NCBI RefSeq assembly: GCF_024362785.1
Contig: NZ_CP093301.1
Span: 2,108,001 to 2,172,000, forward strand
Reading direction: 5' to 3'
Source: Evansella sp. LMS18
Lineage (GTDB): Bacteria; Bacillota; Bacilli; Bacillales; Salisediminibacteriaceae
Length of the DNA: 64,000 bases
The first letter of the stretch is position 1, and the number at the start of each line of letters is the position of its first letter. The notes beneath the pieces were generated by a model. That model saw only the letters and a program-made list of their open reading frames with translations, searched no databases and was not told the origin of the DNA. A program made the translations under genes and the position numbers. Positions 1-64,000 of the stretch are shown here, in pieces.

Positions 1-19
1 AACTCCAAAAGTCTCGTCC

Positions 20-50
20 CCTCTGTCCCTTGAAAGGACAGAGGTTTTTT
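20..50 (+). terminator. Rho-independent terminator
   Basis: A 9-bp perfect stem (CCTCTGTCC/GGACAGAGG) with a short loop is followed by six T. It closes a gene lying to the left of the window and insulates the HAD gene downstream. Confidence 0.85.
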
Positions 51-146
51 ACACTATACTCTCTCCAGCAATATGAGCTGTAATTCTATTTGCCGCAATG
101 ATAAAATAATGCAGTATTCTTTATTTGGAAAAGGGAGACAGACAAA

Positions 147-977
147 ATGAAAAATCTGTACATATTTGATTTAGACGGAACGCTATATGAAGGAACAGAC
201 CATTTTGACTACTATGCGGAACTGCTTATGCAGGATGTTCCGGTGGAGAACCGGGAAGCATTCTGGAAGGACTATGAAAAAATGAAGGCAGGAGAGCATC
301 CGGTAGCAATTGGAAAAGCATATGATGTGGAAAATGACTTAGCCGTTACAGTGGATCCTCTCACCTTGAAAGCAGTGGAAGCCCACAAGTGGAACGGAGA
401 GAAAGTGGAAGACCCTGAACGTATATACGGGGAGGAACAGCTTGTCTTCGATTTTAAGAGACTGGTGGCAATCGGAGATGGATGGTGGCTCCCATTTGCG
501 AGTGCGAAACATTACGGAGTGAAGGATTGTTATCCGAGATACCTGCAAACGAAAGAGTACATGGTCAGCGAGGAGTTTACACTTGAAGCTATCTCCGGAC
601 TGCGTGAGTTCTTACTGGAACTGAGAGAAAGGCATGATATAGTACTCATGACTAACAGCGACAGGGAAGACGTACTAAGACTTCTTGGCGAACTGGATTT
701 AACAGGGGTTTTTGAACATGTCATCACCTCTGCACAAAAGCCATCCAGAACGCAAGCATTCTTCGAGGAGCTTCAGAGCATTTATAAGATTCCTTTCGGG
801 CAAATGATTTCAGTCGGGGATAACTTTATAAACGAAATAGCACCAGCCTTATTACTCGGTATGAAAGCCGTCTATATTTCTGAACATCCGCACCAGACAG
901 AACATAAAGACCTGTACCAGGTAAACAAAATAAATGACTGGACAGGCTCATTAAGAAAAAGCTGGCAGACATCTTAA
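147..977 (+). CDS. HAD family hydrolase (phosphatase)
   Basis: A 276-aa haloacid-dehalogenase-type hydrolase, probably a cytosolic phosphatase acting on a small phosphorylated metabolite. Motif I is at the N-terminus (FDLDGT, residues 7-12, with the nucleophile Asp8), motif II is LMTNSD near residue 170, and the acidic motif IV appears as GDNFINEI near residue 226. The long segment between motifs I and II would form the cap, but it does not point to a substrate. The ATG has a GGGAGA-type ribosome binding site 9 nt upstream. It is a single gene between two terminators. The next genes import phosphonate-type substrates, but nothing ties them functionally. Family assignment is firm; substrate unknown. 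Confidence 0.85.
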   Translation: MKNLYIFDLDGTLYEGTDHFDYYAELLMQDVPVENREAFWKDYEKMKAGEHPVAIGKAYDVENDLAVTVDPLTLKAVEAHKWNGEKVEDPERIYGEEQLVFDFKRLVAIGDGWWLPFASAKHYGVKDCYPRYLQTKEYMVSEEFTLEAISGLREFLLELRERHDIVLMTNSDREDVLRLLGELDLTGVFEHVITSAQKPSRTQAFFEELQSIYKIPFGQMISVGDNFINEIAPALLLGMKAVYISEHPHQTEHKDLYQVNKINDWTGSLRKSWQTS

Positions 978-1023
978 AAGGTGTTCCGGTTATGTGGAAT
1001 TTAACAAAATAAATTAAAAACAA

Positions 1024-1060
1024 GGACGCCTGGATTGTAATATCCAGGCGTCCTGTTTGT
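1024..1060 (+). terminator. Rho-independent terminator of the HAD gene
   Basis: A 12-bp perfect stem GGACGCCTGGAT/ATCCAGGCGTCC with a 6-nt loop lies 47 bp after the HAD stop codon. The T tract is short (TGTTTGT), but the stem is strong. Confidence 0.8.
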
Positions 1061-1355
1061 CTAAGAGCGTCACTGCCTGTTTGCAGAGGAACCGCAACGC
1101 CTTCCTGAAGCACCCTTTCATCCCATTTAACGGAATGAGGAACCGTAGTGCCTCCCTGAAGTTTCCCTTTTTTCACTTATGTGGATCCGATTTGTTGACA
1201 CCACTGGAAACCGGCTTGAGAAGTCACCTTTGGTAGTGCTGTAGTGCGCTAATACCTGGGGGATAAAATAGGGTCTATTAGCGCAAATCAAAAGCAAAAT
1301 TTTACATTATCTTTATATTAATAGTTTTACAAAAATTAATATGAAATCGCTTAAA

Positions 1356-1390
1356 ATTACATTGACATTACAATGGTATTCTATAATAAT
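1356..1390 (+). promoter_or_regulatory. Candidate phnD promoter with Pho-box-like repeats
   Basis: Two ATTACA hexamers 11 bp apart (1356-1361 and 1367-1372) flank a TTGACA (1362-1367), with an AATAAT/TATAAT tract at 1382-1390. PhoP of Bacillus binds TT(A/C/T)ACA repeats with an 11-bp period, so phosphate control is possible. The -35/-10 spacing is not ideal and only two repeats are clear, so this is tentative. Confidence 0.35.
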
Positions 1391-1458
1391 TATAACTAGT
1401 GAATTGGCGACTTATATCGTCATTTTTCAACAAATTCAGAAAATTGGGGTGGCATGCT

Positions 1459-2361
1459 TTGTTTAAACGTTTAGCTTTTTCTTTAGGTGCAGTTTTGCTC
1501 ACAGGGACGTTAGCTGCATGCGGCGGGGGAAATAATAACGCTGCAGATAACGAAGAAATCGACACACTGGTCATGGGTTTTATTCCTTCTCAGGATGCAG
1601 GGGAAATAGCTACTACTGCTGAGCCTCTGGAAGAGTTTCTTTCTGAAGAACTCGGAATTGAAGTTCAGGCAGAAGTAATGGTAGATTTCAGTGGTCTTAT
1701 TGAGGCAATGAGAACACAGCAAGTTGATATCGGTTTCTTAAATCCATTTGGATTTGTTCAGGCAGAGAACCGTGCTGATGTGGAAGTAATTCTGAAATCA
1801 GTACGTCATGGGGAAGACTCTTATGTAGCGCAATACACGGTACCAGCAGATTCTCCAATTGAAAGTATTGAAGACTTACTGGAGGAAGAAGGACTTGTTT
1901 GGGCGTATGCAGATGACCTTTCTACTTCAGGCTTCCTGTTCCCGGCTAAGCAATTAATTGATATGGGCGTTGATAATCTTGACAACCATTTTCAAAGATT
2001 CAGTGTCGGCGGCCACGATAACGCGATAATGCAGTTAATTGACGGCCAGGCAGATTTCGCGACAACATTTGATGATGCCCGTGATACACTCGCAGGTGAG
2101 TTCCCGGACATTTACGATGATCTTCGTGTTATCGGTTATACAGACCCAATTCCAAACGATACTATTTCAGTACGAAGCGGAATGCCGGAAGAGCTGAAAC
2201 AAGATATTGTAGATGCTTTCATGAGCTTAAATGATAACGAAGAAATGCTTGCAATCATGCATGAAATTTATACTTGGGATGGTATTGTTGAAGCTGACTC
2301 CGAAGATTACGATATTGTAAGAGAAGTTTTCGCAGAGTTTGAAGACGACCTTGCTAACTAA
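1459..2361 (+). CDS. phnD: Phosphate/phosphite/phosphonate ABC transporter, substrate-binding lipoprotein
   Basis: Extracytoplasmic solute-binding protein of a PhnD-type importer, about 300 aa. I chose the TTG at 1459 because GGGGTGG lies 6 nt upstream and the product then begins with a normal lipoprotein signal peptide ending LAAC, with Cys21 as the lipidated residue. An in-frame GTG at 1399 would add a useless 20-residue extension. The mature part has the family hallmarks: an N-terminal strand 'LVMGFIPSQD', a 'GLIEAMRTQQVDIGFLNP' segment and 'GQADFATTFDD'. The Asn/Gly-rich stretch after the Cys is the usual linker. Its permease and ATPase genes follow after a terminator and a repeat insertion. 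The ligand could be phosphonate, phosphite, phosphate or a phospho-organic. Confidence 0.85.
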   Translation: MFKRLAFSLGAVLLTGTLAACGGGNNNAADNEEIDTLVMGFIPSQDAGEIATTAEPLEEFLSEELGIEVQAEVMVDFSGLIEAMRTQQVDIGFLNPFGFVQAENRADVEVILKSVRHGEDSYVAQYTVPADSPIESIEDLLEEEGLVWAYADDLSTSGFLFPAKQLIDMGVDNLDNHFQRFSVGGHDNAIMQLIDGQADFATTFDDARDTLAGEFPDIYDDLRVIGYTDPIPNDTISVRSGMPEELKQDIVDAFMSLNDNEEMLAIMHEIYTWDGIVEADSEDYDIVREVFAEFEDDLAN

Positions 2362-2400
2362 TTTCATGATCCAAATATTTTACTAATGCACTGCTAATAG

Positions 2401-2465
2401 GAAGGAGGTCTCTGTTGTCACTGAGGGTGCGTTTTCGCAGTGACAGCAGACCCTTCTTTTTTTGT
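2401..2465 (+). terminator. Terminator after phnD
   Basis: A long imperfect hairpin (GAAGGaGGTCTCTGTTGTCACTG paired with CAGTGACAGCAGACC) is followed by TTCTTTTTTT. It would make phnD mRNA the most abundant segment of the transporter locus, a common arrangement for binding proteins. Confidence 0.7.
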
Positions 2466-2489
2466 GGAAGATTCTGATAAATACAGGTG

Positions 2490-2647
2490 TTTATCCCGAT
2501 GCAACCGTCCGTAAAACTCCCGTTTCAAAACATGATTGGAAGCGAAGATGTTTTTATGTGTGAGATAACGGACGCTAACATCCAGATTAGCTCAACTAAC
2601 AATCATTGAGGGATGAACAAACCCCAATGATTGAAGTTTCACATTAT
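2490..2647 (+). repeat. Structured dispersed repeat, copy A
   Basis: One of four full copies (with 31062-31217, 39614-39771 and 60517-60675) of a 156-159-bp element. It is bounded by TTTAT on the left and by TTCACaTTAT on the right. The 5-prime part starts CCGTCCGTAAAACTCCCG and ends GATAACGGACGCTAACATCC, forming a long hairpin base (CGTCCGT/ACGGACG). The 3-prime part is a second hairpin with arms AATCATTG and CAATGATT. This copy has lost part of the inner pairing of the first hairpin. It lies between phnD and phnC, splitting the transporter locus. Confidence 0.8.
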
Positions 2648-2788
2648 GTGGTTGCCTTGTTGACTGTATCGACGAGATTATCAGCATGAAACGGCATCGT
2701 ACTGTCAGGGCAGTACGATGCAAAAATCAACATTGGTAAAGAACACTCAGGCCTTATAGAAAAGTTAACATTGGGAAGGTGAACAACA

Positions 2789-3562
2789 GTGATTGAATTC
2801 AAGAATGTTTCCCTCACATACCCGAACGGGCATCAGGGATTAAAAAATATAAACTTAAAGCTTAATGAAGGTGAATTTGTGGTCATTGTTGGTATGTCCG
2901 GGGCCGGAAAATCGACCTTAATCCGAAGCATTAACCGCATGGTGACACCGACAGAGGGCGAACTGCTCCTCGGTGGGGAAAATATCCTTAATTTTAAAGA
3001 AAAACAGCTCAGGAAACTCCGTACTGAGGCAGGAATGATTTTCCAAAACTACAATCTCGTAAAAAGAATGTCCGTTTTGAGAAACGTAATGGCAGGCCGC
3101 CTTGGCCACACGGGGACTCTCCGTTCTATGCTCGGTTTATTCCCGCAGGAGGATCTACAAATGGCAATGGACAACCTTGAGCGTGTGGGGATCAAAGAGA
3201 AAGCCTATGTCAGGGCAGACCAGCTTAGTGGAGGACAGCAGCAGCGGGTTAGTATTGCCCGTGTTCTGACACAGCAGCCGAAGGTAATCTTAGCTGATGA
3301 GCCGGTTGCCAGCCTTGACCCGCCAACATCACATAAAGTGATGAAAGACCTTAAACGGGTGAGCCGGGAAGACAATTTGACTACGCTTGTTAACCTTCAT
3401 TTTATCGATATGGCCCAGGAGTATGCTGACCGTATTGTAGGGTTGCGTGATGGTGAAATTGTTTTTGACGGACCAATCGATAAAGTAACTGATAAAACAT
3501 TTGAAGAAATCTATGGCCGTCCGATCAAAGAAGAGGATCTTCTCGGAGGAGATGAGAGCTAA
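2789..3562 (+). CDS. phnC: Phosphonate-type ABC transporter, ATP-binding protein
   Basis: A 257-aa ATPase of the PhnC type that energises the importer at the membrane inner face. The Walker A motif (GMSGAGKST, about residues 35-43), the ABC signature (LSGGQQQR, about residue 150) and Walker B with the catalytic Glu (ILADEP) are all intact. The start is a GTG with GGGAAGGTG 8 nt upstream. The stop codon overlaps the ATG of the first permease by one base, so translation is coupled. There are no phosphonate lyase genes nearby, so uptake rather than C-P cleavage is the only supported role. Confidence 0.9.
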   Translation: MIEFKNVSLTYPNGHQGLKNINLKLNEGEFVVIVGMSGAGKSTLIRSINRMVTPTEGELLLGGENILNFKEKQLRKLRTEAGMIFQNYNLVKRMSVLRNVMAGRLGHTGTLRSMLGLFPQEDLQMAMDNLERVGIKEKAYVRADQLSGGQQQRVSIARVLTQQPKVILADEPVASLDPPTSHKVMKDLKRVSREDNLTTLVNLHFIDMAQEYADRIVGLRDGEIVFDGPIDKVTDKTFEEIYGRPIKEEDLLGGDES

Positions 3563-4380
3563 TGGAAAAGCAGGAAAACAATCAACCTACAGAGAAAAAG
3601 AAATATCCTCTTACCCCAAAAGGCGTGAAGTGGTATATCGGGTCTGTAATAGCTGTGGTGATTGGCCTGTATTTTCTCGCTGCCTATCAGACAGAAGCCT
3701 TTCCCGACAGGGTGATTGACGGGCTGCCAATCATTTTCCTATTTGCAGTCGATGACTTATGGCCGCCTAACTGGAGCTATTTGCCAAGGGTAGCAATGGC
3801 TTTACTGGAAACTTGGAATATGGCACTTTTCAGTACAACGCTTGCTGCAATAGTTGCATTGCCAGTCAGTTTTATAGCTTCAAGCAACATTAACAGAAAT
3901 CCGCTTTTTTACCAGGGAGTGCGTAATTTTCTGAACCTGCTGAGAACAATCCCTGAGATTATCCTCGCTGTATTGTTTGTTGCGCTCGTAGGGATTGGTG
4001 CCGTGTCAGGTATTCTCGCTTTATTCGTCTTCTCAATAGGGATACTTGCGAAGCTGATAAGTGAAACGATTGAAGCGATCGACCCTGGACCTGTGGAAGC
4101 GGTAAGGGCTTCAGGGGGAAATGTCTTTCAGGTAATTACTTTTGGGATTATGCCACAGATTTTACCTCAGTTTGCATCTTATACTCTTTATGTTCTGGAG
4201 ATAAATGTGAAAGCCTCTGTTGTGCTTGGTTTCGTTGGCGCCGGCGGTATTGGTATTATACTGCGCCAGCAGCTGAACACGTTCAACTATGCTAATGTGG
4301 CAACAATCATCCTCGTGACATTCGTAGCGATCTCAATCATTGACTTGATTAGTAATCGCGTAAGGGAGCGGTTAGAATAA
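3562..4380 (+). CDS. phnE: Phosphonate-type ABC transporter permease, first copy
   Basis: A 272-aa inner-membrane permease with about six hydrophobic helices. The first follows a charged, Lys-rich cytoplasmic N-terminus. The coupling (EAA) loop is visible as 'VEAVRASGGNVFQVITFG' around residues 175-190 and contacts the ATPase. The gene overlaps phnC by one base at its start and the second permease by one base at its end. Bacillus-type Phn importers often have two PhnE subunits that form a heterodimeric channel, and that is the likely arrangement here. Confidence 0.88.
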   Translation: MEKQENNQPTEKKKYPLTPKGVKWYIGSVIAVVIGLYFLAAYQTEAFPDRVIDGLPIIFLFAVDDLWPPNWSYLPRVAMALLETWNMALFSTTLAAIVALPVSFIASSNINRNPLFYQGVRNFLNLLRTIPEIILAVLFVALVGIGAVSGILALFVFSIGILAKLISETIEAIDPGPVEAVRASGGNVFQVITFGIMPQILPQFASYTLYVLEINVKASVVLGFVGAGGIGIILRQQLNTFNYANVATIILVTFVAISIIDLISNRVRERLE

Positions 4381-5183
4381 TGAGTGAAAAACCAAAAGTA
4401 TCATTACGTATGGCAATGACAAAGAAACAAAAGACTTATTTTTATATCATCATGTTTATTCTTAGTGCGTTATATATAAATGCATTCTTTACCACTTCTT
4501 TCTCTGTTTCAGGATCCGCAGCCTCGCCACTGGAAACATTAAGGCGAATATTTATTGTGCCGATTACCAATATGGACTATATTGTCCAGTTTCCAGTATA
4601 TATAGGCTATATGCTGGAGACTATTGCAATCGCATACGCTGGCGTGGCAGTGGCGACAATCCTGGCAATCCCTGTTGCGTTTCTCGCAGCACGTAACATA
4701 TCGAACCGTTTTTCGTACATTGGAAAATCCATTCTAAACGCCATCCGTGCTATCCCGGAATTAATCTTTGCGATTATCTTCGTAGCAGCAGTTGGTATTG
4801 GACCGTATGCCGGTGTGCTTGCTATCAGTATCAACTCCATCGGGATGCTCGGGAAACTGTATGCCGAGGTAATTGAATCCATTGATAAGAGCAATATTGA
4901 TGCTATAAAGGCGAGCGGCGGTAACAGAATTCAGGCAATGTGGTATGGTGTCCTGCCGCAGGTACTTCCGGAGTTCTCTTCTTACTCGATATACCGGTTC
5001 GAGATTGATGTACGTGCATCTACTGTTTTAGGTATTGTAGGAGCGGGTGGTATTGGTGCCCCGCTTATCCTGGCAACGTACCAGCGAAACTGGGAAGATG
5101 TAGGTATGATTTTAATCGTTGTCGTTGTATTCGTAAGTATCATTGATTTAATCAGTGGTAAAATCCGTAAGAAGTTAGTTTAA
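4380..5183 (+). CDS. phnE: Phosphonate-type ABC transporter permease, second copy
   Basis: A 267-aa permease paralogous to the preceding gene, with the same helix pattern and a coupling loop 'IDAIKASGGNRIQAMWYG'. The ATG overlaps the stop of the first permease by one base. It would pair with that subunit to form the membrane channel and is the last gene of the phnC-phnE-phnE transcript, followed by a weak hairpin terminator. The two permeases share the motif VGAGGIG near their C-termini. Confidence 0.88.
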   Translation: MSEKPKVSLRMAMTKKQKTYFYIIMFILSALYINAFFTTSFSVSGSAASPLETLRRIFIVPITNMDYIVQFPVYIGYMLETIAIAYAGVAVATILAIPVAFLAARNISNRFSYIGKSILNAIRAIPELIFAIIFVAAVGIGPYAGVLAISINSIGMLGKLYAEVIESIDKSNIDAIKASGGNRIQAMWYGVLPQVLPEFSSYSIYRFEIDVRASTVLGIVGAGGIGAPLILATYQRNWEDVGMILIVVVVFVSIIDLISGKIRKKLV

Positions 5184-5200
5184 TATGCAATGCTGATAAC

Positions 5201-5238
5201 CAGATGGGGGATCTGACTGATTCTCCATCTGTATTTTT
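5201..5238 (+). terminator. Terminator after the phn operon
   Basis: The imperfect stem CAGATGGGGGA/TTCTCCATCTG is followed by ATTTTT. It lies between the second permease stop and the ribosome binding site of the next gene, so the monophosphatase may get some read-through. Confidence 0.6.
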
Positions 5239-5257
5239 AACCAGGAGGATTATGGTG

Positions 5258-6073
5258 ATGGATGATTATAAAGTAATTTACGAGGCAGCAAAGGAATGGG
5301 CATATGAAGCAGGGAGAAATCTAAAGGTAGCGGTAACCAGGGAGCTGGAAGTGGAGTATAAAACTTCAGCCGCTGATCTGGTAACAGAAAAGGATAAAGA
5401 AATTGAAGCGTTTTTTGCGGAGAAAATTAAAGAGTCTTTTCCTGGCCACTTCCTTTTAGGAGAAGAAGGTGCGGCTGGAGAACAAGGTAACTATGAGCCG
5501 GAAAAGGAAATCGTCTGGCTGGTTGATCCAATTGATGGAACAACAAACTTTGTACATACAAAGCGGAACTTTTGTGTCTCGGTTGGTATATTTGCACAAG
5601 GGCAGCCTGTAGCCGGAGTCATTTATGATCCAATGGCTGATGAAATGTTCCATGCCCTTGCAGGAGAAGGGGTATATTTAAACGAAGAGAGAATAGATAA
5701 GAAAAGTAACGGCCCTTCATCTGAACAGGCTTTAATCAGTATGAATCATTTATGGCTGGCACCGAATGATTATCTGGAAGAACAGTCATTGCAGAAGATG
5801 GCCACTGAGATCAGGGGCTTCCGCTGTATCGGTTCCGCTGCATTAGAGATGGCCTATGTAGCTGTCGGCCGGTTCGATGCAGCAATTTTCGCCGGGCTCG
5901 GACCGTGGGATTTTGGAGCGGCATATGTCCTGCTCAAAGAACAGGGAATGGAGCTGTCGACCCTCAGCGGTGAAGAGATTTACGTGTTTAAACATTCTTC
6001 TGTGTTAACAGCTCATAAGAATCTTCATGAAAAAGTTCGCGCTGAATACATCCGTCCATTAATTTCTAATTGA
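5258..6073 (+). CDS. Inositol monophosphatase family protein
   Basis: A 271-aa Mg2+-dependent, Li+-sensitive-fold sugar/inositol phosphatase. The three metal-binding motifs are intact: GEEG near residue 71, WLVDPIDGTTNF near residue 88, and GPWDFGAAY near residue 210. AGGAGG lies at 5243-5248; the ATG at 5258 is 9 nt away, whereas an upstream in-frame ATG at 5252 is only 3 nt away. The family dephosphorylates myo-inositol phosphates, PAP or NADP-like compounds, and sequence alone does not say which. Its position right after a phosphonate-type importer makes a role in using imported phospho-organics possible, but this is only context. Confidence 0.85.
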   Translation: MDDYKVIYEAAKEWAYEAGRNLKVAVTRELEVEYKTSAADLVTEKDKEIEAFFAEKIKESFPGHFLLGEEGAAGEQGNYEPEKEIVWLVDPIDGTTNFVHTKRNFCVSVGIFAQGQPVAGVIYDPMADEMFHALAGEGVYLNEERIDKKSNGPSSEQALISMNHLWLAPNDYLEEQSLQKMATEIRGFRCIGSAALEMAYVAVGRFDAAIFAGLGPWDFGAAYVLLKEQGMELSTLSGEEIYVFKHSSVLTAHKNLHEKVRAEYIRPLISN

Positions 6074-6137
6074 CGTCCTGCAGTGTCCAGGATCGGATGT
6101 TGCGAAAGGGAAAGCTGAATCATTTCTCCAGATTATC

Positions 6138-6172
6138 AGACCCTCGCCTCACAAAGGCAGGGTCTTTTTTTA
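6138..6172 (+). terminator. Terminator after the monophosphatase gene
   Basis: The stem AGACCCTCGCCT/AGGCAGGGTCT is followed by seven T. Confidence 0.85.
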
Positions 6173-6206
6173 ATGCGGTGTTACTTGTAGCAGGTCATCA
6201 GAATTT

Positions 6207-6236
6207 TTGACAAAAAATTCATTTTTAACGTGATAT
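6207..6236 (+). promoter_or_regulatory. Candidate sigma-A promoter for the beta-propeller gene
   Basis: TTGACA (6207-6212) and TGATAT (6231-6236) are separated by 18 bp, 34 bp before the TTG start. Confidence 0.5.
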
Positions 6237-6269
6237 ATTGGAAAAAACAACCTTCAAGGGTGATGTTAT

Positions 6270-7988
6270 TTGAACAATTTTTGGATACTCGCGCTGTGTT
6301 CAGGTTTATTGCTTTCATCTGGCTGTTCTGCTGATCAGTTTACTTCTTCGGAAAATAACACAAATAATCTAAGTCTAAATGGCGACAAAGAGAAAGAAAA
6401 TGTTCCGGAAAAAGCAGATGGAATTAACGGAGAAGCCACAAACGAAGTAAATGAAGATGAACTAGCTGATCGAAGTGAACCAGAACAAAATGAAGTTAAA
6501 CAGAGTGGAGAGTATGAACCAGTAATTATAGAAGAGTATTCCCACAATAATATTGAATTTGAATTGGAGAGTGAAGCTTTACCAGGAGATGCAGCAGAGG
6601 CGATGTTTCCTGAGGAGTATACCGAACTGGAGGGAGTAATTACATTCAGAGGAGGGCCTAAGCGTGACAGACCGTCATTCGGCAGCATTAGTTCTTCAGC
6701 AGAAATGTCCTTCGAAGAACAGTGGAGTTTTACTACTGGGAGCAATGAAGACTGGGGAGGGGGAGCAGGATGGACGGGACAGCCGGCCATCGTTAAGTGG
6801 GATGACGAGATAAAGCAGCTAATGAATATAAAAGAAGAATATAAAGAAAAGGAAGGCTTTACAGAAGTAATTCAAGGTTCTCTTGATGGAAGGATATATT
6901 TCTTTGATCTTGATTCAGGGGGGCAGTCAAGGGACCCGATAAATGTCCAGAATCCAATCAAAGGGAGTGTGTCCATCGACAGCAGAGGCTTCCCGTTATT
7001 ATATCAGGGGGATGGTGTTCCCCGTCCGGATGATAAAAAGGGTAAGGATAACTTTGGATTTAATATCTATAGCCTGTTAGATGGTGAACTTCTTCATCAT
7101 GTTGATGGCCGGGACGATTACGCCCATCGGGAGTGGGGGGCGTTCGATGGTTCGGCTCTGATAAACAGGGAAAATGATGCACTCGTAACCGGCGGTGAAA
7201 ACGGGATTTTTTACAATATAAAATTAAATACTGTTTTCAATAAAGAGGAAGGCAGCATTTCCGTATTCCCTGAGGAGCAGAAAATGAGGTATGAGATTGA
7301 GGGAAACGAATACCAGGGAATTGAAAACTCTGTAGCGGTTTTTAAAAATATTGCTTTTTTCGCTGATAATGGCGGTTCTATTCTCGCAATTAACCTCGCT
7401 GACAATACCCCTGTGTGGGCAATGCCGCCACTGGATGATACGGATGCGACTATTGTGCTTGAAATAGATGAGGGGGTGCCGTTCCTCTATACAGGAACAG
7501 AAGTAGATATTCAGGAACAGGACGGTGATGCATATCTTAGAAAAATAAACGGGCTGACAGGAGAAGTAATCTGGGAAAAAACATATTCTGCTTATTATTA
7601 CCCTGGCGTTGTCGGAGGAGTGCTGGCCACACCAGTACTTGGGAAAGAAAACCTTGACGGGATGGTTTTTTATACGATTGCCAGGCACGGAGGTTTATAT
7701 GAAGGCGTGATGGTGGCTCTGGACAGGGGAACCGGCGAAGAAATCTGGAGCTGGAATATGGATGATTATGCGTGGAGTTCTCCTGTAGATATTTATAATG
7801 ATAATGGGGAAGGGTTTATAATTCAGGCAGACTTTGGTGGCAACCTTCATCTGATTGACGGGATGTCAGGAACATTACTTGACTCAAAAAATTTTGGTTC
7901 TAATATTGAAGCCTCTCCTGCAGTGTTTGATGATAAGATTGTTTTTGCCAGCAGAGGCGGAAAGATACACCAGGTGAAAATAAAGTAA
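6270..7988 (+). CDS. PQQ-type beta-propeller lipoprotein
   Basis: A 572-aa surface lipoprotein. The start is a TTG with AAGGGTGAT upstream, and an in-frame stop 9 nt before it rules out an earlier start. The signal peptide ends LSSGC, so Cys19 should be lipidated. Residues 20-110 are an acidic, Asn/Glu-rich, probably disordered linker. The rest repeats a blade pattern with 'GxIYAlDlxtGe.iW' character (for example 'INGLTGEVIWEK', 'ALDRGTGEEIWSW', 'LIDGMSGTLLDSK'), typical of PQQ-like/BamB-type propellers. Such proteins in Gram-positives are thought to act as extracellular binding or scaffolding proteins. No PQQ or dehydrogenase residues can be assigned. Function unknown. Confidence 0.75.
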   Translation: MNNFWILALCSGLLLSSGCSADQFTSSENNTNNLSLNGDKEKENVPEKADGINGEATNEVNEDELADRSEPEQNEVKQSGEYEPVIIEEYSHNNIEFELESEALPGDAAEAMFPEEYTELEGVITFRGGPKRDRPSFGSISSSAEMSFEEQWSFTTGSNEDWGGGAGWTGQPAIVKWDDEIKQLMNIKEEYKEKEGFTEVIQGSLDGRIYFFDLDSGGQSRDPINVQNPIKGSVSIDSRGFPLLYQGDGVPRPDDKKGKDNFGFNIYSLLDGELLHHVDGRDDYAHREWGAFDGSALINRENDALVTGGENGIFYNIKLNTVFNKEEGSISVFPEEQKMRYEIEGNEYQGIENSVAVFKNIAFFADNGGSILAINLADNTPVWAMPPLDDTDATIVLEIDEGVPFLYTGTEVDIQEQDGDAYLRKINGLTGEVIWEKTYSAYYYPGVVGGVLATPVLGKENLDGMVFYTIARHGGLYEGVMVALDRGTGEEIWSWNMDDYAWSSPVDIYNDNGEGFIIQADFGGNLHLIDGMSGTLLDSKNFGSNIEASPAVFDDKIVFASRGGKIHQVKIK

Positions 7989-8031
7989 CCTGCTTTTGTT
8001 CTAAAGCAGGACAGCAAACATTCATTTAATG

Positions 8032-8061
8032 AAAAAGGATGGGCGAATGCCCATCCTTTTT
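8032..8061. terminator. Bidirectional terminator
   Basis: AAAAAGGATGGGC-gaat-GCCCATCCTTTTT serves the converging beta-propeller and MscS-like genes. A smaller hairpin CCTGCTTT/AAAGCAGG precedes it at 7989-8010. Confidence 0.85.
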
Positions 8062-8073
8062 CTGTGAGTTAAG

Positions 8074-9528
8074 TTAGCGGCGTGGCCCGCCTTTACCTGG
8101 TCCAAAATTATCGTGGTCGTCACCAAGGTCTTTTGCGTCTCCAGGCTTATACATATCTGCATCATTATCGGCTGAAGTGCCAGTAGTTTTACCACGCTTA
8201 TCTTTTCTGCCGGAACCGCCTGCTGGTGGAGTTAAGTCCTCCTGGTCCGTGTCCGGTTTAGACAGAGTATCCGGTTTAGCTGTTTCTTTTACTGCTTCTG
8301 TGTCAGGTTCTTTTGTCTGTGTTTTTTCCATTTTCTGCTCCAGTTTAGCTAAGCGTCTGGAAGCAAAATCTCTTCCTCCCAGCCCGAATGCTAGTCCGAA
8401 TGCCAGGGCGAGAGCTCCAAGAATCAGCATAAAGGCCGAGTTAACTACAGTGTTGGCAATCTGAAGCTGGTCAACTGCCATGAATACTGTAAAGATAATG
8501 ATGATATATTTAGCCAGGTTTCCGAAGAGTTTCGCTTCAGAGCGCTGGACAATCATGCTGGATACGAACTTCTGTGCCAGGTTTGCCACATACAGCCCGA
8601 TACCGAGCACAAGCAGTGCGCCAATGACCATTGGCAGGTATGCAAGTATCGCATTCACGATTCCTACAATGTTATACAGGTTCACAAGCTGCAGTGCTTC
8701 AATTGTGAACAGTAATACAACAATAACCTGTGCAACATATCCGACAATATCAGCAGGTGTCAGGGTGTTCTCCGTTCGGGCTTTTGCACCAAGTCCGAGA
8801 CTGCTGAAGAAACTGTTTAAGCCAACATTTTTAAGCAGGCCGGAAACAATTTTCTTCACCCATTTACCAAGCCATATACCAGCTGCGATCAGCAGGACAG
8901 CTACAATGATATTCGGAATCATCGTCATAATCGAGTTAAGCATAGCGATTGCAGGTGCGGCGATACCCTGAAGTTCCAGCCGTTCAAGAGCTGCGATTAC
9001 AACAGGAATGAGAATTAATACAAAGACAATCGTACCGATAATATTAGATAAAGTCGTACCTTCCAGTGCTTTACTTAGTCCAATCCGCTCTGAAAGACGT
9101 TCAGCCCCTGCTTTCTTTAACAGAGTTACGACAATTCCTTTAACTAACCGGGCAACAACATAGCCAATAGCTAGGATAAGTGCAGCCCCAAGTATGTTTG
9201 GAATGAACCCAAAAATAGTGCTCAGTAAGGCATTGAATGGCCCGACTGCTCCACCGAGGTTAAGCATATTAAAGAAGATCATTATCACAAACAGGAATAA
9301 AATCCAGAAAACAATCTTGCTGATAATATCCTCGGAAGAATATTTTTTTGTATCAATATTCATTTTGTCGAAGAGGCGATCATCCATACTTGTTTTATTC
9401 AATGCTTTTTTCACTGCTTTAGCGATTCCTTTAGCAATAAGCCAGCCAATCAGCAGGACAATCAGGGCAATCAGGATTTCTGGCAGAAAGCCGAGATAGG
9501 CCAGCCACTGGTCGAACACATTCTGCAT
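8074..9528 (-). CDS. MscS-like mechanosensitive channel with repeated conserved TM helices
   Basis: A 484-aa multi-span membrane protein of the 'conserved TM helix' group related to small-conductance mechanosensitive channels. Hydrophobic segments recur about every 80-90 residues with the same glycine-rich motif (ILIALIVLLIGWLIAKGI, ILAIGYVVARLVKGIV, LLIAAGIWLGKWVKKIV, LVLGIGLYVANLAQKFV), so the protein is an internal repeat. The C-terminal 90 residues are hydrophilic and probably disordered, ending in Gly/Pro/Arg. GGAGGAAATT lies just before the ATG. The likely role is relief of osmotic downshock, which fits a salt-tolerant host, but classical MscS pore residues cannot be assigned with certainty. 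Confidence 0.8.
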   Translation of the reverse strand: MQNVFDQWLAYLGFLPEILIALIVLLIGWLIAKGIAKAVKKALNKTSMDDRLFDKMNIDTKKYSSEDIISKIVFWILFLFVIMIFFNMLNLGGAVGPFNALLSTIFGFIPNILGAALILAIGYVVARLVKGIVVTLLKKAGAERLSERIGLSKALEGTTLSNIIGTIVFVLILIPVVIAALERLELQGIAAPAIAMLNSIMTMIPNIIVAVLLIAAGIWLGKWVKKIVSGLLKNVGLNSFFSSLGLGAKARTENTLTPADIVGYVAQVIVVLLFTIEALQLVNLYNIVGIVNAILAYLPMVIGALLVLGIGLYVANLAQKFVSSMIVQRSEAKLFGNLAKYIIIIFTVFMAVDQLQIANTVVNSAFMLILGALALAFGLAFGLGGRDFASRRLAKLEQKMEKTQTKEPDTEAVKETAKPDTLSKPDTDQEDLTPPAGGSGRKDKRGKTTGTSADNDADMYKPGDAKDLGDDHDNFGPGKGGPRR

Positions 9529-9845
9529 ATTAATTTCCTCCCTATTCTTTATTTGTTAATGGGTGTAGAAAAATACTGCGTGCATATTGCATAGTTACCA
9601 CAACTTGTGAAAAGTCAAACTTGGGATGCGAGTATGGAATTGGTGCACAGTATCTCCGGCTATTGCTGGCAAACAGCTCCATGGTGGACATTTACTAGTA
9701 GTACCAGGTTTTTGCCATCATGTTTTAGGCAAGGGGATAAACAATAAAGGATGAGAAAGGTGAACTTACTTCCGCTTTTTTCGGTATCTTAAACAGCACA
9801 AACGGAGAGAGCAGCCCCAGACTATGACAACAGAGGCGATGAGAC
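9529..9845. other. Intergenic region without a recognised element
   Basis: This divergent gap between the channel gene (minus) and the DUF2521 gene (plus) should hold both promoters. I see no convincing hairpin, repeat or small gene. A GAGAAAGGTGAAC ribosome-binding-like site near 9757 is not followed by a usable ORF. Confidence 0.4.
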
Positions 9846-10283
9846 ATGAACGTCGTTTACAATCTTGGAGAACGAAGGAGAAAGAAACAGTGGAAATTCG
9901 AGCGGAGTATGCTCCGTTCGCTTTCTATTCACGAAATGAGAAAGGATGCAGAGAGGACGTTCTTTTCCGGGCAAATTGGGGAAACGGTCGGAACCCTGTA
10001 TCTTATGGATTTTTGCCTGGATATTGGAATAGACGCTTATTTGCTCGGCTCCGAGTATGCCCGCTTTGGCTATTTCGGGGAAACACCAGAGCAAGCTGAA
10101 AAGCGGTGTGAAGAGGAACTGGATGCTCTTGCAGGCCAAACCGCGAGCCAGTTTACAGCCTGGTATACCGGGGGAGAAAGAAGCATAGACGAACACAGGA
10201 AAAAAAGCTCTGCCTTTATTAAAAAATGGTGGAAAAAAGGCTTTACAGAGGGAGAAAAAAAGTACCGGTTAAGACTTCATTAG
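9846..10283 (+). CDS. ybaK: DUF2521 family protein (YbaK-like)
   Basis: A 145-aa protein of unknown function matching the Bacillus YbaK/DUF2521 family by position (immediately before cwlD) and by the central 'DIGIDAYLLGSEYARFGYFGE' region, which I recognise from that family. It is charged, with no membrane segment, and is probably cytosolic. The N-terminal 40 residues are very basic. The ATG lies after an AGAGGCGATGAG stretch, a moderate ribosome binding site. The conserved linkage to cwlD suggests a sporulation-associated role, but the family function is not known to me. Confidence 0.75.
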   Translation: MNVVYNLGERRRKKQWKFERSMLRSLSIHEMRKDAERTFFSGQIGETVGTLYLMDFCLDIGIDAYLLGSEYARFGYFGETPEQAEKRCEEELDALAGQTASQFTAWYTGGERSIDEHRKKSSAFIKKWWKKGFTEGEKKYRLRLH

Positions 10284-10346
10284 CAGTCATAATACACACC
10301 TCGTCCCATATAAATAGGAAAGGGAGAATAAGGAGGGACGAGGGTA

Positions 10347-11069
10347 ATGGGGAGCATAAATTTATGGAAGCTTTTTGCCGTGGCTCTGGGTATTGGCTTA
10401 TTAATTATATTTATTGAACATCAGTTTTCGAGCAGGGATTCCACGGGCTGGCATCTGCCTCTTTCCGGGAAGGTGATTGTGCTCGATCCGGGCCATGGGG
10501 GAATTGACGGTGGGGCCACTTCTAAAAATGGAGACCTTGAAAAGGATATCTCCCTTCAGATCAGCCTGAAGCTCAGGGATTATCTTCAGGAATCAGGGGC
10601 TTTGGTGTTAATGACAAGGGAAGGAGACCATGATCTGGCGGCAGAAGGAACAAAGCGGGTAAGGTCGAGAAAAGTGGAGGATTTAAGAAGGAGAGTTGCT
10701 TTCATAAATGAATCTGGTTCAGATCTCTTTATAAGTATCCATCTGAACGCTATCCCCTCTCCAAAATGGCGGGGCGCACAGACTTTTTATAACCGTACGG
10801 TAGAGGGTAATGAAATTCTGGCAAAGCATATCCAGGGAGAAATAATCAGAAATCTGGAAAACACGACAAGGGAAGCCAAGCCGATAAACAGCGTCTATTT
10901 ATTACAGCAGGCTTCGGTTCCAGGTGCCCTTGTAGAAGTGGGCTTCCTTTCAAATCCATCTGAGGCTGAGCTTCTGAAATCGGAAGATTATCAGCAGCAA
11001 GTCGCGGCTTCCATATACGAAGGAATCATGCGCTATATTGTTGAAGATCCCTTGCCCGATGCTGGGTGA
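10347..11069 (+). CDS. cwlD: Germination-specific N-acetylmuramoyl-L-alanine amidase CwlD
   Basis: A 240-aa Zn2+-dependent amidase that removes peptide side chains so that spore-cortex muramic lactam can form. An N-terminal membrane anchor (about residues 8-25) leads to an Amidase_3 domain: 'VLDPGHGG' (Zn His, about residue 51), the Glu of 'LEKDISL', 'ISIHLNA' (Zn His, about residue 132) and the catalytic Glu of 'LVEVGFLSN'. The ATG follows AGGAGGGACGAGGGTA. In B. subtilis CwlD works with the deacetylase PdaA and is made during sporulation; the neighbouring gerD, kbaA and pdaB support the same context. Confidence 0.92.
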   Translation: MGSINLWKLFAVALGIGLLIIFIEHQFSSRDSTGWHLPLSGKVIVLDPGHGGIDGGATSKNGDLEKDISLQISLKLRDYLQESGALVLMTREGDHDLAAEGTKRVRSRKVEDLRRRVAFINESGSDLFISIHLNAIPSPKWRGAQTFYNRTVEGNEILAKHIQGEIIRNLENTTREAKPINSVYLLQQASVPGALVEVGFLSNPSEAELLKSEDYQQQVAASIYEGIMRYIVEDPLPDAG

Positions 11070-11402
11070 GGTTTTTTATTTGGCTCTGTAAGGTGATTTT
11101 TATAACAGAGCTAAGGCAATGCCCGATAAAGAAAAACCTGCAAAATCGAATGGAGTGCAGATTAAGCAGACGTTGCGCTTATGCCCGTGGTGCAAGCGAG
11201 CGTCATTTTTCGAAAATCAATAGCACTTCAACTATATTAAAGCGTCATCCTTTACGTTGGCACCTGCAGCTACTAAAATTAAAAGTATGATAACTGATAC
11301 TTGGTTCTGTGTGATTTATATCATCATAAGCACAGGGGATAATATGTTATACTAAGTTTGACGTGAGAACGTATACATGGATATGCAAAGGACGGTGCTA
11401 AA
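11070..11402. other. Intergenic region before salA
   Basis: No gene is supported. A 74-codon ORF starting at 11066 overlaps the cwlD stop, lacks a ribosome binding site and resembles nothing known. A TTATACTAAG tract at 11347-11356 is a possible -10 region for salA, but no good -35 is seen. Confidence 0.4.
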
Positions 11403-12446
11403 ATGATTACAGAAGAACAGGTGCTCAATGCCCTTAAAAATGTAAATGAACCTCATTTGAACAAGAGTCTTATTGAGCTTAATGCAGTAAAAGAGCTGAA
11501 GATCAAAAATGATATGGTCAGCCTTAAATTAGCAATTGCCCAGCCTGGAACAGCAGAACAGATGCAGCTGCAGCAGAACGTGGTTAACGCAGTTAAAGGT
11601 GCAGGAGCTGAATCTGTAGGCCTTCGTTTTGAAAAAATGTCTGACGAAGAATTGGAGAAACATGGCGGACAAGCTGAGGAAGAGGGAGGTTCACTCCTTA
11701 ACAACAAAAAGACAACCTTTATCGCAGTTACAAGTGGTAAAGGCGGTGTAGGTAAATCTACAGTATCAGTAAACCTGGCTGTATCACTTGCCCGTAAAGG
11801 CAAGAAAGTTGGCATCATTGATGCGGACATTTATGGTTTCAGTGTTCCGGACATGATGGGTATCGAAGAAAGACCTAAAGTTGTAGGGCAGAAAATATAC
11901 CCTGTGACACGTTTCGGCGTTCAGGTTATCTCTATGGGATTCTTTGTGGAAGATAATTCCCCAATCATCTGGAGGGGGCCTATGCTTGGAAAAATGCTTA
12001 ATAACTTCTTCTCAGAAGTGGAGTGGGACGACCTGGATTATTTAGTGCTTGACCTTCCTCCAGGAACAGGAGACGTAGCATTAGATATCCATTCCATGCT
12101 CCCTGAATCTAAAGAAATCATCGTAACAACACCGCATGCAACAGCTGCTTTCGTTGCTGCCCGTGCAGGTGCTATGGCGATTAAAACCGACCATGAAATA
12201 CTCGGTGTTGTAGAGAATATGGCGTATTTTGAAAGTAAAGTAACAGGCGAGAAAGAATATGTATTCGGCAAGGGCGGCGGAGAAAAGCTGGCAGATGAAC
12301 TTCGTACGGAAGTATTAGCTCAAATCCCTCTAGGCCAGCCGGAAATCGATGAAGATAATTTTGCTCCATCTGTTTATGATCAGGAACACCAAATCGGCGA
12401 AATTTATTCCGATATTGCTGAGAAAGTTATCGGCAAACTGGGATAA
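11403..12446 (+). CDS. salA: Mrp/NBP35-family P-loop ATPase, SalA type
   Basis: A 347-aa protein with an N-terminal DUF59/MIP18-like domain (residues 1-85) and a Mrp ATPase domain. The deviant Walker A is SGKGGVGKST (about residue 112), and 'IDADIYG' and 'LVLDLPPGTGD' follow. The C-terminal CPxC iron-sulfur motif of ordinary Mrp proteins is absent; the corresponding place reads 'ENMAYFESKVTGEKEYVFG', as in B. subtilis SalA (YbaL). SalA there represses scoC and so raises exoprotease production. The gene sits between cwlD and gerD exactly as in B. subtilis. AAAGGA precedes the ATG. Confidence 0.88.
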   Translation: MITEEQVLNALKNVNEPHLNKSLIELNAVKELKIKNDMVSLKLAIAQPGTAEQMQLQQNVVNAVKGAGAESVGLRFEKMSDEELEKHGGQAEEEGGSLLNNKKTTFIAVTSGKGGVGKSTVSVNLAVSLARKGKKVGIIDADIYGFSVPDMMGIEERPKVVGQKIYPVTRFGVQVISMGFFVEDNSPIIWRGPMLGKMLNNFFSEVEWDDLDYLVLDLPPGTGDVALDIHSMLPESKEIIVTTPHATAAFVAARAGAMAIKTDHEILGVVENMAYFESKVTGEKEYVFGKGGGEKLADELRTEVLAQIPLGQPEIDEDNFAPSVYDQEHQIGEIYSDIAEKVIGKLG

Positions 12447-12465
12447 TTAAATAATGTTATTACTC

Positions 12466-12495
12466 AGCGCTTCCTTCTGCAGGGGAGCGCTTTTT
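12466..12495 (+). terminator. Terminator after salA
   Basis: AGCGCTTCC and GGGGAGCGC arms precede TTTTT. Confidence 0.75.
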
Positions 12496-12500
12496 ACAGC

Positions 12501-12540
12501 AAAAAAGGGCCTGGCACCGAATCGGGCTGCCAGGCCCTTC
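12501..12540 (-). terminator. Terminator after gerD
   Basis: On the minus strand a 12-bp stem AAGGGCCTGGCA/TGCCAGGCCCTT is followed by six T. Confidence 0.85.
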
Positions 12541-12551
12541 GCATGTGTTAT

Positions 12552-13202
12552 TTAACTGCCGCCACCGCCACCGCTGCCGGAACCACCGCCGGATTCACCG
12601 CCTTCAGACTGTGTTTCTTTTTCCTCTTCTTTTTTCTTCATTTGCTCTTCAGCGACTTTTCCCATTATTTCATTTAAGCGGGAAATGAAATAAGGGCTTT
12701 CAAACGCTTCTGTCATTACGGTCATCACCTGCTGGCGGTATGCTTTACTTTGCATAAGCTCCAGATATTCTTCTTCCATTTCAGGGTCCTGAAGAATGGT
12801 GATCATCATACCTTGATACTCCGGGTCTTTCATTAAGTTCTTAATAATCTTTTCATTTTCCTGCTGAATACTCTCGGCGAAGGATTTTGCGAATTCAGGA
12901 TCCTTCATGACAGTAGTCCAATACTCCTTACCGGCATCTGAGGTTAAAGTAGAAGTAACGGTATCCCTGACAAAGTCCTGTTCCATGACAAGAGCTCCTT
13001 TGATTTCTTCATCTTCAAGAGCTTCCTTAATGGCCTGTTTCCCTTCATCCGTTTTCAGCATATCTACCATCATTTTCTTCGTGTTTTCATAATCGGGCTG
13101 TGAATTGCTCTGCCCCTCTGCAGCAGCACAGCCAGTAGCGAAGATCATGAGGATAAGGCTGGTAAATAATAAAAATATTTTTAAATTATGCCACTTACAC
13201 AC
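12552..13202 (-). CDS. gerD: Spore germination lipoprotein GerD
   Basis: A 216-aa lipoprotein that in Bacillus spores clusters the nutrient germinant receptors into the germinosome on the inner membrane. The start is GTG, with AAAGGGGA about 11 nt upstream. The signal peptide ends ATGC, so the lipidated Cys is near residue 25. The body carries the typical Met/Glu/Lys-rich helical repeats 'DPEFAKSF', 'DPEYQGMMITI' and 'DPEMEEEYLEL'. The C-terminus is a Glu-rich segment ending in a Gly/Ser tail, which is also usual. It is convergent with salA. A sigma-G-like promoter lies upstream, matching forespore expression. Confidence 0.92.
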   Translation of the reverse strand: MCKWHNLKIFLLFTSLILMIFATGCAAAEGQSNSQPDYENTKKMMVDMLKTDEGKQAIKEALEDEEIKGALVMEQDFVRDTVTSTLTSDAGKEYWTTVMKDPEFAKSFAESIQQENEKIIKNLMKDPEYQGMMITILQDPEMEEEYLELMQSKAYRQQVMTVMTEAFESPYFISRLNEIMGKVAEEQMKKKEEEKETQSEGGESGGGSGSGGGGGS

Positions 13203-13240
13203 AGGATGCAGTCCCCTTTCAGTTTCAATTGCCCGTGTTA

Positions 13241-13271
13241 ATAATATGGGTCATTCCCCTTGAATTTATGC
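13241..13271 (-). promoter_or_regulatory. Candidate sigma-G promoter of gerD
   Basis: Reading the minus strand, GCATAAA (complement of 13265-13271) and CATATTAT (complement of 13241-13248) are about 16-17 bp apart. They resemble forespore sigma-G elements (gcATA, CATAnTA), and gerD is known to be sigma-G dependent in B. subtilis. Confidence 0.5.
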
Positions 13272-13382
13272 GGGATTAAATATGGCAGTGAAGTGACAAA
13301 TTTAAGAAAAAACTAGCGGAATGAAGCTTTATTTTGTTAAAATAAAGGATGGTATGTACAGATTTTTACAGGAGGAAACATA

Positions 13383-14060
13383 GTGAATACACGAAAAGTA
13401 GTTTATTTATTTTATACAACATTTCTGATTGGAACAATCGCCGGGTCACTTATGGGTTTTGTGCTCGACTGGCGAACACATCTTAATGACCTTATGAACG
13501 TACAGTTCGGGGGCATTGCCATGGTTGTTATAACAGCGTCTATATGGACGGTTATTGCGCAAATGGGTTTCTTTGCCTATTTAACAATACATCGTTTCGG
13601 TCTCGGGATCTTTAAATCGGTAAAGCTCTGGAGCAGAGTTCAGATAGTTCTTATTGGATTCGCCTTATTCGATTTAATGTTTTTCAGGCATATGGCTTTT
13701 GCTGAAGAAGGACAAGGTATGCTTGGGTTTGCAGTGATGCCTCTCTTATTGCTCGGTTATGGTCTCATCGTGGCTTACATCAAAAGTAAGGATACACACT
13801 GGCTTGCGTTTATACCTACTTTGTTCTTTATCGTTGTGGTTACAATGGTTGAATGGATTCCGGCTCTAAGGGAAAATGACATGACATTCCTGCTTACATC
13901 GATTGTCCCTCTTTTAGTTGCCAACACATGGCAGGTTCTTGTGCTTCATCGACTCCATGAACCGGAGAGTAAGCCTGCGGAAGAAAAAGGCAGACAGAAA
14001 AAAGGAAAAACAGCAAAAAACAAAACCGCTAAACACAAAAAAGCCCAGCCATCAACTTGA
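13383..14060 (+). CDS. kbaA: KinB-signalling pathway activator KbaA
   Basis: A 225-aa membrane protein with about six hydrophobic helices and a Lys-rich cytoplasmic tail. In B. subtilis KbaA is needed for signalling through the sporulation kinase KinB. The gene position between gerD and pdaB and the N-terminal 'YLFYTTFLIGTIAGSL' agree with the family. The start is GTG after AGGAGGAAACATA. Together with two Spo0E-like genes nearby it marks an active phosphorelay control of sporulation. Confidence 0.85.
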   Translation: MNTRKVVYLFYTTFLIGTIAGSLMGFVLDWRTHLNDLMNVQFGGIAMVVITASIWTVIAQMGFFAYLTIHRFGLGIFKSVKLWSRVQIVLIGFALFDLMFFRHMAFAEEGQGMLGFAVMPLLLLGYGLIVAYIKSKDTHWLAFIPTLFFIVVVTMVEWIPALRENDMTFLLTSIVPLLVANTWQVLVLHRLHEPESKPAEEKGRQKKGKTAKNKTAKHKKAQPST

Positions 14061-14076
14061 TGGCTGGCTTTTCTAT
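14038..14076. terminator. Bidirectional terminator between kbaA and pdaB
   Basis: AAAAAGCCcAGCCATCA-actt-TGATGGCTgGCTTTT with T-rich flanks on both strands; it overlaps the end of kbaA. Confidence 0.85.
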
Positions 14077-14077
14077 T

Positions 14078-14839
14078 TTATTTTATTTCCTCGGCCTCTG
14101 CTTCTGCGCCAGAGATGAGCTGTGAAACAGTGGCAAACTGAAAACCATCATTTTCAAGGGTTTTAATAATCTCCGGAAGGGCTTCATTCGTCTGCTTTGC
14201 TGAATCAGAGGCATGCAGCAAAATTATATCGCCGCTGGCGGTATTCGAAGTTACGTTTTCAACAATCTTTTCCACTCCGGGGTTTTGCCAGTCTTCAGAA
14301 TTTATGCTCCAGTGGATCACATCGTAGTTGAGTGTTTCTGCAATCTTCAGTACCCTTTCATCGAAACTTCCGTTCGGAGGCCTTAAATACTTTGGTGCCT
14401 CCTGGGTAACTTCTTCAATAATCCGGTGGGCTGTCTGAATATCACTTTTTATCTTATCTTCTTCCCAGCTTGTATAATGTTCATGTCTGAATCCGTGATT
14501 CCCGATTTCATGGCCGTCCTCAAGTATCCGTTCTATAATCTCAGGGTGCCGCTCTGCCCAGGCGGCGGACACGAAAAACGTTGTTTCACTAATGTTGTGC
14601 TCCTTTAATGTGTCCAGTATTGGCACTGCCTTTTCTTCTCCCCAGCTAATATTAAAGGTTAACGCCACCTTTTTTTCTTCTGTTTCTGCTTTATAAATTG
14701 CCACAGGCTTGTCTCCAGTTGAAAATACAGCAAGCTCCGGTGTTTCAACATACAGGATTCCGGCTGTAAAAAAGGCTGCAATCGCAATAATCATGGATTT
14801 TTTCAACGTCTTTGCGTGCCAAATCCAGATGAAATTCAT
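14078..14839 (-). CDS. pdaB: Sporulation polysaccharide deacetylase PdaB
   Basis: A 253-aa NodB-fold protein with an N-terminal membrane anchor (residues 10-30). The fold signatures are present: 'ALTFNISWG' in place of the usual TFDD motif, 'GHEIGNHGFRH' with the metal-binding His pair, 'LRPPNGSF' and 'DIILLHASD'. The altered first motif is normal for PdaB. In B. subtilis PdaB is required to keep the spore cortex stable late in sporulation; its deacetylase activity is uncertain. It is convergent with kbaA, as in B. subtilis. Confidence 0.9.
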   Translation of the reverse strand: MNFIWIWHAKTLKKSMIIAIAAFFTAGILYVETPELAVFSTGDKPVAIYKAETEEKKVALTFNISWGEEKAVPILDTLKEHNISETTFFVSAAWAERHPEIIERILEDGHEIGNHGFRHEHYTSWEEDKIKSDIQTAHRIIEEVTQEAPKYLRPPNGSFDERVLKIAETLNYDVIHWSINSEDWQNPGVEKIVENVTSNTASGDIILLHASDSAKQTNEALPEIIKTLENDGFQFATVSQLISGAEAEAEEIK

Positions 14840-14955
14840 CCTATTTTCCCCCCTGTCTTATCTTTAGTTACATGTCTATTCCTTGGACAGGCAGTTATGA
14901 ATAAAATACATAAAAAAAAGAAATAATTTTTATAACTACTACCGGAGGTGCTACC

Positions 14956-15204
14956 ATGTTAGGGATGATGCTGACAAGTAAGGAATCGCAGGAAATGGAG
15001 TACTTACTAAAACGGGAAATGGAAGAAATTTTACTGGACCTGTCAGATTCACGGATTGAAGGAATTGTAAAAAGGGCGATGGAGGAAAGGTACCAGATTA
15101 TTTTCAATTTATATAAACGCTTTACACCACGGGAAGAATACATGAAATATGTGAGAAGCCGGCAATACTCGGAAAAGTACAAAAGATTTTCTTCAACAGA
15201 TTGA
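14956..15204 (+). CDS. Small conserved-type protein of unknown function
   Basis: An 82-aa charged, helical protein preceded by a good ribosome binding site (CGGAGG, 7 nt before the ATG). Residues 10-50 are Glu/Arg-rich (for example 'KREMEEILLDLSDSRIEG'), and the C-terminus is basic with many Tyr. There is no signal peptide or membrane helix. I do not recognise a family. Its place between pdaB and the tRNA operon is where Bacillaceae commonly have short unknown ORFs. Confidence 0.65.
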   Translation: MLGMMLTSKESQEMEYLLKREMEEILLDLSDSRIEGIVKRAMEERYQIIFNLYKRFTPREEYMKYVRSRQYSEKYKRFSSTD

Positions 15205-15305
15205 CAGACACTCCGCATTACTGGTATATTAATTTTGCTCGTGTACCGGAAGTCTGTCTGGGAAAAAAATCAGGGGTTTTTTAAGAAAAAAATATAGAAA
15301 AAGTC

Positions 15306-15334
15306 TTGTATTTGATCCGGTGATGATGTACAAT
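15306..15334 (+). promoter_or_regulatory. tRNA operon promoter
   Basis: TTGTAT (15306-15311) and TACAAT (15329-15334) with exactly 17 bp between, 25 bp before tRNA-Asn. Confidence 0.7.
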
Positions 15335-15359
15335 ACTTTATGTCTCATCATTAGATTAT

Positions 15360-15434
15360 TCCACAGTAGCTCAGTGGTAGAGCAATCGGCTGTTAACCGA
15401 TCGGTCGTAGGTTCGAGTCCTACCTGTGGAGCCA
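15360..15434 (+). tRNA. tRNA-Asn (anticodon GTT)
   Basis: 75 nt including the encoded CCA. Acceptor TCCACAG/CTGTGGA, anticodon loop CTGTTAA, and T-loop GTTCGAGTC are all present. First of six tRNAs, in the same place as the B. subtilis tRNA cluster beyond pdaB. Confidence 0.97.
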
Positions 15435-15436
15435 TT

Positions 15437-15512
15437 GCTTCCTTAGCTCAGCAGGTAGAGCGCATCCATGGTAAGGATGAGGTCAGCGGTTCAAGCCCGC
15501 TAGGAAGCTCCA
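15437..15512 (+). tRNA. tRNA-Thr (anticodon GGT)
   Basis: 76 nt with encoded CCA. Acceptor GCTTCCT/AGGAAGC, anticodon stem CATCC/GGATG, loop ATGGTAA. Confidence 0.97.
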
Positions 15513-15518
15513 TGAAGA

Positions 15519-15593
15519 GGCCCGTTGGTCAAGTGGTTAAGACACCGCCCTTTCACGGCGGTAACACGGGTTCGAATCCCGTACGGGTCACCA
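15519..15593 (+). tRNA. tRNA-Glu (anticodon TTC)
   Basis: 75 nt with encoded CCA. Acceptor GGCCCGT/ACGGGTC, anticodon stem CCGCC/GGCGG, loop CTTTCAC. Confidence 0.97.
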
Positions 15594-15688
15594 TTTTTTT
15601 TTGTCTTTTTTCCTGAATAGGCAAAAAATTAAATAAACGTTTGTTTAAAACAGCTGCTCTTTAAATGTAGCGGCAGTCTGCAGATTGT

Positions 15689-15763
15689 TGGGCTATAGCC
15701 AAGCGGTAAGGCATCGGATTTTGATTCCGTGATTCGCAGGTTCGAATCCTGCTAGCCCAGCCA
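15689..15763 (+). tRNA. tRNA-Gln (anticodon TTG)
   Basis: 75 nt with encoded CCA. Acceptor TGGGCTA/TAGCCCA, anticodon loop TTTTGAT. Confidence 0.97.
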
Positions 15764-15860
15764 TTTTTTTCTTATCCCTGTTTAAATTAAGACATGCCGG
15801 GTATAAGCAGAAGAGTGGACAACAAACATAGTTTAATGTAAGACTACGGAGCAATACATC

Positions 15861-16152
15861 TTCCGTAAGCTTCATGAATAATCATCGTGGAATAAACTGC
15901 GAGCCATTAGCTAGGAGCATTTGCTTCACCGAAATACTGCGACTTGTCTCGACGTATAGGCTCCCAAGCGAAGCTGGTAGAGGAAGAGACACAGTTACGA
16001 GCCTTTACTTCTCAGCCAATGCATCGAGTTGTTTCGACGGATATACTTCGAAGCAATACTGGAAGAGGAAGAAACAGGTGAGACAACGAAGCAAGTCGTC
16101 GTCCGTAAGCATCATGAATAATCATCGTGGAATAATCTGCGAGCCATTAGCT
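15861..16152 (+). repeat. 240-bp duplicated insert at tRNA-Lys
   Basis: A 52-bp segment at 15861-15912, which ends with the first 12 bases of tRNA-Lys (GAGCCATTAGCT), recurs at 16101-16152 with three changes, exactly 240 bp away. The second copy runs on into the complete tRNA-Lys. The DNA between begins AGGAGCATTTGC and holds two related half-units with pairing arms TGTCTC/GAGACA and TGTTTC/GAAACA. The first copy is a truncated tRNA-Lys fragment. The same insert type is found at tRNA-Ala. Confidence 0.85.
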
Positions 16153-16216
16153 CAGTTGGTAGAGCATCTGACTTTTAATCAGAGGGTCGAAGGTTCGAGT
16201 CCTTCATGGCTCACCA
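16141..16216 (+). tRNA. tRNA-Lys (anticodon TTT)
   Basis: 76 nt with encoded CCA. Acceptor GAGCCAT/ATGGCTC, anticodon stem TCTGA/TCAGA, loop CTTTTAA. The gene is complete; a 12-base copy of its 5-prime end lies 240 bp upstream. Confidence 0.97.
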
Positions 16217-16255
16217 TTTTCTTTTAAAGTACAAGCTCGGAATAATATAACATCA

Positions 16256-16519
16256 TTAAAAAAGCTACGGGGCCGAGCTAGAAGCGTTTGCATCATTGAA
16301 AGTGCTACGACTTGTCTCGACGGATAAACTTCAGCGCACTACTAGCAGAGGAAGAGACAGAGCTACGAGCAAAGCTTCTAAGAAAAAAACTGCGAGTTGT
16401 TTCGACGGATACACAACGAAGCGAAGCTGGCAGAGGAAGAAACAGGGGACTGCGAAGCAAAGCATCGTCCGTAAGCTTCATGAGTAATCATCATTGAAAA
16501 AGCAAACGGGGCCTTAGCT
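16256..16519 (+). repeat. 239-bp duplicated insert at tRNA-Ala, homologous to the tRNA-Lys insert
   Basis: GGGGCC-gAGCT at 16269-16280 copies the 5-prime end of tRNA-Ala, whose real start is 239 bp further on (16508). The DNA between matches the tRNA-Lys insert along its length: it starts AGAAGCGTTTGC, has the same two half-units (TTGTCTCGACGG, TTGTTTCGACGG) with the same covarying arms, and ends CGTCCGTAAGCTTCATGAGT. Two different tRNAs thus carry the same insert at the same D-arm position. Confidence 0.85.
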
Positions 16520-16583
16520 CAGCTGGGAGAGCGCCTGCCTTGCACGCAGGAGGTCAGCGGTTCGATCCCGCTAGGCTCCACCA
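16508..16583 (+). tRNA. tRNA-Ala (anticodon TGC)
   Basis: 76 nt with encoded CCA. Acceptor GGGGCCT/AGGCTCC, anticodon stem CCTGC/GCAGG, loop CTTGCAC. Last tRNA of the cluster. Confidence 0.97.
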
Positions 16584-16598
16584 TACATAGGAAACTTC

Positions 16599-16630
16599 AC
16601 CTTGGATGTAACAACGTCCAGGGTTTTTTA
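16599..16630 (+). terminator. Terminator of the tRNA operon
   Basis: ACCTTGGA and TCCAGGGT arms are followed by TTTTTTATTT. Confidence 0.7.
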
Positions 16631-16667
16631 TTTGTGTTTATAAAGAGTTTAATTAATTTACTTGGGC

Positions 16668-16935
16668 ACAAGGTGGCACCGCTGAACCGGGTACGAGCGA
16701 ACCGGGTCCCTAAGTGCCGGGTTGCGAGAGTGAGGAAACGAGAGAATAAGTGAGTATGGGAGAGCAGCCCAAGGTGGCACCGCTGAACCGGGTCCCTAAG
16801 TGCCAGGTTGCGAGAGTGAGGAAAAGGGAGAAAGAGTGAGGATGAGCGAGCGGCCCAAGGTGGCACCGCTGAACCGGGTACGAGCGAACCCGGTCCCGAA
16901 GTGCCAGGTTGCCAAAGCAAGAAAACGAGAGAATG
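16668..16935 (+). repeat. Three tandem repeats with a T-box-antiterminator-like motif
   Basis: AAGGTGGCACCGCTGAACCG occurs at 16670, 16771 and 16857, each followed by GGGT, an optional ACGAGCGAACC and GGTCCC-AAGTGCC, then a GA-rich stretch (gttgcgagagtgaggaaa). The unit is 86-101 bp long. AAGGTGGCACCGC closely matches the conserved antiterminator core of T-box leaders (AGGGTGGNACCGCG). No aminoacyl-tRNA-synthetase or amino-acid gene follows, and no stem I or terminator was found, so these may be remnants or unrelated repeats. No gene is supported between tRNA-Ala and the Spo0E-like gene. Confidence 0.6.
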
Positions 16936-17030
16936 AGAGATCATACAAGAGACATCCCACCCAACCCACGCAACATCTAAAAAAACACAAAAAAAACAGC
17001 CGTTTAAAACGACTTGGGTTTTTAAGTGGT

Positions 17031-17204
17031 TTATGCATTTTTCTTATAAAGGATTGTTTGATAACGGTTTAGGAGTCCGTCCAGATAGGTACTCACCTTA
17101 ACGACTTCCTCAGATGTTCTCGTTTTTTCATACGAGAGCCGATGCATTTTATCTCTGGCCGTTTCAATTTCCTTTAGTAAACGTTCTTGTGATGACTTTT
17201 CCAT
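17031..17204 (-). CDS. Spo0E-like aspartyl-phosphate phosphatase
   Basis: A 57-aa protein of the Spo0E family, which dephosphorylates Spo0A~P or related response regulators and so delays sporulation. The family signature SxxLD is seen as 'STYLDGLLNRY' near the C-terminus, and the N-terminal half is one amphipathic helix. I chose the ATG at 17204 because AAGGAGG stands 5 nt upstream. An in-frame upstream extension of 8 residues has no ribosome binding site. It lies between the tRNA operon and sigW, on the opposite strand. Confidence 0.8.
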   Translation of the reverse strand: MEKSSQERLLKEIETARDKMHRLSYEKTRTSEEVVKVSTYLDGLLNRYQTILYKKNA

Positions 17205-17332
17205 GAGTACCTCCTTGTGATAAAACAAATTTATTTAAAGAACCTTTACCCGGATAAAAATGTGATAAAACATGTTTTTTTAGAGATTTTCATTTTTTCC
17301 ACTAATTAACATGATAAAATTAATTCTGAAAC

Positions 17333-17360
17333 GAAACCTTTAGCAGGTTGTTGCCGTATA
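17333..17360 (+). promoter_or_regulatory. Sigma-W autoregulatory promoter of sigW
   Basis: GAAACCTTT (17333-17341) and CGTATA (17355-17360) with 17 bp after GAAAC match sigma-W promoters. The same arrangement precedes pspA at 59252. The sigW ATG follows 33 bp later. Confidence 0.8.
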
Positions 17361-17392
17361 GGAGATAACCGCAATGTGGCGGAGGTATATAA

Positions 17393-17953
17393 ATGGACGC
17401 AACAGTTAAAAAGATTATAATAGAAGTTAAAAAAGGTAACCAGCAGGCTTTCGCAGAGCTTGTTGAATTGTACAAGGACAAGGTCTTTCAGGTTGCTTAC
17501 CGGATGCTTGGGAATGTGCATGAAGCACAGGATATCTCTCAGGAGGCGTTTTTAAGAGCTTATACCAACATTGAATCCTACGATATTAACCGGAAATTCT
17601 CCACCTGGATTTTCCGCATTGCGACGAATCTGGCGATAGACCGGATTCGTAAGAAAAAACCAGACTTTCATCTGGAGGACCAGGTAGCGGGAACAGAGGA
17701 CCTGGATTATTATTCACAAATACCAGGAGATGATGTGCTCCCTGAAGATGTGGTTGTACAGCATGAAATGCAGGAATGGATACAGGATGAAATTATGATG
17801 CTTCCGCCAAAATACCGATCTGCAATTATTTTAAAATATATGGAAGATCTTTCCCTCAAAGAAATAGGGGAAGTCTTAAACTTACCGGTAGCCACCGTTA
17901 AAACAAGAATACACCGTGGCAGGGAAGCCCTGAGAAAACGACTGCGTGATTAA
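17393..17953 (+). CDS. sigW: RNA polymerase ECF sigma factor SigW
   Basis: A 186-aa extracytoplasmic-function sigma factor. Region 2 spans residues 20-90 ('LVELYKDKVFQVAYRMLGN', 'DISQEAFLRAY', 'FSTWIFRIATNLAIDRIRKK') and region 4 spans 130-186 ('MLPPKYRSAIILKYMEDLSLKEIG', 'ATVKTRIHRGREALRKRL'). In B. subtilis SigW controls resistance to antimicrobial peptides, alkali shock and envelope stress. The ATG has GGCGGAGG upstream. The gene is preceded by a sigma-W promoter and overlaps no other gene; its anti-sigma factor starts 23 bp after the stop. Confidence 0.95.
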   Translation: MDATVKKIIIEVKKGNQQAFAELVELYKDKVFQVAYRMLGNVHEAQDISQEAFLRAYTNIESYDINRKFSTWIFRIATNLAIDRIRKKKPDFHLEDQVAGTEDLDYYSQIPGDDVLPEDVVVQHEMQEWIQDEIMMLPPKYRSAIILKYMEDLSLKEIGEVLNLPVATVKTRIHRGREALRKRLRD

Positions 17954-17975
17954 GCCTGGGAAAGGAGAGCGGCTT

Positions 17976-18608
17976 ATGGCTTGTAATAAGGAAAAAGATC
18001 AGCTGATCCATAAATATATGGATGAAGACATTACTCTGCTTGAAAAAAAGGAGCTGGAAGCCCACCTTGTTAAGTGTGAAATATGCCATGGGCATTTGAG
18101 GGAATTAAGAAAAACCGTAGCAATCATTCAGAGTGCTTCACATATAGAAGCCCCTGCTGATTTTACGGACCAGGTGATGGCCAGGCTGCCGAAGGAAACG
18201 CAGAAAAACAAGTGGAAAACATGGGTGAGAAGGCATCCCCTGATTATAACAGCAGCAACTTTCTTTCTCGTATTTATTTTAAGTATTTCCTCCATATGGA
18301 ATGATGGGGGTGGGGAAATTACTGTAGCAGGAGAGGGACAGTTTTATGTGGACCAGGAGCGGGGGGTAGTGGTTGTACCGGAGGGAGAGACCATTTCGGG
18401 TGATCTTCTCGTACGCAATGGGGATATTGAAGTTGAGGGAGAAGTACTTGGCAGCATTACAGTAATCAATGGAGAACAGTACTTAGCTTCAGCTGGCCAT
18501 GTAGCAGGGGAAATTGAAGAAATTAACAGGGTGTTCGACTGGTTATGGTACCGGACCAAAGCCTTCTTTGCAGAAGTAATGAGTTTTATGAATGACAGTG
18601 AGGAATAA
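17976..18608 (+). CDS. rsiW: Anti-sigma-W factor RsiW
   Basis: A 210-aa single-pass membrane protein that holds SigW inactive until intramembrane proteolysis releases it. The cytoplasmic N-terminus has the zinc anti-sigma motif HxxxCxxC ('HLVKCEIC', about residue 33). A basic stretch and a membrane helix (about residues 87-105, 'LIITAATFFLVFILSI') follow. The outer part contains a bactofilin/polymer-like short beta repeat ('DLLVRNGDIEVEGEVLGSI'), typical of RsiW-like proteins. The ATG at 17976 is preceded by AAAGGAG with 8-nt spacing; the longer ORF start overlaps sigW and lacks one. Confidence 0.88.
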   Translation: MACNKEKDQLIHKYMDEDITLLEKKELEAHLVKCEICHGHLRELRKTVAIIQSASHIEAPADFTDQVMARLPKETQKNKWKTWVRRHPLIITAATFFLVFILSISSIWNDGGGEITVAGEGQFYVDQERGVVVVPEGETISGDLLVRNGDIEVEGEVLGSITVINGEQYLASAGHVAGEIEEINRVFDWLWYRTKAFFAEVMSFMNDSEE

Positions 18609-18694
18609 TCAGGTGGTCAGGAACTGCTAACTGGAATTAAGCCAGCTGCTTGAAATAAGCGCTGACATATATCTTATACAGCAGTAAAAACACG

Positions 18695-18725
18695 GCACAT
18701 TGCTACCAGCAATGTGCTCTTTTTA
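18695..18725 (+). terminator. Terminator of sigW-rsiW
   Basis: Perfect 10-bp stem GCACATTGCT/AGCAATGTGC followed by TCTTTTT. Confidence 0.85.
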
Positions 18726-18906
18726 CACTAGAAGAATGTATTGCAGAGATGAGGAAGTGCCCTGGACCTGAGGTTACTCGTCACAGATATAGAGTGCCTT
18801 TCGTGTCAAGGCGCTCGTGCTATTTTCACTTTAAGAAAGCATAAAATATGGCTGGGCTTTCTGTAGTTTGATAGCTCCATGAATAAGGTCTGATTTCAAA
18901 AATTTA

Positions 18907-18916
18907 TGATATAATG
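18907..18916 (+). promoter_or_regulatory. Extended -10 promoter of cdaA
   Basis: TGA-TATAAT (18907-18915) is an extended -10 element 53 bp before the cdaA ATG. A weak -35 (GGTCTG) lies 17 bp upstream. Confidence 0.55.
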
Positions 18917-18968
18917 TTAAAGTTAAAGAACTAAAGGATTAAGGCAGTAATACGATGGAGGCAGAGCC

Positions 18969-19787
18969 ATGTTTGAAGAGCTAACTTTTCTTGAAATGCT
19001 GGTTATCGTCATCGACATTTTGTTGGTGGCTTATGTGATATATAAACTAATCATGGTAATCCGCGGGACACGTGCCGTGCAGCTCGTCAAAGGGATTACA
19101 GTGATATTGGCCGTATGGTTTTTCAGCCGTTACTTAGGGCTGAATACCTTGCAATGGATTATGCAGCAGGCTGTTACATACGGTTTACTGGCGATAATTA
19201 TTATTTTTCAGCCGGAACTTCGCCGTGCGCTTGAACAGCTTGGCAGAGGGCGTTTTTTCTCAAAGAGTACCGTTGCTGAAGAAGAAGAAGTTAAGAATAC
19301 AATTGAACATATAGTCAAGTCGGCTAATTATATGGGTAAAAGGCGAATTGGAGCGCTCATAACACTGGAAAGGGGTACAGGGCTGAATGACTATGTTGAA
19401 ACAGGCATTCAGCTGAACGCTAAGCTTACGTCTGAATTACTTATTAATGTTTTCATACCAAACACCCCGCTTCACGATGGAGCAGTGATTGTGAAGAATA
19501 ACGAAATCATGGCAGCAGGCTGTTATCTGCCGCTGTCAGAGAACCCTTTTATTTCCAAGGAACTCGGAACCCGTCACAGGGCAGCGTTAGGAGTCAGTGA
19601 AGTTACAGACTCTGTTACTTTAGTCGTTTCTGAGGAGACAGGGGGGATTTCCATTACCAGAAATGGAGAACTTCACCGAAACCTTGATGAAGATTCGCTA
19701 AGGACGTTACTGGAAAATGAGCTTTTGAAAAATGATACAGCAAATACCTCTTCACGCTGGCAATGGGGAGGGAAAAAGAATGGATAA
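18969..19787 (+). CDS. cdaA: Membrane diadenylate cyclase CdaA
   Basis: A 272-aa enzyme making cyclic di-AMP from two ATP. Three N-terminal membrane helices (residues 10-90) and a short coiled coil precede the DisA_N catalytic domain. This has the signature 'PLHDGAVIV' (DGA motif, about residue 172) and 'GTRHRAALG' (RHR motif, about residue 204). c-di-AMP controls potassium and osmolyte transport and cell-wall homeostasis. The gene heads the cdaA-cdaR-glmM cluster conserved in Bacilli, and its stop overlaps the cdaR start by 8 bases. Confidence 0.95.
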   Translation: MFEELTFLEMLVIVIDILLVAYVIYKLIMVIRGTRAVQLVKGITVILAVWFFSRYLGLNTLQWIMQQAVTYGLLAIIIIFQPELRRALEQLGRGRFFSKSTVAEEEEVKNTIEHIVKSANYMGKRRIGALITLERGTGLNDYVETGIQLNAKLTSELLINVFIPNTPLHDGAVIVKNNEIMAAGCYLPLSENPFISKELGTRHRAALGVSEVTDSVTLVVSEETGGISITRNGELHRNLDEDSLRTLLENELLKNDTANTSSRWQWGGKKNG

Positions 19788-21228
19788 ATGGTTTAATAAT
19801 ACATGGGTCATCAAAGGGATTTCCCTTTTGATAGCCGTCATGCTTTTTCTTATGGTGAACCTGGAAAACAGAGGTCCTCAGCCAGGAGGGATACCCGGTA
19901 TTACGAACGGTTCAAGGGTCCTGGAAGAAGTGCAGCTTAATATTTATTACGATGAAGACCAGTATGTAGTGACAGAAGCACCTGAAAGTGTACAAGTAAC
20001 GGTGAGAGGGCCGCAAAATGTGCTGACAATGCTGCAGATTGGCCCTGAGGATTATGAAGTATACCTTGACCTTCGGGAGAGGGAAGCGGGGACACATTAC
20101 GAAAGAGTCCGGCATCGGAACTTCCCGCCGGATTTATCAGTCTCCATCGTCCCAATGACTGTAAGGGTAACCATACAGGAAAAACAGACAGTATCTCTTC
20201 CTGTAGAGATAGAATTAATCAACGCCGGGGAGATTGAAGAAGGTTATAGCGCCGGCACACCCTCTGTACAGCCGTCTAATGTGGATATTACGGCCGCTCA
20301 GAGTGTCGTAGATCAAATTGCCGGAGTAAGGGCAGTGGTGGACTTAGCAGGCAGAGACGGGACTTTCCAGGAAACAGCCGGGGTGGAAGTCCTTGATGAA
20401 GCAGGCAATGTGATGGACCTGAATACGGATCCGCCAGCAGTGGAAGTAATGGTGCCGATAACCAGCCCGAATAAAGAAGTCCCTGTTCGAATAGAAAGAG
20501 AGGGGCAGCTTCCGGGAGGGCTGGCAATAGAATCAATTGTAACTGACCCTGAGGAAGTTACAATATTCGGGCCGGTAGATGTCATAAACGATATTTCTTT
20601 TATTGATGGTATTACACTTGATTTAAGTGACATTTCAGGCAGCGGAACATACGAAGTGGAGGTCCCCGTACCACGGGGCGTTGAGAGCGTCAGTCCGGAA
20701 ACGATAAATGTAATTGTGGAAGTGACAGAAGAAGAAACCAGGGAGTTTTCTGATTTTCCAATAGAAGTAACAGGTATCGAGGAAAACGAAGGTTATGAAT
20801 ATGAGTTTATTATTCCTGAAGATGGGGTTGTGGATTTCCAGTTGTATGGAAGCCCTAACGTTCTGGGAAGGATCAGCCGGGAGGATCTGCAAATATATGC
20901 AGACGCAGAAGGTCTGGATCCGGGAGAGCATACCTTGCCTCTGCAATTTAGCGGACCACAGAATGTCCGTGCAAGTATAAACAGGAGCAGCGTCCGGATA
21001 GTTATTACAGAAAACGAAGAAGTTTTATCCCAGGCGCTGGCAGAGCCGGACGAAAACGAGGAAACTTTTGAAGAGAACAATAATGACGCGGAAACAGAAG
21101 AAAACGAGGCTGGGAACGAAGCTCAAAATGAGCCGGAGCCTGAAGAGGAGCCTGAAGAGGAACCTGATGAAGAGCTTGATGAAGAACCAGATAATGAAAC
21201 GAACGGTAATGAAAACAGCGAAAATTAA
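19780..21228 (+). CDS. cdaR: CdaA regulator CdaR (YbbR domains)
   Basis: A 482-aa membrane-anchored protein. One N-terminal helix (about residues 8-27) anchors an extracytoplasmic chain of four YbbR domains of roughly 80 residues each. It regulates CdaA by direct contact. The C-terminal 65 residues are an acidic low-complexity tail (many Glu/Asp/Asn, with a PEEEPEEE run), longer than in B. subtilis and in keeping with a salt-adapted surface. The ATG at 19780 follows GGGAGGG; an in-frame ATG 48 bases earlier lies inside cdaA without a ribosome binding site. Confidence 0.9.
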   Translation: MDKWFNNTWVIKGISLLIAVMLFLMVNLENRGPQPGGIPGITNGSRVLEEVQLNIYYDEDQYVVTEAPESVQVTVRGPQNVLTMLQIGPEDYEVYLDLREREAGTHYERVRHRNFPPDLSVSIVPMTVRVTIQEKQTVSLPVEIELINAGEIEEGYSAGTPSVQPSNVDITAAQSVVDQIAGVRAVVDLAGRDGTFQETAGVEVLDEAGNVMDLNTDPPAVEVMVPITSPNKEVPVRIEREGQLPGGLAIESIVTDPEEVTIFGPVDVINDISFIDGITLDLSDISGSGTYEVEVPVPRGVESVSPETINVIVEVTEEETREFSDFPIEVTGIEENEGYEYEFIIPEDGVVDFQLYGSPNVLGRISREDLQIYADAEGLDPGEHTLPLQFSGPQNVRASINRSSVRIVITENEEVLSQALAEPDENEETFEENNNDAETEENEAGNEAQNEPEPEEEPEEEPDEELDEEPDNETNGNENSEN

Positions 21229-21278
21229 TTCAGGAATCAGTATCTAACGCCTTTGATAAACCTTAAGGAGAGATTCAA

Positions 21279-22640
21279 ATGGGAAAGATTTTTGGAACAG
21301 ACGGTGTACGAGGAATAGCTAATAAAGAGTTAACACCTGAACTGGCATTTAAATTAGGCCGTTTTGGCGGTTACGTACTTACAACGGAAACAGAAAAACC
21401 GAAAGTGCTGATTGGCAGAGACACCAGGGTTTCCGGCCATATGTTTGAAGGTGCTCTTGTAGCAGGGCTTTTATCAATCGGGGCGGAAGTAATGCGCCTC
21501 GGCGTTATCTCCACTCCGGGAGTTGCTTATTTAACGAAAGCTTTAAGTGCAGATGCCGGTGTGATGATCTCGGCTTCCCATAACCCGGTTGAAGATAACG
21601 GTATTAAATTCTTCGGCTCAGATGGCTTTAAGCTCCTTGACGCTCAGGAAGAAGAAATAGAAAAACTGCTTCAGGCAGAAGATGATATGGAAGACGGGCT
21701 TCCCCGGCCGGTTGGAGGGGATATCGGCCAGGTAAACGATTATTTTGAAGGGGGACAAAAATACCTTCATTTCCTCAAGCAGACAATCATTGGAGATTTA
21801 TCCGGACTGCATATTGCCCTGGATTGCGCAAATGGTTCAGCCTCACCTTTAGCGGCTCACTTGTTTGCAGACCTGGAAGCAGATCAAATATCAACGATTG
21901 GCTCTTCTCCGAATGGAACTAATATTAACGATGGGGTAGGCTCTACACATCCTGATACTCTCGTAGAACTTGTGAAAGAAAAGGGAGCTGACATTGGCCT
22001 CGCGTTTGATGGGGATGCTGACAGACTGATTGCTGTTGATGAACTTGGTAACATCGTTGACGGTGACCAGATCATGTACATTTGTGCAAAGTATATGAAA
22101 GAAAAAGGTGCCCTTAATAATAACACGGTCGTATCGACAGTTATGAGTAACCTTGGTTTTTATAAAGCGTTAGAAAACATCAATGTGGAAACAAAGCAGA
22201 CAGCAGTAGGAGATCGGTATGTAATGGAGGAAATGAGAAAAGGGGATTATAATCTTGGCGGAGAACAGTCTGGCCATATTATTTTCCTTGATTACGCCAC
22301 TACAGGAGACGGTCTGTTGTCGGCAATCCAGCTTTGCAGCATTCTGAAGGCTTCAGGCAAGCCGTTGTCCGAGCTAGCTGCCGAGATGCCGAAATATCCG
22401 CAGAAGCTTGTTAATGTCCGTGTTGCGGACAAGCATGCTCTCACTTATAACGAGGTAATTGCAGACGAAATCAATGCTGTGGAAGCTGAAATGCAAGGGG
22501 AAGGGCGAATCCTCGTAAGGCCTTCTGGCACAGAGCCGCTGGTACGAGTAATGGCCGAAGCACCTTCTGAGGAAATGTGCGATAAATACGTGCAAAAAAT
22601 TGTGGATGTTGTAAAAAGGGAATTAGGCGCACTGGAGTAA
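21279..22640 (+). CDS. glmM: Phosphoglucosamine mutase GlmM
   Basis: A 453-aa enzyme interconverting glucosamine-6-phosphate and glucosamine-1-phosphate on the way to UDP-GlcNAc for peptidoglycan. The catalytic phosphoserine loop (ISASHNP, about residue 98), the Mg2+ loop (DGDADR, about residue 241) and the phosphate-binding '[11 protein letters not shown]' near the C-terminus are intact. AAGGAGAG precedes the ATG. In related bacteria GlmM binds CdaA and restrains c-di-AMP synthesis, which agrees with the gene order. Confidence 0.96.
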
Positions 22641-22681
22641 AAGCCTGCTCGGTATCCCTGTTACAGAAATTAAAAGTATAG

Positions 22682-22728
22682 ATATGCATGAGCAGCACAG
22701 GTAGTGCCGTTCATGCATATTTTATTAT
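22682..22728 (+). terminator. Terminator of the cdaA-cdaR-glmM operon
   Basis: ATATGCATGA/TCATGCATAT stem (10 bp) with a T-rich tail TTTATTATT. Confidence 0.8.
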
Positions 22729-22849
22729 TGAGAAGACAGGGAGAAAGGATTTTTTACCCGTGGCTTCTGTAATAAATAAAAGTTTAAAGGAGGTTTCAGC
22801 GGGTAAACAACAGGCAGGCACTCCGATAATTATAACTGCTGAAAAAACG

Positions 22850-22879
22850 TTGACCTGATTTCTGTTCGTATAGTATGAT
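22850..22879 (+). promoter_or_regulatory. glmS promoter
   Basis: TTGACC (22850-22855), 18-bp spacer, TATGAT (22874-22879), about 100 bp before the ribozyme cleavage site. Confidence 0.7.
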
Positions 22880-22970
22880 TAGAAAGATTCTATATAGAAA
22901 AGGGGGACGGAGGAGAACGAGTAATAAGCAGAGATTGAAAAGTGCAGGACTGATCTGCCTGAACTATGAA

Positions 22971-23145
22971 GCTCTCTTATTGAATAAAGCGCCTGAACTA
23001 TCCTTGCGGACGAAACGATGGATAGTTGACGAGGAGGAGGTTTATCGAGTTTTTCGGCGGATACCTCCCGGCTGTACGCCCCAGCCGAAAGCAGCTGACT
23101 AAAACGGAAAGGTGACTTTCCGAACAAAAGCAGCTGCATGGGCAC
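22971..23145 (+). ncRNA. glmS ribozyme (GlcN6P-responsive)
   Basis: The leader of glmS matches the glmS ribozyme core: GCGCC right after the predicted cleavage point between A22988 and G22989, then GTTGACGAGGAGGAGGTTTA, TCGAGTTTTTCGGCGGAT, CCTCCCGGCTG, and a terminal hairpin CGGAAAGGTGACTTTCCG. When glucosamine-6-phosphate rises, this RNA cleaves itself and the glmS mRNA is degraded. It lies about 100 nt before the glmS ribosome binding site, as in B. subtilis. The ORFs called across it (22875-23160) are not genes. Confidence 0.95.
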
Positions 23146-23243
23146 ATAACAGATCTGCAACTATTACACTAATTGATGATAAAGAGTGGGGCAGGTAATG
23201 CCCCGGTATTATCCTGCCCTGCTTAAGGGAGGAAATGTTATTT

Positions 23244-25046
23244 ATGTGCGGAATTGTAGGATATGTTGGAAAAGAAGATGCAAAAGAAATCCTTTTAAAG
23301 GGTCTTGAAAAGCTGGAATACAGAGGATATGACTCAGCTGGAATTGCGATAGCGAACGAAGATGGAGTTCATGTATATAAAGAAAAGGGCCGGATTGCAA
23401 CTTTACGTAAAGCAGTGGATGAAGACGAGCAGGCTTACGTTGGGATTGGACATACACGCTGGGCAACGCACGGTGCGCCAAGCCAGTTGAATGCCCACCC
23501 GCACCAGAGTGAAACGAAGCGTTATACAATCGTTCATAATGGAGTTATTGAAAATTACAGCCAGCTTCAGCGTGAATATTTAGCTGATGTGTCTCTTGAG
23601 AGTGAAACGGACACAGAGATTATCGTACAGCTGGTAGAACGTTTTGCTAAGGAAGGAATGGATACTGAGGAAGCCTTCCGGAAAACTCTGAGCTTGCTTA
23701 AAGGATCGTACGCCACTGCTCTTCTTGATAAAGAAGACAAGGAGACCATTTACGTAGGGAAAAATAAAAGCCCTCTTCTCGTTGGGCTAAGTGACGGAGT
23801 AAACGTTGTAGCAAGTGATGCTATGGCAATGCTGCAGGTGACAAACGAATTCGTGGAATTAATGGACGAGGAAATTGTTATCGTTACACGGGAGCAGGCA
23901 ACCATCAAGAAACTCGATGGCGAAGTAGTATCCCGTGAGCCTTATACAGCTGAACTTGATGCAAGTGACATTGAAAAGGGGACATACCCTCATTTCATGC
24001 TGAAGGAAATCGATGAGCAGCCGTTTGTGATTCGTAATATCATCACAAAATACCAGGATGAAAATGATAACATCAAGCTCGACGAAGATATCCGCCAGGC
24101 TGTAAACGGTGCGGACCGTATTTATATTATTGCTGCAGGAACAAGCTATCACGCAGGGCTTGTTGGCAAGCAGATGATTGAACAGATCGCGCAAAAACCT
24201 GTTGAAACGCATATTGCCAGTGAATTTCTGTATAATATGCCGTTAATCAGCAAAAACCCACTCTTTATTTTTATATCACAAAGCGGGGAAACAGCAGATC
24301 TCCGCGGAGTATTAGTAAATGTTAAGAAAATGGGGCATAAAGCCCTCACAATAACAAACGTTCCAGGATCCACCCTTTCCCGTGAGGCAGATTACACACT
24401 GCACACGTATGGCGGGCCTGAAATTGCCGTAGCTTCCACTAAAGCATATACTGCCCAGATGGCCGTATTGGCGATTCTTGCAGTTGACGCTGCAAGAGCG
24501 GCTGGGATCGAAATAGACTTCGATCCGCTTCAGGAGCTGGCGATTGTTGCTAACGCTATGGAAACCTTAACAGACAAGAAAGAAGAAATGGAAAAAATCG
24601 CCCGTGATTATATGAGTGTTACCCGAAATTGTTTCTTTATTGGGCGCGCAGTTGATTATTTTGTCTGCCTGGAAGGTGCCCTGAAACTGAAGGAGATTTC
24701 CTATATTCAGGCGGAAGGGTTTGCCGGAGGAGAGCTTAAGCACGGAACTATCGCTCTTATTGAAGAAGGCACCCCTGTAGTAGGACTCGCTACACAGGAG
24801 CATGTCAATTACAGCATTCGCGGGAATATGAAGGAAGTAGTTGCCCGTGGAGCATCTCAGTGCATGATCAGCATGGAAGGATTTGAGGAAGAAGATGATC
24901 AGCTAGTCATCCCTCGTGTCCACGAATACCTTACTCCGCTTGTAAGCGTGATTCCAATGCAGCTGATTGCCTACTATGCAGCGCTTCACCGCGACTGCGA
25001 CGTAGATAAGCCGAGAAACCTGGCGAAGTCAGTTACTGTAGAATAA
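23244..25046 (+). CDS. glmS: Glutamine-fructose-6-phosphate aminotransferase GlmS
   Basis: A 600-aa enzyme that makes glucosamine-6-phosphate from fructose-6-phosphate and glutamine. The class II glutaminase domain starts MCGIVGYVG, so Cys2 becomes the N-terminal nucleophile after Met removal; this fixes the start at 23244 rather than the ATG 9 bases before. Two SIS domains follow (for example '[14 protein letters not shown]', '[10 protein letters not shown]'), and the conserved end '[12 protein letters not shown]' closes the protein. Expression is governed by the ribozyme upstream. Confidence 0.97.
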
Positions 25047-25451
25047 GATATTTACCTGTAAAATAAATTCTATCTGGTAATATAACTCTCATAATGATAA
25101 AACCGTATTGAAAAAGCTTTTTCAATACGGTTTTTTTAATGTAAGAACGTAGGGGTTTGGGAGTTGTTGGCGAGCCCAATTTTTTACTGGATAATCTATA
25201 AAATTTGATCCGGCAGAATATTTTTATTAGTGCAAAATACATAATGAGAGCCTGTATGGTAAAATGTTTATATGATTTGGTACGGCAAGATGGCTGCAGG
25301 AAGAAAAGATGCAGGAGGAAGCGTTTGAACCCCCAGTAAATAAGGAGATAATAAACAAAAGCGGAATTATTAAACGTTATTTAAAAGAGCGGAGTTCAGC
25401 CAAATAAATTATTTAATTAAAATAAAATTAAGAAAATGGAGAGTATGTTAA
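25047..25451. other. Intergenic region between glmS and the RNase J gene
   Basis: After the glmS terminator the remaining 310 bp are AT-rich. A 32-codon ORF near 25310 (starting MQEEAFEPP) has no proper ribosome binding site and I do not count it as a gene. No repeat or clear promoter was seen. Confidence 0.4.
25099..25138 (+). terminator. Terminator of glmS
   Basis: Perfect stem AAACCGTATTGAAAAA/TTTTTCAATACGGTTT followed by a T run. Confidence 0.88.
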
Positions 25452-27116
25452 ATGAAAGTTAAAAATCACCAGACTGCTGTGTTTGCCCTCGGAGGAATGG
25501 GAGAGATAGGCAAAAACATGTACGCAGTACAGTTTCAGGACGAAATTATTATAATTGATGCAGGAATAAAATTCCCGGAAGATGAATTGCTGGGGATTGA
25601 TTATGTCATCCCTGACTATACATATTTAGTCAATAACGAAGATAAGATTAAAGGGCTTTTTATAACTCACGGGCATCTGGATCATATTGGCGGAGTGGCA
25701 TATTTACTTCGTGAAGTAAATATGCCTATTTTCGGAGGGAAACTGGCACTTGGGCTTCTTCGTAACCAGCTGGAGGAACATGGGTTGCTGAGAAAAGCTG
25801 ATTTAAGGGAAATCCATGAAGATGGAGTAATTAAATTTAATAAAACTTCGGTTTCTTTCTTCCGGACGACACACAGTATACCTGATTCGTACGGAGTTAC
25901 AGTGAAGACGCCACCTGGCAATATCGTCCACACGGGAGATTTTAAATTTGATTTCACGCCGGTTGGAGAACCTGCGAATCTTTCAAAGATGGCGAGAATA
26001 GGTGAAGAAGGTGTTCTTTGTCTTCTGTCTGACAGTACTAACAGCGAACTGCCTGGATTCACGATGTCTGAAAGAAAAGTAGGGCAAAGTATTGAGCAAA
26101 TATTCCAGTCTGTAGAAGGACGAATTATTTTTGCAACGTTTGCCTCCAATATATACCGCCTCCAGCAAGCCGTGGAAGCAGCTGTTAAGTACGGCCGGAA
26201 AGTAGCGGTATTTGGGCGCAGCATGGAAAAAGCAATAGACCTGGCTCTGGAACTGGGATATATAAATGTCCCAAAAGAGACGTTCATCGATCGCTCCCAA
26301 TTAAATAAGCTTCCTGGTGATCAGGTAACAGTCCTTTGTACCGGAAGCCAGGGGGAACCCATGGCGGCTCTGTCACGGATAGCTCACGGTACCCACCGCC
26401 AGATTCAGATTCATCCAGGGGATACAGTGGTCCTTTCTTCTTCACCTATTCCCGGCAACGCTTTGAGTGTCAGCAAAACGATTGACCAGTTATACCGGGT
26501 CGGAGCAGAGGTTATTCATGGACCGTTAAACGATATCCATACTTCAGGCCATGGAGGACAGGAAGAACAAAAGCTTATGCTTCGTTTAATGAAACCTAAA
26601 TACTTCCTTCCTATCCACGGAGAGTTCCGAATGCTGAAACAGCATGTTAAATTAGCTGTTGATTGTGGCGTTCCTGAGGAAAACTGCTTTATCATGGACA
26701 ATGGAGATGTACTCGCGCTGGAAGAAAAAGAAGCCGCAGTTTCAGGGAAAATTCCATCCGGCACCGTATACGTAGACGGGAAAGGCATCGGGGATATTGG
26801 GAATATTGTTTTAAGAGACAGAAGAATCCTTTCAGAGGAAGGGCTTGTTGTGGTTGTTGTAACATTAAATATGAAAGAATTTAAAGTTACAGCCGGACCT
26901 GATATCATTTCACGAGGCTTTGTGTACATGCGTGAGTCAGGAGACTTAATTAAAGAAGCCGAAAGAAAGCTTTCTGGCCACCTGGACGGTCTAATGGACA
27001 GCAAAACAACAAAATGGTCGGAGATAAAAAACGAAATTACCGATCTCCTTGGACCATTTTTATATGAAAAAACAAAACGAAAGCCAATGATTCTGCCCAT
27101 TATAATGGAAGTCTGA
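25452..27116 (+). CDS. Ribonuclease J1-type metallo-beta-lactamase exo/endoribonuclease
   Basis: A 554-aa RNase J that reads like B. subtilis RNase J1 over its whole length (for example '[20 protein letters not shown]', 'HTGDFKFDF', '[13 protein letters not shown]', '[12 protein letters not shown]'). The zinc motif HxHxDH is intact as HGHLDH (J1 has HGHEDH), so it should be catalytically active, unlike J2-type subunits. It has the beta-lactamase, beta-CASP and C-terminal domains. In B. subtilis rnjA sits beside rpoY (ykzG). Here it stands alone after glmS, so it may be a second J1-like copy; that cannot be decided from this window. I leave the symbol empty for this reason. Confidence 0.88.
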
Positions 27117-27180
27117 CTAACCGGGTCCCTGCCGGAAGCGGCAGGGATAGCTGGAAGAACAGTAAATGCGGGAGTGGATT

Positions 27181-27369
27181 ATGATGGATAAAACAGAAAT
27201 TAAGTACGAAATCGCAGAGTTAAAGGATGAATATTTACAGCTTCAGCACAACCTGGAAAAACTGGAATCTGTGAAAGGCAACTTGTCCCCACTGGAAAAG
27301 CGGCTCACTGAAATTGAAGCAGAATTGCATTCTTTAAATGAAAAACTGCGTGATAACAAAGAGGATTAA
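27181..27369 (+). CDS. SE1832-family small coiled-coil protein
   Basis: A 62-aa protein that is one continuous heptad-rich helix ('YEIAELKDEYLQLQHNLEKLESVKGN'). Length and sequence agree with the SE1832-type small proteins of Bacillales, whose function is unknown. GGGAGTGG lies just before ATGATG. Either ATG (27181 or 27184) could be used. Confidence 0.7.
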   Translation: MMDKTEIKYEIAELKDEYLQLQHNLEKLESVKGNLSPLEKRLTEIEAELHSLNEKLRDNKED

Positions 27370-27442
27370 AACTTCTTAACTTCCTGGTGAGCTCCCTGTG
27401 CTTTGACTTATATAAAATAACAAAAGATAGCGGTGATTTCTT

Positions 27443-28069
27443 GTGTTGAAAGATACAGGGGAAAGAGTTATTCCTGAGGCCATGAAGCCTGCGAACGGTC
27501 TGCTTCTTGAGCACCTTGCTCGGTATTACTTTGCCCTTCCGTACGGGCACGGCCGTATACTCGATATTGCCTGTGGCACTGGCTATGGTGCAAAAATGAT
27601 GGCTAAGCTGAGAAGAAAGACGGTTACAGAAGTTATCGGTGTGGACATTAATGAAGATGCGGTAGAGTATGGGCGGCATAATCACTTCCACCCTTTACTG
27701 AAGTTCTGTACGGGGGATGCTCTTGACCCTGCCCTTAAAGAAAGGGTAGGTATGTTCGATACGATTTTGTCGTTTGAAACAATTGAACATGTCCCTGATG
27801 ACAGGGGATTTTTAGCCAATATATACAGTATGCTGAAGCCAGGAGGCACTCTTGTTCTATCAACGCCATTTGGGGAGGGAAGAGGAAAGCCATGCGGTTC
27901 CCCGTTCCATTATCATCAGCTGTCTGAAAGGGAGTTTATGGACCTTTTCAGCAGTGAACTGAAGTTTAAAGTAACAGACTTTTATTATCAGCAGGGAGTC
28001 GCCATTGAGAGGTATAAACGCCCCGGGGGAATTTATCCAATCGGGATTGCCGTTGCTGTAAAAGCTTAA
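27443..28069 (+). CDS. Class I SAM-dependent methyltransferase
   Basis: A 208-aa methyltransferase. Motif I is 'ILDIACGTGYGAKMM' (about residue 40), an acidic ribose-binding residue follows in 'VIGVDINEDAV', and the loop 'LSFETIEHVPD' and the strand 'LKPGGTLVLSTPF' complete the Rossmann fold. The substrate cannot be named; ubiquinone/SAM type 11 methyltransferases and rRNA or small-molecule enzymes share this fold. The start is GTG (27443), with only a modest ribosome binding site (GCGGTGAT). Confidence 0.82.
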   Translation: MLKDTGERVIPEAMKPANGLLLEHLARYYFALPYGHGRILDIACGTGYGAKMMAKLRRKTVTEVIGVDINEDAVEYGRHNHFHPLLKFCTGDALDPALKERVGMFDTILSFETIEHVPDDRGFLANIYSMLKPGGTLVLSTPFGEGRGKPCGSPFHYHQLSEREFMDLFSSELKFKVTDFYYQQGVAIERYKRPGGIYPIGIAVAVKA

Positions 28070-28083
28070 TATACTGTCGGGAG

Positions 28084-28117
28084 GCCAGTGCAATTAAATT
28101 TGCACTGGCTTTTTATT
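28084..28117 (+). terminator. Terminator after the methyltransferase gene
   Basis: GCCAGTGCA-aattaaatt-TGCACTGGC followed by TTTTTATTT. Confidence 0.85.
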
Positions 28118-28142
28118 TATGCAAATCTCCTGGATTAAATTC

Positions 28143-28170
28143 TAAAATTTTCCGCCAATAAAGCCGATAT
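28143..28170 (+). promoter_or_regulatory. Sigma-D (flagellar/chemotaxis) promoter of hemAT
   Basis: TAAA (28143-28146), 16-bp spacer, GCCGATAT (28163-28170) is a near-perfect sigma-D promoter, 38 bp before the hemAT ATG. Confidence 0.82.
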
Positions 28171-28208
28171 AATTAGAAGCTACTTTAACAATCAAAAGGG
28201 GGGATTTT

Positions 28209-29498
28209 ATGTTTTTTAAAAAAGTAAAGCAGAAGCCTGACCTTTATTCTGGCTTAAAGGGAGAGATTCAGGTCAGAACAGGAAGCGATGTGGAAAAGCA
28301 GCTTGCTATGACTGGTTTAACGCCGGAGGATCTGGGGATTATCAAGTTCCTCAAACCATTTGTAGAGGAAAGAATCCACGAAATTGTTAACAGGTTTTAT
28401 GATAATCTTGAAACAGAACCATCGCTTTTACAGATTATTAACACTCACAGCTCAGTGGAAGCATTAAAGGGAACGCTAAGGCAGCATATAACCGAGATGT
28501 TTCAGGGAACAGTGGATGAAGAGTACCTGGAAAAACGGATAGTGATTGCGAATATGCATGTGCGAATCGGTCTTCCGACAAAATGGTATGTATGTTCTTT
28601 TCAGGATCTGCTGCTTTCGTTAATCGGAATAATTGAAGATAAGATAGATGACAGAGAGCAGTATTTCCGTGCTGTAAAAGCTGTCACAAAGCTGCTCAAT
28701 CTGGAGCAGCAGCTGGTTCTGGAAGCATACGATCTGGAGACAGCAAGAATTAAACAGGAATCGGAAGCACAAAAGGAACAAATACAGGAAAAGGTTTTTA
28801 AGGAATCCCAGAACCTCGCAGCTGTATCTGAGCAGACAAATGCGTCCTTTCAGGAGCTTACTGCCCAGTCCGGGGAGATTGTAGCAATTGCTAACAGCGG
28901 AACGGAGCTTGCAGCAGTGGCGGAAGAGCGGGCAGAAAAAGGAATCAAGCTGATGAACTTCCAGACTCAGGGAATATCAAGTATTGACGGCTCATTAGAT
29001 GAGATTAATACAGATATGGAGATGCTGCTTGGAATCATGAAACAAATGCAGGAAATCATCAGCCTTGTGACGAATATAGCCGACCAGACTAATCTTCTTT
29101 CATTAAACGCAGCAATTGAGGCGGCGAGGGCAGGAGAGCACGGGAAGGGATTCAGTGTGGTGGCTGGTGAGGTGAGAAAGCTTTCCGACGAAACGAAGGA
29201 GTCTGTTTCCAAGGTAAGGCAGCTTATCTCTACTTCAACAGCTCAGGTAGAAAAGCTTACAGGTGCACTGGAAACTATTAAGGAGGAAATGGGCAAAGGT
29301 ACAAGAAATATGCAAAAAACAAAGGAACATTTCTCTCAGATCCATCAGACGATGACAGAAACAAAGAATCAGAATAAAAAAATCGAACAGGAAATAACCG
29401 CATTTGTAAATGTGCTGAACGAGCTTGGAGCAGCCTTTGAAGAAGTAGCAAGTGCAGCGGATAATTTAACGGTCGTTTCCCAGGAGCTGACAAATTGA
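28209..29498 (+). CDS. hemAT: Heme-based aerotactic transducer HemAT
   Basis: A 429-aa soluble oxygen sensor for aerotaxis (HemAT of B. subtilis has 432). Residues 20-185 are a globin-coupled sensor; the proximal heme ligand should be His117 in '[10 protein letters not shown]'. The C-terminal half is a chemoreceptor signalling domain with the hairpin tip '[20 protein letters not shown]' that binds CheA/CheW. There is no membrane segment. A sigma-D promoter and a GGGGGGA ribosome binding site lie upstream, so it should be made with the flagella. No other chemotaxis genes are in the window. Confidence 0.92.
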
Positions 29499-29549
29499 AA
29501 AAACCCTGAATCATACGGCTGGATAATGCCGGTGATTCAGGGTTTTTTA
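29497..29549. terminator. Bidirectional terminator between hemAT and the antiporter
   Basis: AAAAACCCTGAATCA/TGATTCAGGGTTTTTT stem with an extra inner pairing CGGC/GCCG. Confidence 0.85.
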
Positions 29550-29552
29550 TTG

Positions 29553-31040
29553 TCATGAATAGGAAGCATCTTTTTTTGATTCAAGCACCTTTTTCAAGTC
29601 TTCCTTATATCTCGTAGAAACGAGGATATAGAGGAAGTCTCCTTCTTGGATTTCTGTCTCCCCATAAGGAGTAATTAATTTTTCGTCCCTGACAATCGCG
29701 CTGATATTTGCCTTATTCGGGAAAGCAATCTCATGGAGTTTTTTCCCAACGATGGCTGAGTCGGCATTGGTTTTATACTGTACCATTTCAGCGTTCGCTT
29801 TCCCCATGGAAATCAGTTCCAGTGAGTGGTGAGGGTTATCTTTCTTCGGTCCTGTTAAATGTAACTTCTTCGCAAGCCAGGATATTGTAGACCCCTGGAC
29901 GAGCGCAGAGGAAAGGACAACGAAAAAGACGACATTGAAGAAAAACTGAGCATTATCAAGCCCTGCAACAATGGGGAAGGTTGCAAGTACGATAGGTACC
30001 GCTCCTCTTAAACCAGCCCAGGAAAGAAATGTTTTTTCTTTTAGTGTGTATTTCAACCCTAACGTGGAAAGGAAAACAGCCACAGGACGGGCGATGAACA
30101 TTAAAATGAATGATAACAGCAAGCCTTCAAGGATAATTCCAAGAGTAAACAGCTGTCCAGGAAATACGAGTATTCCCAGGAGGATAAACATCAATATTTG
30201 TGCCATCCATGCAAACCCTTCGTTAAACTGGAATATAGAGTACCGGTAAGTTAACTCTGAGTTTCCAATCACAAGAGCAGCGATATAAACTGCAAGAAAC
30301 CCGCTGGCCCCTATAATGGAAGCCATACCAAAAGTTAATAACGCAAAGGCTACTGAAAAAATTGGATAAAGACCACTTGAATCCAGATTAATTCTGTTAA
30401 TGGAGACGGAAGCGAGTTTACCGACAGCCAGTCCGACAGCTAGGCCAATCCCCATTTGCCAGAAGAAGGACGGAACCAATAACCAAATGCTTGTTTCAGG
30501 GATACTAATGAGTTCTATAAAAGAAATCGTAAGAAACACAGCCATTGGGTCGTTGGTTCCTGACTCGGCCTCCAGTGTGGCGCCCATTTTTGCTTTAATA
30601 TTTCTTTCTTTCAATGTAGCAAAAACGGCAGCCGCGTCTGTTGAGCCTACAATAGCACCGAATAACATACCTTCCAGAAGGGTCACATCAAAAATTAAAT
30701 ACGCGCTCCACCCTACAATCGCCGATGTAAGAAGTACACCAAGGGTAGCCAGTGACACAGACGGAACAATTACTGCCTTAACAGTAGAGTATTTTGTCTG
30801 GAGACCACCTTCAAACAAAATAATGACGAGTGCGAAGATACCTATTATCTGAGCAATATAGGCATTATCGAAGTAAACTAACCCCAGGCCGTCACTGCCG
30901 ATAAGCATCCCTACAAGGATAAAGAGAACAAGGGAAGGGAGCCCCAGCCTGTTGGAGAATTTCGCGACTAATACACCGCTTATCAGCAGCAATGCACCAA
31001 GTAAAACTAAAGCATCTGTTCCGAAAGCTTCAAGAAACAT
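29553..31040 (-). CDS. K+(Na+)/H+ antiporter, CPA1 family with TrkA-C domain
   Basis: A 495-aa antiporter. About twelve hydrophobic helices cover residues 1-390, with the conserved ion-path motif 'GSTDAAAVFATLKERN' and 'LEAESGTNDPMAV' typical of CPA1/NhaP2-like exchangers. Residues 405-485 form a cytoplasmic TrkA-C/RCK-C domain ('IVGKKLHEIAFPNKANISAIVRD', 'LYILVSTRYKEDL'). Such domains bind c-di-AMP in several Firmicutes transporters, which would connect it to cdaA. It exports K+ and/or Na+ in exchange for protons, useful in salt or alkali. Confidence 0.88.
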   Translation of the reverse strand: MFLEAFGTDALVLLGALLLISGVLVAKFSNRLGLPSLVLFILVGMLIGSDGLGLVYFDNAYIAQIIGIFALVIILFEGGLQTKYSTVKAVIVPSVSLATLGVLLTSAIVGWSAYLIFDVTLLEGMLFGAIVGSTDAAAVFATLKERNIKAKMGATLEAESGTNDPMAVFLTISFIELISIPETSIWLLVPSFFWQMGIGLAVGLAVGKLASVSINRINLDSSGLYPIFSVAFALLTFGMASIIGASGFLAVYIAALVIGNSELTYRYSIFQFNEGFAWMAQILMFILLGILVFPGQLFTLGIILEGLLLSFILMFIARPVAVFLSTLGLKYTLKEKTFLSWAGLRGAVPIVLATFPIVAGLDNAQFFFNVVFFVVLSSALVQGSTISWLAKKLHLTGPKKDNPHHSLELISMGKANAEMVQYKTNADSAIVGKKLHEIAFPNKANISAIVRDEKLITPYGETEIQEGDFLYILVSTRYKEDLKKVLESKKDASYS

Positions 31041-31061
31041 ACACGGCCCCCTTTCCTGAAA

Positions 31062-31217
31062 TTTATCCAGAGGAATCGTCCGTAAAACTCCCGCCTCAAA
31101 ACATGAGTGGAAGCTTAGATGTATAGGTGGGAGATAACGGACGCTAACATCCCGATTAGTTCAACTAACAATCAGGGGGGATGAATAACCCCCCCAATGA
31201 TTGAAGGTTCACTTTAT
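31062..31217 (+). repeat. Structured dispersed repeat, copy B
   Basis: Full copy with TTTAT at 31062-31066 and TTCAC-TTTAT at the right end. The first hairpin is well preserved (ACTCCCGCCT with AGGtGGGAG, then ACGGACG). The second hairpin has a GGGGGG/CCCCCC core and AATC/GATT ends. It lies upstream of the antiporter gene, in the antisense direction to it. Confidence 0.8.
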
Positions 31218-31392
31218 TATTTATTTTATAGCCATTTTATATTTCGGCTAAGCTGGTTTTTGTAGTGTTATTAGAGAATGAGTGAAAACTCACAACTCAA
31301 ATGTGTCATAATACCATTTTACTATAATATTATGTAATGTGTAAAAAGATTAGTCCTGAAAAAAATTAAACTGAACCTGACCAGAGAAGGCT

Positions 31393-31560
31393 TTAATGCA
31401 CCCATTTCAGTTTCAGTCCAGGCAGTAGCTGACTGAATATGGCCAGTAATGGAAGTTCAAGCAGAGGACCGATAATTAAAGCTATTAATGGTTCTTCAGG
31501 GAAGGTGATCAGTGCGATAGCAAGGCAATTGGTGAATTTCTTGCCAGCTTTATTAAGGGA
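31393..31560 (-). pseudogene. Remnant of an ACR3/bile-acid:sodium-symporter-type transporter
   Basis: Reading the minus strand, about 55 codons give 'KLARNSPIAL', then after a one-base frameshift 'AIALITFPEEPLIALIIGPL' and a further hydrophobic stretch, ending at TAA (31393-31395). These are the last two helices of arsenite efflux (ACR3) or bile-acid:Na+ symporter-type proteins. There is no start codon or upstream part, so it is a decayed C-terminal fragment. The rest of 31218-31766 shows no gene. Confidence 0.5.
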
Positions 31561-31766
31561 AAGTTAGCCTGATCCCCGTATGAAAAAAGGAGGAATCTCC
31601 CTGCAGCCATCCAGCAATGAAATTCAGGGTGTTGAGGGGGAGGCCTTCCTGAATCAGCTAATAAGCACCGGCAAATAATTTAACAGATACAGGCTAATTA
31701 ACCAGTCATTTCAAAACCTTCCCGCATAACATGAAAATGACCTGTTACAGGGAGGAGGGTGTATTT

Positions 31767-31895
31767 ATGAGTCACGATGTATGCAAAGATACAGGGGCAG
31801 CACCTCGGGCAGGCGCGGGTTTCGCGTTTATTTTGGTAGTGTTTATCCTGCTTGTTATTATTGGGGCTGTGGCCTGGAGTGGTTACGGCTACTAA
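31767..31895 (+). CDS. YjcZ-family sporulation protein
   Basis: A 42-aa protein, too short for most ORF cut-offs, with a very strong ribosome binding site (GGGAGGAGGG, 7 nt before the ATG). After a 17-residue polar start there is one hydrophobic helix, 'GFAFILVVFILLVIIGAV', and a Gly/Tyr end. This pattern (FAlivvlFILLiIvGa) is that of the YjcZ family of small spore-associated membrane proteins. Function unknown. Confidence 0.82.
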   Translation: MSHDVCKDTGAAPRAGAGFAFILVVFILLVIIGAVAWSGYGY

Positions 31896-31983
31896 TTTCC
31901 TGTTTACCAGAAGAAGTTTAAACTGAAGGGCGCCTGTATGGCGCTCTTGAAATCCAGTAATAGTTGATGAATAAGCAAAAATA

Positions 31984-32013
31984 AACAGACCAAATCCCGG
32001 GATTTGGTCTGTT
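31984..32013 (-). terminator. Terminator of the NlpC/P60 gene
   Basis: A perfect 30-base palindrome (AACAGACCAAATCCC and its complement); on the minus strand it runs into TTTATTTTT. Confidence 0.8.
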
Positions 32014-32029
32014 GAAATTCCCTAATTTA

Positions 32030-32746
32030 TTAAAATCTTTTCGCACCAAGGTAACGTGGTCCCCAGTAGGAAGAATTCATATCAGAAATTGTTACGCCAG
32101 TTGAAGAGCCAGCGTGGATGAACTGATTGTTTCCAAGGTAGATACCAGCGTGTGAAGGGCCAGTACGAGTTTCAAAGAATACAAGGTCTCCAGCCTGTGG
32201 GTTGGATACAGAAGTACCTGCGCTCCACATTTGTGCTACTGTACGCGGCAGGCTCGTGCCGTTTTGCGCGAATGAATACTGGATAAAACCGCTGCAGTCA
32301 AAACCACTTGGAGTAGTTCCTCCCCATACGTAAGAAGATCCGATTAAGCTTCTTGCTGTGGAGATAACTCCGCTTGCGCTGCTGCTTGTCGCAGATGAAG
32401 ACGAAGAAGCTGTGCTGCTTGCTGTGCTTGTAGTTCTTGTTGCTGTTTGAGTTCCACCGTTAGAGCTGGAAAGTCCCAGTGCACTGGCTGTTGCCGGGCC
32501 TGCTGTTCCATAGAAGTTTCCTGCCGGGCTGGAGATGCTGTTGCTCAGCTGATATGCTTTTACTGCTCCCAGAGTTTCCGGGCCAAAGACTCCGTCTACT
32601 GCGATGCTTTTACCGTTACTGTTTAGTGCAGATTGAAGCTGTCTTACGTCGTCTCCTCTGTCACCGATATTCATGGATGCCTCTGAAATTGCCGGTACCG
32701 CGAAAAATGCTCCTGCCAATGCTATGCTCATAATAAATTTTTTCAT
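32030..32746 (-). CDS. Secreted NlpC/P60 endopeptidase with peptidoglycan-binding domain
   Basis: A 238-aa secreted cell-wall hydrolase. A signal peptide (residues 1-23, ending ISEA) is followed by a PG_binding_1 domain (about 25-85, 'IGDRGDDVRQLQSALNSNG'), a Thr/Ser/Ala-rich linker and a C40 NlpC/P60 domain (about 128-238). The catalytic Cys is in 'FDCSGF', the His in 'SHAGIY', and a second His in 'FIHAGS'. It should cut gamma-D-glutamyl-diamino-acid bonds in peptidoglycan peptides. It is monocistronic, between a palindromic terminator and a long AT-rich upstream region. Confidence 0.92.
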   Translation of the reverse strand: MKKFIMSIALAGAFFAVPAISEASMNIGDRGDDVRQLQSALNSNGKSIAVDGVFGPETLGAVKAYQLSNSISSPAGNFYGTAGPATASALGLSSSNGGTQTATRTTSTASSTASSSSSATSSSASGVISTARSLIGSSYVWGGTTPSGFDCSGFIQYSFAQNGTSLPRTVAQMWSAGTSVSNPQAGDLVFFETRTGPSHAGIYLGNNQFIHAGSSTGVTISDMNSSYWGPRYLGAKRF

Positions 32747-33107
32747 TTTCTTTCCTCTCCCACTTTCTCTAAAAAATTTTTATATATAAGTCTGTTAAGT
32801 TTTTTATGAAATTTTTTTCTGCTGTTTCGGCGGCTTGTCCCGCTCGCAGGTTTAATACTACATGCAACGGGGTATAAAAATAAACCCTTTTTCGAGAATG
32901 TTATTTAACTTAAAACTCCCTGTTATCTTTTCGTAATATAAGTTGGCTTTTATGGAATATATTACCTGTACAGGCGTTCGAAAGTCCCCTGGTTTCGACA
33001 ATAACTAAAAAAATTCAAGAACTTTCATTGCTCATTATCCAGCGGGTTTTCTTTCGCATTAATTTCTTCTTTTTGCAAAAGATAACAGCGAAAGGAGCGA
33101 TATAAAA
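32747..33107. other. Divergent intergenic region with sigma-B promoter
   Basis: Holds the upstream regions of the NlpC/P60 gene (minus) and the CBS gene (plus). A sigma-B promoter is present (32850-32875), and an imperfect hairpin TTCGAAA/TTTCGA occurs near 32979-33000. No small gene is seen. Confidence 0.5.
32850..32875 (+). promoter_or_regulatory. Sigma-B general-stress promoter
   Basis: GTTTAA (32850-32855), 14-bp spacer, GGGTAT (32870-32875): an exact match to the sigma-B consensus. The first gene downstream on this strand is the CBS-domain gene, 233 bp away. Confidence 0.7.
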
Positions 33108-33548
33108 ATGAGCCAAATGATCAGAGATTTAATGAGCACTAATGTGGTTTCTGTATCTCCGCAGCAATCTATTCAGGAAGCAGCTGCTTTGATGGACCAA
33201 AATGATATTGGGTCAATTCCGGTTGTGGAAAATGGACAGGTAAGAGGGATCCTGACGGACAGGGATATTACTCTTCGTGCGACTGCCAGAGGTCTTGCCG
33301 CGCATTCACCTGTTTCCCAGTGTATGAGTGAGGCATTAAAAGTAGCTGACGCAAATATGGATATCCACGAAGCCGCCAGGATTATGGGAGAAAACCAGAT
33401 CCGCCGGCTCCCTGTAGTGGAAAATGGACAGCTTGTGGGCATGCTTGCAATAGGGGACCTTGCCAGACAGAATATTTACCAGGATGAAGCAGAAGAGGCT
33501 TTATCGAATATCTCTGTCCCTAATGCGGATGGCCGGGATTTGTACTAA
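33108..33548 (+). CDS. CBS-domain pair protein
   Basis: A 146-aa protein consisting of two CBS domains (about residues 8-62 and 70-126; 'DIGSIPVVENGQVRGILTDRD' and 'QIRRLPVVENGQLVGMLAIGDLA'). Such stand-alone pairs bind adenosyl ligands (AMP, ATP, NAD or c-di-AMP) and sense energy state. B. subtilis YhcV is similar. GAAAGGAG precedes the ATG. The sigma-B promoter upstream suggests induction by general stress. Confidence 0.85.
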   Translation: MSQMIRDLMSTNVVSVSPQQSIQEAAALMDQNDIGSIPVVENGQVRGILTDRDITLRATARGLAAHSPVSQCMSEALKVADANMDIHEAARIMGENQIRRLPVVENGQLVGMLAIGDLARQNIYQDEAEEALSNISVPNADGRDLY

Positions 33549-33620
33549 AGTTAAGATTAAGAGCAGGCCTGGGGTTACTCACATCTTGTATACCCTGAAG
33601 AAAAGCCTGCTGACTGACAG

Positions 33621-33652
33621 CGTATTCCTGTAACCAGGAATACGTTTTTTAT
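33621..33652 (+). terminator. Terminator of the CBS gene
   Basis: CGTATTCCTG-taac-CAGGAATACG followed by TTTTTTATT. Confidence 0.88.
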
Positions 33653-33660
33653 TAGAGGAA

Positions 33661-33693
33661 ATTCATACATAGTTCATAAAAGAATGCTATGCT
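33661..33693 (+). promoter_or_regulatory. HssR-type direct-repeat box and promoter of the hssRS-like operon
   Basis: TTCATAcaTAGTTCATAAA contains two TTCATA units 11 bp apart (33662 and 33673), then 7 nt and the -10 TATGCT (33688-33693). S. aureus and B. anthracis HssR bind GTTCATATT-N2-GTTCATATT. The same 20-bp block (17 of 20 identical) with the same distance to a -10 recurs at 37241. Confidence 0.7.
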
Positions 33694-33729
33694 AACGGTG
33701 ACGAATGATATGAAGAAAGGCTGAAAAAG

Positions 33730-34398
33730 ATGAATACTATACTTGTTGCCGATGATGACGCCCATATTAGAAAACTCATCCGCCTTTACCTCGAGAACAG
33801 CGGTTATTCTGTAGTGGAAGCGGCTGATGGCCAGGCGGCTCTGGACTTGTTAACAAAGGAAAAAATCAATTTGGCGATTGTCGATGTGATGATGCCCAAC
33901 TTGGATGGCATTGAGCTCACGGAAGACATTCGCTCATTTCTGGATATTCCAATATTAATGGTGACTGCTAAAGGAGAATCTCAAGATAAGGTTAAAGGTT
34001 TCAATGCTGGAACAGATGATTATTTAGTGAAACCTTTTGATCCGGTGGAACTAACGCTAAGGGTAAAGGCTCTTCTGAAGCGCTATCACCCAGGATCAGA
34101 AAATAAAGTAACCGCTGGTTCAGTTACTGTTGATCTGGACAGGCTGACAGCGGAATTTGAGGACACCACAGTTCACCTGAAACGAAAGGAATGCGAACTG
34201 TTATTTACTCTTGCTGGGTCGCCAGGAAAAGTTTTTACGAGGGCACAGCTCATTGAGAAAATCTGGGGGTATGATTATGAAGGGGATGAACGGACAGTCG
34301 ATGTTCATATTAAACGTTTAAGAGAGCAGCTTTCACCCTTTAAAAATATAATAATCACTACAGTCAGAGGTCTTGGTTACCGTCTGGAGGAAATGTAA
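33730..34398 (+). CDS. OmpR-family response regulator, HssR-like
   Basis: A 222-aa regulator: receiver domain (residues 1-115; acidic pocket DDD, phospho-Asp in 'IVDVMMPNLDG', Lys in 'LVKPFDP') and a winged-helix DNA-binding domain (about 128-222). The segment 'IEKIWGYDYEGDERTVDVHIKRLR' is closely similar to heme-responsive HssR. No HrtAB-type heme exporter is nearby, so the signal is not certain. It overlaps nothing; the kinase starts two bases after its stop. Its promoter carries a direct repeat of HssR type, which suggests autoregulation. Confidence 0.88.
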   Translation: MNTILVADDDAHIRKLIRLYLENSGYSVVEAADGQAALDLLTKEKINLAIVDVMMPNLDGIELTEDIRSFLDIPILMVTAKGESQDKVKGFNAGTDDYLVKPFDPVELTLRVKALLKRYHPGSENKVTAGSVTVDLDRLTAEFEDTTVHLKRKECELLFTLAGSPGKVFTRAQLIEKIWGYDYEGDERTVDVHIKRLREQLSPFKNIIITTVRGLGYRLEEM

Positions 34399-34399
34399 A

Positions 34400-35761
34400 A
34401 TGCTTAAAAGAAGCATTTACCTGCAAATCGTTGGTACATTTATCAGTATTGTATTAATAAGCTTATTTGTCTCTTTTGTAATTACCTCCTTGTTTTTTCC
34501 GGAAGATACGGGTTTCGAGGAGGAGATTATTGATATTACTACAGGAGTAGCGGGTCTTATAGAGTCGGCGGAAGCGGATCAAATACCTGGGCTTGTTGAG
34601 AGGCTTGGTGAATTTCATTTCAATGTCTTTATTGAAGGGGAAGACGGTCTCGCCTATGCGACAAATAATCCTGGTGTGATTAATGAAGAGGCAGCAGCTG
34701 GTATACAAAGATCAGAGCCGGGCACTCCGTTTGTTTATCAGGATGCTTACACAAGAGTGGGCGGGATGCCAATTGAAATAGGCGGGGAAAACTATACGCT
34801 GTATGTACATGTTGACTACGAGGAAGAAGAACAGGCTGTCAGAAAGGTTATTCTTATCGCACTGCTTCTCGTTTTGGTTACCGGGAGCCTGCTCATCGTA
34901 CTCGCTTCCAGGTACATAGTAGACCCTATCCGGAAATTAACGGAAGCAGCAAAAGAAATGGCAAAAGGGAACTTTTCAACCCGGATAAAAAGCAAGAATG
35001 AAAAAAGCGAAGTTGGGGAACTGATCAGAAGTTTTAACCATATGGCATCTGAAGTAGAGAAAACAGATCAAATGAGAGAAGACTTTGTCAGCAGTGTTTC
35101 CCATGAAATCCAATCGCCCCTGACTTCCATCAGAGGATTTACGAAAGCAATCCGGGACGAAGTGGTGCCGCTGGAGAGCCAGAAAGAATATCTGGATATT
35201 ATTTACCAGGAGACGGAAAGGCTTTCAAGAGTAAGCGAAAGTCTGCTGCAGCTTGCGTCACTTGAGTCGGAGCATTATCCTTTTAACCTGGTCAGCTTCA
35301 GGCTTGATGAGCAAATCAGAAGAGTGGTGCTTGCGACAGAACCGCAGTGGAAAGAAAAAGGCTTAAAGATACATCTGGAACTGGAGCCGGTAAGGGCATC
35401 CGGGGACGAAGATCTCCTCAAACAAGTATGGCTGAATCTGATAAGCAATGCTATTAAATATTCAAAGCAGGGTGGAGTAATCCGGGTTGTTATGCAAAAA
35501 GAAGGCGAAGTGGTCAAGGTAAGTGTGTCTGACACCGGCAAAGGAATACCGGAAACAGCGATCCCTTATTTATTTGAAAGGTTTTTTAAAGTGGATAAGG
35601 CCAGAAGCAGTTCCACAGAAGGAAACGGACTGGGCCTGTCGATTGTCAAAAAAATACTGGAGCTTCATGATGCCTCTATTGCCGTAGACAGCAAAGAAGG
35701 AGAAGGGTCGGTCTTCACGGTTATCTTATACAGAAGTTTTAAAACAACAGGAGAAAAATAA
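34400..35761 (+). CDS. Sensor histidine kinase, HssS-like
   Basis: A 453-aa membrane kinase partnering the preceding regulator. Two membrane helices (about residues 10-32 and 158-178) bracket an extracellular, acidic sensor of about 125 residues. HAMP (about 180-232), the H-box 'SSVSHEIQSPLTSIRGF' (phospho-His) and HATPase_c with N, G1 and G2 boxes ('NLISNAIKYS', 'DTGKGIP', 'GNGLGLSI') follow. The H-box wording resembles HssS. I chose the ATG at 34400, which has GGAGG 8 nt upstream; a longer reading would overlap the regulator. Confidence 0.9.
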   Translation: MLKRSIYLQIVGTFISIVLISLFVSFVITSLFFPEDTGFEEEIIDITTGVAGLIESAEADQIPGLVERLGEFHFNVFIEGEDGLAYATNNPGVINEEAAAGIQRSEPGTPFVYQDAYTRVGGMPIEIGGENYTLYVHVDYEEEEQAVRKVILIALLLVLVTGSLLIVLASRYIVDPIRKLTEAAKEMAKGNFSTRIKSKNEKSEVGELIRSFNHMASEVEKTDQMREDFVSSVSHEIQSPLTSIRGFTKAIRDEVVPLESQKEYLDIIYQETERLSRVSESLLQLASLESEHYPFNLVSFRLDEQIRRVVLATEPQWKEKGLKIHLELEPVRASGDEDLLKQVWLNLISNAIKYSKQGGVIRVVMQKEGEVVKVSVSDTGKGIPETAIPYLFERFFKVDKARSSSTEGNGLGLSIVKKILELHDASIAVDSKEGEGSVFTVILYRSFKTTGEK

Positions 35762-35845
35762 GGTAGTAAAATTTTATTTAATTGCAGATTAATAATGATA
35801 AATTTGGCTAAAAAGATTAATATAGATAGTAGTGAGTATATATTG

Positions 35846-35873
35846 AAAAAAAGCCTTCAGTGAAGGCTTTTTT
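35846..35873 (+). terminator. Terminator of the hssRS-like operon
   Basis: AAAAAAGCCTTC-agt-GAAGGCTTTTTT. It overlaps the upstream extension of the next ORF, which argues that the transporter starts further down. Confidence 0.88.
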
Positions 35874-35913
35874 CATCTTCGATTACATAATTCGGGGTTT
35901 AAGGAGCAATCAA

Positions 35914-36996
35914 ATGTTTCATAATAAACTATTTCAGACAGGGATTGGAATAATAATATTATTTCTGATCATATATCTCGGCACGCTTATTGACTGGCTG
36001 TTTCAGCCTGTTTTAATTCTTGTGCAGACTTTATTTGTCCCGGTGCTCCTTGCAGGGGTGCTGTTTTATTTATTTCGTCCTGTGGTGCGGCTGCTGGACA
36101 GAAAAATTCCCCGTACCCTATCAATTATAATTATCTACCTGGCGTTTACTGGTCTGCTTGTTAGTGTTTTCTCCCTGATTGTCCCGGAAGTAAGGGATCA
36201 ATTTCTCAGTTTGATGGATAATCTGCCAATGGTAATTACAGAAATCCAGATTTTACTGGCGCAGATTCAGCAAAGCGAACTTATCCATCAGCTTGACCTG
36301 ACGGAAAACTTTGTTCTGGAAGATCAGCTTGAACAGCTGGGGAGTATTGTAAACAGTTTTGTAAGGGGGGTCACTACAAACGTAGTAAGTTTTCTCGGCG
36401 CGGTTGTTAGTTTTCTCCTATTGTTTTTTATCGTACCGTTTATCCTTTTCTATATGCTTAAAGAAGGAGAAAAGTTTCCTGAGCGGATCATCCAGTTTTT
36501 TAACCGAAACCAGCAGGATGAGGTCAGGAAAATTATGCATGCCCTTGATGAGAAACTAAGCTCTTATATAAAAGGAGTTTTAATTGTCTGCTCTTTTATC
36601 GGAGTCCTATGTTATATCTCCTTCACCATTATTGGGCTGGACTACGCGTTGATTCTGGCGCTGATCGCCATGGTAACCAACGTCATCCCATATCTTGGGC
36701 CATGGATAGGAGCTGTGCCTGCCGTCATAGTAGGACTGCTTCATTCTCCATTTATGGCACTGCTCGTTATCATAGTCATAGTCATTGTTCAGCAGCTCGA
36801 AAGCATTCTGATTCAGCCTCAGGTCATGGGCAAGCAGATGAAAATGCATCCGGTAACTGTATTGTTCCTCGTACTGGTGGCTGGGCGGTTTGCCGGAATA
36901 GTAGGCATGATTCTTGCTGTACCTGCTTATGCAGTAGGGAAGGTAATCGTCTCCCACTTATACCGGATATGGAAGCTGCGGCAGCAGGAAGCATAG
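35914..36996 (+). CDS. AI-2E family transporter (YtvI/TqsA-like)
   Basis: A 360-aa membrane protein with about eight hydrophobic segments, including the family pattern of helix pairs separated by a long amphipathic region (residues 100-160) and 'ALIAMVTNVIPYLGPWIGAVPA' near residue 260. Members export autoinducer-2 or act as Na+(Li+)/H+ antiporters in halophilic bacilli; substrate cannot be told here. Start at 35914 because AAGGAGC lies 7 nt upstream and the terminator of the kinase gene overlaps any longer form. Confidence 0.85.
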   Translation: MFHNKLFQTGIGIIILFLIIYLGTLIDWLFQPVLILVQTLFVPVLLAGVLFYLFRPVVRLLDRKIPRTLSIIIIYLAFTGLLVSVFSLIVPEVRDQFLSLMDNLPMVITEIQILLAQIQQSELIHQLDLTENFVLEDQLEQLGSIVNSFVRGVTTNVVSFLGAVVSFLLLFFIVPFILFYMLKEGEKFPERIIQFFNRNQQDEVRKIMHALDEKLSSYIKGVLIVCSFIGVLCYISFTIIGLDYALILALIAMVTNVIPYLGPWIGAVPAVIVGLLHSPFMALLVIIVIVIVQQLESILIQPQVMGKQMKMHPVTVLFLVLVAGRFAGIVGMILAVPAYAVGKVIVSHLYRIWKLRQQEA

Positions 36997-37397
36997 CATC
37001 CCTATAAGACAAAGCAACAGAAGCGGGAGAGTATTAAGCAAACGTTTAGCGGGGAACTGAGAATTTATCGCTCTGTTAGTGGCTAATGTTGATTATTAGT
37101 ATACAGTGATTATTACGAAAGACACGAGCCTGAAGCTGCAGTGTAAATCGAACAACAAAGTAACATAACATTATAAGAAAATGTATTAAATTTAAAATCT
37201 TAAATTATTCAATTGTAAAAAAATCTGTAATTGTTTTTGAGTTCATAATTAGTTCATAAAAATGATTTATAATAAAAAGAAGATAAGGGCAAGCCTAAAA
37301 AAAAGCCAGGGCTGAGCAGGCGAGCTGATTTTTTCTCCCTTGAAGGCACGAGGAAACAGCCGCCTATCCCGGGCAAAAATAAAGAGGTGTGTTGCTA
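36997..37397. other. Intergenic region with HssR-type promoter and GC-rich leader
   Basis: No gene. An HssR-type promoter lies at 37241-37273. The transcript would begin with about 110 nt containing GC-rich complementary segments (GGGCAAGCC, AAGCCAGGGCTGAGCAGGCGAGC, AGCCGCCTATCCCGGGC) that could fold, but I could not match it to a known riboswitch. Confidence 0.5.
37241..37273 (+). promoter_or_regulatory. Second HssR-type box and promoter
   Basis: TTCATAatTAGTTCATAAA (TTCATA at 37242 and 37253) is followed after 7 nt by the -10 TATAAT (37268-37273). It shares 17 of 20 bases and identical spacing with the hssRS-like operon promoter, so both promoters are probably switched by the same regulator. 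Confidence 0.68.
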
Positions 37398-37598
37398 ATG
37401 GATTTCACCGACATACACAAATATGGCCCCTCCGCTGAGAAGCCGGCAGTTCCCAACATGATAAGCTCTGCCGGACAGGAAAGAGGGTACCAGAAAAAGT
37501 CTGTACAACAAATTATCAGTAAGCTGCAGGGACAGGGTGTTCACGCTGAGCTTTGTAAAAGAAACAAGTTCAGTCCTGAACAAACTGACTGGCCGTAA
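37398..37598 (+). CDS. Small protein of unknown function, likely under HssR-type control
   Basis: A 66-aa hydrophilic protein with one Cys, Lys/Gln-rich in the middle ('QKKSVQQIISKLQGQGVHAELCKRNKF'). I know no family like it. The ATG at 37398 has AGAGGTGT 8 nt upstream; GTG and TTG codons just ahead are less well placed. A terminator follows at 37671. It is a monocistronic unit under a promoter that looks like that of the two-component system 3.5 kb upstream, so it may be that system's effector. Confidence 0.55.
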   Translation: MDFTDIHKYGPSAEKPAVPNMISSAGQERGYQKKSVQQIISKLQGQGVHAELCKRNKFSPEQTDWP

Positions 37599-37670
37599 GA
37601 AGGGAAAAAAGATACTTCAGATTGCAACAGTATAGAGTTTTCCGGAAGCTCTCGGAGCAGGTGCCGGAGG

Positions 37671-37700
37671 AAGCTTGTCTCGCCTGGGGACAGGCTTTTT
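37671..37700 (+). terminator. Terminator of the 66-aa gene
   Basis: AAGCTTGTC and GACAGGCTT arms followed by TTTTG. Confidence 0.65.
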
Positions 37701-37881
37701 GTATGCATGCAGGTATACGAAGAATTCTATCCGTATGTCCACACATAAGAAGCAATCACATGAGTTGAGGAGGAACCTGGACTTTATATATATACGGACA
37801 GAATAAAAAGGACTATCAAGAAAATTTCTGTCTGAAAAGCCTGGGTCAAATGGAAAGGAAAGCTTAGTAGCAGAAATTTTC

Positions 37882-38058
37882 CTAATATAAGTTATTTTTA
37901 TATTTGGACTGATACTCATTCAGGAGCTTGTCCAGTTGCTGGCTGCAATCTACAACCCTTGGGTCTGTAAAGCTGCGCTTCTTTGCGTTAACGTACATTT
38001 TCCTTTGTTTAATCTTAATTTGAGTTAACAGGGTATACTTTTTTAAGATAGTTACCAT
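37882..38058 (-). CDS. Spo0E-like aspartyl-phosphate phosphatase (short gene)
   Basis: A 58-aa protein missed by length cut-offs. The C-terminal half has the Spo0E family signature SxxLD as 'CSQQLDKLLNEYQ'. The N-terminal half is very basic (many Lys/Arg). GGCGGAG lies 6 nt before the ATG. It would dephosphorylate Spo0A~P or a related regulator. It is the second Spo0E-like gene in the window (with 17031-17204). Nothing else is seen between 37700 and its stop. Confidence 0.7.
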   Translation of the reverse strand: MVTILKKYTLLTQIKIKQRKMYVNAKKRSFTDPRVVDCSQQLDKLLNEYQSKYKNNLY

Positions 38059-38330
38059 ATTAGTCTCCGCCTTTATTTATACTTTGATTTGTTAAATTAA
38101 TAACAGAGTACCATAATTATCATCATATAATATTCCACCGAAAGTTATTGTAGAAATTTGTCTAAGGTAAAAATTTAGTTAAAAGTCCTAGTAAAACAGG
38201 CATTGTGGAAATTTTGATTGCAGCCGGGAAGCGTATTTGATGTGCTTTTGGCGTGCTTGAGCTTATGAAAAAAAAAGAGAGGAGTTGCAATAAGCGTGTA
38301 TAGCTAGCCTGTTGGATGAAAAAGTTCCTC

Positions 38331-38690
38331 GCATGCCCGCTTGAGGAAAAATTGAAAGCAAGCGGTAACGCAAGGTCGTCTCGCATACCCGCTTGAGGAA
38401 AAATTGAAAGCAAACGGTAACGCGAGGTCGTCTTGCATGCCCGCTCGAGAGAAAATAGATAGCAAGCGGTAACACAAGAGAGTCTCGCATGCCCGCTTGA
38501 GGAAAAATAGATAGCAAGCGGTAACGCAAGATCGTCTTGCATGCCCGCTCGAGAGAAAATAGATAGCAAGCGGTAACGCAAGGTTGTCTCGCATACCCGC
38601 TTGAGGAAAAATTGAAAGCAAGCGGTAACGCGAGGTCGTCTTGCATGCCCGCTCGAGAGAAAATCCATAGAAAGCTGGCACGTAAGAATA
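38331..38690. repeat. Seven-copy 52-bp tandem repeat array
   Basis: Units start at 38331, 38383, 38435, 38487, 38539, 38591 and 38643, an exact 52-bp period without any indel. Each unit begins GCATGCCCGC (or GCATACCCGC) and contains a hairpin CCGCTTG/CAAGCGG. Two sub-types exist: TTGAGGAAAAATTGAAAGC and TCGAGAGAAAATAGATAGC, partly alternating; unit 4 is a hybrid. All three minus frames stay open, but as 52 is not a multiple of three this is not a repeat protein. The flanks (38059-38330 and 38691-38737) hold no gene. Confidence 0.92.
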
Positions 38691-38737
38691 GCAATTGAGT
38701 AATCTTGCATCCTCACAATCAATCTCCCAATACACCA

Positions 38738-39517
38738 TCAAACTAAAAACTCATTAATAGCCTGAATACACTTTTTTTCCTCTTCAAAATGGATCATATG
38801 GCCGGATTTTTCAAAAAGGAGGAACTCTCCGCCGGGAATAAGGGCAGCTGTTTCCTGCCCCAGCTCAGGTGGATTGATTTTATCGTCTTTTCCGGAGAGT
38901 ACGAGCGTCGGAACTGGCAGCTCTTTTAAATCCTCTGTGAGATCAAACCCCTTTAATGCATTGCTTGCTGCCATTCTTTGAGCAGATGTGAGACCGGGGG
39001 AAAACCTCTTTAAAAGCATAGGCTTTATTTTTTTCAAAAAGGAAGTTCCCGGAGAGAACAACTGTCTGGATAGTATCCGGCCAAGCTTGATTTCGGACAA
39101 CTCACTTAAGCTTAGGCCGTGCCCCTTAAGGAATTCTTCTACAGAGGATCCTGCTCCGTGGGACTTAGGGGCAATTAAGATAATCTTGTTAAACAGGTCT
39201 GGAGACAGAATTGCTGTCTGCTGGACAATGTAGCTTCCCATCGAGAACCCTATGACATTAACTTTCCCCAGCCCATAATGGCCGAGAATCGACTTCAAAT
39301 CTTCTGAATGATCCTTCAGTCTGTAGCTTCCCGGTTTTTCACTCCGGCCATGGCCCCGGCAGTCATAAGCGATGACTTTATACTTTTTCTTTAATCCGTT
39401 GACTACTGGAAGCATCGATGCGTGGGAGGAATGAAGGCCATGCAGGACAACAACAGGTTCCCCGGCACCGTATATTCTCACAAAAAGCTTTACTCCGTTG
39501 ACCTTAACATAAGCCAT
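38738..39517 (-). CDS. Alpha/beta hydrolase
   Basis: A 259-aa serine hydrolase. The nucleophile elbow is 'GFSMGS' (about residue 94), the oxyanion region 'VLHGLHSS' is near residue 30, an acidic residue sits in 'SGKDDKINP', and the catalytic His is in 'SGHMIHFE' near the C-terminus. This is the common fold of esterases, haloperoxidases and lactonases; the substrate is open. No signal peptide. The ATG follows GAGGAGGAGAGC. Confidence 0.85.
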   Translation of the reverse strand: MAYVKVNGVKLFVRIYGAGEPVVVLHGLHSSHASMLPVVNGLKKKYKVIAYDCRGHGRSEKPGSYRLKDHSEDLKSILGHYGLGKVNVIGFSMGSYIVQQTAILSPDLFNKIILIAPKSHGAGSSVEEFLKGHGLSLSELSEIKLGRILSRQLFSPGTSFLKKIKPMLLKRFSPGLTSAQRMAASNALKGFDLTEDLKELPVPTLVLSGKDDKINPPELGQETAALIPGGEFLLFEKSGHMIHFEEEKKCIQAINEFLV

Positions 39518-39613
39518 ACACAGCTCTCCTCCTCAAACTGAACTATTTAAGCCAAGGGTAACTGAGAGAGGATCTAAAGGCAATCGCTTTCTTGTGTAAA
39601 AATTAAACAAACG

Positions 39614-39771
39614 TTTATCCCGATGTAACCGTCCGTAAAACTCCCGCCTCAAAACATGGGTGGAGGCGAAGATGTTTAGGCGGGAGATAACGGACGCTAG
39701 CATCCCGATTGGTTCAACTAAAAATCAGTGGGGGATGAACAAAACTCCCACTGATTGAAGGTTCACTTTAT
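39614..39771 (+). repeat. Structured dispersed repeat, copy C (best preserved)
   Basis: Bounded by TTTAT on both sides. The first hairpin is nearly perfect: CGTCCGTaaaACTCCCGCCT with AGGCGGGAGataACGGACG, inner AAAACAT/ATGTTT. The second pairs AATCAGTGGG with CCCACTGATT; relative to copy A (AATCATTG/CAATGATT) the T-A pair has become G-C, a compensatory change. The segment 39518-39613 holds nothing else. Confidence 0.85.
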
Positions 39772-39863
39772 TTAGAAGGGGAAGTTCGCTTAAATACTGT
39801 AACTAGTGAAGCGGCGCATGGTAAAATTATAGCAACAGGAAGGGCAGTCAGGAGGGGAACACG

Positions 39864-40709
39864 ATTACTGATTATAATAAATATGAGAAAAATGAGGACA
39901 AACAGGATAAGCCGGAAAGGCAGGAAGAGCTGTTTTTTGATGGTGAAAGATATTATACAAAAGAGGAGTTTTTTAACCCACCTGAAGACGAGGAACAAGA
40001 AGTCCTTAAGCCGAAAAAACAAAGAAAATGGATAAAGGCAACGATTGCCTCCATTGTAGCTGTTGCGATGCTGAGCAGTGTTTTAAGCATGTGGCCCCAG
40101 CTGTTTAACTTTGATACGGTTGAATTCTTAGCTGTTTCGAGAGAGCTTTCGCAAAATGAAGACGTTCAGTTATATAAAGAGTCCGTAGTGGTGGTAAGAG
40201 CAGGAGACAGTAAAGGGACAGGCTTTTACTTCTCCGAGGACGGCTACATTATGACGAACCATCATGTAATAGAAGATGCTCCGGAAATTCTCGTTGTTTT
40301 TGACGGCGGGGAAAGCCATCTTGCGGAAGTAGTTTCAAGCGATCCTGATATTGATATTTCAGTACTCCGGATCAACCCTGAAGATACCGAACGGCCTGCT
40401 CTGGAATTTACTGATACATGGGAGCCGGATATGCCGGTTTATATCATAGGAAACCCGCTGCTCTTTAATTATATAGCCAATAAAGGAGAAGTAATCGGCC
40501 TCAGGCCTGACCATGGCCAGGGTACCCCGATGCTGATGCTTGACGCTCCCATTTATAAGGGGAACAGCGGCAGTCCTGTCATAAATCATGAAGGTGAAGT
40601 AGTGGCAGTTGTTTATGCTACTACGAGGATAGAACACGGCGGATCGAGACAACGGGTTGGGCTTGCGGTTCCGACAGAGTATTTTGCAGAATACCTGGAA
40701 GGTCAGTAA
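39864..40709 (+). CDS. Membrane-anchored trypsin-like serine protease, apparent ATT start
   Basis: A 281-aa HtrA-like protease without a PDZ domain. The reading frame runs open from a TAA at 39822, but it contains no ATG, GTG or TTG before an internal ATG at 40068, which sits inside the membrane helix and has no ribosome binding site. AGGAGGGG (39850-39857) points to ATT at 39864 with 8-nt spacing after AGGAGG. This start gives an acidic cytoplasmic N-terminus of 55 residues, a helix (about 57-78) and an outer protease domain: His124 in 'TNHHVIED', Asp in 'DPDIDISVL', Ser in 'KGNSGSP'. An ACG at 39861 is an alternative start. Confidence 0.75.
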   Translation: MTDYNKYEKNEDKQDKPERQEELFFDGERYYTKEEFFNPPEDEEQEVLKPKKQRKWIKATIASIVAVAMLSSVLSMWPQLFNFDTVEFLAVSRELSQNEDVQLYKESVVVVRAGDSKGTGFYFSEDGYIMTNHHVIEDAPEILVVFDGGESHLAEVVSSDPDIDISVLRINPEDTERPALEFTDTWEPDMPVYIIGNPLLFNYIANKGEVIGLRPDHGQGTPMLMLDAPIYKGNSGSPVINHEGEVVAVVYATTRIEHGGSRQRVGLAVPTEYFAEYLEGQ

Positions 40710-40754
40710 ATAACACTGCTGGCTCATCCCATAAATCGATCCTCGGAAAATAAC

Positions 40755-40797
40755 GAAGGTAACCAGAATATACTCTGGTTGCCTTCGTGGAGTTTTC
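40755..40797 (+). terminator. Terminator of the protease gene
   Basis: CGAAGGTAACCAGA/TCTGGTTGCCTTCG, 14-bp stem (one mismatch), followed by a weaker T-rich tail. Confidence 0.75.
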
Positions 40798-40904
40798 GGA
40801 ATTTTCTTTTTCCGGCGGTCGTCTGTAATTATTAAGCAAATATAAAGATTGAAAAAATACATACATACCGGAGCTATAATGAAGACAGAAAGAAGGTATT
40901 AAAG

Positions 40905-41618
40905 ATGAAGTTACCACAGCAAAATATTCTCATTGTGGAAGATGACCTGGAAATTGCCCGCATTGTTGCTGATCATCTCCGGAAAGCAGGCTTCCATACT
41001 GTCTGGGCGTCAACTGGAAAGGAAGGCTGGGAAGAATTTAAGCGGACACCGGTTGACCTGGTACTTGTTGATCTTATGATGCCAGAAATGGATGGCTTCA
41101 GCCTTTCCAGGATGATCCGGCTGGAAAGCGATGTTCCTCTTCTCATTATCAGTGCCAAACATGAAGACGAAAATAAAGTGCTTGGTCTGGATTCAGGGGC
41201 TGACGATTATATAACAAAGCCATTCAGCCTGGAGGAGCTTACTGCAAGGGTTAACTCCCACTTAAGAAGGTACAGGCGCTATGAAAATGGAGGAGAAGGA
41301 GGCCGGAAAACGAGCTACCTGCATGGCCTCACAATCGATTATTCTAACAGGCTTGTCCTGCTGGAAGGCGAACAGGTTCTTCTGACGGCCAAGGAGCTTG
41401 AACTGTTGTTTTTGCTGGCTAAAAATCCTTTCCGCACCTTTTCTAAACCAGAGCTATACGAGCATATCTGGCAGCAGGAAGATATGAGCGGCAATAATAC
41501 TGTTACTGTGCATGTTAAGGGCCTCCGCTCCAAACTGAAGGATGAAAGCAAGTCGCCAAAGTTTATTCAGACAGTGTGGGGTTCAGGGTACCGGTTTATT
41601 GGCGAGGAAACGACATGA
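40905..41618 (+). CDS. OmpR-family response regulator
   Basis: A 237-aa regulator. The receiver (1-118) has 'VEDDLEI', the phospho-Asp in 'LVLVDLMMPEMDG' and the Lys in 'ITKPFSL'. The winged helix covers about 140-235. Promoter targets cannot be named. Its stop overlaps the kinase start (ATGA), and the lipoprotein follows, so the three genes form one operon. AGAAAGG lies upstream of the ATG. Confidence 0.9.
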   Translation: MKLPQQNILIVEDDLEIARIVADHLRKAGFHTVWASTGKEGWEEFKRTPVDLVLVDLMMPEMDGFSLSRMIRLESDVPLLIISAKHEDENKVLGLDSGADDYITKPFSLEELTARVNSHLRRYRRYENGGEGGRKTSYLHGLTIDYSNRLVLLEGEQVLLTAKELELLFLLAKNPFRTFSKPELYEHIWQQEDMSGNNTVTVHVKGLRSKLKDESKSPKFIQTVWGSGYRFIGEETT

Positions 41619-43075
41619 AGATTCGTTCCTGGCTTATGATCAGCTACTTTCTCGTCATGGTTCTTCCTATTGCTGCTCTGTACGGAATCTATGTGAGCCT
41701 GAGCAATTACGACCAGAAACAAAGCTTTATGGAATATGTGGATGTATCGCAGCTGTTTTCACAGCTTGCCCCGAAGCTCGCAGAAGCATCTCTATACCAG
41801 ACGAACCCTCCTGCAGACTATGAACCGGTAAATCAGCTTACAGACGAATCCCTTCAGGTTACATTGTACAGGCATGACGGATTAAAGCTCTATTCTTCCC
41901 TGGAAACTCCGGAACAGAGTTATTTTTTCTCAGCGGAACCTGATCAGCTGTATCAGGGGCTGAATGAGATTCAGATGAATCACCGGACATATTCCTTAAA
42001 GAAACCAGTTTTCCAGGATGGGTCAGTGGTTGGCATTTATGAAATCGTGAAAGGCCGGGAAGAGTGGCTTCAGGGAGTTAATGAGCGAACATCTTCTTTA
42101 TTTATCATTTTCAGTGGAATATTTTTAATTATTTATGTGGTCGTTATCATCCTTCTTCACCGAAAGCTGAACCGGCCGCTGGAAAAGCTTCGGTTGAAAA
42201 TGAATGCTTTCGCCCAGGGGCACCCCGTTGAAACGGAGTCGAAGAGATCCGGTGACGAAATTGGCGAGCTGATGGCCCACTTCGATGAGATGCGTCTCCA
42301 GATTGACAGCGCAAGGAAGGAATTACTGAAACAGCAGCAGGAGAAGGAGTTTATTGTAGCTTCTTTATCACATGACCTGAAAACACCCCTTACCGTCATT
42401 CAGGCATATACCGAGGCACTTGACGGAGGGAAGCTTTCCCCGGAAGAGCGCGGGGAATACAAAGCGGTTTTATTCGATAAACTGCACTATATGAAACAGA
42501 TGCTTGATGATCTGGTAATGTATAATGCCCTGAGCTCCGCGAGGCTTAATATGGAGTTCGTGCAGGTGGACGGGGAAGAATTTTTTGACATGCTTTTGTC
42601 CGGCTACGAAGAAGCTGCAGCAGCAAAAGGAATTAACTTAACAGTTGAGCAGGCAGTATCAGGAACATATTCCGTTGATGTGAAACAGATGATCAGGGTT
42701 GCAGACAACCTTGCAGGGAACGCCCTGAGGCATACCGATGCCGGGGCTAAGCTGTGGATTGGGGCTGCCTCTGAAAATAAGCATTTACCAGAGTGGGTTT
42801 TCCCAGCAATAAAAGAAGAGCTGGAATTATGGCGGCAGAACGGGACAGTATTTATGTTTCAGAATGAAGGAGAAGCTGTTCCAGAAGCATGGCTGGAGCG
42901 CATTTTTGAACCATTTGTCCAGGGGGAAGATACGAGGGGAAAAGGTGGAAGCTCGGGTCTCGGCCTTAATATCTCTAAGATGATCATGGAGCTTCATGGC
43001 GGGGAAATACGCATTTGGTCAAAAGAGGGCTATGGCACTCTTGCTGCCTGCCGCCTTGAGGAAAGGAATGGATAG
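41615..43075 (+). CDS. Sensor histidine kinase
   Basis: A 486-aa membrane kinase with two helices (about residues 5-27 and 165-187) around an outer sensor of about 135 residues. HAMP, the H-box 'VASLSHDLKTPLTVIQAY' (phospho-His), and HATPase_c ('NLAGNALRH', 'SSGLGLNISKMI') follow. The ATG overlaps the regulator stop codon as ATGA, indicating coupled translation. The helix-loop-helix domain spacing is typical of envelope-stress kinases, but the signal is unknown. Confidence 0.9.
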   Translation: MKIRSWLMISYFLVMVLPIAALYGIYVSLSNYDQKQSFMEYVDVSQLFSQLAPKLAEASLYQTNPPADYEPVNQLTDESLQVTLYRHDGLKLYSSLETPEQSYFFSAEPDQLYQGLNEIQMNHRTYSLKKPVFQDGSVVGIYEIVKGREEWLQGVNERTSSLFIIFSGIFLIIYVVVIILLHRKLNRPLEKLRLKMNAFAQGHPVETESKRSGDEIGELMAHFDEMRLQIDSARKELLKQQQEKEFIVASLSHDLKTPLTVIQAYTEALDGGKLSPEERGEYKAVLFDKLHYMKQMLDDLVMYNALSSARLNMEFVQVDGEEFFDMLLSGYEEAAAAKGINLTVEQAVSGTYSVDVKQMIRVADNLAGNALRHTDAGAKLWIGAASENKHLPEWVFPAIKEELELWRQNGTVFMFQNEGEAVPEAWLERIFEPFVQGEDTRGKGGSSGLGLNISKMIMELHGGEIRIWSKEGYGTLAACRLEERNG

Positions 43076-43076
43076 G

Positions 43077-44153
43077 ATGAAAATAATATATTTATTAATA
43101 GTTTCATTGTTTTTATTATTAACAGGAACGGGGTGTGCTGGGGAAATGGCGGCTTCTGCAGATGACATTGTAACCAATGTTTTAGAATCTGATAAAGAGA
43201 TTAATGCTTATTACGGGGAAGGCGAGATGATTTTTTCCAGCGGGGAGGACGTCTCAGAAAGGTCCTACTTCCAGGAATATGCTGCTGAGGATGGCAAGAG
43301 GAAGACTATCTTAATGGATATGGACACGAAGGAAAAGACAATCTCCATTAACGACGGAAAGCAAATATTAATCTATGAGGAAGCAAGCGGAACTGCCCAT
43401 ACGATAAATATTGAAAATATGGAGCTTCCCGGCATGATTGCCCCCCGGGAGCAGGTTACAAATATGCTGGAGTCCATGAAGGATTCCCATACGTACGAGG
43501 TCGCAGGAGAAGAAGAGATCAATGGGATGGAGACGTATCACTTAGTGATGAAGGCGAACTCAGAGAGCTCTCTTCTTGGAGATATAGAGTTCTGGGTGGA
43601 CCAGAAAACATGGTTCATGGTAAAAACAAAGTCTGCTGCTGGGGAATTCATGAGTGAAGTGGTTTATACGGAGATTGATTTCACTCCTGATTTCGATGAC
43701 GGAACATTTGTATTAAGCCTTCCTGAAGATATAGAGGTCACCTCTCTGGATGATGTCACTTCCTCCAGCACGTCAGGCACGGTAGCTGAGGCGGAGCAAG
43801 CATTAGGAAAAGCTTTTTATTTATTCCCTGATGAAATGGCGGAAATCGCGAATATAGAGATATACTCGTTGTCTGGGATAGCAGATCGGGAGGAAGTTTC
43901 GATTGATTATCTGATGGATGGCGTGCCAGCCTTTAATTTAACAGTTTTCCCTTCTCCTGAAGGAGCTGAAAAGGATTATAAGGACAGCGAAATACAGGTA
44001 AGAGGCAATCCGGCAGGGTACGAAGAGATGATCAGAGGAATTATCTGGGACGAGGATGGACTGAGATACTCGTTAATAATAGGAAACCCGGAGCTGGAAA
44101 AAGAAGAAATACTCGAAATGGCTGATAAAATGATTCATAGTTCGGAAGAGTAA
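43077..44153 (+). CDS. LolA-like lipoprotein in a two-component operon
   Basis: A 358-aa lipoprotein. The signal peptide (residues 1-18) ends GTGC with the lipidated Cys. Residues 25-215 resemble LolA/'outer membrane lipoprotein-sorting'-type folds ('YYGEGEMIFSSG', 'GMETYHLVMKA', 'FWVDQKTWFMVKTKS'), and the last 110 residues resemble DUF4367-type C-terminal domains. Gram-positives have no outer membrane, so this fold probably binds a lipophilic ligand or acts as a sensor cofactor. The gene starts right after the kinase stop. The ATG at 43077 is preceded by GAAAGGA; an ATG at 43068 would overlap the kinase gene. Confidence 0.7.
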   Translation: MKIIYLLIVSLFLLLTGTGCAGEMAASADDIVTNVLESDKEINAYYGEGEMIFSSGEDVSERSYFQEYAAEDGKRKTILMDMDTKEKTISINDGKQILIYEEASGTAHTINIENMELPGMIAPREQVTNMLESMKDSHTYEVAGEEEINGMETYHLVMKANSESSLLGDIEFWVDQKTWFMVKTKSAAGEFMSEVVYTEIDFTPDFDDGTFVLSLPEDIEVTSLDDVTSSSTSGTVAEAEQALGKAFYLFPDEMAEIANIEIYSLSGIADREEVSIDYLMDGVPAFNLTVFPSPEGAEKDYKDSEIQVRGNPAGYEEMIRGIIWDEDGLRYSLIIGNPELEKEEILEMADKMIHSSEE

Positions 44154-44476
44154 TATTATTTTTTGGGGGGCGCCCGTATAGAGAGTTCATGCGACCAAAA
44201 CTAAGTATATGATGAGGAAAAGCGGTCGTATACGGTTGTCACAACATGACTATTGAACAATGCATTTACACAAGAAGGTACCAATTATGGATTATCCAAT
44301 CCATAGTTGGTACCTTTTTTACTTTACTGGCGCTGTTACGTTCCACTTTATTTTTCTCCTGTCAAAGCCCTGCCAGGAGCAATTAATAAAGAGGTTTCCA
44401 AAGTAAACAGGCAGGCAATAGTAGCTATGTATGTGTTTTTATTAATAATTCTGAATTTTATAAAGGAGGGCAGAAC
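44154..44476. other. Intergenic region before the formate dehydrogenase gene
   Basis: It contains a strong terminator (44275-44320) and an AT-rich stretch before the dehydrogenase. No CRP/FNR-type palindrome or other operator is convincing. Confidence 0.45.
44275..44320 (+). terminator. Strong terminator of the two-component/lipoprotein operon
   Basis: AAGGTACCAATTATGGATT paired with AATCCATAGTTGGTACCTT (18 of 19), followed by TTTTTT. Confidence 0.88.
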
Positions 44477-47452
44477 ATGGATAAGGAAACAGCCGGCAAA
44501 ATATCTATCGAAGTTAACGGAGTAAAATTGACAGTTCGGGATAATAAAACGGTCCTCGAACACTTAAACAGCAGTTCCGTGGAAATCCCGCAAGTTTGTT
44601 ACCACCCTAGTTTGGGGGCGATTAAAACATGCGACACCTGTATTGTGGAAGTAAATGGCGAACTTGTGCGGGCATGCGAAACAAAGCTCAGAGACGGGGC
44701 AAAGATTGATACTAATCACAAGGATGTGAGGGAAGCCCAGGCCATCGCAATGGACAGAATTTTACATAACCACGAGCTTTACTGCACAGTCTGCGATTAT
44801 AACAATGGAAACTGTGAGGTTCATAATACAGTAAAAGAAATGAAGATTAACCATCAGCGGATTCCATTTGAACAGAAGCCTGCCCCTAAAGATGAATCCC
44901 ATCCATATTACCGCTATGACCCGGACCAGTGCATTTTATGCGGCCGCTGTGTGGAAGCATGCCAGGACGTACAGGTGACTGAAACTCTGTCTATCGACTG
45001 GAGCCAGGAGAGGCCGAGGGTTATATGGGATAACGATGTGCCCATTAATGAATCCTCCTGTGTGTCTTGCGGCCACTGCTCTACTGTATGTCCATGTAAT
45101 GCGATGATGGAAAAAGGAATGGAAGGCAATGCGGGCTATCTGACAGGACTGAATGAGAAGACACTCAGGCCAATGATCGAGCTTACGAAAAAAGTGGAGA
45201 CTGGCTACGGATCGATACTGGCTGTCTCCGAAATGGAAGCCGCAATGAGAGAGTCAAAGATTAAAAAGACAAAGACTGTCTGCACATACTGCGGGGTAGG
45301 CTGCAGCTTTGATATCTGGACGGAAGGCCGCAAAATTCTCAAAGTGGAACCTCAGCCGGGAGCACCGGCCAATGGGATTTCCACCTGTGTGAAAGGGAAG
45401 TTCGGCTGGGATTATGTGAACAGTGAAGAAAGGCTTACAAAGCCGCTGATCCGTGACGGGGACCGATTCAGGGAAGCGGACTGGAGCGAAGCATACGCTC
45501 TTATTGCAAAGAAATTTAACGAAATTATTGCTGAACAAGGGAAAGACGGCCTGGCCTTCATTAGCTCTTCGAAAACGACGAATGAGGAATCTTATTTAAT
45601 GCAGAAGCTGGCCCGGGCGGTCATTGGCACAAATAACGTGGACAACTGCTCCAGATACTGCCAGACACCGGCTACAGAAGGGCTGTTCAGAACCGTAGGA
45701 TACGGAGGGGATTCCGGCAGCATCGAAGATATAAAAAATGCAGAGCTTGTGCTGATTATTGGTTCAAATACAGCTGAATCCCACCCTGTCCTTGCTACAA
45801 GGGTAAAAAGCTCCCATAAGCTCCGCGGCCAGAAGCTCATTGTTTCTGATTTAAGAAAACATGAAATGGCCGACAGAGCTGATAAATTCATTCAGCCAAA
45901 GGCAGGCTCCGACCTCGTATGGATCTCAGCAGTTACAAAATACATTATCGACCAGGGGCTGGCTGACGAGGAATTTATAGAAAAGAATGTCAATAATTTT
46001 GAAGACTTCAGGATGAGCCTTGAAAAGTACACGATGGAATACGCCTACCAGAACACGGGGCTCCTGAAAGAGGAACTGATTGAAGTTGCCGAAATGATTG
46101 TGGAAGCAAGGACAGTTTGTACACTTTGGGCGATGGGAGTTACACAGCATTCCGGCGGAAGCGATACAAGTACAGCAATCTCCAACTTAATGCTTGTTAC
46201 CGGGAACTATATGAAGCCTGGTGCAGGAACTTACCCTCTCAGGGGCCATAATAACGTGCAGGGTGCCAGCGACTTCGGAAGCATGCCAAACCGTTTCCCT
46301 GGTTACGAGCTGGTATCAGATGAAGAGGTTCGGCGAAAATACGAAAAAGCCTGGGGAGTGAAGCTTTCCTGCGACCCTGGCTGGAATAACCATGAAATGG
46401 TCAGAGCGATTCATGAAGGCTCTCTGAAGGGAATGTACTTAAAGGGAGAGGACATGGGCATCGTTGACTCTAACCTGAACTATGTCCATGCTGCCTTCGA
46501 AAAACTGGACTTTTTCGTTGTGCAGGATATCTTTTTTACGAAGACAGCTCAATATGCTGATGTCGTTCTCCCAGCTAGCCCCAGCCTTGAAAAAGAAGGG
46601 ACATTCACTAATACAGAAAGAAGAATACAGCGTCTTTACCAGGCCCTCGAACCGTTAGGTGATTCGAAGCCTGACTGGCAGATTATTATGGAGGTGGCAA
46701 ATACGCTCGGTGCAGGCTGGGATTACAGCCACCCAGGCGAAATTATGGAGGAAGCGGCTTCACTGGCACCGCTGTTTTCCGGGGTAACTTATGATCGGCT
46801 TGAAGGATATAACAGCCTGCAGTGGCCGGTGCAGCCGGATGGTAAGGATACCCCGCTGCTTTTTAAAGATCGTTTTCCCTTCCCGGACGGAAAGGCGAGA
46901 CTCTATCCTGTGGACTGGACGCCGCCCCTTGAATTTGGGGAGGAATATGATCTTCACATAAATAATGGGCGTCTTCTCGAACACTTCCACGAAGGAAATA
47001 TGACGTATAAATCATCTGGAATTTCCAGCAAGACCCCTAAAGTTTTTGTGGAAGTTTCCCCAGAGCTTGCAGAAGAGCGGGGGCTTGAAAACGGTACTTT
47101 AGTCAGGCTGACCTCGCCATATGGCTCTGTAAAAGTGGAATGCCTTATTACGGACAGGGTGAAAGGAAACGAACTATACCTGCCCATGAATGATTCCGGT
47201 GAAGGAGCGATCAACTATTTAACGAGCAGCTACGCTGATAAGGATACGGACACACCGGCATATAAGGAAATATCAGCAAAGCTGGAAATCTTAAGGGCCA
47301 GTGGAGAAAGCCCGCTTCCAGGGACAAACCATCGAAATGGAAATCCTCAGCCGCAGATAGGTGTCCGGGTGGAGGAAAAATGGCAGCGGGAAGATTATGT
47401 TTTTCCAGGCAATCTCGTGCGTCACGGAAAGGGGGCTAAAGCAGATGGCTAA
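44477..47452 (+). CDS. Formate dehydrogenase, alpha subunit (molybdopterin, Cys type)
   Basis: A 991-aa cytoplasmic NAD-linked-type formate dehydrogenase like B. subtilis YrhE. Order: 2Fe-2S domain (residues 10-80, 'CDTC'), NuoG-like Cys/His cluster ('[15 protein letters not shown]', about 97), two 4Fe-4S sites ('[11 protein letters not shown]', '[11 protein letters not shown]'), the Mo-enzyme Fe4S4 motif ('CTYCGVGC', about 270), the molybdopterin core and the C-terminal dinucleotide-binding domain. The catalytic position is Cys395 ('[13 protein letters not shown]'), not selenocysteine. AAGGAGGG precedes the ATG. The DUF1641 partner overlaps its stop by 8 bases. Confidence 0.93.
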
Positions 47453-47954
47453 ACCAATCAGGAAAATTGAACCTATGCGGGTGACGGAAGAGGAAGAGAG
47501 GGCAGAGGCTCTGGAAGAAGTCCAGGAAGCACTTGTGGAAAATAAAGAAGCTGTTCTTGCCACGATTGACCTCATGAAGAATCTCCACGGCAGCGGTGTG
47601 ACGAGGTTATTAAACGGGCTGCTTGCGGAAGGTGATAAAGTACTTGAGATTATTGTAAAAGAAGCGAACAAGGACGAAAACACAAATACGATTCGAAATC
47701 TCCTGCTCCTTTTCGGCACGCTGGGGACAATCAATATGAAGGACATGGAACCTCTGCTGCGAAAAATCAATGCAGGGGTGGAACAGGCAGCGGTGGAGCC
47801 GGACCCGGAAGAAAAGACCGGCTACTTTGATCTGGTAAGAAAGCTGAAAGATCCGGAAGTGAATCGTTCATTAACATTGCTGCTTCGTTTTCTGGAAGGA
47901 ATGGGGCAGGAAACAAATACAGCAAATGAAGGAGCCCGGAAGGAAAAGGTATAA
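47445..47954 (+). CDS. DUF1641 protein, formate dehydrogenase partner (YrhD-like)
   Basis: A 169-aa, helix-rich, acidic protein of the DUF1641 family that accompanies YrhE-type formate dehydrogenases. It is probably a small accessory or electron-transfer-coupling subunit, as in B. subtilis YrhD. I chose the ATG at 47445, which lies inside the dehydrogenase stop overlap with AAAGGGGG upstream; longer forms run into the dehydrogenase gene. Confidence 0.82.
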
Positions 47955-48072
47955 CTGTTTTGGAGGGGCGCTGCCAGGAGGTCCTGGGAGCCTGCTGTTC
48001 CACTGTAGTTTATTTGTGGGGAATGCCGGGAAAGAAGAAGATAACTCTTATTATTTGAAGGGGGTATCTGAA

Positions 48073-48213
48073 ATGGACAGAAAACAATGGCCGCATAAAC
48101 ACATGAACGAAAAACACAATGGATTGAGTTCAGCACAGGAAGTTCATTACAGTAATGATTTTAAGAAAGCAGACCGAGCTGCTGAGAGTGCGAAAAAAGG
48201 CAGCAGCCGTTAA
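48073..48213 (+). CDS. Small hydrophilic protein of unknown function
   Basis: A 46-aa basic, Lys/His/Ala-rich protein ('AQEVHYSNDFKKADRAAESAKK'). AAGGGGGTATC lies before the ATG and a terminator follows. The style recalls small YfhD/YpzG-type proteins of Bacillaceae, but the match is too weak to name it. A longer in-frame extension (from 47926) overlaps the DUF1641 gene and is not supported. Confidence 0.55.
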   Translation: MDRKQWPHKHMNEKHNGLSSAQEVHYSNDFKKADRAAESAKKGSSR

Positions 48214-48231
48214 TAATTTTAGTGAAGATGC

Positions 48232-48268
48232 AAGCCTCCGGATCGTTTTGTTCCGGGGGCTTTGGTTT
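48232..48268 (+). terminator. Terminator of the small gene and formate dehydrogenase region
   Basis: AAGCCTCCGGA and TTCCGGGGGCTTT arms with T-rich end TTTGGTTT. Confidence 0.75.
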
Positions 48269-48309
48269 GAATGAGGGTATGATAGTTTAGTTTGTGAACG
48301 TGGAAAAAA

Positions 48310-48445
48310 GTGCGGGACAAATCTGGTTGTTGGAGGTGAAAGTTGTCCTGAAAAATAGATTTGCAGGACAAATCTGTCACTCAGAAGTATAATTTGTCCA
48401 GCAAAATAGATTTACGGGACCCCACTAATTGAAGGTTCACTTTAT
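48310..48445. repeat. Short hairpin repeats and a remnant of the dispersed element
   Basis: Three related segments contain CGGGACAAATCT, TTGTCCTG-aaaaatagatttg-CAGGACAA (an 8-bp hairpin) and TTTGTCCaGcaaaaTAGATTTaCGGGAC. The array then runs into ACCCCACTAATTGAAGG-TTCACTTTAT (48418-48445), the right end of the dispersed 158-bp repeat, here truncated. No gene is seen up to the DUF3916 gene stop. Confidence 0.6.
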
Positions 48446-48516
48446 AAAGCTTCATTGATAGTAATATTTCCCCGGCGCAGGTAGGGCGATTTAATAAACT
48501 CCACCCGTAAAGGAGA

Positions 48517-49032
48517 TTATTCTTCTCCTAATTCACCAATAAACCAGATCTCGCCTTCATTTGCGGTCCCTGTTTCATCAAGCAGGATTTCCTTATATCC
48601 TGACATCTGCATTATTTCCGGCACGGCCAGTCCCCATTCTTCCTGCAGGTTCCTGTTATCCGGGAGAGGGAGCCATTTCTGGTACTCGTTGTCCCGTGTG
48701 AAGAAACCTTCAAAATTGGCGGCTCCCTCAAAGATGATAATTTGAGCATTCCAAAGCGCAGGTAAATCTGCAGAGACAAAGACATAGTATTTTTCCGGCC
48801 CAGCTGGCTTGCAGCTGATCAGATGCGCCGCTCTGTCTATTAATGCCTGGATGCATTGACGCTTTATTTTTCGGGGGACTTTCTCTGAAGTAATGAAATC
48901 GTAGTCTGCAGGAAGGTGTAAGTGCCAGAATCCGTTATAAAATTCGTCTGGAAAATGTTCCGTCTCCTGTTCGAGACGGTGGACAATTGCTTCAGTTTTT
49001 CGGCCCAGCCCTCTCATTTTCTTTTTTCTCAT
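48517..49032 (-). CDS. DUF3916 family protein
   Basis: A 171-aa cytosolic protein of unknown function matching DUF3916 ('FYNGFWHLHLPADYDFITSEK', 'CIQALIDRAAHLI', 'LWNAQIIIFEG'). The N-terminus is basic and the C-terminus acidic. The ATG follows AGGGGGATGACACA. There is no operon partner. Confidence 0.8.
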   Translation of the reverse strand: MRKKKMRGLGRKTEAIVHRLEQETEHFPDEFYNGFWHLHLPADYDFITSEKVPRKIKRQCIQALIDRAAHLISCKPAGPEKYYVFVSADLPALWNAQIIIFEGAANFEGFFTRDNEYQKWLPLPDNRNLQEEWGLAVPEIMQMSGYKEILLDETGTANEGEIWFIGELGEE

Positions 49033-49100
49033 TGTGTCATCCCCCTGATAATTAACTTTTGCCTGATGAAAAGAACGAAATCTATTCTTTAGTATAATTA

Positions 49101-49134
49101 AAAACGGGCTTCCATACCCGGAAAGCCCGTTATT
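49101..49134 (-). terminator. Terminator of the DinB-family gene
   Basis: AACGGGCTTtCC/GGaAAGCCCGTT on the minus strand followed by TTTTAATT. Confidence 0.8.
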
Positions 49135-49138
49135 GATA

Positions 49139-49597
49139 TTAACCTCTGCTCACGAACATCGGCAAGTCTGTATGGCCGAGCTCACGTACATAAACGAATA
49201 AATTTCCTTTATGGTTAATCTCATGGTCCATCGCAATTCGGAGAAGCTGGCCGCCAGGGAGTTCGGCTCCCAGCATTTTCGTCATGTCCACCATGGCATC
49301 ATAATCCTCGTCGGACATGGACTGAATAACTTTAACCGTTTCATCCGTATACAGCTTTGTCAATTCCAGCAGATCCACTTCTTCATTTTCATCGTGGAGC
49401 TTCTTTGCCTCCTGCTTTGCAGCTGCGGAAGCGAACTGATAAAAGCTTGTAAGCATGTGGGTAACGAGAGTTTTCGCGCTCATCGACGTTTCTGTTGGCT
49501 TATAGTCATAATCCTCTTTGCTGATTTTTTCTGCCAGCTCATTCGTTACGTTGCGGTGAGATAAAAAGTAGTTTACAAAATTATCACTTTTGCTCAT
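49139..49597 (-). CDS. DinB family protein
   Basis: A 152-aa four-helix-bundle protein of the DinB/YfiT type. Metal-binding His candidates are in 'LVTHML' and 'MDHEINHKGNLF'. Members include thiol-dependent S-transferases, and many have no known role. Start at 49597: the ATG has AGGAGG 8 nt upstream. A longer reading of 14 residues lacks this. Confidence 0.82.
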   Translation of the reverse strand: MSKSDNFVNYFLSHRNVTNELAEKISKEDYDYKPTETSMSAKTLVTHMLTSFYQFASAAAKQEAKKLHDENEEVDLLELTKLYTDETVKVIQSMSDEDYDAMVDMTKMLGAELPGGQLLRIAMDHEINHKGNLFVYVRELGHTDLPMFVSRG

Positions 49598-49728
49598 TTC
49601 CCATTCCTCCTGTTTTAAGGATATGTATCTACCATACAATGTAGCGTAAACGGGGCGGGAGAGTCAAAAAATTAACATTTATGAACTGCAGCCAGGGGAA
49701 AGGAGGTTGCTTTACTGTTTATCACAAT

Positions 49729-49760
49729 AAACGGCACCCTCTTTTTCGGGTGCCGTTTCG
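49729..49760 (-). terminator. Terminator of the 97-aa gene
   Basis: ACGGCACCC/GGGTGCCGT hairpin; on the minus strand it runs into TTTATTG. Confidence 0.7.
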
Positions 49761-49768
49761 TCATTTCA

Positions 49769-50062
49769 TTAAATTTCTAATCTTCTCATCAGATCTTCTA
49801 ACACCTCTTCATTGTAATCGAGGCAGTAGCCTTCAACGTAATTGTCATCGATCTGTCCTTTTCCTTCTTCAGCGTATACTCCGATGCTGATTAGATCTTT
49901 ACCCTTTTCCTCGGAGGACTCTTTAATATATTGCTTTGGAATATCTGTCTCGTAACTAACATTTTTTTCATCCAGAACGCCTTTAACTTCCTGAACGAAC
50001 TTACCAGGATATTCTTTGTTCAGTACATTTCTTCCGCTGTTATAAACATTTACTTCGATCAT
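49769..50062 (-). CDS. Small acidic protein of unknown function
   Basis: A 97-aa hydrophilic, Glu/Asp-rich protein without Trp, signal or membrane helix. The ATG follows AAGGGTGAGGCGAA. The alternating strand/helix pattern ('MIEVNVYNSG', 'DLISIGVYAEEG') suggests a small alpha-beta fold. I do not recognise a family. It may be a general intracellular protein of Bacillaceae. Confidence 0.6.
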   Translation of the reverse strand: MIEVNVYNSGRNVLNKEYPGKFVQEVKGVLDEKNVSYETDIPKQYIKESSEEKGKDLISIGVYAEEGKGQIDDNYVEGYCLDYNEEVLEDLMRRLEI

Positions 50063-50371
50063 TTCGCCTCACCCTTCCTTCTTCGTTGATAAATTTCAGC
50101 TAAAAGTGGTGAATAACTTTTCCTCGTCAACGAGGAGATCTCCAGTCACTGAGGACGCCCAAAAGGGTGCCTCCTGATAAATTCTTTTCCTTGTTTTTGT
50201 TTTGTGTAAACTTTCACATGGGGTCAGACCCCCGAACTTTTTTGAGGATAGGTATAATTCCTCTTGCCTGGTTGGAAAATAGTTTAGGATGAATCTTCCT
50301 CTGGGAGGGTATAGAGAAAACATAGAGAGTAAAAACTTTAAAAATATAATCAGAGGAAGGTGGATCTCAAG
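50063..50371. other. Intergenic region with a GGGGTCAGACCCC palindrome
   Basis: No gene. A short palindrome GGGGTCAGACCCC near 50219 is followed by CGAACTTTTTT, a terminator-like element of a type often dispersed in bacilli. Two minor inverted segments (CTCGTCAACGAG at about 50132) are seen. The promoter of the next gene is probably just before 50340. Confidence 0.45.
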
Positions 50372-50608
50372 ATGGTCGAAACAACACTCATAGTGAGCGA
50401 AGCTACTGAGCAGCAGCCGATACAGGAGCTGGAATCAGTTCTGATGAAAATGGATGGCATCGAAAGAGCACTCGTCGATACGGATGACGGGGAGGTTAAA
50501 CTGACATACAATGAAGAAACGATTTCTCAGGAAGAGATTATCGAAAAGATTAAGCAGGAAGGCTTCACACTTAAGGGTCCGAACCAGGGCGGGGATATAA
50601 ACGCATAG
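50372..50608 (+). CDS. Heavy-metal-associated-type domain protein without CxxC
   Basis: A 78-aa protein with the ferredoxin-like beta-alpha-beta-beta-alpha-beta pattern of HMA domains ('LESVLMKMDGIERALVDTDDGEVKLTYNEETISQEEIIEKIKQEGF' spans the second half of the fold). The metal-binding CxxC is absent: the N-terminal loop reads 'SEATEQQPIQ'. It therefore probably does not carry copper. ATG at 50372 with GGAAGGTGG 8 nt upstream; a GTG at 50360 lies too close to it. Confidence 0.65.
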   Translation: MVETTLIVSEATEQQPIQELESVLMKMDGIERALVDTDDGEVKLTYNEETISQEEIIEKIKQEGFTLKGPNQGGDINA

Positions 50609-50651
50609 CAAGCATGAGCCTGCCCGGGCTCATGCTTGTTTACTTGAGATC

Positions 50652-50840
50652 CCATCTGCGAAATTGGCATGCTAATCAGCGAAAAAGGAGGTTCAACTTG
50701 CGAAACCAGCAGGCCAACCTGCAATCCAGGATCCAATCAGCGAAAACGGCGTGTCAATCAACGAACCAGGATCCAATCAACGAAACCGGCGTATCAATCA
50801 GCGAAACCAGCAGGCCAACCAGCGAAACGCACTCCGTACA
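50652..50840. repeat. Degenerate 21-bp tandem repeats
   Basis: GCGAAA (or a near form) recurs at 50658, 50679, 50700, 50721, 50740, 50761, 50780, 50801 and 50822, spaced 19 or 21 bp. The consensus is about AATCAGCGAAACCNGC. The 19/21 spacing keeps the repeats about two DNA turns apart. No protein repeat is implied. Confidence 0.8.
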
Positions 50841-50878
50841 TGTTTGAGTGAAAATTAACTGAGAAAGGAGGAAGCAAA

Positions 50879-51835
50879 ATGACCAACCAGTATGAAACAG
50901 CAACCTTTGCGGGAGGGCGATTCTGGTATCTTGTCCGGCCATTCATAGAAATGGAGGGAACAGAAGAAGTTATTTCAGGATATGCTCATGCGGCGTCAAA
51001 GCCAGATGGGGAAGAACATAATAATCATCACCAAACCAACTACCGGGAAGCAGTACAGATAAAATATAATCCGGAAATTACATCCTATAATAATCTCCTG
51101 CATGTATTCTGGCGCCAGATCGATCCCACGGATGCGGGAGGGCAGTTTAACGACAGAGGGCAACGCTATGCACCTGCAGTGTTTTACCATAATGAAAATC
51201 AGAAGCGCCAGGCTGAGGAAGCAAAGTATGACCTGGAAAACAGCAGCCGATTCCAACCCTCTGTAGCTGTTGAGATACTTCAGCTGGAACACTTCTCCCA
51301 TGCAAGTGAGTTCCATCAGTATTTTTACAAAAAGCATCCTTTCCGCTACAAGCTTCTTGCTGCAAGATCCAAACGGGAGGGAGCCTTAAAAGAAATCTGG
51401 AAGGACACCCAAAAAGACAGGGAGTTGAGAGAGCGCCTGACCCCAATACAGTATGAGGTGACTCAGCTTAACAAAACAGAAATGCCATATGAAAATGAGT
51501 ACTGGGATAACGAAAGAGAGGGACTGTATGTTGATATTGTTTCAGGCGAGCCGCTGTTTACCACTAAAGATCAATACGATGCTGGCTGCGGATGGCCAAG
51601 CTTTACAAGGCCGGTTAATAAAAACAATATTAAAGAAGAAATGGATGTAAGCCATGACATAGTCAGAACAGAGGTGCGGAGCCGGGAAGCTGACTCTCAT
51701 TTAGGACATCTGTTCCTGGATGGCCCAGTTAAGGAAGGTGGACTTCGTTACTGTATAAACTCTGCGGCACTTCGGTTCATACCTGTTGAGGAGCTGGAAA
51801 AGGAAGGATACGGGGAATATAAAAAGTTTATCTAG
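50879..51835 (+). CDS. MsrA-MsrB fusion with an inactive-looking MsrA domain
   Basis: A 318-aa fusion. The C-terminal MsrB domain (about residues 175-318) looks active: 'CGWPSF' carries the zinc/structural region, and the catalytic Cys is in '[11 protein letters not shown]'. The N-terminal MsrA domain (1-160) keeps the fold ('GYAHAAS', '[15 protein letters not shown]') but the active-site GCFWC reads GRFWY: catalytic Cys14 is Arg14 (CGA codon) and the second Cys is Tyr17. The 'EVCSGTTGH' Cys is also missing. So only methionine-R-sulfoxide reduction is expected. ATG at 50879 follows GGAGGAAGCAAA. Confidence 0.85.
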
Positions 51836-51938
51836 CATTTAAATAACGCCCAGGTCAGCCAAACATAAATATTTCAGCCCACACAGCCTGTGTTAAAATA
51901 AATTTATGTTATCTGATTATTCAGAAGGAGGCCTGTGT

Positions 51939-52475
51939 ATGGATGCGAGAATTGGAATAGTAGAGTATGAGGATGCAGCCGGTAAACTAAAGGAACTTTA
52001 CGATCAGTATAATGGGAAAATGGCAAATATTTTAAAGGTGCATTCGCTGAATCCTAAGTCTCTGGAAGCGCATATCGGCTATTATAAAGCGATAATGTTT
52101 GGTAAATCACCTCTGCCAAGGGCGCTGCGGGAGATGATCGCGATAGTAGTGTCGGCAGAAAATAAGTGCCATTACTGAATGGAACACCATGGGGCGGCGC
52201 TCCATTTGCTGACAAAAGATGAGGAGCTTGTGAAAATTTTGAAGGAGGATTACAGGAAGGCAGAACTGGATAGGAAAACAAGAGCTATTTTTGACTATGC
52301 AGTAAAGCTGACCCGCAGCCCTTCTAGTGTGGCGGATGAGGATACAGACAGAATGAAAAAAGAAGGGTGTACGGACCTGGAAATTCTCGACGTGTGCCAG
52401 ATTGCCTCCTACTTTAATTTTGTCAACCGTATGGCGGAGGGGCTGGGAGTGCAGCTTGAAAAAGAACCAGAATGA
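51939..52475 (+). CDS. AhpD-like peroxidase-related protein, probable selenoprotein (CxxU)
   Basis: A 178-aa member of the AhpD/carboxymuconolactone-decarboxylase 'peroxidase-related' family. The helix with 'LREMIAIVVSAENKCHY' ends at residue 79, then TGA (52176-52178) sits where homologues have the second active-site Cys, followed by 'MEHHGAALHLL'. Read as selenocysteine the motif is C77-H-Y-U80, with His83/84. The frame continues without other stops to 52475, giving the usual family length. An ATG right after the TGA has no ribosome binding site. A SECIS-like hairpin lies 10 nt downstream. AGGAGG is 7 nt before the ATG at 51939. A nonsense mutation in a pseudogene is the alternative. Confidence 0.75.
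52189..52205 (+). ncRNA. Bacterial SECIS-like hairpin
   Basis: ATGGGGC-GGC-GCTCCAT forms a 7-bp stem with one G-U pair and a three-base loop that starts with GG. It begins 10 nt after the TGA codon at 52176, putting the loop 18-20 nt downstream, in the range bound by SelB in known bacterial selenoprotein mRNAs. It lies inside the coding sequence. Confidence 0.65.
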
Positions 52476-52583
52476 GCTGGCGGCCACCAATAGTTAAAAA
52501 TTAACAGCGTTTTATTTTTCACAGAGGAAATCGGGATCCGGTCTGGAAGTAATTAGTAATAAAACTGGAACGGAGTGACGAGA

Positions 52584-53090
52584 ATGATCAATGAAGTTTT
52601 TCAGGCGGCACAGTCGGGAGATGCAGAGAAGCTGAAAAATATACTTTCGGTAAACAGGCAGCTCGTAAACGAAGAAAACAAGGATGGATTGACACCATTA
52701 GGTTTTGCAGCTCACTTTGGTAAAAAGGAGGCTGTACAGGTGTTATTAGATTTCGGGGCAGATATTAACGCGCTTTCCCATTCAAAAGTAGAATACATAC
52801 CATCAAATACGGCTTTACACGCTGCTATTGCCGGCGAGAGGGATATGGATGTTATTAAGCTGCTCTTATCAAATGGGGCAAAAACGGTGATTTTTGACAG
52901 CAACGGCCATACACCCCTTCATACTGCCGCCTACCATGCGGATAATCCGGAACTAATCAAGCTGTTAATTGACCATAGAGCGCTAGTTAACGTGAAAGTC
53001 GCAGGGGGAAAGACTGCTCTGGAACTGGCAGAAGAACAGGGGAACAAACAGGCTGCCGAGCTGCTGCGAGTATCAGACGCTTCGGCATGA
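52584..53090 (+). CDS. Ankyrin-repeat protein
   Basis: A 168-aa cytosolic protein with four ankyrin repeats ('GLTPLGFAAHFGKKEAVQVLLDFGAD', 'NTALHAAIAGERDMDVIKLLLSNGA', 'GHTPLHTAAYHADNPELIKLLIDHRA', 'GKTALELAEEQGNKQAAELLR'). It should act in protein binding. In other bacteria such small ankyrin proteins sit beside catalase or peroxidase genes, and the preceding gene here is AhpD-like. ATG at 52584 (CGGAG 8 nt upstream) preferred over GTG at 52575. Confidence 0.85.
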   Translation: MINEVFQAAQSGDAEKLKNILSVNRQLVNEENKDGLTPLGFAAHFGKKEAVQVLLDFGADINALSHSKVEYIPSNTALHAAIAGERDMDVIKLLLSNGAKTVIFDSNGHTPLHTAAYHADNPELIKLLIDHRALVNVKVAGGKTALELAEEQGNKQAAELLRVSDASA

Positions 53091-53147
53091 AGCAGAGATA
53101 ACCATAGCTTACGGCTAAATGAAGAATCTTGAGCAGGGCTGCATAAG

Positions 53148-53180
53148 AAAAGGCCGCAGGCGAATCGCCTGCGGCCTTTT
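53148..53180. terminator. Bidirectional terminator
   Basis: AAAAGGCCGCAGGCG-aat-CGCCTGCGGCCTTTT: strong 15-bp stem between the converging ankyrin and large acidic genes. Confidence 0.85.
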
Positions 53181-53227
53181 GGCCTCTCAAAAACCAGTAA
53201 GCCCACTTTCACCCTGACACTCTGGGA

Positions 53228-54622
53228 TTAATCGAGGTACAAGTCAGAAGTACCTGGCTCCACCAGCCCTGATAGTTCAAGCTCAAGGACCAGCTCATAC
53301 ATTTCTTCAGGAGTGAAACCAAAATCTTCGTGGCTCACTTCCTGGGCTTCAATCATTGCGATGAATTCCAGGTCTTCATCAGTAAGGTCATAGTCATACT
53401 CGTAAGCGGAGTCGTCATAATCTTCATCAAAGTAAAAGTCTTCCTCCATCTCAAGGAAGATCTCGCCCATGCGGTTCTCGAACTGCATTTCCAGTTCATA
53501 TGCTACTTCATCAAAGTCGCTTTCCGTAAAGACGATTCTGTCATGGCCGTAGAAGGAGAATTCTGCTCTGTCATATATATATGAGCTGTCTGCAGTAACG
53601 CTCATATCCACAGTTACGCCATCCTCCGTAATGGAAATAACAGCTTCCGTATCAGATTCCACTATTCTTCCACTTTCAATTTTGAAACCGGAAACGAAGG
53701 AAATAGACAGCTTTTCGATCTCATCAATCATTTCTTCAAAATCACTGATTACCGACTCAACGGATTCATCGCTTCCTTTTTCGAAAGCTTCCCTAGCTTC
53801 TTCGTCGGCTTCAACTTCCCGGAGAGAATGAAGGATAGAGTGGAGCATCAGGTCCTCATCAAGCTCTAAATAAATTCTGTCGTCTCTTTCAGTAACTAAA
53901 GAATCACCGCCGTGCTCATTCAGATAATCAAAAATATGCTCCAGCATGAATTGAGCTAAATACTCCTCTTCTCCATCCTCAGGAAAAATGCTTTCTTCCA
54001 GGTCTAGTGAGTCTGTGAATTTAGCACCCCTTAACGTATTTTCCAGTACAGGGCCCAACACAGTATTCACTTCTCTTGAAATCCACTCTCCTGTATCTTC
54101 ACCGTTGGTAAAGAAAAGAAGCTCCTGCTCTATTTCAGGAATGTAAGGAAGAATATTAAATGCAAAAACATCTACTATTTCAGGGAAAAAATCTGCATAT
54201 GGATCTAAATCAAATGCCAGCTCGTCAGCTTCTTCATCTATGTAAAAACCAAACGGCAGCTGTAACTTGATGTTCTCTCCCTGAATATCTCCGCTAATTC
54301 CATAAGAACCAATCATCTCAATAACTTTAGCTTCTGAATCTACTATTACGGAATTACTGCCCTCGATATTTTGCAGTAAATCTCTCAAAATATCGAAATA
54401 GATTTCTTCATCAGGAGATAAATAGAAATCCTCAGGTGATCCGCTGAAATCTATGTTCATAGAAAAATCAGTGTTAACCTGCACGACATCCTCTTCCATA
54501 ATGTCATTCACTGCCTTAACCAGCTTGAGTTCCGGAGAAGCAAATGCTGAATAACTCAGGAATCCGCCTATTATCAGTACAGCGAGAACCGCTATACTTA
54601 TAACTGCTTTTTTCAAACTCAT
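53228..54622 (-). CDS. Large acidic membrane-anchored or secreted protein of unknown function
   Basis: A 464-aa protein with an N-terminal hydrophobic segment (residues 5-29, ending SYSAFA) that acts as signal peptide or anchor. The remainder is strongly acidic (many Glu/Asp) with clusters such as 'YFDEDYDDSAYEYDYDLTDEDLEF' near residue 405. No catalytic motif or repeat domain is seen. The charge fits a protein exposed to salty medium. It may belong to a group of unnamed Bacillaceae exoproteins with an N-terminal lipid- or membrane-binding domain. The ATG follows a TTAAGGATGTG ribosome binding site. Confidence 0.65.
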   Translation of the reverse strand: MSLKKAVISIAVLAVLIIGGFLSYSAFASPELKLVKAVNDIMEEDVVQVNTDFSMNIDFSGSPEDFYLSPDEEIYFDILRDLLQNIEGSNSVIVDSEAKVIEMIGSYGISGDIQGENIKLQLPFGFYIDEEADELAFDLDPYADFFPEIVDVFAFNILPYIPEIEQELLFFTNGEDTGEWISREVNTVLGPVLENTLRGAKFTDSLDLEESIFPEDGEEEYLAQFMLEHIFDYLNEHGGDSLVTERDDRIYLELDEDLMLHSILHSLREVEADEEAREAFEKGSDESVESVISDFEEMIDEIEKLSISFVSGFKIESGRIVESDTEAVISITEDGVTVDMSVTADSSYIYDRAEFSFYGHDRIVFTESDFDEVAYELEMQFENRMGEIFLEMEEDFYFDEDYDDSAYEYDYDLTDEDLEFIAMIEAQEVSHEDFGFTPEEMYELVLELELSGLVEPGTSDLYLD

Positions 54623-54958
54623 ATTTTCACATCCTTAATATTGTTAATATTTCCAAAAGTATTGTCTCACAAAAGTCATAGTTCTTATTGCTCTTATTGA
54701 GTAGGTACAATGAACTAATTGAGGGTCTTTTTCATAAGGACCATTTTTTAGTGACATTATTAAAAAAATTAATAAGCCATCCTGAAGGAATTAAATCATC
54801 AGAGGATTCACTTGCTTTATCATTATTTGACGCCAATCTGGCTAATTCCCTGAGTTACATGTCCTGCAGGCGGGGCAGACGAATAGCATGATGAGTGGTA
54901 GTATGAAAGGAGAAAAGATATTCCAATACCTTGCTGGAGGCGAAGGGAGTCAATCATT
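54623..54958. other. Intergenic region
   Basis: No gene is supported. A 67-codon ORF (54688-54891) has no ribosome binding site, and its product matches nothing known. A weak hairpin GAGGGTC/GGACC with a T run lies near 54720-54750. The promoters of both flanking divergent genes should be here. Confidence 0.4.
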
Positions 54959-55396
54959 ATGGGGAATATTGTAATTAAAGAACTGTCAGAGCGAAAAGAG
55001 ATTCTGGAGGCTTTTCAGGTGATGAAGCAGCTGAGAACACATCTTGATGAAGCGTCTTATTTGGAACTGGTAACAGAGGCTCAAGAAAACGCGGGATATG
55101 TGATGTACGGTCTTTTTGCTGATGGGGAGCTGGCGGCAGTGACCGGGTTTCAGCCGATGACCACATTATACTATGGCCGCTTTATCTGGATATGCGACCT
55201 TGTAACAGATTCTGCAAAGCGTTCGGAAGGCTATGGGGAAAAGCTGCTCTCATTTGTACACGAGTGGGCAAGGAATAATAACTTTGAAAGTGTCGCACTT
55301 TCCTCAGGGCTCCAGCGTACAGAGGCCCACCGCTTTTACGAAGAAAAAATGGCCTATGATAAAGTGAGTTATGTGTTTAAGCACGCGTTGGAATAA
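54959..55396 (+). CDS. GNAT family N-acetyltransferase
   Basis: A 145-aa acetyltransferase. The acetyl-CoA loop is in 'KRSEGYGEKLLSFVHEWA' (about residue 88; R-x-x-G-x-G/A type), preceded by the strand 'WICDLVTDSA' and followed by 'RFYEEKMAYDKVSYVFKH'. Substrate unknown. AAGGGAG lies 9 nt before the ATG. It stands close to the Staygreen gene, possibly co-transcribed. Confidence 0.8.
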   Translation: MGNIVIKELSERKEILEAFQVMKQLRTHLDEASYLELVTEAQENAGYVMYGLFADGELAAVTGFQPMTTLYYGRFIWICDLVTDSAKRSEGYGEKLLSFVHEWARNNNFESVALSSGLQRTEAHRFYEEKMAYDKVSYVFKHALE

Positions 55397-55500
55397 CGAT
55401 TAATTTCCGCCTCGTGGCCTCTCCGGAAAAGGTCCTGAAATTTAAAACAATACATAAAATAATCGTACGGATAGTATTTCAGGCTAAAAGGAGAGGTTAC

Positions 55501-55965
55501 ATGGGCAGATTAGACCCTGCTAAGCTTTTTGTGGAGTACAGGGACGGGACTGGACCTACAATTCCAGTTTCCGGAAGGCGGCACACGCTTACTCATTCAG
55601 ATATGACCGGAGAGCTTTTTCTTACCACAGGCCTCCACTTTGCCTATGATAAAGTGGACGTGGAAATGCGGGACGAGGTACTTGGAGAATGGCTGCAGAC
55701 CGGGAAAGGATATATTTACTGCGTTTATTTGCATATAGATGAAGGGCAGTTCACCCTGGAAGAATCTACCATAAGAAATCAGGTGTTTATCCGTGAACTT
55801 CCCCTGGCCTTGGAAGCGATCCGATACGGTGACAGCACTTTTTTCAGCAGCTATCCCCAGCTTGATTATGCTCCTGTTATTGTCCACTTCAAGTCTTCTT
55901 ACCCGGGAGTAAACCGGAGAGAAGACTGGAGAAACTTCGCTCATTTTAAGAGCAGGGCCATGTAA
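55501..55965 (+). CDS. Staygreen family protein (Mg-dechelatase homologue)
   Basis: A 154-aa protein of the Staygreen (SGR) family: 'RLDPAKLFVEYRDGTGPTIPVSGRRHTLTHSD', 'FAYDKVDVEMRDEVLGEW', 'RELPLALEAIRYGD' and 'PVIVHFKSSYPG' (fragments of the conserved fold). Plant SGR removes Mg2+ from chlorophyll a, and bacterial homologues can have Mg-dechelatase activity in vitro; what it does in a non-photosynthetic Bacillus is unknown. ATG at 55501, after AAAGGAGAGG. The 29-residue upstream extension has no ribosome binding site. GNAT gene precedes. Confidence 0.82.
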   Translation: MGRLDPAKLFVEYRDGTGPTIPVSGRRHTLTHSDMTGELFLTTGLHFAYDKVDVEMRDEVLGEWLQTGKGYIYCVYLHIDEGQFTLEESTIRNQVFIRELPLALEAIRYGDSTFFSSYPQLDYAPVIVHFKSSYPGVNRREDWRNFAHFKSRAM

Positions 55966-56010
55966 AAAAGCATGTGAATCCTCCTCAGGAAGGACCACAT
56001 GCTTTTTCTT
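55964..56010 (+). terminator. Terminator of the Staygreen gene
   Basis: AAAAAAGCATGTG and CACATGCTTTTT arms with T-rich end. Confidence 0.8.
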
Positions 56011-56047
56011 TGTTCCCTGCGCAGCTCATATATTTCTGCATTTAAGA

Positions 56048-56488
56048 CTACCTTGCCAGTTCCCATTTCAGCATATTATCTTCTATTCCGGTACGGACCA
56101 TTTTCAGTTTTTCCAGGACTTTAATGGATGGGAAGTTATCATCAAGGCACTCAGCTGTCACTTTGTCCACCTCAGGGGAAGTGAACGCCCACCTGATAAG
56201 TTCTCCCATAGCTTCCGTGGCATATCCCCGGTTCTGAGCGGAAGGGAGGATACCGTAGCCTACTTCCACTGTTTTTTCTGGCGTTGGCTTTCCTTTAAAG
56301 CCGATATCACCGATAATGCTGTCTGTTTCACTGTCAATGACATACCAGACACCCCAGCCTTTAAGTTCAGGATTTTCCTTCAATTCCTTCAGATGCATTT
56401 TAATATGCGGACCGGTCTCATATTCTGCAGCAGCAACAGTTTCTTCCGTACAAGGGATTAATCTTAATCTTTGTGTCAGTAGTTCCAT
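56048..56488 (-). CDS. GNAT family N-acetyltransferase (RimJ/RimL type)
   Basis: A 146-aa acetyltransferase with the ribosomal-protein acetyltransferase pattern: N-terminal 'TQRLRLIPCTEE', central 'IGDIGFKGKPTPEKTVEVGYGILP', acetyl-CoA loop 'QNRGYATEAMGELIRWAF' and C-terminal 'NFPSIKVLEKLKM'. The substrate may be an N-terminal amine of a protein or a small molecule. The ATG follows a GGAGAAAAA ribosome binding site. Confidence 0.85.
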   Translation of the reverse strand: MELLTQRLRLIPCTEETVAAAEYETGPHIKMHLKELKENPELKGWGVWYVIDSETDSIIGDIGFKGKPTPEKTVEVGYGILPSAQNRGYATEAMGELIRWAFTSPEVDKVTAECLDDNFPSIKVLEKLKMVRTGIEDNMLKWELAR

Positions 56489-56788
56489 TTTTTCTCCTTT
56501 TTACCGGCCAGGCTCAGCCTGAACGAATGGATTTGGTAATTTATATTTTTTCCGCCTCTTTTGCAGCTGACAGGTTCAAAGCAATCATAGTCCAGGCCCC
56601 TTTCTGTTTGTATACTTGTATATTACAACCGTGCTAAATAAAGAGCTATTTATTTTTAAAGTGAAATTTCGACAGTGCAGCATGAAAAGATCATGTCTTC
56701 TTATTGGCGAACGTACGTGCTAAAATTAGATTAATTAATTTTGCGGGAGAAACATAGATAATCACGCATTGAGACAGGTGTTGATTAA
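56489..56788. other. Divergent intergenic region upstream of the helicase
   Basis: No gene. It contains the promoters of the GNAT gene (minus) and the helicase (plus) and a LexA-like box (56708-56721). Confidence 0.45.
56708..56726 (+). promoter_or_regulatory. Candidate LexA (DinR) box and -10 of the helicase gene
   Basis: CGAACGTACGTGCT matches 12 of 14 positions of the Bacillus LexA consensus CGAACRNRYGTTYC and directly precedes TAAAAT (56721-56726). SOS control would suit a DinG/XPD-like helicase. Two mismatches make it tentative. Confidence 0.45.
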
Positions 56789-59092
56789 ATGAGCAGGGAG
56801 ATTCAAATATCGGTCCGGCCACTGGTGGAATACGCGTTCCGGAGCGGCAGTATTGATGCGGCGCTGCAGGTGAAAAATACAGCTATGCTGGACGGAGTAA
56901 AAACTCACCAGCGGGTGCAGGGACAGTACGGCGTGAATGACCGGAAGGAAGTGCCTCTGGAGTGTACGGTTGATTATAAGGATTTCACCTTTCACATTGA
57001 AGGCAGGTGTGATGGCCTGCTGAAGGATGAGGAAGGGAAAGTGACCATAGACGAAATTAAATCCTCTCAGCGGGGAGTCGGCCAGATTGATGCGGAGGGC
57101 AATGAAGTCCACTGGGCTCAGGCGAAGCTATACGGATTTATGTATGCGAAGGATTTTGAACTGGAAGAAATAGCTGTGCAAGTGACATACGCCGATGTGG
57201 ATAGTGATGAAATTAAATCGGCTAAAAAGTTTTTTTCTTTTGAGGAGCTTGAGAAGTTTCTTTATAAGGTGCTTGATGAGTATATCAAATTTGCAAGTGT
57301 GAAGGCAGATTATGAAGAGGTCCGGCAGGCTTCGGTGAAGCAATTGAACTTTCCTTTTGCAGAGTACAGAGAAGGACAGCGGAAGCTCGCAGCCTCTGTC
57401 TACCAGACGATTCTTGATAAAAAAAAGCTGTATGTAAAAGCTCCGACAGGTATTGGAAAAACAATATCCACTGTTTTTCCAGCTGTCAAAGCGATTGGCG
57501 AAGAGAAAATCAGTAAAGTGGTGTACGTAACCGCTAAGACGATCACCCGCACTGTCGCGGAGGAGACTTTTGATCTTCTCCGGGAAAAAGGCCTTCGCAT
57601 GAAAACCTGTACGATTACTGCAAAGGACAAAGTCTGCTTTAAAGAAGAAACGCTCTGCCAGCCCGACTATTGCGAATTCGCAGATGGCTATTACGACAGA
57701 ATTAACGGTGCCATCCTTGATATATTTGAAAACGAAGATAAGTTTGACAGGGGGACCATCGAGCGTTATGCCCGGAAGCATACCGTCTGTCCCTTTGAAT
57801 TTTCTCTTGATCTCTCCATGGTTGCTGACGGGATTATATGTGATTATAACTATATTTTTGATCCCCGTGTGGCCCTGAGGAGACTTGCAGACAGTAACCG
57901 GAAAAACTACACCTTACTGGTGGACGAGGCTCATAATCTCGTTGACAGGGCAAGGTCCATGTACTCCGCTTCATTGAATAAATCCGATTTCCTGTCTGTG
58001 AAACGGCTATTTACCGGGAAGGATAAAGGAATATCCACGGCTGCAGGGGAAATCAATTCTTATTTGCTGAGATTGAAAAAAGAAGAAATCACTGATGAGC
58101 GGTATGCAACGAGGCAGACGAAGCCGGCTGAACTGGAGGAACTGCTGGAAGTGTTCCTGGAAGCTTGTGAAGCGTGGCTCCTTGAAAACAGAGGCAGCGA
58201 TTTATACGAAGACTTGCTTGAGGTGTATTTCAACGCAAACAATTACATGAAAATATGCAGGCTGTATGACGACCATTTCATCACTTATTTAGAACAGTTT
58301 AAGAGTGAAGTGATCGTAAAAATTCTCTGTCTGGATCCATCCAGGCTGCTGAAGGAATACACGAAGAACTACCGGGGCTCTGTTTTTTTCTCGGCAACTC
58401 TCATACCTGGCCACTATTATAAGGACATGCTTGGAGGGACAGAGGAGGATTACACCCTCGCGCTCACATCGCCGTTCGATAAAGATAATCTTGATGTTTC
58501 TATTGCGGGTATTTCTGTGAGGTATAAAGACCGTGAACGGACGAGCGGGAACATTGCTGATCTCATTTATAAAACAGTGGCTGAGCCCGGGAGAAAAGGT
58601 AATTTTCTTGTGTTCTTTCCTTCGTATCAGTATATGAATCTTATTTTTGAAGAGTTTACGGAAAAGTACCCGGACGTTCCTGTGCTCGTACAGGAAGGCT
58701 CCATGAATGAGGAAGAACGGGAGAAGTTTTTACAGGAATTCAAGGGCGGCAATGAAGGAATCCTTGCAGGTTTTGCCGTGCTTGGCGGGATATTTTCAGA
58801 AGGGATTGATCTGAAAGGGGACCGCCTTGGGGGAGTCGTGATTATAGGCACAGGGCTGCCACAGTTTAATACAGAACAGGAAATTATGAAAGAGTATTTC
58901 CAGACTGCGGGAAAAAACGGGTACGATTACGCGTATGTATATCCGGGGATCAGCAAAGTGCTTCAGGCAGGCGGCCGACTCATAAGAACAGAGACCGATA
59001 CAGGAACGCTTCTCTTAATAGATGACAGATTCCTGACACCTAAATATCAGCAGCTTCTTCCTGGCGAGTGGAGGGATTTCCGGCGAGTTTAG
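56789..59092 (+). CDS. XPD/DinG-like DNA helicase fused to a Cas4-like nuclease domain
   Basis: A 767-aa superfamily 2 helicase. The N-terminal 180 residues look like a PD-(D/E)xK nuclease: 'GRCDGLL' and 'VTIDEIKSSQ' give D...ExK. The helicase has Walker A 'APTGIGKT' (about residue 217), a four-Cys iron-sulfur region ('KTCTITAKDKVCFKEETLC', 'HTVCPFEF'), the DEAH box 'VDEAHNLVD', and motifs V-VI near 'AGGRLIRTETD'. It probably unwinds 5-prime-tailed DNA and trims ends in repair. ATG at 56789; AGGTGTTGATTA is a modest ribosome binding site. Confidence 0.88.
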   Translation: MSREIQISVRPLVEYAFRSGSIDAALQVKNTAMLDGVKTHQRVQGQYGVNDRKEVPLECTVDYKDFTFHIEGRCDGLLKDEEGKVTIDEIKSSQRGVGQIDAEGNEVHWAQAKLYGFMYAKDFELEEIAVQVTYADVDSDEIKSAKKFFSFEELEKFLYKVLDEYIKFASVKADYEEVRQASVKQLNFPFAEYREGQRKLAASVYQTILDKKKLYVKAPTGIGKTISTVFPAVKAIGEEKISKVVYVTAKTITRTVAEETFDLLREKGLRMKTCTITAKDKVCFKEETLCQPDYCEFADGYYDRINGAILDIFENEDKFDRGTIERYARKHTVCPFEFSLDLSMVADGIICDYNYIFDPRVALRRLADSNRKNYTLLVDEAHNLVDRARSMYSASLNKSDFLSVKRLFTGKDKGISTAAGEINSYLLRLKKEEITDERYATRQTKPAELEELLEVFLEACEAWLLENRGSDLYEDLLEVYFNANNYMKICRLYDDHFITYLEQFKSEVIVKILCLDPSRLLKEYTKNYRGSVFFSATLIPGHYYKDMLGGTEEDYTLALTSPFDKDNLDVSIAGISVRYKDRERTSGNIADLIYKTVAEPGRKGNFLVFFPSYQYMNLIFEEFTEKYPDVPVLVQEGSMNEEEREKFLQEFKGGNEGILAGFAVLGGIFSEGIDLKGDRLGGVVIIGTGLPQFNTEQEIMKEYFQTAGKNGYDYAYVYPGISKVLQAGGRLIRTETDTGTLLLIDDRFLTPKYQQLLPGEWRDFRRV

Positions 59093-59138
59093 CAGGCAGG
59101 TCCGTTAACTCCTGGAGCGTCGTTTTTTATGCGATTTA

Positions 59139-59194
59139 GCGGATTGAGGAACCGTAAGTGCTGTATTTAATTGGAGAACGGATCCTCATTCCGC
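59139..59194. repeat. Inverted repeat after the helicase gene
   Basis: GCGGATTGAGGAACCG (59139-59154) pairs with CGGATCCTCATTCCGC (59179-59194), 14 of 16 matches, loop 24 nt. The arm closely resembles the CGGAATGAGGAACCG segment at about 1131, so it belongs to a dispersed element. Confidence 0.6.
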
Positions 59195-59251
59195 TATTCC
59201 CTTAATCTCCTTGTTTTATCTGTTCTTGTGATAAAAAAAGCCATGCAATTA

Positions 59252-59280
59252 TGAAACTTTCACAGTTTAATTTCCGTATA
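59252..59280 (+). promoter_or_regulatory. Sigma-W promoter of pspA
   Basis: TGAAACTTT (59252-59260), 17 bp after TGAAAC, CGTATA (59275-59280). Same layout as the sigW promoter at 17333; B. subtilis pspA is also sigma-W dependent. Confidence 0.82.
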
Positions 59281-59345
59281 AAAGAAAAACAGGCAATGAA
59301 GTGTGGTATCTTTAAAACAGGAAATTAATAGTGGAGGGGATTAGT

Positions 59346-60026
59346 ATGTTCAGGTTCTTTAACAGGGTGCGTACAATAGTGTCGTCTGAGCTGAACTCAT
59401 TATTGAATAAGGCGGAAGATCCCGGAAAAATGCTGGACCAGTTCATTCTGGATATGGAAAAGGATATTTCTGAAGTGGAAGCGTCTGTTGCAAAGCAGAT
59501 CGCTAATGAAAAAATGCTGAATAAGCAGTATGAAGAAGCTGCTGCTATGGTGGCAAAACGGGAAGAGCAGGCGGTTAAAGCGCTGGAAGCAGGAGATGAA
59601 AGCCTGGCAAGACGAGTGCTGGAAGATAAAAACAAACAGCAGTCCCAGGCTGATTCACTCAAACAGCTGCTTGATGAAGCAGTAAAGCTGTCGGAGGAGC
59701 TGAAGGAAAAGCTTCGGGAGATGAAGGACGAACTGAAAGAAATGAGAATGAAGAAGGACTCCCTGAAGGCACGTTCCGAAAGCGCGAAAGCCCGTGCTAA
59801 GGTAAACCGTACGCTGTCAGGGATTGGAACGGGTGCTAAAAGCGGTTTTGAGCGTATGGAGGAAAAAGTTCTCGGTGATGAAGCAGCTGCCGAGGCTTCC
59901 GAAGAACTTCGCAGTGAAAACAAAACCCTGGATGACGAGCTTGCGGCACTTGACCAGAGCAGCTCTGTAGACAGTGAACTCGCCGCTCTAAAGGCTAAGT
60001 TAGGCCAGGATAAAAAGGCTGAGTAA
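59346..60026 (+). CDS. pspA: PspA/IM30 family phage-shock protein
   Basis: A 226-aa coiled-coil membrane-protective protein that assembles on damaged inner leaflets and keeps the membrane tight. An amphipathic N-terminal helix ('MFRFFNRVRTIVSSELNSLLNK') is followed by long helices ('DQFILDMEKDISEVEASVAKQ', 'MKDELKEMRMKKDSLKARSE'). Start at 59346, because GGAGGGG lies 6-7 nt upstream; the five-residue extension does not. A sigma-W promoter lies 66 bp ahead, so it belongs to the envelope stress response of SigW (17393). Confidence 0.92.
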   Translation: MFRFFNRVRTIVSSELNSLLNKAEDPGKMLDQFILDMEKDISEVEASVAKQIANEKMLNKQYEEAAAMVAKREEQAVKALEAGDESLARRVLEDKNKQQSQADSLKQLLDEAVKLSEELKEKLREMKDELKEMRMKKDSLKARSESAKARAKVNRTLSGIGTGAKSGFERMEEKVLGDEAAAEASEELRSENKTLDDELAALDQSSSVDSELAALKAKLGQDKKAE

Positions 60027-60058
60027 GCGGCGGTCAGGGTCTGGAATACAAATTACAA

Positions 60059-60100
60059 GCGCGCTGGATTTTCAGTTCAAAAATCCAGTGCGCTTTTCTT
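60059..60100 (+). terminator. Terminator of pspA
   Basis: GCGCGCTGGATTTT and AAAATCCAGTGCGC arms followed by TTTTCTT. Confidence 0.85.
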
Positions 60101-60306
60101 ATACTATAAGAATTTATAAAATTTTAGCAACGAAGCCGTCTCGACGCTGATAAAATTTCTAGGATTATAGGTAAGTGCAACTAAGGAAACCCTTCGCCTC
60201 TTTTAAGGCTTGGCTTGCCAAGTTTTCTTTATTTTTAAATATTGGGCAATCTTTCTTTTAAACAAGAAAATCTGCTACAATGACTACAGATTAAGGGGGT
60301 TATTTC

Positions 60307-60495
60307 GTGGAAGATAAAAAGATAGGAATTATTTTTATTTTAAGCGGCTTCGCACTGATCATGCTGACATTTGTTATTCCTCTTCCAAACATCGTTTTGG
60401 TTATCATGCTTGCGGCAAGTATGGTATTTAATATAGCTGGGGTCGTGAAACTGATGAGGATGATCAGAAACTCGGAAAACAACCGGGAAAATTAA
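60307..60495 (+). CDS. Small two-helix membrane protein
   Basis: A 62-aa protein with two hydrophobic helices (residues 6-24 'GIIFILSGFALIMLTFVIP' and 27-46) and a charged Asn/Glu/Arg-rich tail. The start is GTG with AAGGGGGT 7 nt upstream. A TACAAT -10 lies near 60276. No family is recognised. It may be a membrane-stress protein, as it lies between pspA and the zinc-ribbon and TPM genes, but this is only context. Confidence 0.65.
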   Translation: MEDKKIGIIFILSGFALIMLTFVIPLPNIVLVIMLAASMVFNIAGVVKLMRMIRNSENNREN

Positions 60496-60516
60496 GACGG
60501 CTTTGTCCCCAAACCG

Positions 60517-60675
60517 TTTATTACGATGCAACCGCCCGTAAACTCCCGCATCAAATCATGAGTGGAAACGAAGATGTTTTTTATGTGTGAGATAACGGAC
60601 GCTAACATCCAGATTCAATCAATTATCCATGAGTGGGGGATGAACAAAACCCCCACTGATTGAAGTTTTACTTAT
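60517..60675 (+). repeat. Structured dispersed repeat, copy D
   Basis: Begins TTTAT (60517-60521) and ends TTTTAC-TTAT. The first hairpin is partly decayed (AACTCCCGCATC opposite ATGTGTGAG); the second is strong (GTGGGGG/CCCCCAC). The right end lies only 22 bp before the TTG start of the zinc-ribbon gene, so the element forms the 5-prime leader of that gene or separates it from its old promoter. Confidence 0.8.
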
Positions 60676-60697
60676 AAACAGCCAGGAGGAATTTGAT

Positions 60698-61003
60698 TTG
60701 CTGCAGAAGTGTAAAAAATGTGATGAAAGGTTTAAATGGAGCCAGGTATATAAATCTGTATTATTTTCGTATAAGCCTGTTGTCTGTGAGAACTGCCGTG
60801 CCAGGCATGAGGTGAAGTCTGTTTCTAAGACCATAGTTGCTGTGATTACAATTATAGCTGGTATCTTTTTCTTTGGCGTATTCCTTAGTGGAATGCCGTC
60901 CTTTCCGGCATTTGTATCTGTTCTCGTTTTCGGGTTTGGTGTTTCTTTATTCTTTCCGTTTATTACAAGGTACGAGCTGGACCATTCAGGCAAAAAGGCT
61001 TAG
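60698..61003 (+). CDS. TIGR04104-type putative zinc-ribbon membrane protein
   Basis: A 101-aa protein that starts with a zinc ribbon, CxxC at 'KCKKCDERFKW' and 'CENC' (residues 5-8 and 30-33), followed by two membrane helices ('IVAVITIIAGIFFFGVFL' and 'VSVLVFGFGVSLFFPFI') and a short basic tail. This layout is known from small Bacillus proteins of unknown role (TIGR04104-like). The start is TTG with AGGAGG 9 nt upstream. The dispersed repeat copy D ends 22 bp before it. Confidence 0.7.
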   Translation: MLQKCKKCDERFKWSQVYKSVLFSYKPVVCENCRARHEVKSVSKTIVAVITIIAGIFFFGVFLSGMPSFPAFVSVLVFGFGVSLFFPFITRYELDHSGKKA

Positions 61004-61028
61004 AGAGTGAGACTCTCCAAGCCTTTTT
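60992..61028. terminator. Bidirectional terminator
   Basis: AAAAAGGCTTaGAGAGT-gag-ACTCTCcAAGCCTTTTT between the converging zinc-ribbon and TPM genes. Confidence 0.85.
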
Positions 61029-61041
61029 ATCATTTGGCGGG

Positions 61042-63615
61042 TTAAAACTTCCGTCCGCCGCCGCGTCCGCCGAAGCTTCCCCCGCCGCCGCGGCCACCAA
61101 AGCCGCCACCGCCTCCTCTGGAACCAAATCCTGAACCACCGCCCCGGCTTCCGCCGCCAAAGCCGCCGCCGAAACCGCCGCCTCCAAAGGTGTTATTTCG
61201 CTGGGTAGTACGTGCAGCCCGTCTTGCTGCTTCCATTTGCCTCCGGTGCTGAATCCGGCGATATTCTTCGCGCATTTCATCCACGATTCTTCTTCCAATG
61301 CTGACTTCGTGCATTGCCTGCTCATAATTTCCAGTATTAATATAATTCCTGATCTGCGCTTCGCACGCCTGAAAACGATTTTTATAGGTAGTCATCATTG
61401 TGCGTAGCCCAAGCCGTCTCTCTGCTTCACGGTAGGAGCCCTGCAAACTTTCCAGCTCGCGGGTTACTTTCTGTTTTTCACGGATCATGTGCTGTACCTG
61501 GTTGTCTGCTTCACGAAGGAGCTGCTGCTCGTGAGTAAGACAATCTGATAGTTCAGCAAGGTTTACTGGTTGTTTATCTGCTTGCTCCAGGAGAAAGTTA
61601 ATTTCTTTTTCTAAGGATTGAAGAGGATACATATCAATTGGCAGCCTGTGTTCCTGCTGGTCTCTGACTACTCTCTGCAGGTCGTTATTTAAGGAAATGA
61701 CGGAACTTTTCAGGCCTTTCAGCTGCCCGGTCAGATCGTTACAGGTGCTGAAACATTCGCTGTGCAGCTTTTCCGCCGAAGCAAGCATCCGGAGAGTTTC
61801 ATTCATCTCTGTGTATGCCTGTTTATACTGCTGCACGTCCTGCTTCAGGTTATCTGCAATGTACGGCAGCTTAACTTCGATTTTCCGAACGAGATCCTTC
61901 ATATCAGAAAATCTTCGGTTAAGATGTTCCCAGTGGTTTTCTGTAAAAGAAGCCCGGAGTTTTTCCAGCTCAGCAGCAAAACTGCTGTCCAGGTTTTTAT
62001 ATTGAGGCAGGGTGCTGTTTACATTCTCATAAGCCTGTTTCGTTTCGTTCCTGTATTTCACAAGCGCTTCCGTCTTCTCCAAAGCTTCGGTAAGTGAGTT
62101 GAGAACGGCAGTTTTATTGTTTTGGGCCCTCGCTGCATCGCCTTCTGCAAGAGTTGCTTCAAACTGAGAAAAATAATGCCGTGCTTCGTCGATAACAGCA
62201 TAAGGATCTTCGTCTGCAAGCAGAAGTTTTTCTTCCGCTGCCAATCTTCGAATCTCAGCATCTCTTTCTGTAATCTGTTCCCGAAGATTCCCCTTCTCTT
62301 CAGCCAGGATTTTAATCGCTTCAGAATCTTTAGTGACCTCTTTTATCCTGCTTTCCGCTCCGGGGATTCCTTCATAAGCTGCTGCAAAGTCAAATGACTC
62401 ATCAAGCTTCACGACTTCTTCCAGAGCCGCAGCGGCTTCGCCAAGTTTTTCTTTTAAATGGCTGAAAGGCATAGATGTCTCTTCCTGAAGCATACTGACT
62501 GACGCTGATGAACGGGCCAGTGTCTCTTTCATACTGCTGATTTTTTGCGTCGTTTCAAGCTCTTTACCGGATAATAGTTTAAGCTCACCAGTCAAGGCTG
62601 CCAATTCCCCGCCTTGTTCCTTCGACCATTTTTCAAGTTCGCTTATTTCCTGTTTTACAGAGGACAGCGACATTGAAGTTGTTTCCTGTCCTTTTTTCTT
62701 TCCTGCAGGCAAAAATGAAGCACTTAATGTCCGGAATTTTTGCTTTGTTAAAGACAGCTGAAGTTTATCAAGGGCAGTTTCTCTGTCTTTTACATGGTTT
62801 AATAAGCTGAGGAACTTTTCTTTTAAAGCAATGAACTGCTGCTGTGTAAGCCCTCTGCTCAATTCACTGCGGTCTTTAGCCTCAGAATATGGACTAAGGA
62901 CATTTGCAAGGAGGGAATTATGGGCATCCTTCACTGCCTGCAGTTCCCTGCTGGCCCTTTTCATGCTGGTTAATAAATAAACTGTACGCCCTCCAATAAC
63001 AACTAAGAATAAAGCGAGAACTGCATAAAGGAATCCTCCGCCAAAACCGCCGGATCCCTGTGGAGCGGCAACTGCTCCTTCATTTGCATTTTCTCCCGAA
63101 GCTTCGGCTTCAGGAGCAGAAGGGGCGGCTTCCGATCCGGAGTTTTCCAGGCGCATTCCTTCCAGCTCTTCCACTTTTAGCACAAGGTCTGCAATACCAT
63201 CAGCAAACCTTTCATCATAGGCTGCCGGCAGGAACGTTTCATCAATAAGTGCTCCAAACGGGTCAGTGGAGGAGAGCTGGCTGATTGCTTCATCAATGTC
63301 CGATCCTGGAGCCACATTCATATGGATTTCCCCTTCAGCGGCAGAAATCAGAATTACTGTGTCATAGCCTTCCTCACTCACAGAACGAAACAAACTGAGG
63401 GAAGCATCCCCTATCGGAGTCCCATCAAGGCTATCAATCGTACTCACATAATAATTAAATGCAGAATCTGAAAAACGCGTTTCAAGTTCCTGTATTTCTT
63501 CCTGGTTCAGAAAACCCCCTTCGTCATCAACAGTTATTTCAGCATGGGCGATTTCCGGACCGAATATGAATAATACAATAATAGCGCTGACAACCCATTT
63601 AATCATAAGCTTCAA
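61042..63615 (-). CDS. TPM-domain coiled-coil protein with Gly/Arg-rich tail (YdjH/YgcG-like)
   Basis: An 857-aa membrane protein. A signal peptide (1-25, ending AHA) leads to a TPM domain (about 27-150), a linker, a membrane helix (about 190-212) and a very long coiled coil (about 215-790). The C-terminus is a Gly/Arg/Phe-rich tail. It resembles YgcG/YdjH-type proteins, which in B. subtilis sit with pspA. The start is TTG at 63615, with GGAGGGG 7 nt upstream; the ATG at 63606 is poorly spaced. Possibly part of the PspA membrane-stress response. Confidence 0.8.
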   Translation of the reverse strand: MKLMIKWVVSAIIVLFIFGPEIAHAEITVDDEGGFLNQEEIQELETRFSDSAFNYYVSTIDSLDGTPIGDASLSLFRSVSEEGYDTVILISAAEGEIHMNVAPGSDIDEAISQLSSTDPFGALIDETFLPAAYDERFADGIADLVLKVEELEGMRLENSGSEAAPSAPEAEASGENANEGAVAAPQGSGGFGGGFLYAVLALFLVVIGGRTVYLLTSMKRASRELQAVKDAHNSLLANVLSPYSEAKDRSELSRGLTQQQFIALKEKFLSLLNHVKDRETALDKLQLSLTKQKFRTLSASFLPAGKKKGQETTSMSLSSVKQEISELEKWSKEQGGELAALTGELKLLSGKELETTQKISSMKETLARSSASVSMLQEETSMPFSHLKEKLGEAAAALEEVVKLDESFDFAAAYEGIPGAESRIKEVTKDSEAIKILAEEKGNLREQITERDAEIRRLAAEEKLLLADEDPYAVIDEARHYFSQFEATLAEGDAARAQNNKTAVLNSLTEALEKTEALVKYRNETKQAYENVNSTLPQYKNLDSSFAAELEKLRASFTENHWEHLNRRFSDMKDLVRKIEVKLPYIADNLKQDVQQYKQAYTEMNETLRMLASAEKLHSECFSTCNDLTGQLKGLKSSVISLNNDLQRVVRDQQEHRLPIDMYPLQSLEKEINFLLEQADKQPVNLAELSDCLTHEQQLLREADNQVQHMIREKQKVTRELESLQGSYREAERRLGLRTMMTTYKNRFQACEAQIRNYINTGNYEQAMHEVSIGRRIVDEMREEYRRIQHRRQMEAARRAARTTQRNNTFGGGGFGGGFGGGSRGGGSGFGSRGGGGGFGGRGGGGSFGGRGGGRKF

Positions 63616-64000
63616 AACAATCCCCTCCCGAGACCTGCAGCTGGAGCTGAGGTATGTAATCGATAATTAAATATACGTATAGTTAACGAAATGGTTGCAA
63701 AGTTGCCAAATGTTTACACATATAGTATATCAATTATCGGAAAGGGAGAGCGGATTAATTTTGGCGGGAGAGGGGCTAATATCTAAGATAGGAATTTTAC
63801 CTGCGGAAACCGGTGGTTAACCTACGTAAAACGAGACTTTACCCATGCTCCCGGTTGATTTACGTACGTTCATAGATCAATTACTCCCGAAACAGAAATC
63901 GGGCATTGAGGAGCCATACCGAACAGCCGGAAGAATTCCGCTTAATTCGTAATTATTATCAAATAACGCTTAAATAGACGGAGAGATTCCGCCTATTAAC
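63616..64000. other. Upstream region of the TPM gene; rest without gene
   Basis: An ECF-sigma-like promoter on the minus strand lies at 63672-63698. Beyond 63730 only degenerate word repeats are visible (for example GCGGAAACCGGTGGTTAACC and TTTACGTACG), and no gene. Confidence 0.45.
63672..63698 (-). promoter_or_regulatory. Candidate ECF (sigma-W-like) promoter of the TPM gene
   Basis: On the minus strand GCAACC (complement of 63693-63698) and CGTATA (complement of 63672-63677) are 15-16 bp apart. The AAC and CGT cores are those of sigma-W/ECF promoters, and the -10 is identical to that of sigW and pspA. The -35 first bases differ. Confidence 0.45.

Follow-up and report, generated by a model that had tools for sequence, protein, structure and literature searches.

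The window analysed here, a stretch of 64,000 nucleotides from Evansella sp. LMS18, whose genome is one contig of 4,903,744 bases, carries a reading frame for an AhpD-like protein in which the sole internal stop is one in-frame TGA (Table 1). A plain listing of open reading frames splits this gene in two, and, correctly read, it would be one enzyme. The frame is preceded by a strong ribosome-binding site, AGAAGGAGG, and inspection of the sequence found no comparable site 5' of the ATG at 52179, which directly follows the TGA; on this last point an earlier note, made from the sequence alone, was right. The same note had proposed that reading through the TGA yields a complete AhpD-type protein with the TGA at the second Cys of the CxxC motif, and this is borne out by the family models: the read-through product scores 143.4 bits against TIGR01926 (cut-off 81.8), which places it in that family, and 52.2 bits against the CMD domain PF02627 (cut-off 23). 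It falls below threshold for two further models, NF041238 (AhpD_rel_CFYUT; 42.3 bits, cut-off 175) and NF053654 (YciW-related (seleno)protein; 23.7 bits, cut-off 310). Elsewhere, the window holds an ordinary glmS ribozyme (22977-23147, 130 bits).

Table 1. Features of the AhpD-like locus and of the other genes discussed. Bare positions are those of the window, G000 is the window genome, and L numbers are loci.
Feature	Position	Strand	Remarks
MsrA-MsrB fusion	50879-51835		just upstream of the AhpD-like gene
Shine-Dalgarno-like AGAAGGAGG	51923..51931	+	7 nt 5' of the start codon; read from the sequence
AhpD-like selenoprotein gene (TIGR01926 / CMD), predicted	51939..52475	+	178 residues, TGA80 read as Sec
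Glu65 codon	52131..52133	+	first proton-relay residue by motif spacing (motif from PMC3141380)
Cys77 codon	52167..52169	+	partner of Sec80 in C-x-x-U
TGA read as selenocysteine, residue 80	52176..52178	+	TGA in 29/29 distinct Bacillota orthologues (named collection: best 80 of 138)
His84 codon	52188..52190	+	U-x3-H
SECIS hairpin, 7 bp, loop GGC	52189..52205	+	comparative evidence
Terminal TGA, taken as true stop	52473..52475	+	sequence
SelW/Rdx-like selenoprotein (C-M-Q-U) and Sec-SelD	L009 6505 and 6699	opposite strands	among selA, selB and tRNA-Sec
Two peroxiredoxins	G000:C1:351135-351761 and 1221716-1222189	minus	Sec at the peroxidatic Cys place (FVUPTE; TPGU)
CYCXC/PCYCGC lipoprotein	G000:C1:460812-461267 (L316)		TGA at H-G-A-G-U-G-I-C
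Two Sec formate dehydrogenases	G000:C1:786093-787718; 4358231-4359778 (L193, L194)		TIGR01553, 1281 and 1064 bits
Sec-MsrA (GMGUFW)	G000:C1:1275290-1275928	minus	
CueP-family copper protein	G000:C1:1790633-1791166 (L285 10633-11166)	minus	154 bits by PF21172, cut-off 27
Second Sec-CueP instance	L030 2986-3513 (G061)		TGA at the same place, 53% identical

The predicted active site reads E65-x11-C77-H-Y-U80-x3-H84, and the proton-relay spacing of 0, 12, 14, 15 and 19 is matched by E65, C77, Y79, U80 and H84, with Sec for the second Cys. The same E-x11-C-x2-C-x3-H site is described for AhpD of Mycobacterium tuberculosis and for PA0269 of Pseudomonas aeruginosa, both of which have Cys where the window protein has Sec, and the PA0269 relay (E36, C48, Y50, C51, H55) places a Tyr at the position of Tyr79 (PMC3141380). 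The structure of PA0269 (2o4d) is a weak match to the window protein (E 4e-4), and the best match in the PDB is 2pfx (E 8e-32, residues 13-170), a Cys form with the motif C-F-Y-C whose entry name, uncharacterized peroxidase-related protein, gives no function. The entry names of the solved relatives 2pfx, 3c1l, 2oyo, 6k40 and 2prr mark them as AhpD, peroxidase-related or antioxidant proteins. Taken with the motif, these likenesses suggest that the AhpD-like enzyme is probably peroxide-handling; its peroxidase activity, substrate and electron donor are inferred. Sec80 occupies the second Cys place of the AhpD C-x-x-C motif, next to Glu65, Cys77, Tyr79 and His84; as the selenolate it would most likely attack a hydroperoxide, the resulting selenenic acid would condense with Cys77 to a selenenylsulfide, and a thiol donor would then reduce the Sec80-Cys77 bond. 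This order of events depends on which Cys of AhpD attacks first.

A selenoprotein on an AhpD/sestrin fold could also serve in thiol-disulfide exchange or as a sensor and not be a peroxidase at all. The product barely passes the Pfam sestrin model PA26 (29.6 bits against a cut-off of 29.4), TIGR01926 is named no more than peroxidase-related and the function of the subfamily is putative, and some relatives have a thioredoxin-like gene next door, all of which would suit such a role. Against it stand the retention of every AhpD proton-relay position (E, C, C/U and H, with Tyr as in PA0269) and the names borne by the best PDB relatives, and we regard it as unlikely, while giving it real weight, relative to a Sec-dependent peroxidase.

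The thioredoxin-like neighbour is itself a Sec gene (W-A-S-W-U-R-C), found directly 3' of the AhpD-like gene in three loci (L013, L029 and L030) and 2.6 kb upstream of it in Salipaludibacillus (L045). The protein scores best with NF041054 (ResA-like WAxxUGC), at 94.6 bits against a cut-off of 300, and where it is encoded directly downstream it would be the obvious candidate for the thiol donor. The gene was sought with TGA read through in 48 loci, 45 of them with the TGA gene and many with a flank of only 1.5 kb; it is a neighbour in 4 of the 45 TGA loci, most of which show little flank. The scanned half of the window genome yielded no Sec thioredoxin-like gene and one weak Cys match (E 8e-8), and no redox partner gene adjoins the AhpD-like gene there except the MsrA-MsrB fusion. 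Beyond the gene itself, no conserved neighbours were seen in 11 named loci with open reading frames cut at TGA, where one reverse-strand frame lies over the gene and an MsrA gene lies about 3 kb away in L047.

The distribution of TGA and Cys among relatives, which the earlier note had named as a check, places TGA at the same position in relatives. The AhpD-like gene is absent from all eight other genomes of the genus, and a search of 35 family genomes gave close relatives with a TGA, its place verified, in three besides the window's own, at 60-73% identity. Across 397 genomes of the order, 16 matches exceed 60% identity, the window's own included (the others at 64-73%); all 16 have TGA, the Cys form was not seen among them, and the next-ranked match is only 34% identical. 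Named relatives with the gene include Rossellomorea aquimaris, Salipaludibacillus aurantiacus, Alkalibacillus filiformis, Bacillus pinisoli and Fictibacillus nanhaiensis. On a wider scale, 113 homologue loci, for which the best 80 of 138 relatives in the named collection were used, divide into 45 with U and 68 with C at the motif place. Removal of six duplicates left 107 distinct rows, within the same best 80 of 138: 39 with U/TGA, 53 Cys orthologues and 15 Cys paralogues. The U rows comprise 29 from Bacillota (17 from the named collection and 12 from genomes of the window's order), 8 from Acidobacteriota, 1 from Gemmatimonadota and 1 other, and the Cys orthologues 35 from Bacteroidota, 8 from Balneolota and 10 others, all outside Bacillota, with the proviso that the named rows include many contigs binned from metagenomes, and their taxon labels may be wrong. 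A tree of the 107 rows, built by a quick method with the motif residue masked, has two changes of state between Sec and Cys. TGA is thus found in all 29 distinct Bacillota orthologues among the best 80 of the 138, and Bacillota Cys forms are possible among the remaining 58.

The hairpin pairs ATGGGGC with GCTCCAT, one of its pairs being G.U, and begins 10 nt past the TGA, with its loop 18 nt past it. The earlier note had called it SECIS-like and had suggested folding and scanning the region, and on that side the suggestion gained nothing: the folding energy of the 56-nt region is ordinary (z = 0.22, with 113 of 200 shuffles folding at least as well), the minimum-energy fold is another helix, with the five inner pairs of the hairpin appearing in the centroid, none of the seven Rfam matches in the window is of SECIS type, and a general SECIS rule overlaps between the two kinds of gene, giving best stems of 4-9 bp in the 39 TGA genes and 2-8 bp in the 53 Cys orthologues. 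Comparison, in contrast, upholds the hairpin. All seven pairs are formed in 33 of the 39 distinct TGA genes (the other six form 4-6 of them) and in none of the 53 Cys orthologues, in a count that takes its structure from the window gene and so favours that gene's near relatives. In 37 of the TGA stretches, two identical ones having been dropped, 95% of the hairpin cells are paired, and both sides have changed in 20 cells, compared with 7.2 +/- 1.9 in shuffles (0 of 500 reach 20) and 0-5 in slid controls. This signal rests on two pairs, pair 2 (T-A to C-G in 12 rows) and pair 7 (C-G to A-T or G-T in 8 rows), because double changes occur in two pairs, a number that 456 of 500 shuffles reach and that is therefore not above them; nor is the number of further pair types (six), which 88 of 500 reach. 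Independently of this, none of the other codon columns in Bacillota, out of 103, is as frozen as the four under the loop and 3' arm (86-89, 52194-52205), with Ala86 GCG in 28 of 28, Ala87 GCG in 29 of 29, Leu88 CTC in 28 of 29 and His89 CAT in 23 of 23; the Cys orthologues spell the alanine and leucine that correspond to 87 and 88 with a variety of codons. Judged by this comparison of TGA and Cys genes, the predicted hairpin is a SECIS element.

The genome is equipped to decode it. The search proposed in the earlier note for selA, selB, selD and a tRNA-Sec found all four: a single tRNA-Sec that passes the Rfam threshold (62.2 bits against 47; anticodon TCA), selA (542.6 bits by TIGR00474, cut-off 267.9), selB (363 bits by TIGR00475, cut-off 242) and selD (415 bits by TIGR00476, cut-off 125), the three genes all at most 6 kb from the tRNA. 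The selD gene itself has an in-frame TGA (G-U-G-C) and is adjoined on the opposite strand by the SelW/Rdx-like gene, whose product scores 77.6 bits by PF10262. The note's view that Sec is uncommon in Bacillaceae does not agree with these genomes, since SelB is over cut-off in 179 of the 397 from the window's order, and Sec decoding is not uncommon there. All 16 genomes that bear the AhpD-like gene belong to the SelB group. SelB is over cut-off for 13 of them among the matches listed, and in the other three (G061, G135 and G312) its best E values are 1e-102 to 4e-99, compared with 1e-49 to 1e-59 in genomes without SelB. For independent genomes the chance of such complete co-occurrence would be 2e-6, but these are not independent. 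Since UGA is leaky in Bacillus, the TGA might be read by near-cognate suppression, as Trp or Cys instead of Sec; the complete Sec machinery, the frozen and covarying hairpin, the Cys that other phyla have at the same place and the presence of SelB in all 16 genomes with the gene all speak against it, and we consider it very improbable.

The ATG directly after the TGA would permit two proteins, with the TGA as a true stop and a restart behind it, and the window strain shares this ATG with others among the 29 Bacillota orthologues (ATG 19, GTG 1, no common start 9), yet the ATG at 52179 lacks a ribosome-binding site, the codon is ATT, ATA, ACT or GTA in the remaining nine, the active site would be cut in two and the conservation of the hairpin would be left unexplained, so that this reading has next to nothing in its favour. 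Equally negligible is a broken gene, in which a Cys form intact elsewhere had been spoiled in this strain by a nonsense mutation or an error of sequencing: TGA is one base away from TGC and TGT, and the window shows one genome only, but the reading is refuted because the TGA is conserved, both in the 29 Bacillota orthologues from the best 80 of 138 and in the 16 close matches from the order, and the median pN/pS of 0.32 upstream and 0.33 downstream of it (406 pairs from the 29 Bacillota genes) indicates that purifying selection is equal on both sides.

What is left is a selenoprotein gene with a SECIS element, a reading adopted because the hairpin shows covariation, the freezing of its codons is confined to the TGA genes and none of the 53 Cys orthologues is fully paired. 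The gene almost certainly makes a single AhpD-like protein with UGA codon 80 decoded as selenocysteine, its peroxide chemistry being deduced from homology. SelA and SelD, the latter with its own Sec codon, would supply the selenocysteine, and SelB carrying Sec-tRNA-Sec would bind the hairpin 10 nt past the UGA and deliver it to the ribosome.

The AhpD-like CxxU family has been known since 2005, and the window gene is not a new kind. It was described from 27 Sargasso Sea sequences of COG2128, with a downstream SECIS drawn in that paper, according to a legend (PMC1088965), then from the Global Ocean Sampling data in 2008, with 299 AhpD-like 1 and 70 AhpD-like 2 selenoproteins (PMC2398784), and it is entered under TIGR01926 in a 2026 review (PMC13188914). 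The window protein shares with these the family model TIGR01926 and the C-x-x-U motif. The 2005 and 2008 examples are metagenome sequences, likened here by description, whereas the window gene belongs to a Bacillota group with Sec in all 29 orthologues (named collection, best 80 of 138). Closer in lineage is the AhpD-like (COG2128) selenoprotein of Alkaliphilus metalliredigenes, which by its description is of the same phylum, family and Sec form, although that organism is a member of the Clostridia (PMC1794560) and the window gene comes from another order. Among the papers listed in searches of an open-licence PMC library, none was seen to deal with AhpD-like selenoproteins in Bacillaceae.

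The AhpD-like gene has company. Scanning half of the genome (2.452 Mb) and two loci, together with targeted searches, likely brings the predicted selenoprotein genes to ten: the AhpD-like gene, two peroxiredoxins, MsrA, the SelW-like gene, SelD, CYCXC, two formate dehydrogenases and CueP. The de novo part of the scan returned 28 non-overlapping candidates, among them the AhpD-like gene, and missed FdhA-2; junctions such as those at 2033642, 2317122, 869345 and 617211 resemble adjacent genes that share a frame and were left uncounted. FdhA, SelD, Prx, MsrA, SelW-like, AhpD-like and CYCXC figure in the lists or text of the 2026 review (PMC13188914). The window's formate dehydrogenase is a Cys form, as the earlier note said, and elsewhere the genome encodes two more that carry Sec, in the motif A-R-I-U-H-S-S-T; hairpins with the loop GGTCT can be drawn after the UGA of both. 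One peroxiredoxin (FVUPTE) is of AhpC type, and TGA occurs in 9 of 10 family matches to it at 57% identity or more, its own included, as counted by presence and not by place. For the CYCXC lipoprotein, TGA stands at the same place in all eight matches at 58% identity or more, its own included, all from SelB-group genomes, while the 22 weaker homologues with loci have TGA in one (L337) and Cys in 21. The protein scores 67 against the cut-off of 90 of the NCBIfam CYCXC (seleno)protein model, so that this form would go unnamed by it.

A long MsrA with TGA occurs in 27 of the 35 family genomes, the window's own included, its place having been checked in part. The MsrA-MsrB fusion in the window has Arg for the catalytic Cys of its MsrA domain (GGRFW, codon CGA), and its MsrB domain keeps RYC. 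Among 11 such fusions in the family, this Cys is lost in five (R, R, H, P, H) and kept in six, and directly upstream of three of the five Cys-less fusions (L160, L161, L164) lies a Sec-MsrA gene (GMGUFW), as if Sec-MsrA had relieved the MsrA domain of the fusion. Against this idea, some genomes with an intact fusion also hold a TGA MsrA, and the window genome has a further MsrA match without a stop. The thought that the CGA is a decayed Sec TGA was dropped because relatives carry His, Pro or Cys at that place.

In the window genome's CueP, the TGA falls at residue 95, the first position of a U-x7-C pair (HPU). The second instance ends a run of three successive Sec genes in L030 (1492-3513), namely AhpD-like, thioredoxin-like (WASWURC) and CueP. 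A 7-bp hairpin with the loop GGT follows the TGA in both genes (CCTGACA/TGTCAGG and CTTGACA/TGTCAAG); between the two, one pair differs on both sides. Two Cys forms of CueP, both from plasmids, have five of the same seven pairs. No report of a Sec-containing CueP was found among the best-ranked papers of an open-licence PMC library, and CueP is absent from the main text of PMC13188914. From its sequence in these two genomes, Sec-CueP is possibly an undescribed selenoprotein family. On a plasmid of Staphylococcus equorum (L346 1501-1821), a CueP-like frame lies ahead of a gene for a copper-translocating ATPase, and it is without a gene entry in the PLSDB table, which is incomplete.

At least ten genes for selenium proteins thus seem to be present in this genome, more than would be expected of a Bacillus-like bacterium. 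A 2006 paper counted three selenoproteins of three families in Bacillales (PMC1794560). A 2026 review holds that aerobic bacteria seldom retain selenoproteins, and a 2016 survey gave 40.4% of Sec users as aerobic and 35.8% as anaerobic, with anaerobes making up 78.3% of the users that have at least six selenoproteins. The window genome holds three members of the haem-copper oxidase family PF00115, and therefore the bacterium probably respires oxygen. This family also covers NO reductases.

It is conceivable, and we put it forward tentatively, that Sec has been kept in this oxygen-using, Bacillaceae-type line because of oxidative and metal stress rather than despite oxygen, given a set of selenoproteins that would largely serve peroxide removal, methionine repair and copper handling, and no Bacillota Cys form of the AhpD-like protein seen among the best 80 of 138 in the named collection. 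That set would comprise Sec-AhpD, joined in some relatives by the Sec thioredoxin-like partner, two Sec-peroxiredoxins, Sec-MsrA, the SelW-like protein and Sec-CueP. With the AhpD-like gene present in such named relatives as Salipaludibacillus aurantiacus, Rossellomorea aquimaris and Fictibacillus nanhaiensis, the use of selenocysteine in peroxide defence would be open to testing at the bench.
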